NCBI GenBank assembly: GCA_010093485.1
Contig: MU001496.1
Location: 214,685 to 278,684, forward strand
Source of the DNA: Karstenula rhodostoma CBS 690.94
Taxonomy: Eukaryota; Ascomycota; Dothideomycetes; Pleosporales; Didymosphaeriaceae
Length of the DNA: 64,000 nucleotides
Direction: 5' to 3'
A program made the position numbers and the translations under genes. Under the pieces are notes generated by a model. The model saw only the letters and a list, made by a program, of their open reading frames with translations. It did no database searches and was not told the origin of the DNA. How positions within the stretch are numbered: the stretch's first letter is position 1; the number at the start of each line of letters is the position of its first letter. Shown here one piece after another: positions 1 to 64,000 of this stretch.

Positions 1-3000
1 GTGTGTGGGGTTCGGCCTTGCACGCCGGCCGGCGCGTTTCTACCCCTCCCTCCCTCCTCTCCTCCTTGACTGGATAGGTAGAAGCCAGGAGAGGATCGCC
101 GATTGCGCCCGTCTCCGTCCGGCGGCGAGTCTCGAGGAAGAGGAGAGGTTTCACGTTTGCACCTGCATCGCCGGCATAATGTGCCATACGTGCGCGGACG
201 CGTGCGGTACCGTGCGGTGCCGTGCGGTGCGGGCCGCGCTACTTGACTGGCCCGGCCGGGATGGGGGCGTCATCGCAGCGCATCGCAGCGTGATAGGTAC
301 CTACCGGTATATTGGGCTTGATTTTTACCTCGCCACGCGCCGTGCTGTCGATGACGGCGGCCGCGGTGCGGTGGGTGGGTTCGGCAGGACAGGACAGGAC
401 AGGACAGGTTGTGCTGAGCCTGCTGCTACCTAGACTACCTACCGCGCTTGTTTTGCTGAGCACGTTTGAGTCATCGCCTCTGAGCGTGGAGACTGGGTTG
501 GGATCAGGAGGGTGGTGTCGCACAGCGCGGTAGGCGGGCGGGCGCGATACGATGCGATGCAATGCGATACCGGGACTTGGGCTCGTGAGGCCTCACCGCC
601 ACCCAGCGGGGTGTTTTTGCTGAGCGTGGTAGGTAGGTAGGTATTGGATGTGGGCGCACGAAGGGCGGGCGAGAGATGGCATGGTCCTTGGTAGTACTGT
701 CATTAACCTTGAAGTGAAAGGGGTTCAGATGACGGGGTTTGCGTTTGACGGTTGCGGGTGAGCAAGTGTCTGGGGCAGAAACGCAGGACGCAATCGCCAG
801 ACTGTCGCCCCCACGGAATCCATCTCCCACGCCCGCTCCCGCCTGCGCAGCGGACTGTTGCGCTCCGCAGAAGCACGTCTGGGGCGTGGCCGTGAGAGTG
901 AGAGTCCGCCCCGTAAGCCCCAATCACCGTCCGCATCCCGCACCTGTCTTGTCCCGAAACAACGTGTGACTGCTTGAAATGGAGAATGTAAATCATGCAC
1001 ATCAAGTCCGGTGCATGTCCCAGGCTGATGTTGCGCAATACAATGGGCCTGGGTCCGGCAGCGGAGGTAGCATCGCATTCATGTACCCCGCGTTGAGGTG
1101 TCGTTGCACTGTTGTCCGACGCGCTGGCTGGCATATCGATATGTAACCCGTATCGCGACATGGGCTGCTTATCTGAGTGTGGGGAAGGGTTTGAAGTCCA
1201 GAGCACGGTGTCGATGCGGAGAAGTGGGTAACGCGGGTATCGAAAAGCAATGGACATATCCAGGCCTGCGCATACCGTGGTCTACAAGACAGTAACACTG
1301 TGCCAGAGTCCAGATGGTGTTGGTGTTGGCCTGGCCTAGAGCGAGAGATCGACCGTGTAACCCCCTCCGCCCAAAGCACGACATGCATCTAGAGCTGTCC
1401 GCTGCTGTTGCATGGGGGAGCTCCCAGCGCGACAACCGCGTCAACAGTAGGGATTTGCAGTGTAGCGGAGCTGTCCGCTGTCTTGCCGCTGCAGGGCAAC
1501 CCCTCTCGGAAGATCCACCAACTGCTGTCTGCAAGCCCAGGTTGGACAGTCGTGTTCCTTCGCCCAACACCCTACCCTTCCCACCAGCATCGAGACCCAC
1601 GTGTATGGTCGAATCGAAGCCGATATCAGTCCCCACGAACAACCCACTGTTTGTTATCGCATGGGGATGGGTGGGTGCAGTGGCGGAAAAAACCACCTGC
1701 CTGTGGTGGAGAGGGAGATCAGTCGGAGTACTCCGTTGTGTAAGTGACAATCAACCCGTAAGCAGTTTCTCCGCCTCGGGATTTCTTCCTCCATCTCGGC
1801 AGCTTGGCCCGAGGTTTTTCCTCACTTGGGGACGTCGGAAGCGCTCTCCCTCGTGGCAACCAGACATCGCTTTTGGTAGGCTACCCTAGCCCCCCCGAGC
1901 CGCAATGCTCTCACACGTGGAAGCACAGGTGGCGCGCGCTCCGAGCTCCTCGGCCAACCACCGAGTGAGGTATGCTCCATTACCAAGTCTGGAGGACAAG
2001 CGCGGGACCGTCGCAACGCTATCTGTCATTTTTCGCGTGCAACAGCGGCCCGGCGAGCAACGCCAGATGGGGAAGCTCTTGTGAGGTTGCAGAAATGAAG
2101 CGTCGAAAGCGAAATTGGACATCTCGCGGGGAACGCTGGGAGGGTGCCGCGAAGCTTCGACGAGGCTTGCAGACGAGTCGTGTTTGGGAAGCGGTCACAG
2201 CGTCGCGGAAGCGGATGGAAAATCTTCAACGGCTGTTCGCATGGGTGCACGACTCGCACAGGAGTCGCGGAAGGACTGCCGCGAGCCTCTGCACGGGAGG
2301 CGATCCGCCTCTGTTTGCAAACAACGGATGTTCCCTCAGCCGACGCGCAAACTTTGCACGAAAATATTTCAGTGTTTTGGTGTTGGGTTGACCGTGTCTC
2401 ATGCTTTGCATGACGGCCACGCGCATTAGCCTTCGAGCAACCTTCTTCGCGCGCTCGTCGTGAAGTTTTTCCATATGCAGGGTTGGAGCGCAAAAGGGGA
2501 CATTCGGCAAAAATGCCCTCATCCCGAGGCGGGAGGCTGGCAAGGCCTTCTTTGCTTCTTCTAGCGCCGCTTCCAATATCGCGACATCGACCAGACCAAG
2601 GATCAGGATCCACCAGGTGCCCAGGCGCCTTCCACACTCCCGGTCCAGAAAGTTGCAATCTACCGTTGAAGCCTGAAGCCGAGATTGCACATAGCACAGA
2701 GCCGCAAACACTTTGGCTGATTGAGCATTTGGCAAGGCTGTGTCAACTCGTGATGGGAGTACAGTAAGGGCGGTGTTTATTTCTGGTAGCAGTGCAATCT
2801 GTGTAACTGCCCGACGGATGCGGGAACTCCGGTAGGTGGGTGGGTGTGGATGAAGATGACGGGAGCGCTGACCGCATACATAGATGACCGGTCATTACCG
2901 GCGTGCTCAGCCTTGTGAACCAAAAATTGCCAAACTGAGGTCGCACCCCACGCCTGTCTACCGGGACTGTCGGGACGGCACGGCGTTGGGGAGCTGACCA

Positions 3001-4210
3001 CCTTGAGGCTTCCCTTTCGTATGGATGGCCGCGCGTTGCGATGGTTGTCATGTCTATCACATGTGGGCGCCGGATGGAGGCTTTACCTAGACTCCAGAGT
3101 AGTGGAGAGTAGTCGCAGAGGCTAGAATATAGCACGGAGACAGGACCCTCAGATGGTCGTATCGAGGCTAATGTACCCCAGGTTACGACTCGGCTAAACG
3201 TCGGAACGCACTGCCCAGCCAGATGCGAAGTCAGACAACGGAGTCCTCCAGGCTTCAGAAGGTTTGGGGAAGTGTTTCGTTTTGCAGCGTGGCGAGCCAG
3301 CGGAGACGTACGAAAGGCTAGGGTCGTTGCGCAGAGCAGTGACAGCTCAGCGCTCGTGTCGTCGGCCTGTGTTCGCATGCCCGGAAATGGAAGGCTCTTC
3401 ACATGGCGGATCGGCGGATGGCAACCCGCTGAGCATCCCCATCTGGCAATGTAAACGGCCGGGTGAATGTGGGAGGAGCTCTACCGACAACCGACAGGGT
3501 GATCGCCCCTAGGCTGGCAGTGGGAGAGCAGGCACTCGGGCGTCGTCCGGAGGAGTGGGTGGGCGAGACTGGAGACGCCTCGTGGGGGCTTGGACTGTGC
3601 CCGCGGACGGCCCACGAAACATCAGTGGACTCTGGAGTCGTGGAGATTTCGCCTTGTGATTCAGGGTCACGACGACGAGGGCGCCACGAGTCCTTGCCAG
3701 GTGGCGGCCTGACTCACGCGTTGGCAACGGGATGCTGGGCCAGCACACACAGCACCCAGCACCCAGCACAACGCAGCTCAGCATGACTGTTGCTGTTGCT
3801 GTTGCTGCGCAGGCCCGCGACGAGTCATCTCGAGAGCATCCAGGCTGCGATCTTCGCATGCGGAATGGCGGTCGCGCAGGCCGGGGTTGCGCAGCGGAGG
3901 CTGACAGGTCGCATCTGGCGGTCTGTGTGTGGGCCAATCCCAGTGAAGCGAGTCAAAAAAGCGGTAACTCACCGTAAGTCGGAAGAAGCAAATCAGGATC
4001 CGACAGCGCGCACCAGTTTCAGGCCTCGCGAGCTGTGGGCCCAGTGTTGGGAATTTGCGACGGAAGATATAACGCCGCAAGGGCCAGCAGCCCGCTTCCA
4101 GAGCATCTGATTCCCGTTCGAGACACTCTGCGTGGGCAAAGTCACATTGCTTCTGACTCGGCCTCCTGATCCCATCCCATCCACATCCCGCCTCGCCTCA
4201 CTCAACTCAT
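1..4210. other. gene-poor stretch with simple repeats
   Basis: I find no convincing gene here. The open frames present overlap on both strands, lack recognisable domains and are not connected by plausible introns. The stretch contains short low-complexity runs: an AGGAC pentamer array at 386-408, GTAGGTAG-type tetramers near 627-640, a CAGCACC-type repeat near 3735-3770 and a TTGCTG array at 3788-3807. It may hold long upstream regulatory sequence for the small gene at 4533 or non-coding transcripts, but the sequence does not show which. Confidence 0.5.
386..408. repeat. AGGAC pentanucleotide microsatellite
   Basis: About four and a half perfect tandem copies of AGGAC. It lies in non-coding sequence with no gene nearby. 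Confidence 0.85.
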
Positions 4211-4532
4211 TCCCCGCTGCCTATTTACATCCACCTCAGCCCTCGCTCATCCTGACTTGGACTTGACAGCATCCCCACAACAGGTTTCGCGCCCCCGCCC
4301 AGACACCGGCCTGCTTCGCCCTTTTCTACTCCTTCGGATCTGGTTACCACGTCGTCATACACTCGGACCCTTTCGCCCTCGGTAGACCTCCTCCACACTA
4401 CACTACCCTCACGCTAGCTGAACGGCCGTCACGCGAAAAACCGCGTACGGGACCGCATCCGTGTTTTTTTTCCCGCCGAAGACACCCGCAAACAACATAT
4501 AACATAGCATCCCGGGCCCCACCACCGCCACG

Positions 4533-4973
4533 ATGCATTTCGAAACATCTCCAGGTTCTTCGCCATCCAAGTCGCTCCCCATCTCCATCAAGACCATGTC
4601 GTCCCCGACCGACTCCCTCTACAGCAACTGCTCCATCGAATCGTCCACCTCCAGCCGCGGTTCGTCATGTGCATACCCTTCCTGGCCAACCGGTAGCGCA
4701 CTCGGGTACCGCAGCACGCCCAGCTCCTACATCAGCGACGCCGACCTCTTCGGCGAGGACCTCGACGACGACTTCTCCTGCCCCTACCTCCAGGAAGCAC
4801 CTGCACCGCCACGCCAGCCCCCGATGGCCCAGGCTTTCCCCATCTTGCCGCCGCTCTTCGCGTCGGAGAAGCCAAAGAAGCAGCAGCGCAGACGCAGCAG
4901 TGGCCGCAAGCCTCGCCGCTCCAGCAAGCCCATGACCCCCATCTCCGAGTCGCCAGAGGCCCAGCGAGACTGA
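4533..4973 (+). CDS. small Ser-rich basic-tailed protein of unknown function
   Basis: Intronless 146-residue reading frame that starts in a good context (CACGATGC). It follows a pyrimidine-rich leader from about 4210, typical of fungal promoters and 5' UTRs. The protein has a Ser-rich N-terminus, a central acidic patch around a YISDADLFGEDLDDDF segment (about residues 69-84), a proline-rich stretch and a strongly basic tail (KPKKQQRRRSSGRKPRR, about 114-130) that could be a nuclear localisation signal. A second in-frame ATG (MSSPTD, residue 22) is a possible alternative start. I recognise no catalytic domain. The impression of a conserved Pezizomycotina family is from memory and unverified. 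A probable intron lies just downstream of the stop codon. Confidence 0.6.
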   Translation: MHFETSPGSSPSKSLPISIKTMSSPTDSLYSNCSIESSTSSRGSSCAYPSWPTGSALGYRSTPSSYISDADLFGEDLDDDFSCPYLQEAPAPPRQPPMAQAFPILPPLFASEKPKKQQRRRSSGRKPRRSSKPMTPISESPEAQRD

Positions 4974-5004
4974 ATGCGCATCCGGAATTTTGTCTTTTCT
5001 CAAG

Positions 5005-5060
5005 GTATGTTCGGAACCTGCTCGCTTGCCTGCAGACAAAGCCGCTAACGCCTTGGCCAG
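5005..5060 (+). other. probable intron in the 3' UTR of the 4533-4973 gene
   Basis: A strong donor (GTATGT at 5005), a GCTAAC branch-like sequence at 5044-5049 and an acceptor (GGCCAG ending at 5060) define a 56-bp intron of the same style as coding introns in this window. It begins 31 nt after the TGA of the upstream frame, so it would be spliced within the 3' UTR. The alternative is that the transcript continues into an unrecognised downstream exon. Confidence 0.45.
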
Positions 5061-8000
5061 TCATCTTTCAGCCGTTTACACCAAACATCAACAACATGAC
5101 GTCAGCGCACTATCATATCAGCGCCGTATTCCTATCCGCCCATCAACGTCTCGATCTTGCAGCCTTTCCCTCTCTGGTTTGTCTGGTCGATGCCGAGTCT
5201 CGTCGCGTCCGCAGAGGAGTCCGCGGTCCAGACTCCCGCGCGATGCATTCCGCTTCGCACTCCGACCCGTTCCGGACATGGACTCATCCAGCTCAGCGCC
5301 CGGAACCCGACAGGCCTTCGGGCTTCCTGAACGTGACAGCACCCTGAGCATGACTGGAGTACGTGGGGTGCGGGGTCTACGTTACCATGTTAGCCTTGCG
5401 TCGCACTTCACGTGCCGTCGTGCTGACGTGCGACGTCTCTCCACGTCTGGGCCCGACGTTGCCCTGGCCAGCTTCGTGTCGCGGGGGCCTAGACGAAACG
5501 ATCTACAGCCCGGTACCGTCGGACCGCAGCCGCAGCCGCAGCGATGGTGAAGCGGAGGAAGTTGGAGGTTGAGCAAGCGCTCGCCTCACATTGGGTGGTC
5601 GAGTGTGATGAGTCTTTGGCATTTGCAGGCGTTCTGGGATTCGCGCGATTCGCATTTGATACCCCCTCCGATTTACGGAACACAGCGACTGGAAACGGCA
5701 TGTTTCTTTATGCGCGGGCTGCCGCACAGCGTAATTGGGCTGTGGTGGCGGTCGCGCCTTTCCTCTTTGATACCCCCCTTCTATCAGATACCCAGCGAAT
5801 AGTACTTATTATTATTGATTGATTGACCTTATACTCTGTTTGACTTTTGCTCGGTCATCTGTCGCCATGTTATCTCTTTCCGATTTGACGTGCTGATCCT
5901 GTGGAAGCTCGTCTCCACGCTGGCGGCGCCTGGGAGCTGCAGCATCTGGCGGTGAGTGAAGACCCAACATGGGCTTTACTCCATCGGCTCTTCGCTGCCC
6001 CCAAGATACATAGATAGTTTGAACTCGGGGCTCGCGTGGGAATCCCAAGGTCAGCCTCATGATGCTTATTCGTCGCGGTATCAATCGCATGGTCTGATTT
6101 GCCTTGACTGCGCGTTGGGCGCATAACAATGGCAATGTGATATCGTCTCCCCCCATCGTGACCAAGTGTGCGATTGGGCGGTATGGGCATCGTTACAGCA
6201 GCGCTTCACAATCCTTTGCGGCGAACCAGGCCAGAGCGTGATCCTTCACTGGAAATGTTGGGCATCAAATCGGTGTGCAGTGCAAGGCAGGCATACGGAC
6301 GGATCCACGGCGACGATGGCGACTGGACGTCGTAAATGCTACCACATGCGCACGCGAACGAATAGCACGACTGTGACGTCCCCATAAACACACCCAGGTA
6401 CGCTCGCCACGAGATTTGGCACACACCCGTGACCTTGTACGAGTCCAAAAATAATGCACATCACCCGATTTGTGGGAAGCGGCCATGCGGATGTAAGCGA
6501 AATGGTGCTTTTGTGGTGGTGACGCTGCTGGGAAGGAAAGCTCTCTTCCGGCTGCCGACGCATGCTCTGCGTTGCACCGAGTCTCAGCGCGGACCCAGGC
6601 GCTTGCCCCATCTCAGCGTGAACTGCCGGGACCTTCTGGAAAAGCGTGTTGCGTTGCAGCAAGCAACGTTCGCATCAGGCTGCGGGTTGCGGTGAGGAAC
6701 GTGGGGTTGGGGAGGGGAGGGGCAGGTGGCTGCTGCACGACAGGGTCTACAATGGTGGAAGCTCCAGCTGCTAGTGCGGGCGCTTAGTAGCTTGCGCGCC
6801 GCACTGTGAACATGTTGTTGGAGCGGAATCTAGAGCGTGATGAGTTGCTGTGCTCGTCGTCAATGGCAGCAGAGAATATTGCCAGGACGATAAGGGGCCG
6901 TGCGGGGCCACTGGTTCATGCTGCTACGAGAACTGAGGAGGCTGGGGTGGGGTCAATCGAGATGAGAGCCAATATGTATGCGGTTGCGTTTGGACCAGCG
7001 CGCATACAGCACTGTGCAAAAGAAGCCCCCCTCGCGGATCGACGAAGCTCGGACAGCTGTAAGTCACTGCGGGACGACGGAAGGGCTTGCGGCACCGCTC
7101 CAGCCGAACCAGCGCTCGGTGGAAAGCAACAGCGTGTGTCCATGTAGCTCAGACGCAAAGGCCAGGAGGCGTGTGTTGGTCAGAGCAGAGGGGGTACCTG
7201 GGTAAAGGGGCCGAGCAGCATACACAGTATGTATGCGTGGACGGATCCGTATTCCCATTTGCAGTGCTGTACCTTGCGAGGACACGCTGTCGGGTCCTCA
7301 GGTGGGTCGGGTTGACCGCTGCATTGGAGCGCTGCACGACTGCGGATGCGTGCCAGGAAGCAGTTCGCCCTCGTGTTGCGTTTCGGGAGCGGAGAAGCAC
7401 ACGATCCCGTTCCACCGTTCTACGAGACATCACGGCCCTGTCCGAGCAAAGGGAGGGCCCGGCGCAGCGTAGGGGCACCGTGGCATTGCCGCCCCCAATG
7501 CAATGGCGGTCGTGGAGGCCGCGGGGGGCTGGGGGCTGGGGGCTGGGGGCTGGAAGCGAGCGTGGTGCGGCGGTCGGGCGATGTCTACAGGATCGCAGGA
7601 GTCGGTGGAGCGATGCTGTCGCGGCAGCGCATTGCGGTCTGATATACAGTGTATGCGGTGGTGCTGCTTGGAGCGATGGGGTGCGACTAGTTGGGCATGG
7701 CTCGAAGGATGATGCATGCCGCGGCGGCCCGTACCTACCACCGACGACCAGCTGCGCATCATGATAGGGCGGCCGACCGTGTTCGCCTGCACCTCTGTCA
7801 CCGCGGTGCGGCCAATCACATGACGCGCACTCCTCGTCTTCTGAACCCCCCGTCGACGACGTCCTCGTCCCTGTGCCATCGCCACCGTTGAGAGGCTGCG
7901 CTGCTCGTCCCATGCAGGCACCGCGCCTTCTGCAGCGCGAAACTGGCCCAACGATGCCGCCGTGTCACCGGGGCGGCCAGCTTGGCGGCCAGCATGCTGC

Positions 8001-8100
8001 CAACGCGCCCACCTCGCCCTGCATCTCGCTGCTTCTCCAAATGAATGAAGCGGCGAGCGACCCAGCCGTTAGACGCCTCACTGTCCCCGGTTCCTGTCCG
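5061..8100. other. gene-poor stretch
   Basis: No supported gene. Reading frames up to about 250 codons occur on the minus strand around 7150-7910 but have arginine/cysteine/proline-biased composition typical of GC-rich non-coding DNA and no recognisable domain. It contains a G-rich minisatellite (7523-7549) and a TTATTATTATTGATTGATTGA run near 5806. The final 500-600 bp before 8673 are pyrimidine-rich and probably the promoter and leader of the WD40 gene. Confidence 0.5.
7523..7549 (+). repeat. GGGGGCT minisatellite, G-quadruplex motif
   Basis: Four G-runs of 5-6 bases (7523-7528, 7531-7535, 7538-7542, 7545-7549) separated by CT loops. This fits the canonical G-quadruplex pattern with very short loops on the plus strand. 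It is about 1.1 kb upstream of the start codon of the WD40 gene. Confidence 0.8.
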
Positions 8101-8672
8101 CGTTGCTCGTTTACTCTTTAGGCTCACGCCGGTGGGCTCGAGGGCCTGTCCTGACTCTCGCTGCCACCATTGCTCTCCTGTCCCCAGCAGGAATCAATCC
8201 ATCCTGCCCTTCTTAAGCGCCGGCCCTTGATAGGCCCACGCCAGCTACTGCATCAACCCTCCTCGCTCGTCCGCGCTTCTGCTGCTCTTCTCCTCACACT
8301 TGCTGTCTCTTCTGCCTGCCGTCTGTCCCTCCAGCTGCACCTGGGTCGTGATACCGCCGTCCTCTGCAAACGGGCGCATGCAGACTCGTTTACCGCCGAC
8401 TTGCAACCCCAGTCAGCCAGGGCGGGGCTAAACCATACCGCCCTCTAAACGCCGTGGAGCTTTGGGAACAGCTGCACTGCTCTTTAGCGCGCACGTTGCT
8501 GTGAGTCTGAATTCCCCGGCGCTGTCTTCTGCGTTTCATCCACGCCCTTCTGGAAGCCCCTGATTGTGCTCCCCAAGTCTTTATCGATTCTGTCTGCCCT
8601 CGCTATGCGCCGTGTGGGCGTCTCTGCACTCCAATCCCACTGACTGACACCCACTTCCCAGGCCCGCGCACC

Positions 8673-11600
8673 ATGTCGTCCGGACTCGCCAGACAGCGCT
8701 CGGCGTCGCGAGGCTCCTCGGTGCGCTCAGATGTCCAGCACAAGCCGCCGACACCCAGCATCACTCCAGGAAGCGACGAATTTGCCTTTGAACCATGCGC
8801 CGCCACCGCCTCCTTCCTGCTCTACGCCCAGCGCAACGTCATTCTGTGCCTCCACCATGACACTCTGGCCGTCGAGAGAAGATTTACCCGCCATCGCGAA
8901 GACGTCTCGTGGATCTCTGCCGACACCGTCAGCGAGCGCGGGGCCGGTCGTCTGGTGGTGAGCTACGATGCGGGGAGCACCGCAATTGTGTGGGACCTTC
9001 TTACGGGCGATGAGGTGGCCCGTTTCGCATCGTACGATCAGATTCGGGTTGCGTCGTGGATGAGGAACGGCAATGTTGCTTTTGGTGAGAGAATCCCGTT
9101 TCAGTCGCGCTTTCCGCATTTTGCTGACCAGGAACCAGGTAATGCGCAGGGCAACATCATCCTTTTTGAACCCTCAACCTCCGAGCACATTTCTGCGAGG
9201 ACCATTTTCGACCCCATTACAGCACTGGCTCCTGCGGCGGACTGCAGGACGTTTGCAATTGGGTAAGTGTCTGAAATAGGGCCCACGTGCCCGGAACATT
9301 CATGCTAAGCGATTCTAGATATCTCAATGGCTCGATTCTGATTGCGACGTTACAGCCGTCATTTACCATTCTCCACACACTCACAACGCCCAGAGCCCCT
9401 TCCCCTATTGCAGGGCTTGCCTGGCACGGATCGTCTTCCAAGCAGAAGTCTGAAATGTTAGCCGCTCAGACCTCGGACGGTGACCTCAGAGTGTGGAGTA
9501 TCCCCAAGGTGGCCCACGGTGGCGACACACCTTGTGTGATTCGCATCCTCAACAAATCGGACCAAAGAGAACCCGGCCCCTGCTGGTTCGCGTGGTCGAA
9601 AAATGGCCGAATCATCCAATACACGGAAGGGTACGTATTCTAGATCGCTCACGCTGGGCTGCCCTGCATAGTGTGGGCGCCCGGCGCTTAACGAAATCAT
9701 GCTGACCACTCATCGCCCAATAGTCAAACAGCCTCTTGGGATGTGCGCACCAAGCGGGTCTCGTATGAGAGTGTGCCCACGGTCGACAATGTTGCCGCCA
9801 TTTGCAATTACGGCCCCACTGCTACACTCTTCACCATGAGTCGTAACTACGGTGTGCAGCAATATGACTTGAACCCTAGTGGAACGCCAACCATTGTTCA
9901 AAACGTCCAGCATCCTCCTGCTAACACTCCCCCTTCTCCTCCTCACTCCCTCGATGAACATGACAAGCCTGGTCAGACCCCACTGACTGCTCAACCCAAG
10001 TCAGTGGCACATGTGTTGATTGAATCTGAAAGCAGTGAAGGTGAGAGTCAGGCTGTACTCTCGCCGCTACAGAAGATTGCCCAAGAGATGGACCAGTTGG
10101 AGGAGGAGCGTCGTGACCGTGTCGGCCCCCTCAGTCCTGTCTCCAGTCGAGGTTCCCAAAGCTCTAGATCGTCTGGAAGCGGGCGTGGACCACGATACAA
10201 ATATGACAAGCCTACCAACACCAGGTCGTCGAAGAGCTCAGGTACTGTATTCTCGTCAGGCACCTCATCCATGATGGGTGCTTCTCGCGAGAGCATCTCT
10301 ATAAAGTCTACATCGTCGGCTACGTCATCCCGCTTCACTTCTTCCCATCTTCGCAAGGAAGTACTTCGGAGCCCCGATGAAGCCCAGCGTACCAAGCACA
10401 TGGACCTGTTTCCCTTCACCAAAGCTCGGCTTGGCGATGTTCCATACCGAAACTCTCAACTCGGGTCCGAAAGGTCTCCAGACGACCTCCGCCAGAACAT
10501 GCTTCGCATCGTGTTTGGTTGGGAGAATGATATCGAAGAGCTGATTCGTGACGAACGTGAGTACAACGCTCTACTAACAAAGTCGGACGCTAACAATCCT
10601 AGTTGCCCGCCATCCAGCTGGGTCAGCCGCGGCTGTTTTGCTTTCGAAGTGGCTTGGTGATGTTGGCGCCGACCTCATGGCATCCATGGTCGGGTCTGAG
10701 TCAATGACTTCCTCGGACTGGATGCTGCTTGCTCTCAGCTCCATGGGCCAGGGTACTCAGAAGAAAGTTGGTGAAACTTTCGTCCAGCGTCTTCTTGAAA
10801 AAGGCGACATTCACCCTGCCGTTGCTATCTTGCTTGGCTTAGGTGAGCACAACGATGCCGTCGAAGTATATGTATCTCGTAAATACTTCATGGAGGCCAT
10901 CTTACTTACATGTCTAATGTTCCCGACGGACTGGCAACGGCAATCTTTCCTCGTCAGAAAGTGGGGCGAGGCTGCAGTATCCCGTGGCCAAGCAGAGCTC
11001 GCTGTCAAATGCTTCTCTTGTATGGGCCTGGAGTCTTCCGAGCCTTGGTTTTCTCCGCGCGCTCAGGACGCAGTGTTCTCTGCACATAAGCAACATATCC
11101 TAGGCTCGCAACTCAGCCCGCCTCTTTCACCTCCGAGCGCTGGAGGAAGCCGGATCACAGCGAAGATGTCTTCCCTCAAACTCGTCACCGATTTCGGCAA
11201 AGGACCTCAACCGCAACAGATGATCCCGGAAGATGAGGAACAGACTCCAATGCACGTTGGCGCGACGCCTATCGCAGAGTCTGCCATGAGTCCCACTGGC
11301 GGTAGGAACCCATGGCTCGGCGCAAGCCTGAGATCAGCCCGTGCTCGAGACGGGTCCCGTGAGCCATCGTCGGCCAGGACTGCCACACCCGGCTCGTACA
11401 ACCGTAAGCGTCTTCCCTCTCAGTCTGGTACGGAACGATCCACAACAAACAACGAGTATCTTGCATCTCTTGTTGTACCGAACCGCGGACAACGTGACCA
11501 AGTTCCAAGTACTGCTATCGACAACATCGGACGCGAGACGGAAACGCTGCCGTTCTCAAGCCGTCGCGCAGCATCAACTGGTGCTAGCGAGAAGGAGATC

Positions 11601-13976
11601 GTTTTGACTGCTGCGACTTATGACCCAGCCAAACCCAAGGAGCAGCTGCCGTCTCCCGCTGCGGGGGTCTTCGACAACCTAATTAGTAAAGACGATGACC
11701 CTCGCAGCCATTCTCGCAGCCGCAACGTACAAGACTTGCACCTCGAGGTGGTAGAGACTATCATGGAGAACGGTCCTGACACTGGATACATCAATTTGAG
11801 CCCTCCTCTAACAGGGGCCAGCGTCAAGAGCGCAAAGGCCCGGGGCATTGATCAGTACATCAGCAGCTTGGACGAGGCCAACTACTATTCTCGGAATCGT
11901 GGAGACTCCAAACCTGAGCCTCGTCCGGGCTCACGCACCGAACCTCGTCCAGACAGCCGTACAGCTAGAACTCGCAGCCGAACCCGTGACGCCTCAGAAT
12001 CTCGAGGGCGCTCCGGTGCTCGCTATATCCGCCCTGCTAAACGCTCCCCTTCGTCGCCGGTACCGATGTCCCCTGAAGATGCTGGCATATACGCTCGGAC
12101 AAGTAAAGAGGCTGCAACCAACACGGAGAACTTTGAAGATGAACGATACTATAAGGTCGACGTCGGTTCTCCCATTGCCACTGAGTCGATGGGTAGCAGC
12201 CGAGCTCATCGGAGTCGCGCAAGAACTGGCGCAAGCAAAGTCAGATCATCATCCAAGACAACGCGTCGTGCAGAGTCACCAGAAGTACCACGCGTCAAGA
12301 GTAGAGGCGTCAGTCGTACCTCGAGCAAACGTCGCAAGGATGATCGCGGTCGTAGCTCCACCCGCGATGAGAGCTCCGCGAGGCGCTCCCCTGGGTCGCC
12401 CAAGCCAATGTACCGTGACGATGCAGCCGGCCCAGAATCCTACGAGCCAGTCCGTCCTCGTCAGCGAAGCACGAGTCGTCGCCCCGGAGAGCGTGCACAA
12501 AGCTCACGAAGGGAAATGTCACCGGACCGTCGCTTGCCTCGCGACCGCTCAATGAGCCGCAAAGCAGTTGCTGCTCTGCGAGAGACGAGCCGACCGCGTG
12601 CCACTATACGAGAAGCCTCACCAGATCGCGTGCCAGAACTACCTACCGAGAGCCGACCAGCTTCGCGACACTCCAATCTCTCTGGCCGCTCTGGACACCT
12701 CCGTCCTTCTACGCTTTCTAGGAAGGAACTGGCTGCTAAGGAGCTGGAAGAGCGCCGACTATCACTAGCTCGACGCCCTTCTGCGCCAATCATCCCCCAC
12801 CCTGGCGATTTGGCTCACCGTCCAGTGCCCGTTGAGCGCTCTCATACGGACGACGCAGAATCGTTCGCTACTATCTCCATGCACCGAGATCCCATTCAAC
12901 GTAGTCAAACTGCAGACCCTGAGATATCCAAGAAGTACTCGCCAACGAACAGAATGCACATGGGTGCTACTTCGACGATGTCCGTACCGATCGGCCTCCC
13001 AGCCACTCCACGAGCGATGCGTCATCCTCGGTACATGAGTTCTGATCCGCATGAAAGGGAAGGCATTCCGGCTGTTCCAACAATTCCGGATGCTATGGCT
13101 GCGGTTGCTCAGCAAAACCAGGTTGCTCACGATGATCTGGGCCCTCTCTTGCCTGCCACTACATTTGGTCAGCCAACTCTAGCTCGCTCGGCTTCCGCAC
13201 CTCCAGAGGACCTCTCGCCGATCAATATGGCTCCTAGAATCTCGCCTACTTATCCTTTGGGCAGACGTGGCTCGTTGGGTGGCAACCGTGGTCACTCAAG
13301 AAACACCTCATCAGACGGCATCATCGGGCCGAACTACAAGCGCGTTAGCCCTCCGCCCATTAGGGCCAGTATCGATGCGACTATTCATGAAAACCAGGTT
13401 GTGATCCTTGAATCGGACCCTGCCGCTCCCCCGCTACTCGCGGAACTACAGCACCTTGCAGGACCACCACCTCCACCTCCCGTGCCCCTGCAAATGAATT
13501 CCAGTCCAAAGAGCAGTATGCTCATCAACATTGCCATCGATGAAAACCCCACCGAGAAAATGCAGGAGGCTGTCTCTCCCCTGGCTGCCTCACCTCAGTC
13601 GCACCGACGTGGCCGGGGAAGTGTGAGCGAGAATATCGGCATGACTTTCAAGCGAGTCACCGAGAGGATGCGCAGCACTAGCCGCTCTCGCAACAAATCA
13701 CCACCGATGCGCGCAGAGATCTCTCCTTACGAGAGCGTCCCAGAGTTCTCTTTCTCAAGGACCGCGAGCGGGCGATCCCCTGTTGACAGCCACGGGAGCG
13801 AATACTTTGGCAATTTCTCAATTCCGCCTCCACCTCCACCACCCCAGCCTATGGAGCAGGTTGTGTCTCCGATCGAACAGTTCTCTGGTTACAAGCACCC
13901 CAAGGAAATCCGAGCGAACATGCCTCCCGATACACTTCAAGCTGGTGTTTACCAGCCGGAGACGCCCATGATCTAG
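8673..13976 (+). CDS. WD40 / Gemin5-like alpha-solenoid protein with long disordered tail
   Basis: Four exons: 8673-9262, 9319-9630, 9724-10556 and 10603-13976; introns of 56, 93 and 46 bp keep frame and give 1702 residues. Residues about 40-330 look like a WD40 propeller (segments such as AIVWDLLTGDEVARF and AASWDVRTKRVSYES). Residues about 600-735 form a helical repeat (FVQRLLEKGDIHPAVAILLG, then HNDAVEVYVSRKYFMEAILL) resembling the TPR region of Gemin5/WDR17-type proteins. The remaining ~950 residues are Ser/Arg/Pro-rich, with RS-like stretches, polyproline (PPPPPPVP) and many SP/TP sites, and are probably disordered and phosphorylated. Propeller plus solenoid suggests a scaffold in RNP or trafficking complexes, but the function is inferred. 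Gemin5 orthology is not established. Confidence 0.85.
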
Positions 13977-15117
13977 GCAATTACCCACTACTTCATCTTC
14001 ACCAGATACGTATAATCTCCACGACGACGTTATGACCATTTCGCATTATGCCTTCAAAACCATCATTCCAACCACATTTACTGTTTGAAGCGTAGCATCT
14101 TTTACCATTGTTAGTATCATTAGCGAGTTGTCTTCATCACATTGTTGTCCTGTTCCAAGAGCGGCTCATAGGAGCGTCTCTGAACTCTCTAAAAGACCTG
14201 GATTGGATTTATTCCATGCGCTTCGCGGCGGAAATTTCGGATACCCTTTGCTTCTACCATCATCTACCCTCTTCATCTTCCCGTTAGCACTCGGGAGGGC
14301 GACACAGGTGGCTGTCTATATTAGCGTGTTCATTGCTTTGGCAAGTTTTTAGTTTTGCATTTTCCTTCGCATTTTGAGTATTTTATTTCGACAGGAGACC
14401 ATTGTGCATATGGTGGCTTGGAGCAAGAGTAAAGGCTGACTGCGATAAGATGGGAGAAGGCGAAAGGAGGAAACCATTTCACTTCTATACAATGTACATT
14501 TTTGCCATTCAGCTTTCTTTTCTACCACTCGTCTCCTTGGCTCTCGCTGAATGGTATCGCTCGCTGAATCACCCCTACGCGGATATTGTCTGTCGGTCCT
14601 CCGTTCCAAAGCAGCACTACACGTTATGTCTATCTCGCCTACCTCAAATTGGATACCAGCGGAAACCTTCGGGATATCAACACGGCCTTTGATTATGTCT
14701 TATACCAAAGACGAGCGCCTCGCGGCACAAAAAAGTTACGTCTACCTTTCTTGGAGGATTATTTCTGTCGGTCCTTGTCCTAATAATATTTTCGTCCGGG
14801 TGGTTTGGGGTAATGTGTTTAGGTAGTTAATTCGAAGTCGCTCTCTAATTGCGTGCTCTGGCGTGATGTGGAAGTGGGATGCGCAAATCAGTTGGAAGAT
14901 CGATTACAGCCATGTTTAGCTACAATCTGCACAGCTCGGACTTGTACTGCATTCGATTGTCAGGTTTGTACTTGCTGACAGAGAAGAAAGGGCTATAAGC
15001 AGGTGCCAGCTAACAGATCTTCGCACATGATTGGCTCAGCCGTGTCGCCACCTTGAACCTCTCGACTCCTCTTCTCTCAACCCTTTCGCGCTGGGGAGTC
15101 ATTCACAGTGCCATCGC
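13977..15117. other. intergenic, no gene seen
   Basis: Contains the 3' UTR of the WD40 gene and AT-richer sequence. Short reading frames around 14400-14830 lack domains and start context. Nothing else is supported. Confidence 0.5.
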
Positions 15118-15274
15118 CAACAGGTGTTGCAATAATTATTGAGCGCTGGTCTAAGCTTAACGCGATTAGCTAGTACCCTATATTCCCTGCGAGATCTGTT
15201 CTCCTCCAGTAGAATTAGGGTGGCAAGGTATTAGTTATTATTAGAGCGCTCAATAATTATTGCACCACCTGTTG
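15118..15274. mobile_element. MITE-like element with 30-bp terminal inverted repeats
   Basis: A 157-bp element bounded by inverted repeats at 15118-15147 and 15245-15274 that match at 29 of 30 positions; the outer end reads CAACAGGTG and the inner end ATAATTATTGAGCGCT. The four bases TCGC occur immediately outside both ends (15114-15117 and 15275-15278) and may be a target-site duplication. The interior has no coding capacity, so this would be a non-autonomous DNA transposon moved by a transposase elsewhere. I cannot assign a superfamily. It sits between the 3' ends and 5' regions of genes, not inside one. Confidence 0.75.
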
Positions 15275-16160
15275 TCGCTTGTATTCGGAACCTGAGCCAG
15301 CGCTTTTCGGTTAGGGCTCACCGTGCTATTGCATGCGCATAGTGTCACCGGCAGTCAATGCGATGAGCTCTGACGGCCAACACATGTCTGTCCTGTGCGG
15401 CTCTTCCCCGCCACCACGCCGCACGCGTCACATGCACATGTCACTGTCAGTTTGCGAACAAATGGACAAGCCTCCCGTACTTGAATTTGACAACGTGACT
15501 TCCGTGAGTACATTGCTTTCCAAACGTCAGGTGTGGATCTTCCAGCGTGATTCGCCCAACATGGTGCTCCGTTGGTCGGCGTTGTATATATTCACATCGA
15601 GGAACTCACACGACGAAGACAGTTTGTTCCGCGTTTCAATTCAACTGTTCACCCCCGATCAACAAAACGCACCATAGATTCGAGACCGCATCGCACAAGT
15701 TAGGCTGCCGCGACTTTTAAGACGGAGGGCAGCGCCGGTGACAGATATATTCACATTGTGGACACGATCTCGGACTATCGCACAGCCACCATACGTCCTG
15801 TGGATATTCATGATTTACAGATAGCATTGGAGTCATACACAGTGTTGAGGTTGAGCAACACCCCCACCGATGCAGTCAGGCCCCACAGGTATATACACCC
15901 AATTCTACCAAGATCATTACGAGAGTAACTTTCAAAGCTACCGAGATCAACCATTACCAGGTCCACGGACCACCTCACCACGTGCGCGCGCGCAACTGCC
16001 TGACACATATTAGGCTGCACTGCAGCTTCCAACTCAAGCCCGATTTCTTGTATACGAACATTTCTACTCGAGTGGGCTCACTTGATACGTTTTACAGCAC
16101 TCCCAAGTATAGATACTCACGGTAAAGAGCGAGGTGTCTATCCAGCATACCATATCCACG
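15275..16160. other. intergenic, upstream of the F-box gene
   Basis: No gene supported. A 114-codon frame at 15333-15677 has no recognisable domain. The last 100-200 bp probably contain the F-box gene promoter. Confidence 0.5.
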
Positions 16161-17176
16161 ATGGCCGCTACTACTTCTTCCAACCTTATATCTTTCCCAC
16201 CCGAGCTGGTCCTCGAAGTTATCGAACGGCTGCCTTACGGCGACGGCAGCGTGGTTTCCAATCTGGCCAGAACGCATTCAAGACTTCAAACCATCCTCTC
16301 CTCCTACGAGCAGTCTCTCACGAATCGCTTTGCGCGCAGGGAGCTTAGACACGCAGCCACCGATTTCCCAACCGAGCAGCGAGGATTCAGATGGTTGCAG
16401 AGCTGCGCCAAGCGCTACGATCGTGTAGACGACCTGATGGCGATGCTGGTCAGTGAGCACAACGTCTCGCCCGTGCACAAGCACAACATGGGCCTCGCCA
16501 ACACCGGACTCCTCCTACTGTACCATCTTCAGTCATTCGGTACGCATCCTTCCCAGCGCTATGTAAACTATACTGACCAAGTTCAGCATCACACTCCGCC
16601 AAGCTCGCGTTCTTGAAGTCCTTACCAAAGGATCCGCTGACGGCAATGTACCTCGCCATCCACCACGCCACCTTGACCGCCCGCTACCACGGCGAAGGTA
16701 TAATCCACCAGCGCACCTACGGTCGCTTCATGGACGCCAACACCATCTCCCTCCGCTCAGACATCGAGTTCTGCTTCGCGGAAGCTAGTCTGGAACTCGG
16801 GCCCTCCTTCATCCATGCTTCTCTTCTCCCGACCGATCCGCCTGCCACTTCCCTATCCGCAGAAGTCACCCTCCTGAACTTCTACCACGACCACGCGATC
16901 CACGACTGGTTCTTGGAAGCTGGGCTGCAGGGCGTGGAGGGCATCGGCATGCCGCCTGTCACGCAGGGCCCGAGGAAGGGTGTCAGGGAGAGGAGCTTGT
17001 GGACGACGCTATTGGAGCGCATGGCTGGGCTTATGGCGTGTCCGCTGGAGAACGTGAGGGGTGCGATCGAGGAGGATGCTGCGCCACATGACCATGATTT
17101 GGCGTGGCTGGATTTGGAGGGGAAAGCGTCGTTGATGAGGGGCGAGGACCTTGTTCCTGTGCTTGTGGAGGGGTGA
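16161..17176 (+). CDS. F-box domain protein
   Basis: Two exons, 16161-16539 and 16587-17176, with a 47-bp intron, give 322 residues. The start is the ATG in CACGATGGCC. Residues about 10-50 form an F-box (SFPPELVLEVIERLPYGDGS, then SNLARTHSRLQTIL), which in this family binds Skp1 and places the protein in an SCF ubiquitin ligase as substrate receptor. The rest has no LRR or WD40 repeats that I can see; it resembles the fungal F-box proteins with a lineage-specific C-terminal domain, so the substrate is unknown. It faces the NIT2-like gene tail to tail. Confidence 0.85.
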
Positions 17177-17526
17177 AGAGATTGGCGGGAGAGACGTCGC
17201 GTGGCGATATGCGCATTTTTGCACGGTAGATGGGTATGGACAGCGAGTTCGTAAGGCGGCTGCCTTGCTTATGACCCACGAGTTATGCTTACGAAGAGTA
17301 CCGTTATGAGGGTAGAGGTTCGACGGCTAGGAAAGAGGGAGGTCGACACGCGGGATATCGTTAATTGTATCGCTGGTAAGCCGCCTTGGGTAGCAGGGGG
17401 CGCCACCTACACGGTGGCTATTGACATCTCATTCAGTTATAAACTTACCAGTTTCCTTCCCCGACTGCTCACCTTCAAGTAAGCTCGGGATATACATCCG
17501 TCCGCCTCAACAAGGGCACCTCCCTC

Positions 17527-18813
17527 CTAATCTTCTCCAAGTACTCGAGATCGATCTCGGCCAACGCAATCTATCCCGATTAGCACATGTTCCCCCTCGC
17601 CCAACACCACCCCACTCACCTCACCAACATCCAGCCCCCTCCCTTTCTCATCCTCCTCACCCCCCAACTCCGCAACCACCCTCCCCCACGGATCAACAAC
17701 CATACTATGCCCATAGCTCCTCCGCGTCTCCTCCTCATTATGAAACCCCACCTGCGCCGCCGCAACAACATAACTCTGCGTCTCAATCGCCCTCGCCCTT
17801 AGCAGCGCCTCCCAATGCGCCTTCCCCGTCGGCACCGTAAACGCAGACGGATACACCAGCACCTGGGCGCCCCTATTCCTCAACGCGACGCCGACCTCGG
17901 GAAACCGCAAATCAAAGCAAATCAACATGCCTACCTTCCCCAGCGGCGTAGCGACGGGGTCCTCGATGCGGACCCCGCGCTCCACGCTCGCCGACTCCTG
18001 CAGGGTAGGCCCGTCCGCGATGGCCACGTCGAAGAGGTGCAGTTTCGTGTAGCGGTGCGCGATGGTGCCGGAGGCGTCGATCCAGAGGAGCGTGTTGAGG
18101 ACTTTTGCGCCCGAGGGGGTGGGTTCGTGGATGCCGACGGAGAGGGGGAGGTTGTGTTTTTTGGCGGCGGCGCGGAGGCCGAGGACGAAGGGGGAGGTGG
18201 TGAGGGGGCGGGCGAGGGAGAGGGTCTCGTCCGCTGAGGAGGCGATGTAGTCGGCGGCTTCGGGGAGGAAGAGGGCCGCGGCGCCCAAGGCGGAGGCCCG
18301 TTGGATGAGGGTCGTGCATTGTGTGAGGTTGTGCGTCATGGAGGCTGTGGAGCGGATTTGGCCGATTGCCTGGGGTGGGGTTAGTAGGTGGGTTGTGGTG
18401 GGGGGATCGCGGATGCATGGCGGGGATGTGGATGTGTGCAAAACTTGAGGGGAAGTGTAGGTTCGCAGTGGAGACAGAGTAAACGCCGGTTCTTCTGGAG
18501 GTGTCTCTTTGTGGAATTCTAATCCACCCTGTTCACTTTGATCGTCTGACCGCGGCATTTGAGTGAATGCCTGGGCCACGCGGGGGAGAGATAATGACGT
18601 CGTTACCCGATCGTATGGTGGTCTGGAGAATGTACATGCATTACGAAAGAGTGATAAGAACAAACAGTGAGGCAAGTGTAGGAGAATGAAGCTAGACAAT
18701 GAATACTCTGCTTTGATACCCTCATGGTGATGGCCAAGATAAGATGGATCTGAAGCAGAAAGTGATACTGGAAAGGAAAGGAAAGACTGGTCTGTACTCA
18801 CTGCTAGAGGCAT
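17527..18813 (-). CDS. NIT2: carbon-nitrogen hydrolase, Nit1/yeast-Nit2 type (deaminated glutathione amidase)
   Basis: Exon 1 is only 12 nt (18802-18813, encoding MPLA), then a 432-bp intron (GTGAGT donor; CCCAG acceptor) and exon 2 at 17527-18369, giving 284 residues. The spliced start MPLAAIGQIRSTASMTHNL matches the usual N-terminus of this family. The catalytic Glu-Lys-Cys triad is visible: E41 (FLPEAADY), K113 (YTKLHLFD) and C155 (LICFDLRFPE). The family hydrolyses amides; the Nit1 branch repairs deaminated glutathione, an error product of transaminases. The long intron has no in-frame stop and is a multiple of three, so an unspliced mRNA would encode a protein about 144 residues longer. 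The frame also stays open upstream to 18873. Confidence 0.88.
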   Translation of the reverse strand: MPLAVSTDQSFLSFPVSLSASDPSYLGHHHEGIKAEYSLSSFILLHLPHCLFLSLFRNACTFSRPPYDRVTTSLSLPRVAQAFTQMPRSDDQSEQGGLEFHKETPPEEPAFTLSPLRTYTSPQVLHTSTSPPCIRDPPTTTHLLTPPQAIGQIRSTASMTHNLTQCTTLIQRASALGAAALFLPEAADYIASSADETLSLARPLTTSPFVLGLRAAAKKHNLPLSVGIHEPTPSGAKVLNTLLWIDASGTIAHRYTKLHLFDVAIADGPTLQESASVERGVRIEDPVATPLGKVGMLICFDLRFPEVGVALRNRGAQVLVYPSAFTVPTGKAHWEALLRARAIETQSYVVAAAQVGFHNEEETRRSYGHSMVVDPWGRVVAELGGEEDEKGRGLDVGEVSGVVLGEGEHVLIGIDCVGRDRSRVLGED

Positions 18814-18873
18814 CTTGGATAATTTATGTGGCTGGTTGCCACAGTCCGAATGTGTCGTGTGCGACGAGTACAA

Positions 18874-19475
18874 ACTGGGGGTGAACGACTGGGGGATCTG
18901 ATATGATGAGTACCAGAACGCTGACTAAGCTAATCGATCATCTGCGCGGAGCACCATGACAACTGTGTTTCTTTGGAAAAAGAAAGCCGTAGAATGAAAC
19001 GAGTTGCAGGTACTTTGTCGAGATGAAACGATTCGTTTCGCTTTCCCAAGCAAGAGATTGGAACCCGTTCCGCAATGCGGTGCTCCCAGACCCTGGCGTT
19101 TCCTAGCTCCATCCCGCGTCGGCGGGCCAGCAACAATGTTTCCACCTGGCCCGAAACGCCTCACAGCCCACTGCGCCTGCGCCTCGTACAAACCCCACCG
19201 AGTCTCTCAGCCGATTGTTCCAATTGTGCCGCCGTGTCCACGTGAGCGTACAGGCCGACCGACGACGTCGAAAGACGACATTGCATACGCGTACACGCCC
19301 ACCCTCGCGTCCCCAGGTGCAACTCGACCAGACTCCCGATCTGGCCTCTCGCGCGCCCAAACGATGAATGGCCCCAGGCGAAAGACGACCCGCTGGTGAT
19401 TGCTGCTAAGGCCTCTGAACACGTACACTCGCTTGCAACCATCAACTACACAGAGAAGATCGAGAACTCACCGCC
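18874..19475. other. divergent promoter region between NIT2-like and TMF1-like genes
   Basis: Head-to-head spacer of about 660 bp between start codons at 18813 (minus) and 19476 (plus). No gene supported inside it. Confidence 0.5.
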
Positions 19476-22217
19476 ATGGCGCAGCGCAAGGGAGGCTGGG
19501 GCTCGTTCCTAGGCAGCGCTGTGTCGGGTCTGGAGTCGCGGCTGGATAGCATCCTCACCGACGATGACCAGGCGAGCGCGAAGTTGCGGGCGGCCGAGGC
19601 GGCGGCCAAAGTGGACGCGGCCGAGAAGCTGCGCTTGCAGGTCGACCAAGGTGCGTGTAGAGAGAGCATGACGCCGTGGTGGGGAGTAGATGCTGACGGC
19701 ACAAGTGTCCCGTAGCTCCTCACGAAGCCGGCCGAACTCGCGGCTGCAGGACCGTCTCGCCAAAGCCGTCCACAAAGGAAAGGAAGGCGCCGACTCGAGG
19801 CCGTCGTCGGACCTGGGATCGCGCCCCGAGAGCCCTGCGCTGAAGAACCCCTCCATCGACGCTCCCAGGACGAGCATAGACTCTAGGACGTCCGAAACAG
19901 CACCACCAGAGATCCCGCTTGACAGCAAGCCTGAACCCCCAAAAGCCGACCAAGTCGACCAAGCAGCAGCCGAACCGTCGCCCCGGCCCTCGGTCGATGC
20001 CACGCCCGTCTCTCCCCCAGCGCCATCGGTAGTCTCCGAACAGCCTTCGTCGATACCCGCCCTCACTATGACCATACCGTCGATTTTGACCCCGCAAACC
20101 TCGTCCCCCCGCCAGTCCGTCGACAGCTCGCTGTCTCGCCCCTCGGTTGAGATGTCGACCCCCGCAGAGCCCATCGCAGCGTCCCAAGACCCCGAAACGC
20201 TTCAGGTTGAACTGTCTGCGCTGCAAACCACACACGACGAGATGCTCCGCGGGCATCGCGAGGAGCTCAATGCCCACCTAGAGCGCATCGACGCCCTCCA
20301 ATCGAAGCTCACATATCTTTCGCAACAGCTCGCGTCCTCTGCCAAAGCCTCAGACTCCGCAGCCACCCCGGTGGACAAGAAACTAGCGGAGAGGGATGCA
20401 CAGATAGCAGCGCTCATGGAAGAGGGGCAGAAGCTGTCAAAGATGGAGATGAAGCACATGACCACCATCAAGAAGATGCGAGCGAGAGCTTTGGAAACGG
20501 ACAAGGACATGGCGAATCTCAAGCAACGGCTGTCCAAGGCCGAAAGGGCGATCGCGGAGCAGACGGACAGGGCCAAGCGCGCCGAGACTGCCGAAAAGGC
20601 AGCGCAGGACAAGCTCAAGGTCGTGGCTAAGATCGAGAAAGACATTGAATTGATACGATCGGAGCGCGAAGAGGCCGGTCTCACCATAGCGGAGCTGAGG
20701 AGACAACTCAGTGACGCATTGACGAGGGCTGAGGATGCGGAGAAGCGCGTTCAGGCTGGAGCTCTGGAGGCGGAGAAGCGAGCCACGGCTTCGTTGCAGG
20801 AAGATATCGATAACTTGCGCATCGAGAAGAAGCTCGCTGAAGACCGTGCCAAGAAAGACCTGCAAGAGGCGAGAGACGAAGCCATACGGCAGCAGGAAAG
20901 AGCTAATGTCTCCGAATTGGAGCTGCGTGGCGAGATTGCTGTAGGTTTTCCACCGGGCTTATCTGTTCCCCTCCAAATTGACATTATCCGCAGAACCTTG
21001 AATCCAAACTCGAACTCCTTCGAAGCCGCTCCGAAGAAGTCTCGTCTTCGGCATCTGGCGATTCCCAGGCCATGCTGCTCCGCCAGATCGAAACCCTCCA
21101 AACCCAGTACGCTCTCGCATCCGAAAATTGGCAGGGCATCGAAGGAACCCTTACTTCCCGCGTTGCAGCCTTGGAGAAGGACCGTGACGAAACGGCAAAG
21201 CGTGAAACCGACATTCGACGAAAAGCCCGAGAGGTAAATTCCAAAGCACGCAGATTGGAAGATGAACTGGAGAGCATCAACGATCGTGCGCGAACACTCG
21301 AGCAGGACCTCACCGAGCAGCGCAACTCAGCAAAGAAGCTCCAAGCGCGTTTGACGCAAGCAGAGACTGTGGCGCAAGATGCCCGCACCGACCTCGAACG
21401 CGAGAAAAAGGTCATGGAAGCAGACTTCTCGCAAAGACTGGAGGAAGAGAAGAGCAGGTGGAGGCTAGAAATGCAGTCTCAAATGACCCTCTCAGAAAAC
21501 CACCTGAGGGCTGACTCTCCTGGAGCTAGCTTGCGAAGGAACTCCCCAGATCCTTTCGGCATATATGGCACGAACCGCCGAACTGTACTGCCACGCTCGA
21601 TATCCCAGGGCATGGAAACGCCAATAGACCGTATGCTCGAAGAGGCACGTCGGCCGTCTTCTTCTCGACAGAAGTCAAACTCGACTCGTCCCAGGACCCC
21701 GGAGATTGGGTCGCCGCAAAGGCAGGACTCATTCCCTTCCATCTCATCCAACCTAATGAGCAATGGGCACAGTGCGTCCAACACCCCGTCCATCCACACC
21801 CCGTCTTTCGACGACGCTGGCTTCGACGCAAACTCATCACCGCATCGCACAATCAACGATATGATATCCGTCAGCACCGTTGGCGCGGGTCCCAGCGTCC
21901 AACTCGTCGAGCGCCTCTCCACCGCCGTGCGCCGCCTGGAATCCGAAAAGGCCACCAACAAGGAAGAACTGGCGCGTCTCATCAGCCAGCGCGACGAGGC
22001 CCGAGAAGAAGTCGTCTCGCTCATGCGGGAGATTGACGAGAAGCGCGAACAAGGCGACAAGGTCGAGCGACTGGAAAAGGAAATGCAGGAGATGAAGGAG
22101 CGGTACGAGAAGTGTTTGGAGATGCTGGGCGAGAAGTCGGAGAGGGTCGACGAGCTGGAAGAGGACTTGAAGGATGTGAAGAAGATGTATCGGGATTTGG
22201 TGAACAGCAAGTACTAG
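19476..22217 (+). CDS. TMF1: TMF1/Sgm1-like Golgi coiled-coil protein
   Basis: Three exons: 19476-19650, 19706-20940 and 20994-22217, giving 877 residues. The N-terminus (MAQRKGGWGSFLGSAVSG) and a Ser/Pro-rich linker precede long heptad-rich coiled coils (about residues 180-530). The C-terminal ~100 residues (VQLVERLSTAVRRLESEKAT ... DVKKMYRDLVNSKY) match the Rab6-binding 'TATA-binding' domain of TMF/ARA160 and yeast Sgm1. These proteins tether retrograde vesicles at the Golgi. The first intron uses an AAG acceptor at 19703-19705 with a TGCTGAC branch sequence; another acceptor is possible but breaks frame. Orthology is well supported by the C-terminal domain; the tethering role is family knowledge. 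Confidence 0.88.
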
Positions 22218-23348
22218 CGCGTGACGCGTCTGCGAGGATAGCCAAGTGTATGGTAGGGTACTTGTTGGCTTTAGCATAGGCGATTTCTGGACTTGGACTA
22301 CGCCAGGGATATGTATCTGTTGGAACGATTCTGGGTCTATCGCTCCGCGTGCCATCCACTCACTTCACTCAAAGTGTTGTATTTTTTCACTCGCGTGGAC
22401 CATGGCGCGGCGATGCCTGCTGCGTGGCATCTTCCTGACACCTGATGCGGGCAAGAACATCGCCCGCCGCCCGCCGCCAACGACTCATTGTCTTCTTGAA
22501 GAGGGCCCTGCAACAGCTGGGCCCTGCATAGAGTTTTCTGGCAAGGATGTCTGGCGATGGAGATAAGTCTTTGCCTTCGTGGCGAAGGGAAGGGATGGTT
22601 CCAGCCCTGTCCTTGCACAGAAAACGCTGACTCTGGTGGGAAAGCAGGTTGTTAGTTGGTTCCTTGTTCCGGTCGACAAGGCTCCAGCGAGTATGTACCC
22701 CTGACGAGCTACACACTTATAGTGTTTTCTATCCAATCCCCTTACTCTTCGTGAGCGCGCCGCCAATTGGTGGTAACAGCAACTTCACCAGTCCTCTCCC
22801 GGCACCCGATGCAGCTCGAAGAGCTCTTTTGCGCGCCGCGCACGTAACATGGCAGTGTCTGACCACCTCTTTTGGGGCATTACTCCTTTCTCGATAAGCA
22901 CAAGTGGCTGCATTCGCTGCTTCGGTCTTGCCACGGCATCGTACTCGCCGAAAAGGTTTCACGGCATGCGTTAAGTGTGGTTCCCTGCGCAGTGGCCCCG
23001 GCCAGCGCTGAAGGGGCTATCTCCTCAAGAATGCGAATATATCAATTTGGGGGCGGAAATTACATTGCCTTCTTGCTTCTTACTTTTCATAGGTCGTGGC
23101 CTGCGTACAATCACTGCAGTTCCCCTCCCAGCTGTGCGCACGAATACGAAGTTTCGCCCCTTCCAAACCACAGCTGGCCATGCTCTTGCATGCTATCCAC
23201 CATTTAGCCGCTAAGCTGAGCAGCGACTGTACCAAGTTTATAAAAACTTTAGCATCGGAGCAAGATGGAGACCTGGTCGAATGCCAATATAAAACCACGG
23301 CCTCATCCAGCTTTGCTCTGGTAATCATACAATAACATCAAACAGACC
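22218..23348. other. intergenic, no gene seen
   Basis: About 1.1 kb between two plus-strand genes. Frames such as 22872-23207 lack domains and are probably chance. A TATAAAA-like sequence at 23239-23245 and CAATATAAAACC near 23286-23297 may serve the next gene. Confidence 0.5.
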
Positions 23349-25576
23349 ATGTCGTCGGTTTTGGGAGTTAATAGTCAGCCTAATGTCTTCCTTGGCGTTT
23401 GGATCAACTGGTCGAAAGGCAACGTCCTGGGCTCAACGCTCACTGTCACGCAAACGAACGGTGCTCTCCTCGTGGCATTTGTTGCCATGTTCATCACGTT
23501 TGCCGGAACGCGCCTCTGGAGGATCTTCTGTTTCGTTCTCCACCGTGGATATTCGGCCTCGACTCCCCAGGACGCCATCTACCATCAGCGCCAGGCTGTA
23601 CTCAAGAACTCCGACAACGCCACCGCAGGTTTGATCAGCTGGTACTTGCTTCTCCGAGCCTGGCGCAAGAACGGCCGTCGTCCGTATCGAAGGGTGGCAC
23701 CCATTGCGTTATTCAGAATGATCCTGGCGGTTTCGTTGGCCGCAGCCAGTCTTCTCTCATCGCGGATTGCTTCAGCGATGGGGCAGGAAGTGCTCATACG
23801 TGGGACCTGCGGAGTCAACCTCCTGGGACACTATATCGCTGGGCAGGATAAGAATCCCGAAGTTGAGACGAACCCGGAATTCTTCACTGTGCTTTTGCCG
23901 TTCCTGAGTCGCCGCTTGATCTCCTTCTCCAACTACGCACTCAACTGTTACGCAAACAACACCAACTCACCCGACTGCAAGACCTTTGTCAAAAGCCGTC
24001 TACCCTCTACATCCAATCGCAATGCTAGCTGTCCCTTTGACGAGGGTATATGTCGCCTTTCTGACGGGAACCTTCTTCTGGATACAGGGTATCTGAACAG
24101 TCATTTCGACATGGGTTTCAACGCTCCTGCGGCGGATCGGTTCTTGTACCGGCGAACGACCCATTGCGCGCCGCTGGTCACAGAAGGCTACAAAAGCTTA
24201 GCGGTCTCCACAGGACCTCTGCCAGCCACCTACGCGCAGTACTCGTACGGTCGAACCGCGAAATTACCGGAGAACATCACGTACTTGTATCCTCAACTTT
24301 CCGTTACGGACATGTACGGTAAGAACAAATCACGGACAAACATACCAGAATACACTCTCGGGTGCGTGTGCTTTCTATTACGCAACTATCAGAGAGACGC
24401 CGAGCTGACGATCGCAGATACACCTATGCCAATGTAATCAACGGCTCTCTCTCCCCCAACCGCGCCTTCACGCCCATCCCACCACTCTCCCGACCCGACG
24501 CCGACGTCTCGCTCTTCTTCCTCTCCAGCAACCAAGTCATCAGCCCCGTGGCCATCAACGACCCCTGGTACGCCGCCCACCAGCAAGTCCCCGGCCTCCG
24601 TCTCAACTTCACCGGCTGGGGCAACCTAACCCTCGGCGGCTACTCCTCCGACGAGCCCGCCTCCGTCCTCGCCTGCGCAAAGCAGTACCAGCTCTGCTAC
24701 CCCGACAAATCCGGCAACCCCTCGCACTGCTCGCGCCTCGGCGGCAAGCAAGAGCTCAACTGGCTCCTGACGAGCCTGCCGCAGGAGGAGGCCCGCCTCA
24801 ACCGCACCCGCTGGTCCATCATGGCCGCGCTGACAGGTAACGAACTCGACGCCTTCGTCTAGACGCTGGGCGCGTCGTCGCTGGCATCGAAATACAGTCT
24901 TGTTAGTGGCATCCAGGGCCCCCTGCCGGATAACCAGTGGCAGCTCGACGTCGAGCACTGGCACGCCGCGACGCTGGTGGCTATGCAGGGGAGCGCTGTG
25001 GACGCGGCCTCCGGGCCCAGCGACCCCGCTATGAGGCGGTTCTGGGCCGCGCCGGAGAACGAGCTGGAGAGGGCTGTGTGCAGTAATCAGAAGGTTCTTT
25101 CCGACGCGCACGCCAACTTCAGCGTCTTCGGCCTCGCGCTGACGTTCGCGCTCGGCGGTCTGGTCATCGCCATGTCATTCGTTCCACACCGGCTGACCGG
25201 CCTCGTGAGAAGACACCGCCCCCGGGACGCGTATGCGCGGCTGGAGTGGGCTGTTAATGACACGCTTCAGCTGCAGCGGCTCGCTCATGAGGGGAGGGGG
25301 TGGGGGGAGTGGAGTGCGTGTACGAGGAGTGTGCCGGTTACGGGGCGAGATGAAACGTTGGCTCTTTTGGACGTCTCGGATGGCGAGCATCCTGTTTTGA
25401 AAGCTGGGAGGGGAGGAGATGGTGTACGGGGAGGATGGGGCGGTGGGAAAGAGGAGATGGGGATGGGGGAGGTTGTGCATGCGGAAGAGAGGGGAGTGGG
25501 GGGAGAACGGAGGGACGCTCGCAAGGGAGTTGTCGTTGTCCGGAAAACGACTACTGATAGCGGGAGTAGTGCGTAG
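23349..25576 (+). pseudogene. fungal multi-pass membrane protein interrupted by an in-frame TAG
   Basis: Exon 1 is 23349-24361, intron 24362-24417, and exon 2 continues to 25576, but a TAG at 24860-24862 interrupts it. The same frame carries on directly with TLGASSLASKYSLVSGIQG and a further ~235 residues without another stop. Full-length reading would be about 723 residues; the product predicted here is 485. Transmembrane segments lie near residues 38-62 and 117-140, followed by a Cys- and N-glycosylation-rich extracellular domain. A C-terminal membrane segment (FSVFGLALTFALGGLVIAMS) lies beyond the stop. The architecture resembles a common uncharacterised Pezizomycotina family. The stop is most simply a CAG-to-TAG change. 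Assembly error and readthrough are alternatives. Confidence 0.75.
24860..24862 (+). other. premature TAG codon
   Basis: TAG lies in frame between DAFV and TLGASS. Flanking codons are collinear with no insertion or deletion. An intron from GTAACG (24837) to the AG of this TAG would be only 26 nt and would shift frame, so splicing does not remove it. Confidence 0.8.
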
Positions 25577-25931
25577 GAAGTGCGGGAGTGACTGAGGGGA
25601 AACGCTTCGTGCATTGGTACGACAAGTTGAGAGTATATTAATAGATTTCCTGCGTTTGTTACGTCAATATCAATACAGGCTTAAATGCCGACGTGCTGCT
25701 CTATGACACATGCTTCCGTCCCTCTCCACGACGAATAGTTCCTTCGAGCTGCCCAATGTCGTATGGTATACAATCACCAACGCTAAAATGCAAACACGCC
25801 GTTTTCAGTTCCCAGTCGGACAAGAACGAGACCGAAGATGCTGTATCGATCTCCAAAGCGCCAAATGGCATCCACCCAGCCTGTAGAACGCGTTCTGAAA
25901 ACCAAGCAGCCACCCCTCTTTCCACACAAGT

Positions 25932-27915
25932 CTACTGCCACAGCCACTTCCGGCACTTCGCCGCGCCGCAGAGACACGGCACCGCACCCGCCGGCGCATC
26001 ACCCTCCTCGTCCGCCTCTTCCTTGTCCAAGTAATCAAACGTCAGCTCCTCGCCAGCAGGGATATCCCGGATAGCGAAGAACGCAAGGTCGTAGATGCGG
26101 TTGTCGTGCTTGTTGTACGAGACGGTGTACTGCCTGCAGTTGGGCTCGCAGCTGTGGTTCATGAACTTGGAGGGGCCGCCCATGAATTCGCCGTCGACGA
26201 CGTAGACTGGGGGATGACGTTAGCGGGTCTGGGAGAAGGAAAACAAAAGGGGAGAATGGGGGTGGGCGTACTATCTTCTTGCGCGAGGCCCTCGGATTCT
26301 TGGTGCTTGTCCAGGCTGTAGAGGTACGAGGCTTTCATCATGCCGCCAGCTTGCTCGCGGCGCGTGGCTTCGGCGTCGGTGATGACTTCGCCGCGGTAGG
26401 TGTCGACGAATTGACCTGTGTATGATTAGACTTGTTAAACGTTCTGTTCGATGCAGGTACGACGTACCCATGAACAGGTCCTCTTTACAGTGCAGACCCC
26501 AGCCTCGGCCGCTACCCGTCTTAAAGATCTCAAGCTCGACTTGCCGTCCGAACTGCACGTTCTGGGTAGTTTGGTCAGCTTCATGAATACTCGTCGGGCT
26601 GATGGGATGCGCGTACCTTGTTGCGACAGTAGGGACCGCACCTGCAGTTGTCGTTACACTCGTATATCGGGTGGCGAGAATCGAGGTAGAAGGGCACCAG
26701 GGTCCCGGTTCGCTGCCGCTTTGTGCCGTGCGTGAAGTAGGGGAATTTCTTTGGGAACCCCAGTGTAGATCCGCCGGTTGCAAGGGCGACGTCGTACCTA
26801 TGATACAATGTCAATATAATGACCAAACATGGAGGGTATACATGATGTGAGCATCCACTTACTCCTGTTTCATCTCCGCTGTTGTTATGCGCGAGACATC
26901 CACAGCAGCGTACTCAAGACACCCACACTTCTTCGTGTATTCACATCCTATATCCCGTCCCATGTGCGGTGAACATTTCTGGCAACCCTCCTGAGTAGCC
27001 AAGTCTGCCCTGAACACTCCTTCTCTGAGGACGTATTCAGGAACATATTGGAATCGAAGTGAAGGCGTGGTGTAGTCGTGGACGTTGACAAGGTGAATTT
27101 TCTTGCCAACAACCTTGGATAGCCGTCTAATATACTCTGCGCGGATGAGTATGTTTGCGGTCTCGATCTTGGATGTTCTTGCGACGCGTAGCATATCATC
27201 GGTTGGAAGACTCTGGACATCTAGGAAAGCGATGCCCTGGCCGTGTGCCTGCTTGCTGTCAATACTCGACGCCCAAGTAAAACAACAGGGAAACTTGGAA
27301 TAGACTGCTTACACTTCGACAGAAGATAAATCCGTTTTCGTCGGTATCCAGTGCTCCATTGTAAACATCGACTGTCGGGGCGGTTGATACAGATGAAATG
27401 GAAGGTGAGCGAGAAGCCGATGGCGTTCTGATCTCAAGGCTAAGGCGTCGATCGTATGGTGAAGCTCTCCGTTCATGTTCCAATCCAATATCCGGTGATT
27501 TTCGTTTTCTGGAGGGAGCCTTGGCACTGGATGTGGTTAGTATCGTGCCTGAATAGCACCTTGAAGGTTCTCTTACTTCTCTCGAGACGTGATATAATCT
27601 TGTACGACTTCCAGGCATCTCGCAAGCTCTCGGATACTATGCCAACTCAATGGAGGCGCCGTCGTGTCTGAGTTCCACCTCACGAGGAACTGCTCCTCCT
27701 ATAACCGGTTAGCTTACGTAACACGGTGCCTAGAGCACAAAGGTAACTCACCCCGTCTTTGATGCGGTTGCTAATAATCGAGTGAACCTGAATATAGGCA
27801 AGACATTTGTTAGCGTGCGCTGGCCCCCAAAGCATGAAGAGCCACATACCTTGTCTACCCTGACGCGTCGTGTCGCTGGTCCGCCCGTAGTGGGGATCAC
27901 GACCATTGAGGGCAT
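25932..27915 (-). CDS. KMT1: histone H3-K9 methyltransferase, DIM-5/Clr4/KMT1 type with chromodomain
   Basis: Nine exons, all frame-consistent: 27850-27915, 27752-27787, 27577-27698, 27313-27526, 26863-27248, 26617-26797, 26468-26561, 26272-26415 and 25932-26206, giving 505 residues. An in-frame TAA lies directly before the start ATG. Chromodomain about 22-75 (VHSIISNRIKDG, EEQFLVRWN, SWHSIRELARCL). The pre-SET has nine cysteines (GCQKCS, GCEYTKKCGC, YECNDNCRCGPYC). SET: GWGLHCKEDLFMG, DTYRGEVIT and N431-H432-S433-C434. Post-SET C492, C494, C499 supply the zinc ligands needed for H3K9 specificity. It methylates H3K9 to nucleate heterochromatin; in Neurospora this also directs DNA methylation of RIP-mutated repeats. 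The ~120-residue linker between chromodomain and pre-SET is Ser/Arg-rich. Confidence 0.93.
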
Positions 27916-27959
27916 TTAGCCCTAAGTATAACGCGTTAGCAAATTCCATTGGGTATTTT

Positions 27960-28760
27960 GACATGCCGCAGCAGTATTGAGATACCCTAGGTGATGCTGC
28001 ACCCGTATCTGGTGGTTATAAGTAGACGGCACGTACTATACAGGTTAAGGCTGACCTAAGCGAGCCAGGAGCGGGCTAGTATAGTGATTCTACCCCTAAG
28101 ATATTTGTTAGAATAGACAAATAATATAGATAATTATTTACCACGGTTTTTCCTCTGTTATGTAGTGGCTGCGAGTTCCTAGATAGTGTTCTAACGTGTT
28201 GTTGAGGGCAAGTGTTTAGCGCAACAGGTGAGCTAACCAGGCAGTGCACGGACCAACCATTAATTTAGTCTTGGCAAAAGGCTATAGTTAATTTAAAGAT
28301 CTTGATTTTATATAATGAAGACTCTTCTTCAATATAAAGATTATTAAACCCGATGTACTTAAACCACGCGGGAGACATCTACCTTAACTAAATTTGAATG
28401 CGATTTTGGGTATATTTTCTAGCCCACACAAGCTTACCTCCGATGATATATTAGACAGAATAGAATCTAAGTAGAGGACTCGCTGAACGACCCAATCACT
28501 ACTATCTGTGCCTAAACGCGTGTATGCTAAGCTTTTGAAACAGGTAAATACACATAGTCTGAGCCATTGTACTATAGGTGCTGGATCTAAGCAGCCCTGG
28601 ATACGTTTAATCAATCAGAGCACACGCCTACTATACCAAGATCCCAATCAGTTAAACAATCGACAAAACTGGCGGAGGACCACACGCGCCCTGTCCGACA
28701 CGCTAGCACGTGCAGATCGTCGACTTCCAAATCCAAACTTCCTTATCGATAACCTTAAAT
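27960..28760. other. AT-rich TpA-dense island, possible RIP-mutated relic
   Basis: Visibly richer in A/T and in TA dinucleotides than its neighbours (many TATA, CTAG and TTAG words) and without a long reading frame. This is the texture left by repeat-induced point mutation in ascomycetes. No terminal repeats are visible by eye. It is also the divergent intergenic region between KMT1 and RRP1, so part of it must act as promoter. Confidence 0.4.
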
Positions 28761-28849
28761 TTTTGGATCGTCCCGCGCAGCTCTTGCAGACAGTCCGATC
28801 GCAAAGCTCATTCCCCAGCACACCAGCCACGAAACCAGATCCACCCACA

Positions 28850-29642
28850 ATGGCCGAAGACGCGCAAAGCAGCCCCTTCATGAAGCACCTCGCCTCCAGC
28901 GACAAGGACACCCGCGACTCAGCCCTCGCCTCGCTCCGCGCATTCCTCTCGTCCCGCTCAGAAATCTCAGAACTCGACCTGCTCAAGCTATGGAAGGGGC
29001 TCTTCTACTGTACGCCGCAGCCGTCCCCACGGTCTTATGATCCCGCTAACTGAGTTCACAGGTCTATGGATGCAAGACAAACCCGCGCAACAGCAAGCGC
29101 TCTCGCGGTCCCTCGCCAGCCTCCCCTCCAGCCTGAAACCCCCCGTCGTCCTCCCCTTCCTCCGCGCCTTCTGGGCCACCATCGCCCGCGAGTGGACGAA
29201 CATCGAGGCCCTCCGCTTGGATAAATATCTCTATCTCATCCGCCAATACGTCAATGCGTCGTTCCGGTATCTCTCGCAGAACGGCTGGGGCAATGCAGAG
29301 GGGCTACAGCGGCATGGCGAGATCATGGCGGAGTTCCCGCTGAATGCGCAGGACACGAAGATACCGAATGGACTGAGGTTTCATGTGCTGGATGTGTGGG
29401 TTGATGAGCTGGAGAAGGTGGATGGGGAGTGGGGTGTGGAGAAGAGAGAAGTGCTCGAGGCGCTGTGTGGGCCCGTGGAGGCGCTGGCGAAGGAGGGGCG
29501 GTTGAAGGTTGTGAGGAATGCGGCGAAGGAGACGCTGGGGGATGGGAGGTTGAGGGTTTGGAGGGGCCAGGAGGAGGAGGGGGAGAAGGGGGATGCAGAG
29601 ATGGAGGACGACGACGAGGAGTGGGGCGGGATTGAGGACTGA
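28850..29642 (+). CDS. RRP1: ribosomal RNA processing protein 1 (Nop52 family)
   Basis: Two exons, 28850-29009 and 29062-29642, with a 52-bp intron, give 246 residues (yeast Rrp1 is of similar size). The Nop52 signature is clear: [20 protein letters not shown], then [21 protein letters not shown] spanning the exon junction, and [18 protein letters not shown]. Members are nucleolar factors for 27S pre-rRNA processing and 60S assembly. The C-terminus ends in an acidic tail ([14 protein letters not shown]). The reading frame is open upstream to 28508, but the AATGGCC start at 28850 precedes the conserved domain and matches the usual N-terminus. The gene converges on TRM8 with only ~196 bp between stops. 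Confidence 0.92.
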
Positions 29643-29838
29643 GCGGCTGTGGGCTCGGAAAGGAGGGCATGGATGTCATTCAAGCGCGGCGTTTGTGGGC
29701 GTACAGTTGCATTTGCATGCATGTTAGGGTTCGGAAAAGTCTAGATACCAGGCTCCGGGAGCATTTGCTCCAGGACTGATCAAAAGGGATGCCCCTCCAT
29801 TCCCTGTTCGTCGCATCGTTTTGCTCGTCGCGGTATCG

Positions 29839-30891
29839 TCACGTCTGTCCGTGCTCCTCCCCCAGCCAAGCCGGATCCTCGACCCTCCTGAACACCGCAA
29901 TAAACTTCTGCCCGTTATTCCTCGTCACCTTCTTGCCCTCTTCCGTCTCCGTCGACATGGTCGCTACACACTGTCCCACTTCTCCCTCGGCCAACTCACT
30001 CCCCTCCACCCTCGCCCAACTCGCATGCCCCGCAAAGTGCCCCACCATCCACTCATGCAGGTCCCTGACGTCCGTAATCGTGTACACATATCCGCCAGGT
30101 TTCATCACATACGCGTATTCCGAGCACAGTGGGCTAGAGACGATACGCGCTTTGTGCTTTCGCTGCTTAAAGTGGGGGTCGGGAAAGCAGAGAAAAATAG
30201 CGCGAAGCTGGTGTTTGCGGAAGAAGTTGGGCAGGAATTTCATCGTGTTGGCACGCAGACAACCAATGTTCTGGTAGGCCTGGTTCTCCGCGTTTTGGCT
30301 TCGCAGTGCGCGGATCTTCTCTTGTACGTATTCGGTCACTGAAATGCGGATTTCCATGCCTGTGTTCATCGCGCTGTTAGCAGAGTTGTCGAGATTTTGT
30401 TGTTCCAAGGAAGAAAATAGCGTGTGCATGTTGGGCGGTCGTACCGAGAGAGAGTGTATCAGGGAACGTGGTGGAGAGCGCGAAGAGGAGTCCACCAAAA
30501 CCACAGCCTATGTCCGCGATCTCGACGTCCTTCGTGATAGCTCTTGTTTTCTTTTGTTCTTCCTTGTGCGCAGCCTGGCCGTCTGCACGTGACTCATCGA
30601 TCTCTTTCACATCCTCGCCTTGTGCCGGCTTCTTGACAGCGAATGCAGGGTACACGCTCGCCCAGTCCATCTCAGCCGGGCTCTTAGGGCTATACGTCGT
30701 TAGCAAACATGGACATCTCTCAACTGGTAGATACGGCAACGCAAGTCGTACTATGTCAACGCATGGTCTGAAAACGGATTGGCGTGTGCGCGCTGCCTGA
30801 AGAACTTCTTCTTGGGCAGAGCTCCATCGTCAGCTGCAAGGGATCTCTTATATTCTTCGCGCTTCTGGCGTTTTGGGGGTTCTGCGGCCAT
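29839..30891 (-). CDS. TRM8: tRNA (guanine-N7-)-methyltransferase catalytic subunit
   Basis: Three exons: 30752-30891, 30445-30689 and 29839-30359 (introns 62 and 85 bp), giving 301 residues. The N-terminus carries the usual basic lead (PPKRQKREEYKRS) and NPFSDHALTYPKSPAEMDW. The AdoMet-binding motif is ADIGCGFGGLLFALS, followed by LGMEIRISVTEYVQEKI and the signature LCFPDPHFKQRKHKARI; this is the Trm8/METTL1 family. It forms m7G46 in tRNAs together with the WD40 partner Trm82, and prevents rapid decay of hypomodified tRNAs. Splice joins fall inside conserved motifs (SL|GMEIR), which fixes the model. It is on the same strand as GID4 upstream. Confidence 0.94.
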
Positions 30892-31368
30892 CGTATATGT
30901 CTGAGGTCGTGCTGGAGTTGAGTTGCTAAGGTTGTACAGTTTTGGTTGGCCAGCGGCTAGGTTGATAGAAGCGAAGCGAGTGAAGGCGGGTGGGTCAAGC
31001 TTTTCGCTAGGTCCCCAGAGCCTCGAAACCCATGATTCACATCTGCAGAGAGAGCAAACAATCCGGCCGTGTGGAATGACGTAACACAGCCTATTCACGT
31101 GGAAGGCAATTCCCAGCATTCAGTTTCGAAGAATGGTATAAATTGTCATGCAAGCTAGCCTTCTTGGCGCACTGCTTAGAAGGCAGCCGCATTAAAAATG
31201 GTAGTAGACAAAAGTGGAATCTGTACAGGAAAGTCTCATTGGTCGTAGATGGAAGGAGGACCCAAAACGCTTGCGTGCCCATCCAAGAATGCTGTGTACC
31301 GTTTGTGCCCTAAATCACATTTACATGCTCCTTTCTTCGCCGTTCATGAACAAAAGAAGTCGTCAAAG

Positions 31369-32552
31369 TTATCGGAATTCGATTGCGCCCTGACACCCGT
31401 GGTCCTCGACGTGTTCCAATTGCAACTTCTGGAATCTGTCCCACGCATTAGCAATCGAGCTTTCGATTTGAGACAAATAGGTATAACTCACTTCTCGCTC
31501 TTAGCGTGGAAGTATATTCCTTCGATGCCGCCGGAGACCTGGTTGAAGCAGATGTAATAGAATCCCTCGAAACTCGCACCGTTTATCGTTTTGACGCGGT
31601 GGTCCGGAACGAGAAAATACTCCTTCCAGCGCATGAAGAGATGTTCTTTTTGCATCCAGTCCTTTGACACCAACTCTGGCCGCGACGAGTATTTGGAGAG
31701 CGGCTTGTAGGCAGGGAATCTACCCCAGTGTTGCCGGTCGACCTTCTCGTTCGAGCCCCATTCGGGATGCTGTGTAATGAACGTATATTTGCTGCCAATG
31801 ATTTCGCCTTCAAAATATGTGGTCAAGCTGGGGTGGTCTTCCGTCAGGCCTGAGGATTGTCAGCTGCGTACCAATGGCGAGATTGGGACCGGGCCGAGCG
31901 CGGACCTTTGATGCGCAGGTATCCGCACAGGAACGACTCGCGCATGTCTACGTATTTGATCTCGACTTCCACCTCGTATTGCTGTCGGTCGGAGGTTTGG
32001 TTTCCCTTGAAGCGACTGCCAGGGCGGAGTAGCGATGACGAGGAGTTTGGAAGGAACTAGAGGAAGTGAGCAACGACCAATGCGCACGTCTTGCGAAGAC
32101 AGCATTTTGCGACATACTCTGTGAGCTGAGTACGGCGGGGTGGGGTATCTCTGTTGCGACCAGGCGGTGGTGGTTGGTGCGGTCGCTGAAAGCGGTGAAG
32201 CATGCGCGTGCCGTGTTTCTTCAGCACCATCGTCGACGGTGCTCATTGGTGTAGGTATGTCTCGGGGAGGGCCTTCGACAGAGGTTTCTATGGGTTTCGG
32301 GTGCGTTTCCGACGACGAATGTGTGCGCGCGGGCGATGCTGGGTCGTCGGTAGGAGGCGGCGTCGGCTGCTGTTCTGGGACATGTATTGGAACATCGTCA
32401 CTGAGCGCATCGCGTGAAGAGGGCGTGACGTTGGCAGTGTGCGATGCGTGGATGCGCAGTTCCTCCGGTGGACATGTGGAGCGACCGGCCAGGGTGCTCT
32501 CATGGTCGTCGACTGGCGGCGTGAACACGGCCACAATGTCGTCGATAGGCAT
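31369..32552 (-). CDS. GID4: GID4/VID24 substrate receptor of the GID ubiquitin ligase
   Basis: Four exons: 32118-32552, 31906-32056, 31492-31849 and 31369-31435, giving 336 residues. Residues 1-145 are a Pro/Thr/Ser-rich, probably disordered leader. The Vid24 beta-barrel starts at NSSSSLLRPGSRFKGNQT and continues through YEVEVEIKYVDMRESFLCGYL, TYFEGEIIGSKYTF, EHLFMRWKEYFLVPDHRV, INGASFEGFYYICFNQ and GIYFHAKSEKFQKLQLEHV. In yeast this domain recognises N-terminal proline degrons of gluconeogenic enzymes and brings them to the GID/CTLH E3 ligase when glucose returns. The second intron has a weak GTCCGC donor (31905), and the last exon uses a GGGACAG acceptor; both are required for the conserved frame. 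Confidence 0.93.
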
Positions 32553-33289
32553 GGCCGGCGGGGAAAGGGCGGACTACGAACAATGGAACTACAAAATCAT
32601 GGGATGGAAGAGGAATGGACAACGCGATTCTAGCTTAATGGAGATGCAGGGTCAGAGGCGGTGGGATGTCATGTTTATGCGGACTCGACATCTGAAGTGA
32701 CTGACGGCTGGGCTTAATGGGCTTACTCGTGCGCTATTGCGGGGGGAAGGAGCCGGGGCTAGCTCGCGTGCTGTTGTGTGGGACAAGGGTGGGCGCAGGA
32801 TGGCTCGTCGCACACTGCCACGGTTCACGGCTGCGGCCCTGCGTGCGTGGAGCCAGGCACAATCACGAGCACGTCCATGCCCGCGCCTCTGCTGCTTGTT
32901 CCGACGCGAAGTTGCAGTGTTTCAGTTTTGTCTGCGAGCTGCTTCCACCTGACGTGACATCTGGTAAGCGTCAGTCGGTGGACCCAGCCGAGTGGCGACG
33001 AGCTTGGCGACGCTGGCTGAACTGTCCTGCATCACGGGCCGAAGACGCTGCTGCGTGTATGGACACGACCGGCATTGCAATCCATTCCATTTTGTCTACC
33101 GGTACTGTGAGCCTGTGGTTCAGCTAGTTCTCGAAGACAGCTGCCATGCGCTGCTGAGGACGATGGGTCGTTGATGATTCTAGACTCCAGACGCCTTGCG
33201 GCCCGCAAACAGGTGGTTATTCGCCTGCTTTTCGACACTGGTTCGTTCGCAAAGCAAATCCGGCATTCCCCCCAACTTTCTGGTCTGGC
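32553..33289. other. intergenic between GID4 and mago, no gene seen
   Basis: About 740 bp carrying the promoter of GID4 and the 3' UTR of the mago gene, both on the minus strand. Frames here (for example 32717-33127 plus) have no recognisable domain. Confidence 0.5.
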
Positions 33290-34161
33290 TCAGATTGGCT
33301 TGATCTGCAGGGACCGTAAGCATGCATTCGGGACAAGTGGTGATGATAACCATACTTTGAAGTGCAGGTTGATCAGTGAGAATACCAAGGCTTTCAGGTC
33401 TTGCACAAGGTAATAGAATACGCGGAGTCCCTCAGGGTCGGAGGAGTCTGAGACATCCTGGAGGGAACCGATCTTTGCCGTCTGGAAAAGGTTAGCGAAT
33501 CGAACAGTGTTTGCTTCGCATGGATCGAATAGGACCGCGAAACACGCGAGAGAAAGTGTTCGAGATGTGCATCCGACGATAGCGAGGCAAGGGATCGAGC
33601 CGTGTTGAGATGCTCGTGAGTGCGTACCTCGAAAGAAATGTGTTCGTTGCCCAGCCTGATTTCCAGCTCTTGCCGGCCGTCCTTGTTCTTCTGTGGCCAT
33701 TTGGTATCATCTTCCCTGCATTCGTGTTAAACGGTCTTCTGTCAACCATCATCCATCTCCAACGTACTTCATGATCTCGCTGTCTTTGACGATCTGCCTG
33801 ATCTCGTTGACCACAGCATGGCTCACGCACACTAAACACAACAATTAGTGAGTACTACCAAAAAGCAGTACAGTGTCTCTTACTCTCTTTGCGAATCAAC
33901 GAATCATTGCGGTAGTTGGAGTTGTTCGCATATCGTGTAGACGCACTGCGGCCGTCGCCCAGCACGCGAAAGTCAAACTCTTGCAAAGGTCAGCCCAGCC
34001 TACGCCGCTTGACACACAACCACGAACCTAGGAACTCGTGGCCGAATCGTCCTTGGTGACCGGAGCTGTGATGCTTAGCATGAACACGTGCTCTCACGGG
34101 AAGAAACGCACTAGTAACGCAGGTAGAACGGCTCGGTGTTGACCTTGTTCTCGGAGGCCAT
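33290..34161 (-). CDS. mago: Mago nashi, exon-junction-complex core subunit
   Basis: Seven exons: 34112-34161, 34028-34065, 33884-33979, 33768-33831, 33628-33715, 33356-33481 and 33290-33304, giving 158 residues. The protein is almost textbook: [98 protein letters not shown] and terminal KIKPI. Mago pairs with Y14 and clamps eIF4A3 on spliced mRNA about 20-24 nt upstream of exon junctions, linking splicing to export, localisation and decay. Six introns in 477 coding bases is a high density; the last exon is only 15 nt, and the fifth intron (146 bp) is about three times the others. Divergent from beta-COP. Confidence 0.96.
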
Positions 34162-34610
34162 GGCGGGCGATGCGGCTTGCTGCTCGGTTGATCGGTGCAA
34201 GCGCGTTGGAGCGGGCGGGAGCAACCTGATATGTTTTGTAGCAGTTCACGATCGTCGAGAGACCCTGGTCGGGCTTAGCGAGCTCCGCCAAGCGCCCTTG
34301 GACCACTATTCTCAAGCAGACACCTGGACATTGAACAGCAGTAGGCATCTACATTGCGGAGCGCGCCCGAATCTCCGAAGCCACCTACTGGCGCCCGGCA
34401 AGCCTTTCGTCCTGCTCGACCCTCCTCGCCTCCCCCTGCTTCGCCGCACTCCCCATTTTCACCGCCGCGGCCGCCATCCCTTCCACGTAGCAGTCCGCCC
34501 ATACACAACACCCGAGAGCATTGAGCGCACTGCTTTCACCCGGAGCCATTGCGGCACGACAACAAGAGATTGCGCAGACGTGTAGCAGGCGAAGCTGCTA
34601 AGCTGGCAAC
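34162..34610. promoter_or_regulatory. divergent promoter region, mago / beta-COP
   Basis: A 449-bp spacer separates the start codons of two housekeeping genes transcribed outwards. It must hold both promoters and leaders. I do not see an obvious TATA box for either; pyrimidine-rich tracts occur near 34400-34460. Confidence 0.5.
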
Positions 34611-37600
34611 ATGGCGACCTTCTTAGAGAGCGCATACAGCTTGGTACGGCCCACAGCTGATGATGGTGGTGAAGCTCCCCGCTGACGAGCGGTCAACAGG
34701 TCCACCAGGACAACGCCGCCGATGTCCCTTCTCAGAATGATCTCAAGAACTCCTTGGAGAAGGGCTCGGACGAGCAGAAGATTGAGACCATGGTACGCCT
34801 CCCCTGCCGTTCACGATACCCCGCGCTGCAGGCTTCCGCTAATAAACCCACAGAAGAAGATCCTCTCCGTCATGCTCAACGGTGACCCCCAGACTGGCTT
34901 GCTCATGCATATAATACGATTCGTCATGCCCTCCAAGTCGAAGCCCTTGAAGAAGCTCATGTACTTCTTCTTTGAAGTATGTCCGAAATACGATGCACAG
35001 GGGAAGCTGCGTCAGGAATGGATCTTGGTCTGGTGGGCGCATACGAGGACCCTGATACCCAAAGGAAGATGCTGACCGGCGACAGCAACGCCATTCGATT
35101 CGACTTGCAAGCACCTAACGAATACGTGCGGGGAAACACGTTGCGCTTCGTGTATGGACCCAGCCCAGTGAGATTGTATGCTGCTGACAATACACAGGAC
35201 GAAATTGCGGGATGCCGAGCTTGTAGAACCATTACTTCGTAGGTCTATCAGTCCAGCTGCATATTCGCTGTGCTTACAATACTTCCAGAACCCGTACGGC
35301 AATGTCTCACACATAGGCACGCATACGTGCGAAAGAACGCAACTTTCGCGATCGCATCGATCTTCACACATCTACCTGAACTTCTTCCAGACGCTCCTGA
35401 TCTCCTCGTCACGTTCCTCGACGACGAAAACGATCCGACCTGCAAGCGCAACGCTTTCGCAGCTCTCGTTTCGATCAGCCACGAAAAGGCCTTCGAGTAC
35501 TTGAGTACAGTCTTCGACTCGATCCCCAACCACGATGAGCTGGTTTTGCTCGCCGAATTGGAGTTCATCCGGAAAGACGCCCTGAGCAACCCATCGAACA
35601 AGGCGCGGTATTTGCGATTGATCTTTGATCTGCTGGAGTCCAGCGTGTCTACCGTCATCTACGAAGCTGCGCACGCGCTCACAACGCTCACTTCCAACCC
35701 CGTAGCCGTCAAGGCAGCCGCAGGAAAGTTTGTGGAACTGGCAGTCAGGGAGCCCGACAACAACGTCAAGCTCATCGTTCTGGAGCGCGTAGACCAACTG
35801 CGCCAGAAGCATGAGGGTGTGCTGGACGATCTCACCATGGAGATCCTCCGTGTCTTGTCTAGCCCAGACTTGGATGTGCGGAAAAAGGCGCTCCACATTG
35901 CATTGGAAATGGTTACAAGCCGCAATGTCGAAGAGGTGGTTCTGTTGCTCAAGAAGGAACTGGTGAAGACTGTCGACGAACAATACGAGAAGAACACCGA
36001 GTATCGGTCACTGCTCATCTCTTCCATCCACCAGTCGGCTATCAAGTTCCCTGAAGTTGCTGCGAGCGTGGTCGGTTCGCTCATGGATTTCATCTCCGAT
36101 GTCAGCAGCAACGCATCGGCCGTGGATGTTATCTCTTTTGTAAAAGAAGTCGTGGAGCGTTTCCCAGATCTCAGGGCCTCCATCGTCCAACGACTTGTCA
36201 CAACTTTGGGCGAGGTTCGCGCAGGAAAGGTTTACCGCGGCGTTCTTTGGATCATTGGAGAGTTCTCACTTGAAGCCAAGGATATCCGTGACGCATGGCG
36301 AGGTATTCGCGCATCACTCGGGGAGATTCCTATCCTGAGTTCCGAACAGAGGCTACTGGACGAGGCATCAGAAGGCAAGGAGCCTATCGAGCAGGTCAAC
36401 GGACACGCAAAACCTGCGGCGCCCTCTGGGTCTCGCAAAGTGCTTGCAGACGGAACGTACGCCACCGAAAGTGCCCTTACATCTTCTGCCGCTGCCAAGG
36501 CGAAACTCGAAGCCGTCAAAAACTCCCAGAAGCCACCGCTGCGCCAGCTGATTCTCGACGGCGACTACTATCTTGCGGCTGTGTTGTCCAGCACACTTAC
36601 CAAACTTGTCATGCGCATCTCGGAGATCTCACAAGACACCACACAAACCAACCGTCTAAGAGCAGAAGCTATGCTCATCATGATATCCATCATTCGTGTT
36701 GGTCAGTCTCAGTTTGTGAAGACGTTTATTGACGAGGACTCCGTCGACCGCATCATGTCTTGCGTGCGGTCACTTTCCGAGTTTGCGCAAAAGAAGGAGC
36801 TTGAGGCCGTTTACCTCGAAGATACGCGGAAGTCTTTCAGGATCATGGTCCAAGCGGAGGAAAAGAAGCGGGCAGCGAAGGAAGCATCCGAGAAAGCGAA
36901 GTCTGCGATCAATGTCGATGACTCGTTCTCGATAAGACAGCTCAAGAAAAAGGATGGAGATGGCCTGGACGAGGTCGCAGAAGACCTTGAAAGAGCGACT
37001 GGCGGTGAAACAGCTACAGAAGAGCTCACATCAAAGCTTAGCCGGGTGCAGCAACTCACAGGCTTTTCGGATCCGGTCTACGCTGAAGCCTATATCAAGG
37101 TTCACCAATTCGACATCGTTCTGGACGTACTGCTAGTCAACCAAACAACCGAAACTCTCCAAAACCTTACTGTCGAGTTTGCCACCCTTGGCGACCTCAA
37201 GGTTGTCGAACGACCGCCCACGCAGAACGTTGGCCCACACGACTTTATCAACCTTCAAGCTACCATCAAGGTCTCTTCGACTGACACCGGCGTCATCTTT
37301 GGTAACATAATATACGAGGGGTAAGTCCACTTCACTTTACTTCATGTAGCGCGCTAATGCTAACAATCTGCAGTGAAAAGGGCGTTGACTCCAACGTCGT
37401 GATCCTCAACGACGTACATATCGACATCATGGACTACATCAAGCCAGCCCATTGCACGGAGACTCAATTCCGCACGATGTGGACTGAATTCGAGTGGGAG
37501 AACAAGGTCAACATCAATTCCAAAGCCAAAACACTACGCGACTTCCTCAAGCAGCTTATGGCGTCAACCAACATGTCTTGCCTGACACCAGAGGCAAGTA

Positions 37601-37839
37601 TGAAGGGCGACTGCCAATTTTTGTCTGCGAATTTGTATGCTAGGAGTGTGTTCGGTGAGTCTACAATCCTTTGGAAAAGAGAGCATATGTACTAATTTGG
37701 AACAGGTGAGGATGCGCTGGCCAACTTAAGCATCGAACAGGAGGGTAGCAACGGACCGATCACGGGTTTCGTGAGGATTCGGTCGAGAAGCCAGGGTTTG
37801 GCGCTTAGCTTGGGCAGCTTGAAGGGGTTGAATAAATGA
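34611..37839 (+). CDS. SEC26: coatomer subunit beta (beta-COP)
   Basis: Eight exons: 34611-34643, 34700-34792, 34854-35032, 35086-35151, 35198-35238, 35289-37320, 37374-37654 and 37706-37839, giving 952 residues, the usual beta-COP length. The start ([16 protein letters not shown]), the HEAT-repeat adaptin-like trunk ([40 protein letters not shown]) and the C-terminal appendage region ([38 protein letters not shown]) are all present. It is a core COPI coat subunit that drives Golgi-to-ER and intra-Golgi retrograde transport, recruited to membranes by Arf1. Introns cluster at the 5' end, leaving a 2-kb central exon. A lysine-rich charged segment (about 550-600) is the linker between trunk and appendage. 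Confidence 0.96.
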
Positions 37840-38088
37840 GCTTCTGTGGCTCGCATGTAGAGGTTCCAGTGAAGGTATTTTACGAAATAGGGGATTTAGA
37901 TGTTTCGTGTACGCTAGTACGCTGAGGCCCATGGTTGAGTGCAAACCCACCATCATCGTGGACGTAGAGGGTATGAAAATGTTTGTGGTGTTGACGTAAC
38001 TTGGTAATCAAGGCACAAAAGCTTCGGCACTTGCTCTACTTTCTCCAGGGTTGCCGTATCTACACTGCATGACTTCCTGCTCATGAGG
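37840..38088. other. convergent intergenic spacer
   Basis: About 250 bp between the stop codons of the beta-COP gene and the minus-strand membrane protein. It should contain both poly(A) regions; nothing else is visible. Confidence 0.5.
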
Positions 38089-39179
38089 CTACCGCCCCTC
38101 CAACTCACTCGGTCTCTGCGCACTTACCGCTACGGCAGTTGTCCCCAGCTCTTGCAGCGCGCTTTCACCGCTTATTTCGTTCGCGTATACATTCATTGGG
38201 TGCTGTTTATCGCTACACGCCGGCAGGCCATCACTATATGCATTCCGTTGTTTCTTTTTTCTTGACCGTAGAATGAACCATACTGTCCCAATGATAGCAG
38301 CGAGTCCAACAGCGCCCGCTCCTACGCCTATACCAACACTAGCACCTGTCGACAGACCCGAATCTTTGGAAATGTCGGTGCTGCTTGGAGCCGGCGACGA
38401 AGAAGTCGTACCCGATAAAGAAGGAGAAGAGGTCGAAGAAAAGGACGACAAAGTCTTACTCTACGCCAGCACATTAGCAGCTTTCCATACCACGTCTTCT
38501 CTCCCTTCACCCACACACACGTACCGCAAAATCCGTCGCTTGAAACCGCACAACCACAGCGTACGCGTTGATCGCCCCAGGTTTCGAGGGATGCATGTAC
38601 ACGGCGGGCGTGGGCTCCCGGCCCTCCTCACTGCTCGTCAGTGTGAATGTGCCTTTGGCGGTGTAGGTGGATTCGCAGCGCAGGGTGTCGAGGAAGGGGA
38701 AGTTGGGGTTGGGGATGCGCTGGGTTTGGAGGTTCATTGGTATGGCTCTGGGTGCGGGGGGTTAGTGCTGCTACCGGGTTACACATCCACTTAGGACCCG
38801 TCAGGATGGAGGAGTTGGTAATGCGTACGAGGGACAGCATATGTGCGTGGTTTCTGTCAAACTACCGATGGCGTTTGTCTGCGCTGTCGCGATGGTGTAG
38901 CCGGACGGACATACGCCGGGCGAGTAGTACTTGCGTGGGCTGTAGTCTTTGGGGTAGCAGTTTGGCGAAGCGTCCAGGGGCGCGCCGAAGAGCTCGAAAC
39001 GACGGTCCGCTCGGGGTCCGTCGGTGTAGGTGGTGTGGATTTGCCATATGTTGCTTGCGAGGTCGTTAGCAGCTAGGCTTGTCTTCGGTGTGGTGCTGGG
39101 AGTGTAGATACCCCGTGTATAGACAGGCTGAAGGCGGCACAAAGGCCGTGGTTAGTGCTCCTATGTTGTCGGTGGCCAT
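38089..39179 (-). CDS. single-pass membrane protein with Cys-rich extracellular region
   Basis: Four exons: 39112-39179, 38829-39053, 38525-38747 and 38089-38460, giving 295 residues. The N-terminus (MATDNIGALTTAFVPPSACL) is typical of a large uncharacterised Pezizomycotina family in which conserved cysteines follow (NCYPKDY, SPGVCPSGYTIAT, ETTHICCPS, DTLRCESTY). A Ser/Thr-rich stalk precedes one transmembrane helix (VGIGVGAGAVGLAAIIGTVWFI, about residues 209-230), a stop-transfer RSRKKK and a cytoplasmic tail of about 65 residues ending ELEGR. No cleavable signal peptide is evident, so the helix may act as signal anchor. The layout recalls wall-stress sensors of the Wsc/Mid2 kind, but that role is inference. 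Confidence 0.8.
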
Positions 39180-40365
39180 GCTTGCTTTTGGTCACACAGT
39201 GCGGTACGTTGCGCAGGTCTAGGAGGGTGATGGGATGGCGATGATCTAAGAGATGGTCAGGAAAGACTACGGGGGCTGCAATGCTGGATGCCTTCTTTTT
39301 ACGCCCTGTGGTTTTGCACCTGCGGCATGTTGATACCCGGTAAGCAGAGTGTTGCAGAGGGCCAATGGGCTTCGCCGAGGATTGTAAAGGGTTTCATCCT
39401 CTAACCTGTGGGAGGATGGTGGCGCAGGTTGGTTGTCGAGGCACCTTTCCTGATTCCTTGTCCGGTTCCGGTTGGGGGCTTAATCGTGGTGCTTGGGGAT
39501 GGATTGATGAGTATTGGCCCCCGCGCGGTGGGAGTGAACGTTGGGATCAAAAAGGGGAGGTCCCTTCCACTTGAGGCCGATCCAGCAAGTGTATCCAGCA
39601 GCGCTCTATACGGTTTTGAATGCGATCCAAGTGTTTGATGATCTCGCGCGCCTCAGCTGTAGCCCTGCAGCTCCCACGGCTCTGCACCTTTAAATACATT
39701 ATCTTGTGTCCGACATTGGTCTGGCCTGTGACTTTGCGCGTATACATTTGCTGTTCTGATATCGGGAATGCATCTCATCACAGACAATTACCTCAAGTAT
39801 TCTGAACTTCTGCTCTTATGTCTTGGAGGAGACCGAATAGGCTCGTTGCAGCGGCCCTCGTTGACAAAGCTGAAGAATACCAAGGGGAAGACGTGTAGCT
39901 TCGACACGAGTACTCCAGTATGTGACCACCACTTAACAAAGACAGATGTCGAAGAAAATAATGTGGGCCTGTCATATGAGGTTCATCTGACGTTGGTCCT
40001 ATGTCTGGTTTAGGTGCTGAAGGTTTGGGAAGCTAGAGTCTCTCGGGGTATTTGTCAGCTACAGCTTCTTTCTAGCCGTATACAAATCAACACGGTTGGC
40101 AGAACGTTTCCGCGCTCTGGTAGTACTGGTCGAGTTCAAAGATGTGTGATCAGGCAGGTGCCACTTGATGGTGGTAACGAAGCCTCGGCTCAACACGGGC
40201 CACTTCCTTACCCGTTTGTGAAAGATTAACGCCAGGTTCTCCCTCCCGGCTCTCCCGCGCTTCACGGGCCCCAGGGACGACTGTGCTGTGCTGACGCGTG
40301 GTTGTCCCTCATGTCGCCGTTCCCTGCGCCATGCAGACTTGTACATACACTCCTTCCTCGTAAAC
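39180..40365. other. divergent intergenic region, no gene seen
   Basis: About 1.2 kb between two outward-facing genes. Short frames show no domains. It probably contains the promoters of the membrane protein and the lipid kinase. Confidence 0.5.
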
Positions 40366-42004
40366 ATGGCAGACGGTGTTGGAGAAGATGCAATTGATCC
40401 CTTTCGGGACCCTTCGATGGCAGGCAACGCAATAAATGCCGCCCGAGCCGACGTACCCGCCACGCTCGCTGTAGGCAGGGATGCCTCGCTGACGCTGGGG
40501 ACAGATGCCTTGATTGTGCTCGGTACGTATAGCTGGCTCGAGGAGGTTCGGGACGCAAACGCTGAGAGGCCCTAGATGAGCTCCTGGAAAGCAAAGGCGC
40601 AGGTTGCTGCGGCATCTCCCTGGGAGGAGGCAGTGAGAAGCATGCCTCACACGGCGCGTAGCCAGCCATTGACACCGAGCAGATAACAAGACAACGCGCT
40701 CGATCCCTTTCTACAACGTCCTCTGGGCCAAAACCGCAGAAGACGGCGAGGTCATCATCCACCACGCGCACGTCGTGTCCAAGCAGGTCGTGCGGCCGCA
40801 GATCATCAGCTACAAGCTCGAAAAGTCGGACAACGACCTAGCGGCGGCATGGGTGGAGAGGCTGTTGGAGAAGGCATACGGTGCATCGCAGCGACAGAAG
40901 CGCATCAAGGTGTTGATCAACCCCTTCGGTGGGCAGGGCAAGGCCTCCCAGATGTACCATAAGCAAATCGCGCCTATATTCGCCGCTGCGCGCTGTGAAC
41001 TCGACGTCGAATCGACCACGCACAACGGCCACGGTATCGAGATAGCGCAGAACCTGGACATTGAGAAGTTTGACGTGGTAGCTTGCTGCTCCGGCGACGG
41101 CATCCCGCACGAGGTCTGGAACGGATTTGGTAAGAGGGAGGATGCGCGGCGCGCTCTGGTCAAGGTCGCAGTCGCCCAGCTTCCCTGCGGATCCGGGAAC
41201 GCCCTGTGTCTGAACAGCAACGGTACCGACAGCCCGAGTCTTGCCGCTCTAGCCGTCGTGAAGGGTCTTCGTACGCCCCTGGGTCTCGCTTCTGTGACCC
41301 AGGGTGACCGCCGCATGCTCTCCTTTCTCTCGCAATCCGCTGGCATTGTCGCTGAAACCGACCTTGCAACCGAGCACCTACGCTGGATGGGTAGCGCCCG
41401 CTTCACGTACGGCTTTCTTGTTCGACTGTTGAAAAAAGCCGTCTACCCTGCGGATATAGCCATCAAGGTCGAATATGACAACAAAGAGGCCGTCCGGGCA
41501 GCCTACCGTGCAGAGGCCGCAAACCCCACTCGTACTCATGATGAGCGCACCCTACCAGCCCCGGGCCAAGCATGCGCCATTCCGCCCCTAAAGTACGGAA
41601 CTATCAATGACCCATTGCCGGATGGTTGGGAGTTGGTACCGCATGATCAACTCGGCAACTTCTATGCAGGCAACCTCGCCTACATGTCTCCGGATGCCAA
41701 TTTCTTTCCCGCCGCTCTACCTGACGACGGCTGTCTTGACTTGATTCGTATCAAGGGTACTTTGCCACGGACGAAATCGATTGCCACTCTACTTGCCATA
41801 GAGCAGCACACGTTCTTTGATTTACCGCATGTCGATTATCAGAAGATCAGCGCGTACAGGATTATACCCAAGAATCAAAAGGAAGGGTATATCAGTGTTG
41901 ATGGGGAGAGGATTCCGTTTCAGCCGTTCCAGGTTGAGATGCACAAGGAGCTGGGGACGGTGTTGAGTAAGAACGGCCATCTGTTTGAGGCGAGGGGCGT
42001 GTAG
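40366..42004 (+). CDS. LCB4: sphingoid long-chain-base kinase (Lcb4/Lcb5, sphingosine kinase family)
   Basis: Three exons: 40366-40522, 40576-40632 and 40683-42004, giving 511 residues. Diacylglycerol-kinase-type catalytic domain about 120-270: INPFGGQGKASQMY (nucleotide-binding loop), CCSGDGIPHEVWNGF (the SGDG motif), LPCGSGNALCLN, and later LPDDGCLDLIRIKG and ISVDGERIPFQPFQVEMH. It phosphorylates dihydrosphingosine and phytosphingosine on the 1-hydroxyl, controlling long-chain-base-phosphate levels in heat stress and lipid turnover. The segment GISLGGGNNKTTRSIPFYNV spans the second junction and supports the GAGCAG acceptor. SGDGI replaces the usual SGDGL, a conservative change. Assignment to LCB4 rather than LCB5 is arbitrary. 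Confidence 0.92.
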
Positions 42005-42494
42005 GAGGCTCCGAGAAGAGAGAGGAGGAAGAGGAAGCATTGAAGATATACCCCAGCGTTCGATTCAAGTGTTGATATGCATAGCATGTTGCGATGTTAC
42101 AGATGTTGTTGCTGATCCAAGGAATTCGCTTTGAAGGAGGTTAGAATTTAGCTGTGGGGTCTGTGTGTTTTGTCCGTTTTGTACGGATTGCTGTGTCCAC
42201 CTATATTTGCAATCGAGCATTTCTCATTTCTCAATACATCCAGTCTAATTGGAGAATTTTGGTTCTCTACCGTACTCCCTTCTCGCTTAAGGTCTGCCCG
42301 TCGGTATGCTGTGCCGCTTCTCCCCTCGCTCTATGACTCACAACTATGAAATCCCTTTGAGCCCACTCGTTAGTACCACCCACGACCCCACCGTCGCGCA
42401 AACAACAAATTTCTCGCTTACCACTGTGATTGTTCAAATCTTGCCAGGTAAAAGTATTTATTGTTGGCAAAAATCACCATCTGCCCTCAAATAA

Positions 42495-42619
42495 AGCTGA
42501 GTGGCGCAGCGGAAGCGCGCCGGGCTCATAAGTAAGTTGAACCACCTGCTGGCTTTAGAAATACATATACTAACAATTAATCAGCCCGGAGGACCTACGA
42601 TCGAAACGTAGCTCAGCTA
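42495..42619 (+). tRNA. tRNA-iMet: initiator tRNA-Met (CAT) with a 53-nt mRNA-type intron
   Basis: Exons 42495-42531 and 42585-42619 join to a 72-nt cloverleaf: acceptor stem AGCTGAG/CTCAGCT with A discriminator, D-stem GCGC/GCGC, anticodon stem CCGGG/CCCGG, loop CTCATAA with anticodon CAT at 42527-42529, and T-stem CTACG/CGTAG. Initiator hallmarks are present: A1-T72 pair, three consecutive G-C pairs in the anticodon stem and the AATCGAAA-type T-loop (GATCGAAAC). The A box (TGGCGCAGCGG) and B box are intact, and a T run follows. The intron has GTAAGT, TACTAAC and CAG. Removing it GT-to-AG leaves A38, the standard loop; a cut at the normal tRNA-endonuclease position 37/38 would leave G at position 38. 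Confidence 0.93.
42532..42584 (+). other. GT-AG intron within the tRNA-iMet gene
   Basis: 53 nt, the modal size of coding introns here. Donor GTAAGT at 42532-42537, branch-type TACTAAC at 42568-42574 and acceptor CAG at 42582-42584. The last base of the branch motif is 10 nt from the end of the intron. The third-last base before a canonical endonuclease 3' cut would be T, which does not pair with C32 of the loop, so the anticodon-intron pair expected of a canonical tRNA intron is not evident. Confidence 0.8.
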
Positions 42620-42626
42620 TGAGTTC

Positions 42627-42638
42627 TTTTTTTTTTTT
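42627..42638 (+). terminator. Pol III T-run terminator of tRNA-iMet
   Basis: Twelve consecutive T residues starting 8 nt after the tRNA 3' end, the usual RNA polymerase III stop signal. Confidence 0.9.
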
Positions 42639-42663
42639 GGCTTTTTTGGCTCCCCATCTTTTA

Positions 42664-42692
42664 CAGGGGTTCGAACCTCGGTCGAACCCTTG
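42664..42692. repeat. hairpin with B-box-like sequence
   Basis: Eleven-base arms (42664-42674 and 42682-42692, one G-T wobble) flank a 7-nt loop. The sequence GGTTCGAACC resembles a tRNA T-arm/B box on both strands, 26 nt beyond the tRNA terminator. No A box or cloverleaf accompanies it; it may be a tRNA fragment relic. Confidence 0.5.
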
Positions 42693-44137
42693 TGATTCAA
42701 GTGGACTTTGCTTTTGTTTTTAGTCGGAAGTATTGATGTTACCAGGAAAGGTAAAATCGCAGCCTTGAATGCAACTGCTTGAGGTGTGCGTGTATGTACA
42801 GTACAGCCTTAGTCGCGGTCTGCGTAGCTACTATATTCAGTCACCATCACAATTCCGATTTTTGTGTGTTCCACGCATGTGATTAACAGCCGTTTCCTTA
42901 TTACAAGATGCTTAGCATTAGTGTTCTAATTCACCACACAGTTGATCGCCTTTGCAGTCCACTTCAAAGGCGATCAAACGACGTGGACCAGATTGGTTCG
43001 CTACACGGCAGGTCCTCGGATGCCTTCCGAAATCGTGCCCTCTTCTTACTTCGTAAGCGGTGCGACTCTCCGCTCTAGACACATTCCCACTGTTGCGCCA
43101 TGTGGATCCGATCTACCCGAGCGGAATTGTCCTTGCAATGCACTACTACTGCGATATGTTTACCTTTCCCGTTTAGCAATTCTGTTAGCATACCCTGAAC
43201 GTTGCCATGGTTGTTCTGCGCAGGACGAACCTAGTGCACTAGTACTAACGTTGCAGATACGAAGCATAGCGGGCGTTTATGTCGCCGTACTCGCGTAGGA
43301 TTTAGCCGCAACAAGTACGTTACGTCCAGTTATTTTGTCCAGAACACACTTTATGTTTGTGCCACTCACCGGCTCTGTCCCTCTGCTAATTCTTCCTTTT
43401 TCTCGGGGGAATCTGAGGTCATACTGTCCCTTGCTTGCCATTGCTAGACAATGCTTACCTACCCTTACCTACCTGGTCATAGCACCGTCTCATATTGATT
43501 CCGGTACATGGTTGGCATTCCACAACTCTCACCTTCCTTTCGCGATACACAAACATCGGATTTATCGACCGATCCGCAACAAGCTTCGGGTATCGTTACC
43601 ATTACCTTGCCGCTGAACTGCCAACAAGCGTACTTTTCCCAGGTTTCTGGGCACCTTTGATCCTGGCAACCCCGCCAAAAACACTTAAAGATCCCATGTT
43701 TCATTAATGTCGATCGGCAACTGTATTGAAGCGCGCCCTTGGCTTTTCCTTCTTGCACCAATCCGCCTTTAGTCCTCTCCCTTATCACATCGGTCGACCC
43801 AGTCTTTACTTGGCGAAACCGTGCGCCTTCTTTCTACCTGCCACCATGGGAGGTCAGTCGCTCCTTCACAACTCTTGGATGCGATCTAGAGATGACAGAG
43901 CATTGGTGCACAAAAGTCCGAACGGGGTTATGTAATGAAGCCGCCATTACCTGATTGGTGGCACAAGGGTGATAATGATTCCATGTACAACCGCGTGCTC
44001 AAATAGGGCGAAAGCCGGTGGCATGTGTGTGATCCATCGCGGAAATAAGATTGGATATAAGGTATTGAATACCTGGATCCTTCCGCTGGTTGTCTGCACG
44101 CTGCCTCACCTTGAGGACGCACGCACAAATTTCTAAT
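42693..44137. other. intergenic, no gene seen
   Basis: About 1.4 kb of mixed composition. Frames such as 42942-43298 and 43335-43616 have no domain and poor start context. Probably the upstream region of the secreted propeller gene. Confidence 0.5.
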
Positions 44138-45650
44138 ATGGTCGCCATTCACTCAGCCGTCGTGGCTTTGCTGCCTTTGATACCATTCGCACTTGGTCAG
44201 ACATGCACTACTATTCAACCTGTAAATGCAGCTACTTTTGCCTCTGGCTACGAGGGCCGCGTGGTTGTGAACGGTCTCAAGGGTGAGCGTGACCTTGGAA
44301 TGCAGCAGCGCTATCGATACTAACTTACAACAGCCCCCCGTGGTCTTGTCTTCGACAACCAGGGCAACCTACTCACCTCTGAGCAGTCTTCGTACGGTGT
44401 CCGTTACATCCAGCTCACTGATAATGGCGGCACGAATATCTGCGCCAAGTCGCAGAAGCAGCTCATCGCGGACAGTTCGCTCAACCACGGCATTGCCCTT
44501 ACGCTTGATGGGAAGAAATTGTTTGCGTCGTCAAAGTCCACGGTGTACAGTTGGGACTATGACGGTAACACAGGAACAGTGAGCAACAAGAAGACGGTTG
44601 TCACGGGGATGAGCACCAGCGGACACTCGAGTAAGCATATCATCAGACACAGACAGCATGCTTCCGTAGTAGCGCTAACAGCGGTGGCAGCTAGGACTCT
44701 GTTGGTGCCAAAAGCACAGCCAGATATCCTTCTCGTGCAAGTCGGCTCGAACGCGAACCTTGATACGGGTGCTGCCCAACCTTCAAGCGGTAGAAGTCAA
44801 ATCCGAATATTCAAGCTCACCGATCTCGAGGCTGGCTCAAAGGCGTACACAACGGGTGAGCTACTAGGCTACGGTATTAGGAACAACGTGGGTATCGCTG
44901 AGGACCCTCATGGCGGAATCGTAAGTCCCCATTTTTCTTGCAGTCCAGTTTCACGACTTTGTTACCGCACTATTGAGCTTCGGTGAGACACGATACTCGA
45001 CCCTCTACACCAGCGCTACTACTCCAAAGAAGCTTGGAGGCACGACTAATGCGTAATAGTTTTCCGTCAACAACGGCATGGACGACATGACCGTCAACGG
45101 CAAAGACGTCCACCACACAAACCCTTGCGAGGAACTGAATTACCACGGAAGGATTAATGACACCTCGTCCGCCGAACGTGGAAAGTCTTACGGTTACCCT
45201 ACCTGCCACTCCGTATACGACCCTTCAGTGCTTCCATCTCCCTTCAATACCGAGTTCAAAGTTGGTGACACGATCACCAACGGTGCCTCAAGCGCTGCAT
45301 GCACACGAGTCGGACCCAAGCTTTGTTTTCCCGCCCATACTGCTCCGCTGGACCTCAAATTCAATGCTGCGGGAAGCGCTGCCTACGTCACGTTTCACGG
45401 AAGCTGGGACAAGACGCCGCCAGACGGTTATAGGGTGAGCAGGGTAGCGTGGAACCCGCAGACTGGTCAGCCGGTTGCCAACGTGACGAGTGGCGCGGGT
45501 GCAGCGGAGAACATCATGGTCAACGCGAACACTGCAGCTTGTCCGAGTAAGTGCTTTAGACCGGCGGGATTGGCTTGGAGTCCGAGTGGGAAGTTGTTTC
45601 TCAGCAGTGATACAACGAATGAGATCTGGGTAATTGGTGGAGCAAAATGA
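44138..45650 (+). CDS. secreted sorbosone-dehydrogenase-like beta-propeller
   Basis: Four exons: 44138-44282, 44334-44630, 44691-44920 and 45060-45650, giving 420 residues. A signal peptide is clear (MVAIHSAVVALLPLIPFALG, cleavage near residue 20). The rest matches the soluble quinoprotein glucose/sorbosone dehydrogenase propeller family: APRGLVFDNQGNLLTSEQ, HGIALTLDGKKLFASS, LLVQVGSNANLDTGA, GIAEDPHGGI, ELNYHGRINDT, NYGYP-like KSYGYPTCHSVYD, YVTFHGSWDKTPPDGYRVSR and CFRPAGLAWSPSGKLFLSSD. Family members oxidise sugars using PQQ, but many fungal secreted members are uncharacterised, so catalytic activity is inferred. The third intron (139 bp) is longer than usual; its ends restore the family sequence GGI|FSVNNG. 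Confidence 0.88.
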
Positions 45651-45999
45651 GGAAGGTGGGACGGAGGGTCTGGATGGGGATTGTGGTCTGTCGTTTCTGG
45701 ATAGATTGGTCGTGGCTTTTGGACTGCCAATTACACCTAACTTGTCTGACACGCAAAGCTTGCTGGCCTGACCTTTATCACAGTGACCCTCACCCACTTC
45801 CACAATCTTGACGCCGTTGGGTTCTATCATCTTTCCACGTTGTAAAGGCACGAATGTACTACTTATCACCGTGCCAATAGAACAATTGACAAGCCTCTCA
45901 TCAAGCAACTTCAGACTGCAGAACACACCTTACTGCGAAGGTTGATAAGTCTCTCGCCTCGGCCTCATCATGAAGTGATGGATCGTTCCTTCCATTCTG

Positions 46000-46718
46000 T
46001 CATTGAATCTTGCGTCGTCTTTGAGAGACTAGTTCCCGCAACTCGTAGCCAAATCTCTCATACAGAGGCCGCCCCATCCCCGACGCTTCAACAACGCACA
46101 CAGCGTTGATTTCATCAGCAATTCTACTTCCCCAGTCCACCAGTCGGCCTCCGATCCCACGTTTCCGATACCCCGGCCATACGCAGAGTATCTGTAAATC
46201 TAGAATCGTTGACCACCAGTACTAAATCGGGAAAAGCCAGCAATTACTGGGTATACTCACTGACAACTGGTAGAGTCTCCTCTTGAAGCACCTTGCGCCT
46301 TGGTTGGATATAGCTTTCCCAGAGATGGATTGCATATTCTTTCTCTCAGGGACTCCGCCAGATGTAGTCGGGTGCGTAATCTGGAACCTCTGGATATGTC
46401 TTCCCCGGCTCAAAAACCGCCCATTGCGTAATGCCTACAATCTTCGGTCTACCGTCGCCTTCGGTAGCTATGTTGTCGACAGCCTTGATCCACTTGATAC
46501 CCGGCGGTGTCTGTGTCTGTGACCTTGGTCCATTTCACGGTTGGATCGAACGCTTTGTGGGCAATGAATCCACTGGCGTGTACAGTCTGCGCTTCCGAAC
46601 TCAAGTTCCTAGGCCAGCACGCGTTGAAAAAGTCATTTGGTTGGATTGCCTCGAACATGAAAGGCGTGAACTTGTAGAAGTCGGCATCTTCAGTGACCAA
46701 GGATTGTTGGAGAGGCAT
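46000..46718 (-). pseudogene. decayed GNAT-family N-acetyltransferase
   Basis: Exon 1 46261-46718, intron 46200-46260, exon 2 46000-46199. Exon 2 carries the acetyl-CoA-binding core (LQILCVWPGYRKRGIGGRLV, then VVEASGMGRPLYERFGYEL), characteristic of fungal GNAT proteins. Exon 1 starts MPLQQSLVTEDADFYKFTPF, also typical. Two lesions are seen. One extra base near 46497-46502 shifts the frame between TDTDTAG and IKWIKAVDNIATEGDG. A TGA at 46346-46348 sits in the continuing frame between WRSP and EKEYAIHLWE, where a CGA would keep it open. The exon lengths fit an intact gene only if one base is removed, so the gene is broken at both points in this sequence. Confidence 0.75.
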
Positions 46719-48099
46719 TGTTGATGGGGGAATTTGCGTAGAGATTTGAGGTCTTTGGCGAAGAGCAGTTGAGGAGCGAAGAAAATGGTACTGTACTCTA
46801 GGATGAAAAGTGATGAATAGTGCGTAGCAGGAGCTTTGGGCAATGCAGGGTTGAAAAGTAATTCGCGGGTATTACGCTATGGGCCCGATCAGCTGCATGC
46901 ACAGTGATTACATTTTAGTATCTAGGGCACATCACATTTGATTTATTCCATGGGCAGAGGAGAGGCACAGTGCATAATCGATCCATCTCGAGTGACTGTC
47001 CGTGGGCCCGAACTCCGCGTACTTACGCGGTCGATCAGGCATCTTACGGTGCCTACGTATACATCCACGGAACGAGTACAACCGGGCTTCATTCAATGGG
47101 GGGCGATATGCAATAGTAATATAATCCGAACGGAAAGCAAATGTAGGCAGTCTACGTTATGTAAGTGCGCCGAGATACTGGATCGATATGTATTGTTGCG
47201 GCGCGGTTCAAAGATGTCCCTACCTATCAGCTTCAAGGTAGATAATACTGCGAACACCACTTCAGGAATGGTGGTTGGTATAGATGATGCGGCGGGGCTC
47301 ATACTGGCGGCTAAGTGCCAGCTTTACTCTTATACGTTTCAACCCCCCGACTCGGGTGGGGTCTAAGTGCCAGGAAGACGTACATAGGGCTAAAGGCGGA
47401 AATCTGAGAAGAGGTCTATCTTTACGTGCAAGACAAGGGGCGTATTTATGTTTTGAGTTGATTTCGTAGCTACACAAGCGTGGCGGTTGCAGTGGAAGGA
47501 CCGCGAGGTAGCATACTTGGAGAACAGGAAACAGTGCTTTGAAGCATTAACACGAAATGCAAGCCAAAGCCAATAAAGTCACAAACTAACTCCACGGTGG
47601 TATGTCAACTAAATAGTAAAATCCTCTATCCCACCATTCAGTCAGATACATACAAAACCAGCGTATAAGCCTAATATATACAATCGCCCACTACAACAAT
47701 CAAACAACAATAGCCATGTAATCTCAGAATCCAAAAAGGCGCATCATCGAAGAATAGCTAGGTAGAACCAACTTACTCCCAACAGCGGTTAAAAGCGTCC
47801 ATTACTCGGAGCTGGACTAACCCACCCAGAGGCAAACAATGATAGATACATTATACATAGCGGCCATGAGGGCGGGTAAGCCAACGAAGCAGGGGACACC
47901 AAGGCATTGCGCCATGCCAATGCACGAAGGGACCAGCAGAAAAAAGCGGGTAGTACTGATAAAACGACAGAGCCGTCAAGCGTGTGGAGTACATAAACAA
48001 CCACAAAAAGGCCTCCACCTTAGCCAACAGTTCAAAAACAAAGATGGTAAGAAAAGAGTAACAGGAAAAGCATATGAATCGAATTATACCATACCACAC

Positions 48100-48133
48100 C
48101 ACAGCACAGCACAGCACAGCACAGCACAGCACA
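48100..48133. repeat. CACAG pentanucleotide microsatellite
   Basis: About six to seven tandem copies of a CACAG/ACAGC unit in non-coding sequence. Confidence 0.85.
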
Positions 48134-50980
48134 CATCCCCAGCTACCCCACCCCACCTACACATCCTCTCCAAAACCAACATAACATACCATCGTATTGT
48201 ATCGGATCCAGCACAAAGTCTCCTACCTCCCCACATAAAACTATACCCCCCACCACTCGCGCATCTACACCCCACGCACCCGCGTCGGGTCTGAAACCTC
48301 AACCCTCAACTCCCTACACCTTATTAGCATCCCTCCAACAAATCCGCCTCCCTGCCTGCCTGACCTCACCTACCCGCGCATCAAGCGCCGGATCCTCCAA
48401 CCTGCACGTCTGCGGCACTTCATCGTGTAGTTCTTCGTCTGGATGTAGTTTTCCGGGTGGATAGCGTAGAAGGAGGTGCTTGGTACGGGGGAAGTCGGAT
48501 GACATTGTGATAGCGGGATAGTGGATCTGGATCTGGTTCTGGGGAAAAGGAAGGTTCGGTAAGGGTGAATGAGGAGATGGATTGGTGTTATATACGATGA
48601 AGATGCGAGTGAGCCTTGCCGCTGGTGGTTGGGGGGATGGGGCACGGTATGGGTGGGTACGGGGGATGTTGTGGAGGGGTGTGGGTGCTACTGCGGTATC
48701 TTTACAGTGAGTTGGGTGGTGGTTGTTACTTTCTGTGCCGCAGGGCGGTGAGGTGGACGGCTGATACTGGCAGGATGGTGTGTGGATATTGAGGGTAACG
48801 AGCGGCTGAGGCACGGTGTTTGGTGTCGAGGAGCACGTTGTTGCGGGATTAGGAAGCTGGATTGTGGCAAGGGAAGGATGGGCGGGGTGTTTAGGTTCAG
48901 GTAGTTACGACGGTGAAGAGAGCGTCTTGATCGCTTTCTTTTTTCTCACCATCTGTCAGTATGGTAGAATCTGCATTGTCCTGCCATGACGTCTGTCTCC
49001 ACGTACACCGCCGCATGCAACCCTCCAACGGCGCGACAACCATCGACTCGCCTGCACCGCCGCACGTGTAGCCCCCCGTCCAGCGAAGCAGAGATGTCCG
49101 AAACGCTGCGGCGTCCGTCGTCAAACACCCTGTGACTTATGCACCCATGGAAACTTTTGAAAGGTGACTGAGTCGGCAGCCTCGCACAAAAGATTCCCTC
49201 GCCGGGATACGCGTGCATGTCCCTAATCCCCTTTGGTCCCTTCACCAGGGCACAGTCCACTCCCCTCCGTCATCGAACATGCACAGGCCAAACCCATCTC
49301 CAGGTCCACCATCGCCGATCCCCTGGTGGCTGGCGACCCCAGCCCGCGCGTCATGTGCCAACCTTCTAGCAGCCTTCTAGAGACCTTCCAGGAAGATTAC
49401 AGACGGTGCTGACTGCAGCAGGCTAGCACGGGGAAGCACGATCCCAGCGGACTCGACACGCACACGTCACGTAGCAATGGTGCTGGCTGCCCAGCGCAGA
49501 GGACGAGGGAACATGCAACAACGGGGACGTGACAGGTTGCGGGGTTGGCGCGCGATTGGTGCGATATATTGAACTGTGCCGCGGTGGAAGGCTGGACGGG
49601 TTTATTCCAAGCTGTAGGAACGAGGCAGTCGGGAGGCACAGCAGGCGGAATTGGGCGTCGGCGAGGGTGAGACGGAGAGGGCGGGACTACCGGCGCTCGG
49701 AGGGGAGTCAGTCATGGCGTGATGTTGCTGTTGAGTGTGCCCAAGCGAGGTCATCGAGAAGGTACCGGCGGAGTGGTTGTGCCCTGCGGCCTTGGGCATA
49801 TGGGGGAAAGCGCTCGAAGCCGATGTCGAATGTCGACGTCAGCACGCTCTTCGGCGGCTGATGTTCATCCTTCTGTAAGTTGACAACCCATGCAGCCATC
49901 AGATTCGCAGAATACCATCACAAAGCAGTTGGTGACATGGGCTGGCGAGTTGCAACGTCGTGCTGCCACACAGGCGCAATCGCTCTGCTAGCATCGGACG
50001 GTAAGCGGCAGGCGACTATCGCAAGCCTCCAACAGGGAGTCCACGGCGATACGATCTGGTGTTTCTGTGCAAACGGTGAGTGAGCTTGTTGGTGCTGGTG
50101 CTAGTGCTAGTGTGCCGGAGGGCGGCGGCCGGATCGCCAGAGGTACATGGATGCATTGCGTTAGACACGAAAGCATGCCAGTCGGTGCCGAGTTGCACTA
50201 TTGCAGGCGAGTGTTGGCTCCAGCGTTGCAGTTAGTTTCTGTGAAGATATAATCAAGCAAAGGCTACACACGTGTTCGGAACTGACTGTCACCGACGCGC
50301 TACCTGACGGGCATGGTCATGTTCCTCGCGCATACGTAGGGCTGAGTTAATCCTCCGTCGAACGCACTGCCGAGGCTGGGATCCGCCCGACGACGGACGC
50401 AAACTAAGCATGGAAAGTTGAGTTCAGGTCGACTTGACTTCCAGGACCGTACCTACTCTGAGGCAGTCGACGATGGCTCGACCTGTGCCCCCTCGCCCGT
50501 GGAGGACAGGTTGTCCATCGCCCAGAAATAGCCAGTGCAACGCGCACATCTGGGGCGGCGTTCGTGGCAGAGCAAGCTACGCCATTCCCACGTCCTCCGT
50601 CACCACACCCTTCACGGGCGAGCGTAAGCCGGTTTCCGGCGCCTCTGACAGATCTACCCGGCGTGCAGGCCGCCCGCATTCGAGGCGCGTAGAACCCGCG
50701 GGACATGCGGCGGCAGCGATGGAGGGGAGACACTCCTCATGACGGCGACCCTGGTGTGTGCAGCAGACAAGCAATGCAGTCTACTTACCTTGCAGTGGTA
50801 TTGCACTGCCGTCTTGTCGTGCGAATGCGAATGTGCCCTGTACTCCCGGAGGCGTACTGCAGCGGGTCGAGCCTTGGGCTGCACACCGTGGGCACGGCTT
50901 CGTGCTGCAAACCACACGCCTCGTCGCCAAGAAACGACAACAGGACGGACTTGCAAGAAAACCCCATAGTCGCAAGTCAT

Positions 50981-51006
50981 CATACACATACACATACACA
51001 TACGCA
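50981..51006. repeat. ACATAC-type microsatellite
   Basis: Tandem CATACA units, ending in a diverged CATACG copy. Confidence 0.8.
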
Positions 51007-51972
51007 TGTACAAGATGAGAGTATGCCCGACACCATCCACCATCTCCACGCCAGAACCTCGCCCGCTGGTACGCTGTACAGTGTACACTATCGAAAGGGG
51101 CCGACCCAGCACCGCGCGCCATCTCCACCAGGTATTTGGGGGCCGGGGCCGACGCGCGTGGTAATGCCTGCTCCGCCCTGCTCAGAACGCATGCGGCACC
51201 CTCGAGTCTTCGTCTCGTCTGGCTAAATGGGACGGCACCATGGACGTGCGGGCGGACTACCTCACAGCCAGCGTTTGGGGGTGGCCGTGGTGCATGGTGA
51301 TCATCTGGTGGGTGGTGATGACGCTGGGGCGCGAATCGCACGTCTGGGTGAGCCTGAGAGCCGCCGTGTGGTGGCACGAAAGCCCCACCCGGTGTAGGCG
51401 TGACCGATCGAGGCACACACGCCGATTGCGAAAAGCCAAGGGGAAAAAGGTGACAGGCAGACAGACAGACAGACAGAGCCAGCCCTGCGCTTGCTGTCGT
51501 CAGACTGAGACTTGGTACCCGCCCCCAAACAGCAGAGCATCTCGCGCATGAACAAGACGTGATGGGTAAAGATAGTTCTCATTTCATTTCAGTTCATTCA
51601 TGTAGCTGCAAGCGCACCTCTAATGGTGGGCCTGAGCGTTCGTCTCGTCGTAGGCGCCGCCTCGCAGCCTCGCCGACACGCCATGCCGCCCCTGCAACGT
51701 GACGCAGACGCAGCATGCTAGGTACACTCCTTGCCTGTCCTCTCCCTTCCAAAAATATATACACAAGAAGCGAAGTCTATTCCTCCCAGGCAAAAAGGCA
51801 GGCCCGCGCGTCGCCAGAATACAGGAAAATCGGGGAAAGCACCTCCCGTGGCCGCAAAGCCCAAAGTCTATAATGCGCAATCATGACTGAGTAATGGAAA
51901 GACAAGACAAGACAAGACACGACATGGACAGGAAGCGAAGAGAACAGAATATACAAACAGGCGCAACCCCGC

Positions 51973-53443
51973 TCAGAGCGTGTGCGTGCGAGAGCGCTGG
52001 TGCGATCGCGACGCGACCTGCCGCTTGATGTCGTCGGGGGCGTTGCGCATGGTGACCTTGAAGGTGTCGCGGACGCGCGTGCGGAGGAGGGACTCGAGGG
52101 CCGTGTAGACGCCGCCGTCGATGCCCGTCTCGGCGTGGTTGGTGTTCTTGGTGTAGCGCTCTGAGAACTTGTCGATGAGCTTTTCCACGCGGCGGAGCTC
52201 GGTTAGGACGAGCTGCGCGCGGAACGAGTCGTCGCTGTCGCCTAGGGGGCTGAAGTTGCTCATGGAGATGGGGGACTGCGAGAAGACTTCCATTCGGGTG
52301 GTGGTGGTGGAGTCGCCCTCGGAGCTGGTGCCCGAGATGGCTTGGTACCATGAGAGGATCTTCACGATGGTGAAGGCAATCGTTGTGGAGAAGTGCGGGT
52401 TGGTAGAGCACGGGCAGCCCAGGAGCACGAAGAGCTTGTCGACGGCGGACTTGTTGGTAGATATGACGGTCTCGAGGGTGGGGAGACCGTGAGAGGAGCC
52501 GTTGAAGGCTCCTGCGGATGGTGGTGAGGCTGGCGGTGAGTATAGGCTGTTGAGCGTCTGGAAAGCGAACTGGGTGCAGTCGTGATTTGAAGTGGTCGTG
52601 GAAGTAGGAGGTGTGGGTAGAGGAGACCGAGACATGGCCGGTGGAGACACCGTCATCTTGTCATGGCTGAACATGGGGAGGCTCTGCTGGTCTGACATGC
52701 CGAAGAAGGTCGGGCTAGCCAGAGGCGAGTTGAGGCCCTCCATTGGGGAGAACATCTCGGGTTGGCTGTGCATGCTCGACGATCGAATGTGGCTTGCATA
52801 AGGAGATGTGGAGAGTTGAGGCATGCTGGTGAACATTTCGGATGGGGTGGTAAACATCAGGTGGTCATCGTTAGACCAACCATTGAGGAAGGAGCTGGTC
52901 TCAGAGAAGGGTGAGTGACCGCCTTCGAACGCACTGGGCAGGTAGGCATCCTGGAATTGGTACTCTGGAGTTGCGGGGCCGAAGAAGAAAGGGTCTGTGG
53001 GTTCTGGAGAGCTTTCTGTGGTGTAGGAAGCAGTGCGGGGGATCATGTCGGGATGCTGGTTCAGGTTCAAAGGCCCGCATGCACCAGCCGGCGATACATC
53101 GCGCATGATGGTGCCGTCCGGGTTCCTGTTCTTGCGTGGCTTGCCCAATCTACATGTTGTGAGTCCGGAGGCTGCAATGTAGAGATTGTACGGCTTACCT
53201 CATCGAGGGCGAGTAGTTGCAGCAGATACCCATGTTACCACACCTGTGGCAGGTTGGCCTGACTTTGTCGCACTTGACCTTGGCACGAGAGCAGGCATCG
53301 CAGGAAGCTCGCAGCTTGCGAGGCTTCTGCTCACCGTTGGGACCGGTGAGCATGGTGCTTTGAGGAGGCACGGTGGCCATGGCGTCGATGGTAGGAGCAG
53401 TTGAAGGCTGGGAGGTATAGGACTGCTGGGCAGCTTGGAACAT
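51973..53443 (-). CDS. AflR-type Zn2Cys6 transcription factor
   Basis: Two exons, 53199-53443 and 51973-53149, with a 49-bp intron immediately after the zinc cluster, give 473 residues. The binuclear cluster lies at about residues 45-72: SCDACSRAKVKCDKVRPTCH, then RCGNMGICCNYSPSMRLGKP; six cysteines with AflR-like spacing and the RLGKPRKNR linker. The C-terminal half (TLETVISTNKSAVDKLFVLL, CSTNPHFSTTIAFTIVKILS, LVLTELRRVEKLIDKFSERY) matches the AflR regulatory domain. AflR itself controls aflatoxin/sterigmatocystin clusters, but this domain also occurs in regulators of other pathways and development. No biosynthetic gene lies beside it, so its targets are unknown. The start at 53443 follows a TATA box by about 70 bp; the frame is open further upstream to 53647. 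Confidence 0.85.
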
Positions 53444-53510
53444 TGCGTATGTCTGTCCGTTTGGGAGAGCTTGGGGATGGTGGTGTTTTGTAGACGGAGC
53501 AGCGTAAGAG

Positions 53511-53518
53511 TTATATAC
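53511..53518 (-). promoter_or_regulatory. TATA box of the AflR-like gene
   Basis: TATATAA on the minus strand about 70 bp upstream of the ATG at 53443, followed by a CA-rich leader. It supports the shorter start over the upstream in-frame ATG at 53647. Confidence 0.5.
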
Positions 53519-56500
53519 GAGGAGGGCCAGACAGAGGTGCAGATGGCTGCAGCCCCAGAGAGCCACTAAGCTGGAGTTCTCGAAGGAAGCCAAAATGTAC
53601 CAGGATGGTCTCCGAGGGGGCGTCAAAGCTGACGCTGGGGCCTGCAAGACGACCAGGGTAGGTGCAGGGCTGGCGTTGTTGGCCTGGTCGACCGGGGCTG
53701 AGATCTTACAGGCCCACTGCGTGCTCCATGTGGCCTAGTGTGCGTTCTTGCTGGCCTGCATCTCGAGTTGAGCACTCGGCCGTTGTCCTGTGCGTTGCGA
53801 GCTTGTCTGCCGCAGACTGGCTTGCTGTGGCAGGAAGGTGTTGTCAAAAGCTATGCATCTCGGCCACAAGACGGCACTGGCAACCTACCATGCGGTTGTC
53901 TTGGTGCTCGACCACGCGTGCGGAGCGGCGTACACGCCATGTCGCAGTGTCGCAGTGCAGGTCTGAGGCGGCGTGACTTCACGAGTTGAAGGCCCATTCC
54001 GTGTGCTCGGTACATGTTGCTGCGGTCGGAGTAATGACAAGTCACAAGTTAGTCAGCTCACGGACCGTCATGTTTTCCCCATTCCCCAGCTTGCCCTCCG
54101 GTATGGAGGACTGGTGATGTTGTCGTGTTAGCGCTGACTGCCCCATCGAGTCGTCGTTCACAAGAATAACACGCGCGTCCACCACCGAGATGCAGGACAC
54201 CCTTGACGGCCATGTTCGAAAAGGTGCACTCTCTGCTGCGCCCACAGCAGTGCTGCCACATGCAAGGGAGGGCGACGTTGATGAGGATCGTCTCGGTCCC
54301 ATCCAGCAGCCTTGCGTGACACAGTGCAGCCACGCCGTCTTCGCACCTTGGCCTGGTGTGCTCAGGAGGGTGCCGGTGAGCTGGCAGGAGAGGAGCTCAT
54401 TGGTCTCATGTTCGAGACAGGTGTACATTATCAGCGGGCGTCTGACCAACAGGCTGTCAGTCTGCTGATGCTGAGAGGCCACTCTCCAATATGGGATTGT
54501 TTGCTCCGAATGCAGGGCGCGTCTTCTCGCAACAGGCAGTCCTGTCTACTGCGCTGCGCGTACGCGTCGAGATGCTTTGGCCCAACATGGCTATGATCGA
54601 CCATGTGTTGACGGCGCAAGTAGGGCCTTCCGCTTTATCATGCCGATGCCGTTGCCGATGCCGTTGCCGATGCCGATACCTACCTACTACCTACTACCAC
54701 CTACTACCTACTACTACCTACTACCTACTACCTACTTGGTGCTCCGCCCGTCATGAGCCGTGAGCGCTTTCGGCTGCGCTGCGCTGCACTGCGGGCGGCT
54801 GGGGTGCCGCTTCGCCGCCCACCAGGCGCCGTAAATAGGCTTCGAAGTGTGTGCAAGGCATGCTCCAGTCCAGCGTCTATCAGACGCACAGGAACATCGA
54901 GTTGTCACAATGCAGCCGCAAGTGCGCAGTGGATGACGGTCCGAGCCATACGCGGCGGCGGCTGGCTGCTGGTTGCTGGCTGAGCATCAGATTGCAGCCC
55001 TCGCCGCGCACAGACGAGCGGTTTGCAAAAGCTTGGCCAACGGCTTCAGCGTCATTGTGCATCCGCAGTCCAGACACCACCTTTGGGATGGGAACGTGCT
55101 GAAGATACAAAGGTATGAATATCTTCGACCAAAGACGCGGCAACCAGCACAGTATCTACCAGTGCGTCGTGCAGATGGCCCCAGCCTCGACTCCCGGCGA
55201 TAGACGCCATAGCACGCGCCGACTCTCATGATTGATTTTCTGATTATTGACACGAACCACAAAGTGGAGTCCCGTGATCCCAACTCTCATGACAGCTTTC
55301 AGCCCTCTCCGCATTCGCACGGACTGTCACATCCTACACCAGAGGCGCCAGCTTGCACAAACCCTCATCAGTCGCCCTCTGAAACATGTAGCCGTGCCGC
55401 AGCGTCACGACTGGCCGGCTCGGCTGAGTCCCAAAAGCAACACGTCCGGCAACGGCCGGATGCTCTTGGTTCAGTGTCCCCATAAGCATCGCATTCTCAC
55501 GTACGCTTCCCGCGCCTGTCTACACAACGGCGCCCGCATTGCCTTGCCAGATTGCGTATCCACCATGCCCGTCAGATGCCGTGTACGGGTCGCGTAGCGG
55601 TTGCACGACTGGACCAACGAACCACCATGTCCAAGATGTCCGAGTCGGAGCGCTGTTTCTGACCCTGCAGAGACGACAGGATGACCCTGAACTGTGGTGC
55701 AGGAACGTGCTGCTCTCCCGCCTTGCGCTAGCCACATGCCGTCCATCAAAACTGGGGTCAGCGCTCCTGATCGCCTGCCGCGGATCAACGTTAATTCTTC
55801 GCCCTGCCGCCTTCTCTACACAGTATACATCCGACTGTGGAGAGCAACCGGACTTCCGACCAGTCCACACGCGACTGCATAATGCACGCAAGCCGAGTTG
55901 GTAAATGTATAGCCTGTGCCAGCCAATCACTCTGGCACAGCCTGTCGCTTTTCGCCATGTTCGTTTTCTGACCAGCCATTCGCTGGGTAGGTGCCGTTGC
56001 TAAGGCTCGTCCTCCAGCACTCACCATCGGGGTGCAATCCTCTGGGTCGTAGATGATTACTGCTTAGGTACCGCGTGAGAAGCATGAGCTAAGAGAGGAG
56101 GAGTGGAGCACTTTATATGCTGCTATCCGAGTCCCCCAGATGCGATCTTCAATCATGCAATCAGACCCTGCGTGGCACTTGTGGCAAGCTCCATCGTTCG
56201 CGTCTGCCATGTTGAGACCCTGAGTGAGTTCCTCTCCATGTTGATCGGCGATGGCAAGCATACCCAAATTTGTAGCATGTTTGTGAACTCCCCTCTGCTC
56301 GTATGCAGCTGCTAATCCTTCGGCGAACAGTTTGCTTCTCAATTGCGCACATGGTCCCGCTTGCCGCTAGCCCTGTTCCATGTCTCTTACTTCAGTTGCG
56401 GGAGCGGTTAGGTTGGATAGTGCGTGGTGCGGGGTTCAGCCAGGCGCTTGCTGGGCATCGTGCATCTTCGGACGGCCTCATGGGCAAGTTGTCGACAGTA

Positions 56501-58467
56501 GCGAGCCGGGTGGAAGGTACTGATTGCAGGGCTTGGTGTTGGTGGAGGTGGCGCGTGTAGTCGAACATTTAACGGCCCGAGTGTGGCGGCTACCAACAAA
56601 GCGCTATCAGCAAAGACCGACCACGTCAGATGGGATCTCTGGGCGATCAAGACCGGAAAGTTAATATTTACCTTACTGCAGTAGTTGGACCAGGGTCCGC
56701 GGCCTGGTTTTCGGCCTCTGCTATACGACGGCTTCTGCTGCCGTTCGGGTTCCGAGCGGCTAACTCGCCTGAAGTCAAAACCACCACACGTTCGTTGGCC
56801 ACAGCTTCACCAGGACTGTTTCGCGCAGCGCGTTCTTTCTGTCGTGCTCAATGCGCTGGTATGGCTTTCTGAACTTTAGCGATATCGGTATCTTGTATCA
56901 TTGTGCTTTCAGGTGTCATGGCGTCCAGTGGCTTCTCTTGCCCTGGCAATGTCCGATAACCAAAGAAGCTCACTGCTCGTTCATATTAGACATATCTTGT
57001 GTCGGAATACTTCATGATCCCGCTGTATCCACCATGGCCCTTCGGCAAACTCTGCATGTGATGTTTGTATTGTTGCGCGGCCAGATCCTCCTGCAGTCAC
57101 TCTGAAGCTAATGTGCGGCTCTGCGGGATCAGATCTTAGGCCGCCATCATAGCTCGTCAGAACTTCCTTTATTTGAATGGCGTGCCACTGATAGGGTAGG
57201 GGCTGGTATGTACGACTTGCTGTGAGAGCATTCTAGATCAACGTAGCTGGTACGGCGCTTTTCGAATCCCGTAGTAACCAGCGACAGTGAACCAGCAGCA
57301 GCCCTAACCGTCGCACGCTTTCGTGACAGAGATCTACAAATCAACGCGCGACGTTAGTCTTTGTAGGCCATAGGTCTCTACGATCGTAAGTAGTTGAGCC
57401 GCATTGTCCCTCGCACCTCGCTGGAAATTCTCCGTATCTCGCTCGCCGATTCAAAGGCCGACCAATGGAGCCGGGGATCTGATCCTGGAGTAGGCATTCA
57501 GCTTGCAGGGTTGTTCGGCCTGAACCGAAACCTGAGCCAGCTATTTGTCATTGGAATTAGTGCTCTGGTTCATGAATTCCAGGCGATGTCGCTCTCACCG
57601 CTCTTGTGCTAAAGCGCAAGTGGTTCTAAAGCTGGGCTCTGGTAGATGGATGTTATGCGTACCATGAGATGATAGTAAAATGGCCCGCAACGGTATGAGA
57701 CTGGGGCGCTTTGTAGATCCGATGCAGGAGCGTAGTTAGTCGGGGTTCTTGCGGAGATCTAAGAGCTGACACTGGATGGATCCTACCCCCACGTGAAATA
57801 TCGTAGACGATTTTATAGGTAAGTTCTGAGGGATGGCTGCAGCAAAGAGCAGATATGAGCCACTCACAAGTGCTGTTGAGAGTGGAGGAGGTTGAAATAA
57901 GCTTCTTCCGGTGTGCTGGTGCCGGCAGCGTGCATCTGTCGTCGTGAGCGGGGTAGCGATGGTAATGTTTTGCTGCTAAAGTTGACCATGTTGCACATTC
58001 AATCTTGCGTCATTGTGCGCATTTGCCTTGATGTGCGATCTTCGTTGTTGTGCTTGTTAGATGCGAGTGATTTACTATCAACTCCAGGAACGCTCATACT
58101 TGAATGTAGAGACAGATAGCTACTAAAGTACCTTTTGATATCGCTGCTAAAAACCGCCCTTGTGTTCGAAGTTGCCGTTCGCAATCCGAGGCGCGTACCG
58201 TCGGGCCGCGAGGCTTTAACGATCACCACGGTTACCACTACCACGACTTTCCTCGAACAACAGATCTGATGGATGATTTATTGGGGAGGCTGATTGGGAA
58301 TTATTGCTTAAATCGTTGCTGATAGTTATTACCTTTGGTAAGGTCGGATGCGGAAGTGAAACCATAGTACACTACCTTCAGGTCTGCATGTGAACTCCGA
58401 CTCCTGGTAATCCGCTCGGATATCGCGCCAACTCTTATGTGTCAGAACTAACAACATATCTCCTGAT
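53519..58467. other. ~5 kb gene-poor region
   Basis: No gene supported. Open frames are short, overlap on both strands and lack domains. The only structured element is the compound repeat at 54641-54737. Long empty upstream regions are common for fungal developmental regulators, so part of this may be extended promoter or non-coding transcript of the AflR-like gene. Confidence 0.45.
54641..54737. repeat. compound GCCGAT/GCCGTT and CTAC(CTA) simple repeat
   Basis: Alternating GCCGATGCCGTT units change abruptly into CTACCTA/CTACTAC units; total about 97 bp. Non-coding. Confidence 0.85.
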
Positions 58468-58543
58468 CTACAAGGTGTCGGGCCGGTCCAGTTTCAAATC
58501 GTCCATAGACTGGGCTTCATCGATCAACAAGACTTCTTCATTG

Positions 58544-61500
58544 TTATTGTCCGCTTGGAGCCCCTCGAGATTCGGTTGTACCAGATATGGTAAGTATGTC
58601 GCTTAATGATTTCTTGGGATCCGTAAAGATGTCTGCCTCCAAGAAATCTCGTGCTATTTGTTCCTGTAGTGGCATCAGATCTATTATTGGGTACCCAGGA
58701 CAACTCACTGCTTCTTCTAGCTCCAGAGCTTCAGATTGCGGCATGATCGAACAGGCGGCAACAAGATCCTTTCCCTTCAGAGCCATCTCTACAAGTTCAT
58801 CCGCACGCAGTATGATCTCCTTTGGCACACCGTTCATGGCAGCACAGCTATGGGACGTGAGTGATCAACACGATGGAGAAAGGGTGCTATGGGCCATGTC
58901 TTACCAAGTACCGAAGCTTGAGTTACTTCGGCCTTCGCAGAAACTAGAAAGGGTCAATGCGCGGTCACGTAGTCCGTCTACGGTAACCTACTTGTATAGG
59001 TACGTGATCTGCTCGTCGAGCTCTGAGGCCTGCTCATCGACCTGCACCTGCATGTGTCCAAGCGCAAGCGATGGGCTTGCTTTGAGCAGCCCATTCTCAA
59101 AGATCTCTACAACCGGTTAGTGCCCGACTTGTTTATGCTTGCGTCTGCATCCATACTGCCACAACTTACCATGAAAATGAGTAGCTCCAATGACTTTTGG
59201 CCTACTGCTGTTCATGCCAATGAGGTGGTTGAATACAGCACAGGCTAATCCGGCACCGTCGCTTGAATCGGTACCTTTCCCGAATTCGTCGATGATTAGC
59301 AGGCTCCTCGGCGTAGCTAGGCTCAATGCTTGCGAAATTTGCTGGAGGTCAATCATGAAAGCGCTCTGTGTTCGAGATACGGTTTCGCGAGTTGTGACCC
59401 GGGAAAGGATTCTGTCTGTGAGGCCGATCTTTGCACTTTCTGCTGGAACATAGCTGCCAACGTGGGCCATGTACACTATCAACGCAACCTGCTTCAAGTA
59501 GACGCTCTTCCCAGAGTAGTTGGGACCGGTAAGGATTAACATACTTGGTCCGGACTCGCGAGCGTATGCGTTGTGAGTAGATGGGCTATCGAGGATGATG
59601 TCTTCGTCCACTGCGTCAAGATTGGTGCCCCGGAGGCTGGTATCGTTAGGAACAAACGAAGAGACACTAAGCTCCTGGAGTATGTGACGCCCCCCTTTGA
59701 TGGAGATAGTGTTGTCGTTCGAGACTTTTGGACGACACAACTTGTACAGTCGAGCCCCCTGTGACAGAGCGAGCATGCTATCCAATTCACCACAAACGTC
59801 CGATGCAGTCGTAAGTAGTTCTTCGTATTCTAGCACGTACTGGGCGAGTTCGTGACTGATCTCAATCTCACGATCTGAGATTATTCCGTACAAATCGCCG
59901 AAGTGTCCGTCCATTTCTCGCATTTCGCTGGTCTTGAAGTAAACTTGATCTTCTGTGGAAAACATACGTTCCCAAGGATTGTCAAAGTTGCCATCGTACA
60001 CAGCTTCACCTGTTGTAGGATCGAGCGGGACAGTGATGAGAAACCCAATCTGGGGAAAGTAAAGAGCATTCAGCGAGCCTTGAAAGTCTGCAGGGAGTTT
60101 CTCGGACATAGTATGTGCAACGGTCCCGAGTAGGTCATCTAGACCTGCAAACGTCCGTTTCATATTATCGAGTTCCTCGTCGACGCCTTCTAGTATGACA
60201 GTACGAGATTCTTCAGCAGACTTGTCGAAGTCAACCAAGTCGCTGATTTTTCTGCCGATCTGTGCCAGGTGGTATCCTTCAAGCTTTTCGAGTAGCTTGT
60301 CTCTGATGGCCAGTCGGTCGCCACCGAGTATGTCTTGGAAAGACTCCTTGATTTTGAGCGCATGGAACACAAATCGTCGGATGCTGACCCAGAGACTGTT
60401 CGAAGTATTCTTACCGTTCTTCCCGACTCCAGCAGCGATTCCCTTCCTTAAGCTAATCAGTATTGTACGCATATTTCCAGTAGACTTCAGGCTGTTGACA
60501 ATCGCATCGAAAGGAGCCGAGTTCTCAGGGCGTAAGAAAGTGTGTATTGTATCATGTCGCTCACGGATGGTGTCCAAGTTCAAGCTGGGACGGAGGAAGG
60601 ACTGCCGTAAGAGGTGCTTTCCTTGTGGTGTACGAGCCAGATGGTGGAATAGACCAAAGATGGACAAACCTTCCTTGGATCCCGAGGATGTCTTCGTGGG
60701 ACCTTGATTGTGCGTGTTGGGATGAGACTCATTCTCCATTATTTGCAGGGAGTGAAGAGTATCAGCGTTGATGAACCTGGCCATGTTAATGTTGCCTGGA
60801 AAACCTCAGACAAAAATTCTCACATGGTGTCCTTGAGACTGAACATCTCTAACGATGAGATACGAAACATGTTATGCACTGCTTGATCTCCAGGAAGATA
60901 AGCGGCAGCACGCCGTCGCTGTAAGTAAGACAGCAGCGCGCCGGCACAGCCAACCTACACGTCATCAATACAATGGACATTCAAGGGTTTCTTAACATAC
61001 CGTTAGCCGACTATCCAGGTCGACCAGGCCAGCGAGACGGAGGAGCCTGCCCTGCTGGCCGGGGGCGTTCTCCAAGTTTTCCTCTCCGAGCATGTTCAAG
61101 TCTCCTGGTACTATGAAGTTCAATTGCCGTGCGACATCATCTTCAAATTTCAAAGTAGCGAGCTTGCCTTTCGCGGCGTCAAAAGAGAACTCGCCGGGTG
61201 GCCGAACTTCCAAAAGAAACGGAAGTGAGAATCGATCCTCTGCCAGGTTTTCAAGTGTTTCAATGACATTATCGTCTATCTTGGTTGAGACAAGAACGAC
61301 TGTAGGGTCAATGTAGACCCTCACTATACTCAGTGAGCTTGCGAAGGTATGCCTGAGAGAGACAATACGTACGAGCGTCGACGACTGCATGTCCTCCGAG
61401 TTTCATGTCCTCCGTAAAATACATCTTCTCATCCCGTGCTACGTAGTAGCAGCAGCCCACAGTATCTTTTTGCTGCAGGTCGATGGCCATAACAATCTCG

Positions 61501-61787
61501 TTCAACGTGTCGTCTAGTTCGGACTCTAGGCGGTGGTGCTCATGGGATGATGCCCTGGGAAGCTGCGACTCACTGTCGTTATCATTTCTGGGCTGTGGTG
61601 TGAATGCGCGTATCCGGCGTGCAGGTCGTGATGATCTTGATGCTCCAGTTGACGAGCGCGACGGTGCGCGACGAGAAGGTGCGGATGCGGAACTCCTCCT
61701 GCTGTTGCTCTGACTCACGAAGCTTGCTCTACTACCGCGTCTGCCTCTGCTGCGAAATGGCAGCTTCGATCTGGACCCAGCTGGCAT
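58544..61787 (-). CDS. MSH5: MutS homologue MSH5, meiotic crossover factor
   Basis: Eight exons: 61373-61787, 61001-61323, 60824-60954, 59170-60776, 58992-59106, 58905-58943, 58709-58847 and 58544-58663, giving 962 residues. Residues 1-70 are basic and Ser/Arg-rich. The clamp and core follow (VGCAGALLSYLQRRR, MFINADTLHSLQI, KEGLSIFGLFHHLARTPQGK, FLRPSLNLDTIRERHDTI). ATPase: Walker A GPNYSGKSVY, signature FMIDLQQISQAL, Walker B LLIIDEFGKGTDSSDGAGL, then GATHFH. The lack of an N-terminal mismatch-reading domain and the motif details fit MSH5, which with MSH4 forms a clamp stabilising meiotic joint molecules. Its presence implies meiotic capacity. The 45-bp intron 58664-58708 is also open in frame. 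The C-terminus is uncertain: an additional intron at 58567-58615 would extend the frame to 58468. Confidence 0.93.
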
Positions 61788-62204
61788 ACTGGAAACATTC
61801 GGCTTGGACGTAAAAGAAGTAGTGGGGAGACGTAACACGGGGCGCGAAGTGAAGTGGGGTGGATGCCGTGCGTGAGGAAGGAGCGGACGCACGCGTGCCT
61901 GCCTACCATCGTACGCGTCTGATGGTAACACGTTCGGCAACGTAACGTAGACACTACAAAGTGTACTCACAGTTTGTATAAGAATGATAAAAAACATACT
62001 TAGCCAACAAGTATATGTTGTGGAATTTACACTGATATTGTCCTGAACAGTCGGTAACAAGTTACTTTTACAGTCTTATGTACAACGCTCACGGGTAGGA
62101 ACTATTTACAGTGAGCGGGGATATCTACATGCGCGGTATATTACATCATGAAAACATTGTAAAGGGTGCAGTCATCCCACGAGTGATTTCCATCCAGGAA
62201 CATC

Positions 62205-64000
62205 TCACGCCGAGTTCGTAACATCTAATCCACTCTTGTCATCTTTGATCGTGACCATCGCCGTGTCACCAGATTTGAGTTCGCCTCTTATTATCTTGTC
62301 AGCTAGCCCATTGCCGATCTGCTTTGCGATCAACCGGTTCAGCGGGCGTGCACCGAATCGAGGATCGTAGCCACGGTCGCATAGCCATTGTTTCGCTTCA
62401 TCCGGTACGACTAGAGTGATGCGGCGATCGTCTAAACGTTCTTGTAATTCCCTCAATCGAATATCGACAATGTCCCTCAAAGCCTCGCGGGAAAGTCGTC
62501 GGAAAAGTATGAATTCATCGATACGATTCAGGAATTCGGGCGGATACGATGCGGACACTACGTCCATCACCGTGTTGCGAACCTCTGGCGAAATCTCCCC
62601 GGAATCACTGGTCTGGCTGAGCGCGTCATCGCCAACAATGATTTCGGCTCCCAAGTTCGACGTCATCACGATGATGGTGTTCCTGAAGTCTACCTTATGC
62701 CCCTGACTGTCCGTCAGGAAACCCTCATCGAGGACTTGGAGCAGCAGCGTCGAAATGTCTTTGTGTGCTTTCTCCCATTCATCGAACAGTAAAACCGCGT
62801 AAGGCTTTCGTCTCACAGCTTCCGTAAGCTGTCCTGCGTCTTCGTAGCCAACATAGCCAGCGGGGGAACCGATCAGCCGCGACACTGTATGCTTTTCCGA
62901 GAACTCGCTCATATCGAAACGAATAACGGCCTGCTGTGTCGAGAAAAGGAACTCGGCCAACCGCTTACAAACTTCGGTTTTGCCAACTCCAGTGGGGCCG
63001 AGCATCATGAAAGATGCGATCGGTCGGTTGTCGCCTGATAGTCCGGCTCTCTGCAGCCGGATGGCGTTGGCAACAGAGGTGAGAGCTTCGTCTTGTCCGC
63101 GAACATGCGCTCGCAAAGCGTCCTCCATGCGTATCAACTTTTCACTCTCCCCACGCATCAGTTTGGAAACAGGGATGCCGGTGGTTCGCGATACAACAGA
63201 TGCGATGTCATCGGCAGTGACCGAGTCGTGTAATAATGAATCAGGGCTTTTTCCCGCAGTAGCCTCATCTTCTTTCGGCAGCTGCTGTTCGAGCTCTGGT
63301 ATCTTCGAATAGCGGAGCTCACTAGCTTTGGCGAAATTACCTTCGCGTTGCGCCAATTCCAGCTCAAATCTTGCTTTCTCCAACTCCTCCTGGATATTCT
63401 TGATCTTCTGCAGTTCCCCACGTTCTTGTTCCCATTTGTCCATTAGGATTTTGACCTCATCTTGTTTCTTCTTTAGGGACTCCTCTAACCGCTCTCGCCG
63501 CTCTTTGCTCGCAACATCGGTTTCCTTCCGCAAAGACTCAAGCTCGATTTGGATGGTCATGATTTGGCGATCGAGTTCCTGTATAGGGTCTGGCTTACTT
63601 TCTTGCTGCAGCCGCAGAGCGCTTGCAGCTTCGTCGACTAGATCGATAGCTTTATCGGGAAGGAACCGATCTGTGATGTACCGGTTGCTGTATGTGGCAG
63701 CGGCGACAAGCGCGCCATCTGTGATTCTCACACCGTGGTGCGTCTCGTATCGTTCTTTGATGCCTCTCAATATAGAGATTGTATCAGGTACGCTTGGTTC
63801 GGAAACGATGATGGGCTGGAACCGACGTGCTAAAGCAACATCCTTCTCGATCTGCCTGTATTCATTCAAGGTGGTTGCTCCAAAGCACTGCAACTCACCC
63901 CGAGACAAAGCAGGTTTGAGAAGATTGCTCGCATCAATGCTGCCTTCGGCCTTGCCCAATCCCAGAAGTGTATGTAGTTCATCGATGAACAGGATGACTC
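62205..64000 (-). CDS. HSP78: mitochondrial Hsp78 (ClpB-type AAA+ disaggregase), C-terminal part
   Basis: Partial: the frame is open to the window edge, so the N-terminal part lies beyond 64000. 598 residues are visible. It begins in the first AAA+ module ([20 protein letters not shown], the Walker B region), continues through [20 protein letters not shown] and [20 protein letters not shown], the coiled-coil M domain (about 150 residues rich in K/E), and the second AAA+ module ([76 protein letters not shown]). Sequence details match Hsp78 rather than cytosolic Hsp104, and it ends without the acidic Hsp104 tail. It dissolves aggregated matrix proteins with mtHsp70. Walker B reads DEWEKAH where DEFEKAH is usual. 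Confidence 0.95.

What the first reader, a model, noticed from the sequence alone, without database searches (positions are those of the whole stretch)
42495..42619. Initiator tRNA-Met gene apparently interrupted by a spliceosomal-type intron
The 53-nt insert has all three mRNA-intron signals: GTAAGT, TACTAAC and CAG. It has the length of coding introns in this window. GT-to-AG excision restores the universal CTCATAA loop and a perfect 72-nt initiator tRNA. A canonical endonuclease cut between positions 37 and 38 would leave G38, and the pairing to C32 expected of a canonical tRNA intron is not evident. mRNA-type introns are known in another Pol III product, U6 snRNA of fission yeast and other fungi, so spliceosomal access to a Pol III transcript has precedent. 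A tRNA carrying one would be new to me. If real, translation initiation would depend on the spliceosome for this tRNA copy.
Basis: partly seen in the sequence, partly recalled or inferred. Interest (0 to 1): 0.88.

Follow-up and report, generated by a model that had tools for sequence, protein, structure and literature searches.

The report
mRNA-type introns inside fungal tRNA genes
In one filamentous fungus, tRNA genes, starting with an initiator-methionine tRNA, are interrupted by introns that look like those of messenger RNAs, which implies that the spliceosome, and not only the tRNA-splicing enzyme, is needed to make some tRNAs.

Summary
Window 42495-42619 is an initiator tRNA-Met gene with a 53-nt GTAAGT...TACTAAC...CAG insert after position 38. 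GT-to-AG removal gives a 72-mer identical to an intact copy elsewhere in the genome; a cut at 37/38 would leave G38. Of three iMet genes found, a second has a different 49-nt GTACGT...CACTAAC...CAG insert in its variable loop. Nine more tRNA genes carry such inserts in the D-arm region: Leu-AAG 4 of 4 found, Leu-CAG 2 of 2, Ala-CGC 2 of 2, Glu-TTC 1 of 2 seen. All 11 inserts are 48-53 nt, GT...YAG, with CTAA placing its A 10-12 nt from the acceptor, like six homology-supported coding introns of the window. Four Leu copies share one insertion site: outside the insert they are 90-96% identical, while insert interiors score as shuffled sequence does (two of six pairs at the top of that range). 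The Leu genes also carry ordinary anticodon introns. The 5S and U6 genes found are uninterrupted. The fungus is, or is very near, Karstenula rhodostoma (Pleosporales). Best reading: U2-type spliceosomal introns in nuclear tRNA genes. Ten literature searches found no earlier report. No RNA evidence was available.

The parts
42495..42531 (+). iMet exon 1 (nt 1-37, to position 38; loop CTCATAA)
   Evidence: identical to nt 1-37 of the intact copy
42502..42513 (+). A-box-like stretch TGGCGCAGCGGA
   Evidence: sequence; motif recalled
42532..42584 (+). 53-nt GT-AG insert, proposed U2-type spliceosomal intron
42532..42537 (+). donor GTAAGT
42568..42574 (+). branch-site-like TACTAAC (probable branch A 42573)
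42582..42584 (+). acceptor CAG
42585..42619 (+). iMet exon 2 (nt 38-72)
   Evidence: identical to nt 38-72 of the intact copy
42599..42607 (+). B-box-like GATCGAAAC (initiator T-loop)
   Evidence: sequence; same string in all three iMet copies
42627..42638 (+). run of 12 T, probable Pol III terminator

Best explanation
The insert is a U2-type spliceosomal intron in a nuclear tRNA gene, one of at least eleven in this genome. Proposed path: Pol III transcribes the interrupted gene from its internal boxes to the T run (inferred); U1/U6 recognise the GTRNG donor, U2 the CTAA branch site, and the spliceosome excises GT-to-AG as a lariat and joins the exons, giving a normal cloverleaf (inferred from sequence). 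In the Leu and Ala-CGC genes the ordinary anticodon intron is then, or before, removed by the Sen endonuclease and Trl1 ligase, so one precursor needs two splicing machines (inferred). Shown: gene anatomy, signals, empty-site copies, divergence pattern. Not shown: transcription, splicing, lariats.
For: All 11 of 11 inserts are 48-53 nt, start GT, end YAG, have G at donor position 5, and have a CTAA whose second A lies 10-12 nt from the acceptor. Six homology-supported coding introns of the window are 46-61 nt with A 10-12 nt from the acceptor by the same count. GT-AG removal restores exactly the intact iMet copy (both inserts) and the D-arm sequence of an intact Glu-TTC copy. Seven distinct positions lie in the D-arm region, next to the anticodon loop and in the variable loop. 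Leu-AAG (4 of 4), Leu-CAG (2 of 2) and Ala-CGC (2 of 2) had no uninterrupted copy in whole-genome BLAST, so removal should be needed for CUU/CUC decoding (wobble rules recalled). Four same-site Leu copies: 0.90-0.96 identity outside the insert against 0.43-0.63 inside, shuffled means 0.47-0.54. Pol III-type T runs follow 9 of 11 genes; in the other two only 45 and 9 nt of flank were held. Spliceosomal introns in another fungal small RNA, U3, have the same signals and are widespread in Pezizomycotina (PMC5832005, section 11 read); fission-yeast U6 has an mRNA-type intron (PMC10484740, passages).
Against: No RNA evidence. One iMet copy and one Glu-TTC copy are intact, so those interrupted copies could be dispensable or silent. 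In Leu-CAG C17 and Glu-TTC C5 the insert splits the A box. In some register that restores the same tRNA, 7 of 11 inserts have a possible anticodon-intron-like pair and 3 of 11 reach 3 of 4 central-helix pairs. A genome pattern of branch site + AG + B box shows no excess over its reversed control (56 against 63). Among the Leu insert interiors, 2 of 6 pairs (0.61, 0.63) reach the top of the shuffled range. U6 and 5S genes found have no such inserts. No relative's genome could be examined.
Confidence: 0.88

Rival explanations
1. The inserts are tRNA-type introns cut by the Sen endonuclease (bulge-helix-bulge or relaxed forms) at ectopic places, as in the red alga Cyanidioschyzon merolae and in archaea; the GT-AG look is incidental.
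For: Ectopic endonuclease introns exist in C. merolae and nucleomorphs (PMC4090602 section 5; PMC3978253 passages). Eukaryotic Sen does not strictly need anticodon-intron pairing (same review section). 3 of 11 inserts reach 3 of 4 central-helix pairs in an allowed register.
Against: GT...AG with a placed CTAA in 11 of 11. The anticodon-intron pair is met in 39 of 44 canonical-intron rows of this genome (4 of the 44 are misparsed rows, all 4 counted as met) but in 4 of 11 inserts at the GT-AG register; no insert has 4 of 4 central pairs in any allowed register. The central-helix measure is weak: only 14 of 44 canonical rows reach 3 of 4. Fungal Sen uses a ruler to 37/38 (PMC4090602 section 5).
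Confidence: 0.06
2. The interrupted genes are decaying pseudogenes into which ordinary introns or other DNA inserted, never processed.
For: Intact copies of iMet and Glu-TTC exist. Insertions in D or T arms of eukaryotic tRNA genes are usually taken for pseudogenes (PMC4090602 section 5).
Against: Exons of both interrupted iMet copies are identical to the intact copy; no uninterrupted Leu-AAG, Leu-CAG or Ala-CGC was found; donor, branch site and acceptor are kept in four Leu copies whose insert interiors have diverged.
Confidence: 0.05
3. Recent spread of an introner-like mobile element that carries splice signals and happened to hit tRNA genes.
For: Introner-like elements are known in Dothideomycetes (PMC4457414, abstract start in listing). 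Seven insertion positions suggest repeated gain.
Against: Inserts at one site are as unlike each other as shuffled sequence in 4 of 6 pairs, so no recent common element is visible. This concerns origin, not removal.
Confidence: 0.05

Closest known systems
Spliceosomal introns of fungal U3 snoRNA genes (PMC5832005)
   Same: GT-AG, RCTRAY branch site, in a small non-coding RNA gene, common in Pezizomycotina, some copies with and some without
   Different: U3 is a snoRNA; average length there 92 nt; here the host is tRNA
mRNA-type intron of fission-yeast U6 snRNA (PMC10484740, passages)
   Same: spliceosomal intron in a Pol III transcript
   Different: one snRNA, near its catalytic bases; here many tRNA genes, while the two U6 genes found lack introns
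Canonical nuclear tRNA introns cut by Sen at 37/38
   Same: intron in a nuclear tRNA gene; also present in the same Leu and Ala genes
   Different: other positions, spliceosomal signals, 48-53 nt
Ectopic BHB tRNA introns of Cyanidioschyzon merolae, nucleomorphs and Crenarchaeota
   Same: D-arm and variable-loop positions, several introns per gene
   Different: cut sites there are, where defined, BHB motifs; here GT-AG with branch site
Spliceosomal introns in ascomycete rDNA (recalled; a 1993 title on an mRNA intron in 18S rDNA was seen in a reference list)
   Same: mRNA-type intron in a structural RNA
   Different: Pol I rRNA, not tRNA

Membership tests
U2-type spliceosomal intron | GT donor and AG acceptor | tested here: met
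   11 of 11; YAG in 11 of 11
U2-type spliceosomal intron | branch site at a set distance | tested here: met
   CTAA in 11 of 11, A 10-12 nt from acceptor; CTAAY in 10, CTAAG in 1
U2-type spliceosomal intron | length of the organism's coding introns | tested here: met
   48-53 nt against 46-61 nt in six homology-supported introns
U2-type spliceosomal intron | interior free to diverge, signals kept | tested here: met
   four same-site Leu inserts; 2 of 6 pairs at the top of the shuffled range
U2-type spliceosomal intron | removal as a lariat by the spliceosome | not testable with these tools
   no RNA data
Canonical Sen-type tRNA intron | position 37/38 | tested here: not met
   iMet C5 is after 38 (37/38 would give G38 and differ from the intact copy); the other ten lie elsewhere
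Canonical Sen-type tRNA intron | anticodon-intron (A-I) pair | tested here: not met
Ectopic BHB tRNA intron | 4-bp central helix between bulged cut sites | tested here: inconclusive
   never 4 of 4; 3 of 4 in 3 of 11 in an allowed register; canonical controls reach 3 of 4 in only 14 of 44
Introner-like element | high sequence similarity among copies | tested here: not met
   for six Leu pairs and one Ala pair (0.34); introns genome-wide not compared

The most novel reading that the evidence does not exclude
Nuclear tRNA genes can carry a second class of intron, removed by the spliceosome. In this fungus tRNA-Leu-AAG and Leu-CAG precursors each need both the spliceosome and the Sen endonuclease, so decoding of CUU/CUC codons, and hence translation as a whole, depends directly on the spliceosome acting on Pol III transcripts.
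Probability: 0.78. Interest if true: 0.94.

Novelty: new variant of a known kind. Interest (0 to 1): 0.9.

Why it matters
In the review read here (PMC4090602 section 5) eukaryotic nuclear tRNA introns are the business of a protein endonuclease, nearly always at 37/38. If these introns are removed by the spliceosome, tRNA supply is tied to mRNA splicing, uncapped Pol III transcripts are regular spliceosome substrates, and tRNA finders that look only at 37/38 miss or misname genes: the RF00005 search returned neither the C8 iMet copy nor any of the six interrupted Leu genes, and ARAGORN called one Leu gene a Val. The system offers natural paired copies, with and without intron, to test how the spliceosome and Sen share one small RNA.

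Tried and rejected
Pseudogene reading: rejected as main account because exons are identical and the Leu and Ala-CGC families have no uninterrupted copy in the BLAST searches. Endonuclease reading: A-I pair and central helix tested; the helix test discriminates poorly. MFE folds of precursors gave no consistent bulge-helix-bulge and also misfolded several spliced tRNAs, so I give them no weight. Avoidance of TTTT in inserts: 0 of 11, but shuffles give 0 in 32%, so no evidence. A window-wide count of intron-like motifs (61 on both strands) is only modestly above shuffles of the + strand (14-32 per strand). The branch-AG-B-box genome pattern gave no excess (56 against 63 control), although 7 of the known genes are in it. 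5S: 27 of 27 matches are full-length 120-mers; U6: 2 of 2 uninterrupted; these searches score only the best candidates (47 each) and could miss split copies. Relatives: viral contigs and genome contigs patterns found nothing, which says little because fungi are hardly held there. 95 of 181 B-box sites were never read, among them C16:314441 and C11:1924832, which also match the pattern.

Literature: ten searches; long result lists were seen only in part (20 of 175, 20 of 38). No bioRxiv and few subscription papers are held, so a report there would be missed.

Full report
What is there. Window 42495-42619 holds an initiator tRNA-Met gene split by 53 nt. The exons, joined GT-to-AG, are the same 72 nt as an uninterrupted gene at G000:C2:516155-516226. 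The initiator marks are the A1-T72 pair, the three G-C pairs next to the loop and the T-loop ATCGAAA (family knowledge). The insert starts GTAAGT, has TACTAAC and ends CAG. A cut at 37/38 would give G38 and the third-last insert base would be T facing C32, no pair (sequence). The gene lies between a sphingoid long-chain-base kinase gene (40366-42004, located with protein P0121) and further coding sequence, and is followed by 12 T.

The organism. The kinase is 100% identical over the 443-aa query to the protein of Karstenula rhodostoma CBS 690.94; coatomer beta is 97% identical to Paraconiothyrium brasiliense and a Gem-associated-type protein 94% to Paraphaeosphaeria sporulosa. The source is therefore K. 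rhodostoma or something very near it (Didymosphaeriaceae, Pleosporales). The genome has 44.3 Mb in 29 contigs.

Other iMet genes. BLAST of the 72-mer finds three loci. C2 is intact. C8:1141275-1141395 carries, after nt 45 in the variable loop, a 49-nt insert GTACGT...CACTAAC...ATACAG with no other resemblance. Exons of all three are identical.

Other tRNA genes. ARAGORN, an acceptor/T-stem scan and BLAST on fetched loci show the same kind of insert in tRNA-Leu-AAG at C1, C5, C7 and C10, tRNA-Leu-CAG at C9 and C17, tRNA-Ala-CGC at C12 and C9, and tRNA-Glu-TTC at C5:310 kb. My cloverleaf fit puts the inserts at about 10/11, 13/14, 18/19 (four genes), 24/25 and 25/26 (two genes), besides 38/39 and 46/47 of the iMet genes. 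The last scan lists 72 candidate structures in the loci held. I judged four to be chance. Eleven, all those above 112 nt apart from these four, carry the GT-AG insert, and 57 are 112 nt or shorter. For Leu-AAG, Leu-CAG and Ala-CGC no uninterrupted copy appears in the whole-genome BLAST; one exists for iMet (C2) and for Glu-TTC (L068). Copies of Glu-TTC were not searched by BLAST.

Signals. In 11 of 11 inserts: 48-53 nt, GT, G at position 5, YAG, and CTAA with its second A 10-12 nt from the acceptor, counting that A. In 10 the motif is CTAAY, in Leu-CAG C17 it is CTAAG. Six coding introns placed by protein homology in three window genes have lengths 53, 50, 56, 46, 61 and 53 and the same spacing. 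The four Leu genes with the insert at 18/19 are 0.90-0.96 identical without it, while the parts between donor and branch site are 0.43-0.63 identical, against shuffled means of 0.47-0.54; two of six pairs lie at the top of the shuffled range. The two Ala inserts are 0.34 identical there. So what is conserved is what a spliceosome reads.

Is it an endonuclease intron? In this genome the canonical introns show the anticodon-intron pair in 39 of 44 rows (four rows are misparsed), the inserts in 4 of 11 at the GT-AG register and 1 of 11 one base either side. If every register that restores the same tRNA is allowed, 7 of 11 have one and 3 of 11 reach 3 of 4 central-helix pairs, none 4 of 4; iMet C5 has neither in its only register. 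The helix measure is weak, since only 14 of 44 canonical rows reach 3 of 4. Together with the signals and positions this disfavours, but does not by itself exclude, the endonuclease. The Leu genes additionally carry a canonical intron that pairs with the anticodon (TTAAG with CTTAA, sequence), so they hold both kinds side by side.

Limits. There are no RNA data. Two inserts split the A box (Leu-CAG C17, Glu C5). An intact iMet gene means initiation does not hang on this intron. U6 (2) and 5S (27) matches are uninterrupted, but such searches score only the best candidates, and the RF00005 search missed the C8 iMet and the six Leu genes. 95 of 181 perfect B-box sites were not read. Relatives could not be searched.

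What is known. A review of tRNA introns places eukaryotic nuclear introns at 37/38 with rare ectopic ones in algae and nucleomorphs, takes arm insertions for pseudogenes, and does not contain the word-start 'spliceosom' (PMC4090602; passages and section 5). tRNAscan-SE 2.0 treats noncanonical introns as archaeal (PMC8450103, passages). Spliceosomal introns are documented in fungal U3 (PMC5832005, section 11) and fission-yeast U6 (PMC10484740, passages). Ten searches listed no paper that I could recognise as reporting spliceosomal introns in nuclear tRNA genes; the library holds no preprints.

Verdict. The insert is a spliceosomal-type intron in a tRNA gene, and this fungus has at least eleven. 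The intron itself is of an ordinary kind; the host RNA is new as far as these searches go. I call it a new variant of a known kind, with high interest and a clear experiment.

Noticed in passing
L117-L120, L045 (downstream of the Leu genes): The 3' trailers of the Leu genes share CTATCGTCCGCTC and, varying by copy, a matching GAGCGG or GAGTGG, which could form a hairpin before the T run; Leu-CAG C17 has a different GAGCTC hairpin.
   Followed up: partly
window 42663-42682: A B-box-like palindrome ACAGGGGTTCGAACCTCGGT about 45 nt downstream of the iMet gene.
   Followed up: no
G000:C9:1051739-1054187: Five perfect B-box strings within 2.5 kb; stretch not read.
   Followed up: no
G000:C16:314368-314450 and C11:1924833-1924890: Unread B-box sites that also match the branch-site + AG pattern, possible further interrupted tRNA genes or chance.
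   Followed up: no
G000:C3:1527927-1528462: Two U6 genes about 330 bp apart on opposite strands.
   Followed up: no
genome: Most tRNA genes seen carry short canonical introns (44 of 54 distinct candidate sequences parsed with one of 6 nt or more, four of them misparsed), as in Cryptococcus.
   Followed up: partly
window 40366-42004 (+), 34700-37836 (+), 8673-13976 (+): Sphingoid long-chain-base kinase, coatomer beta and Gem-associated-type protein genes.
   Followed up: partly
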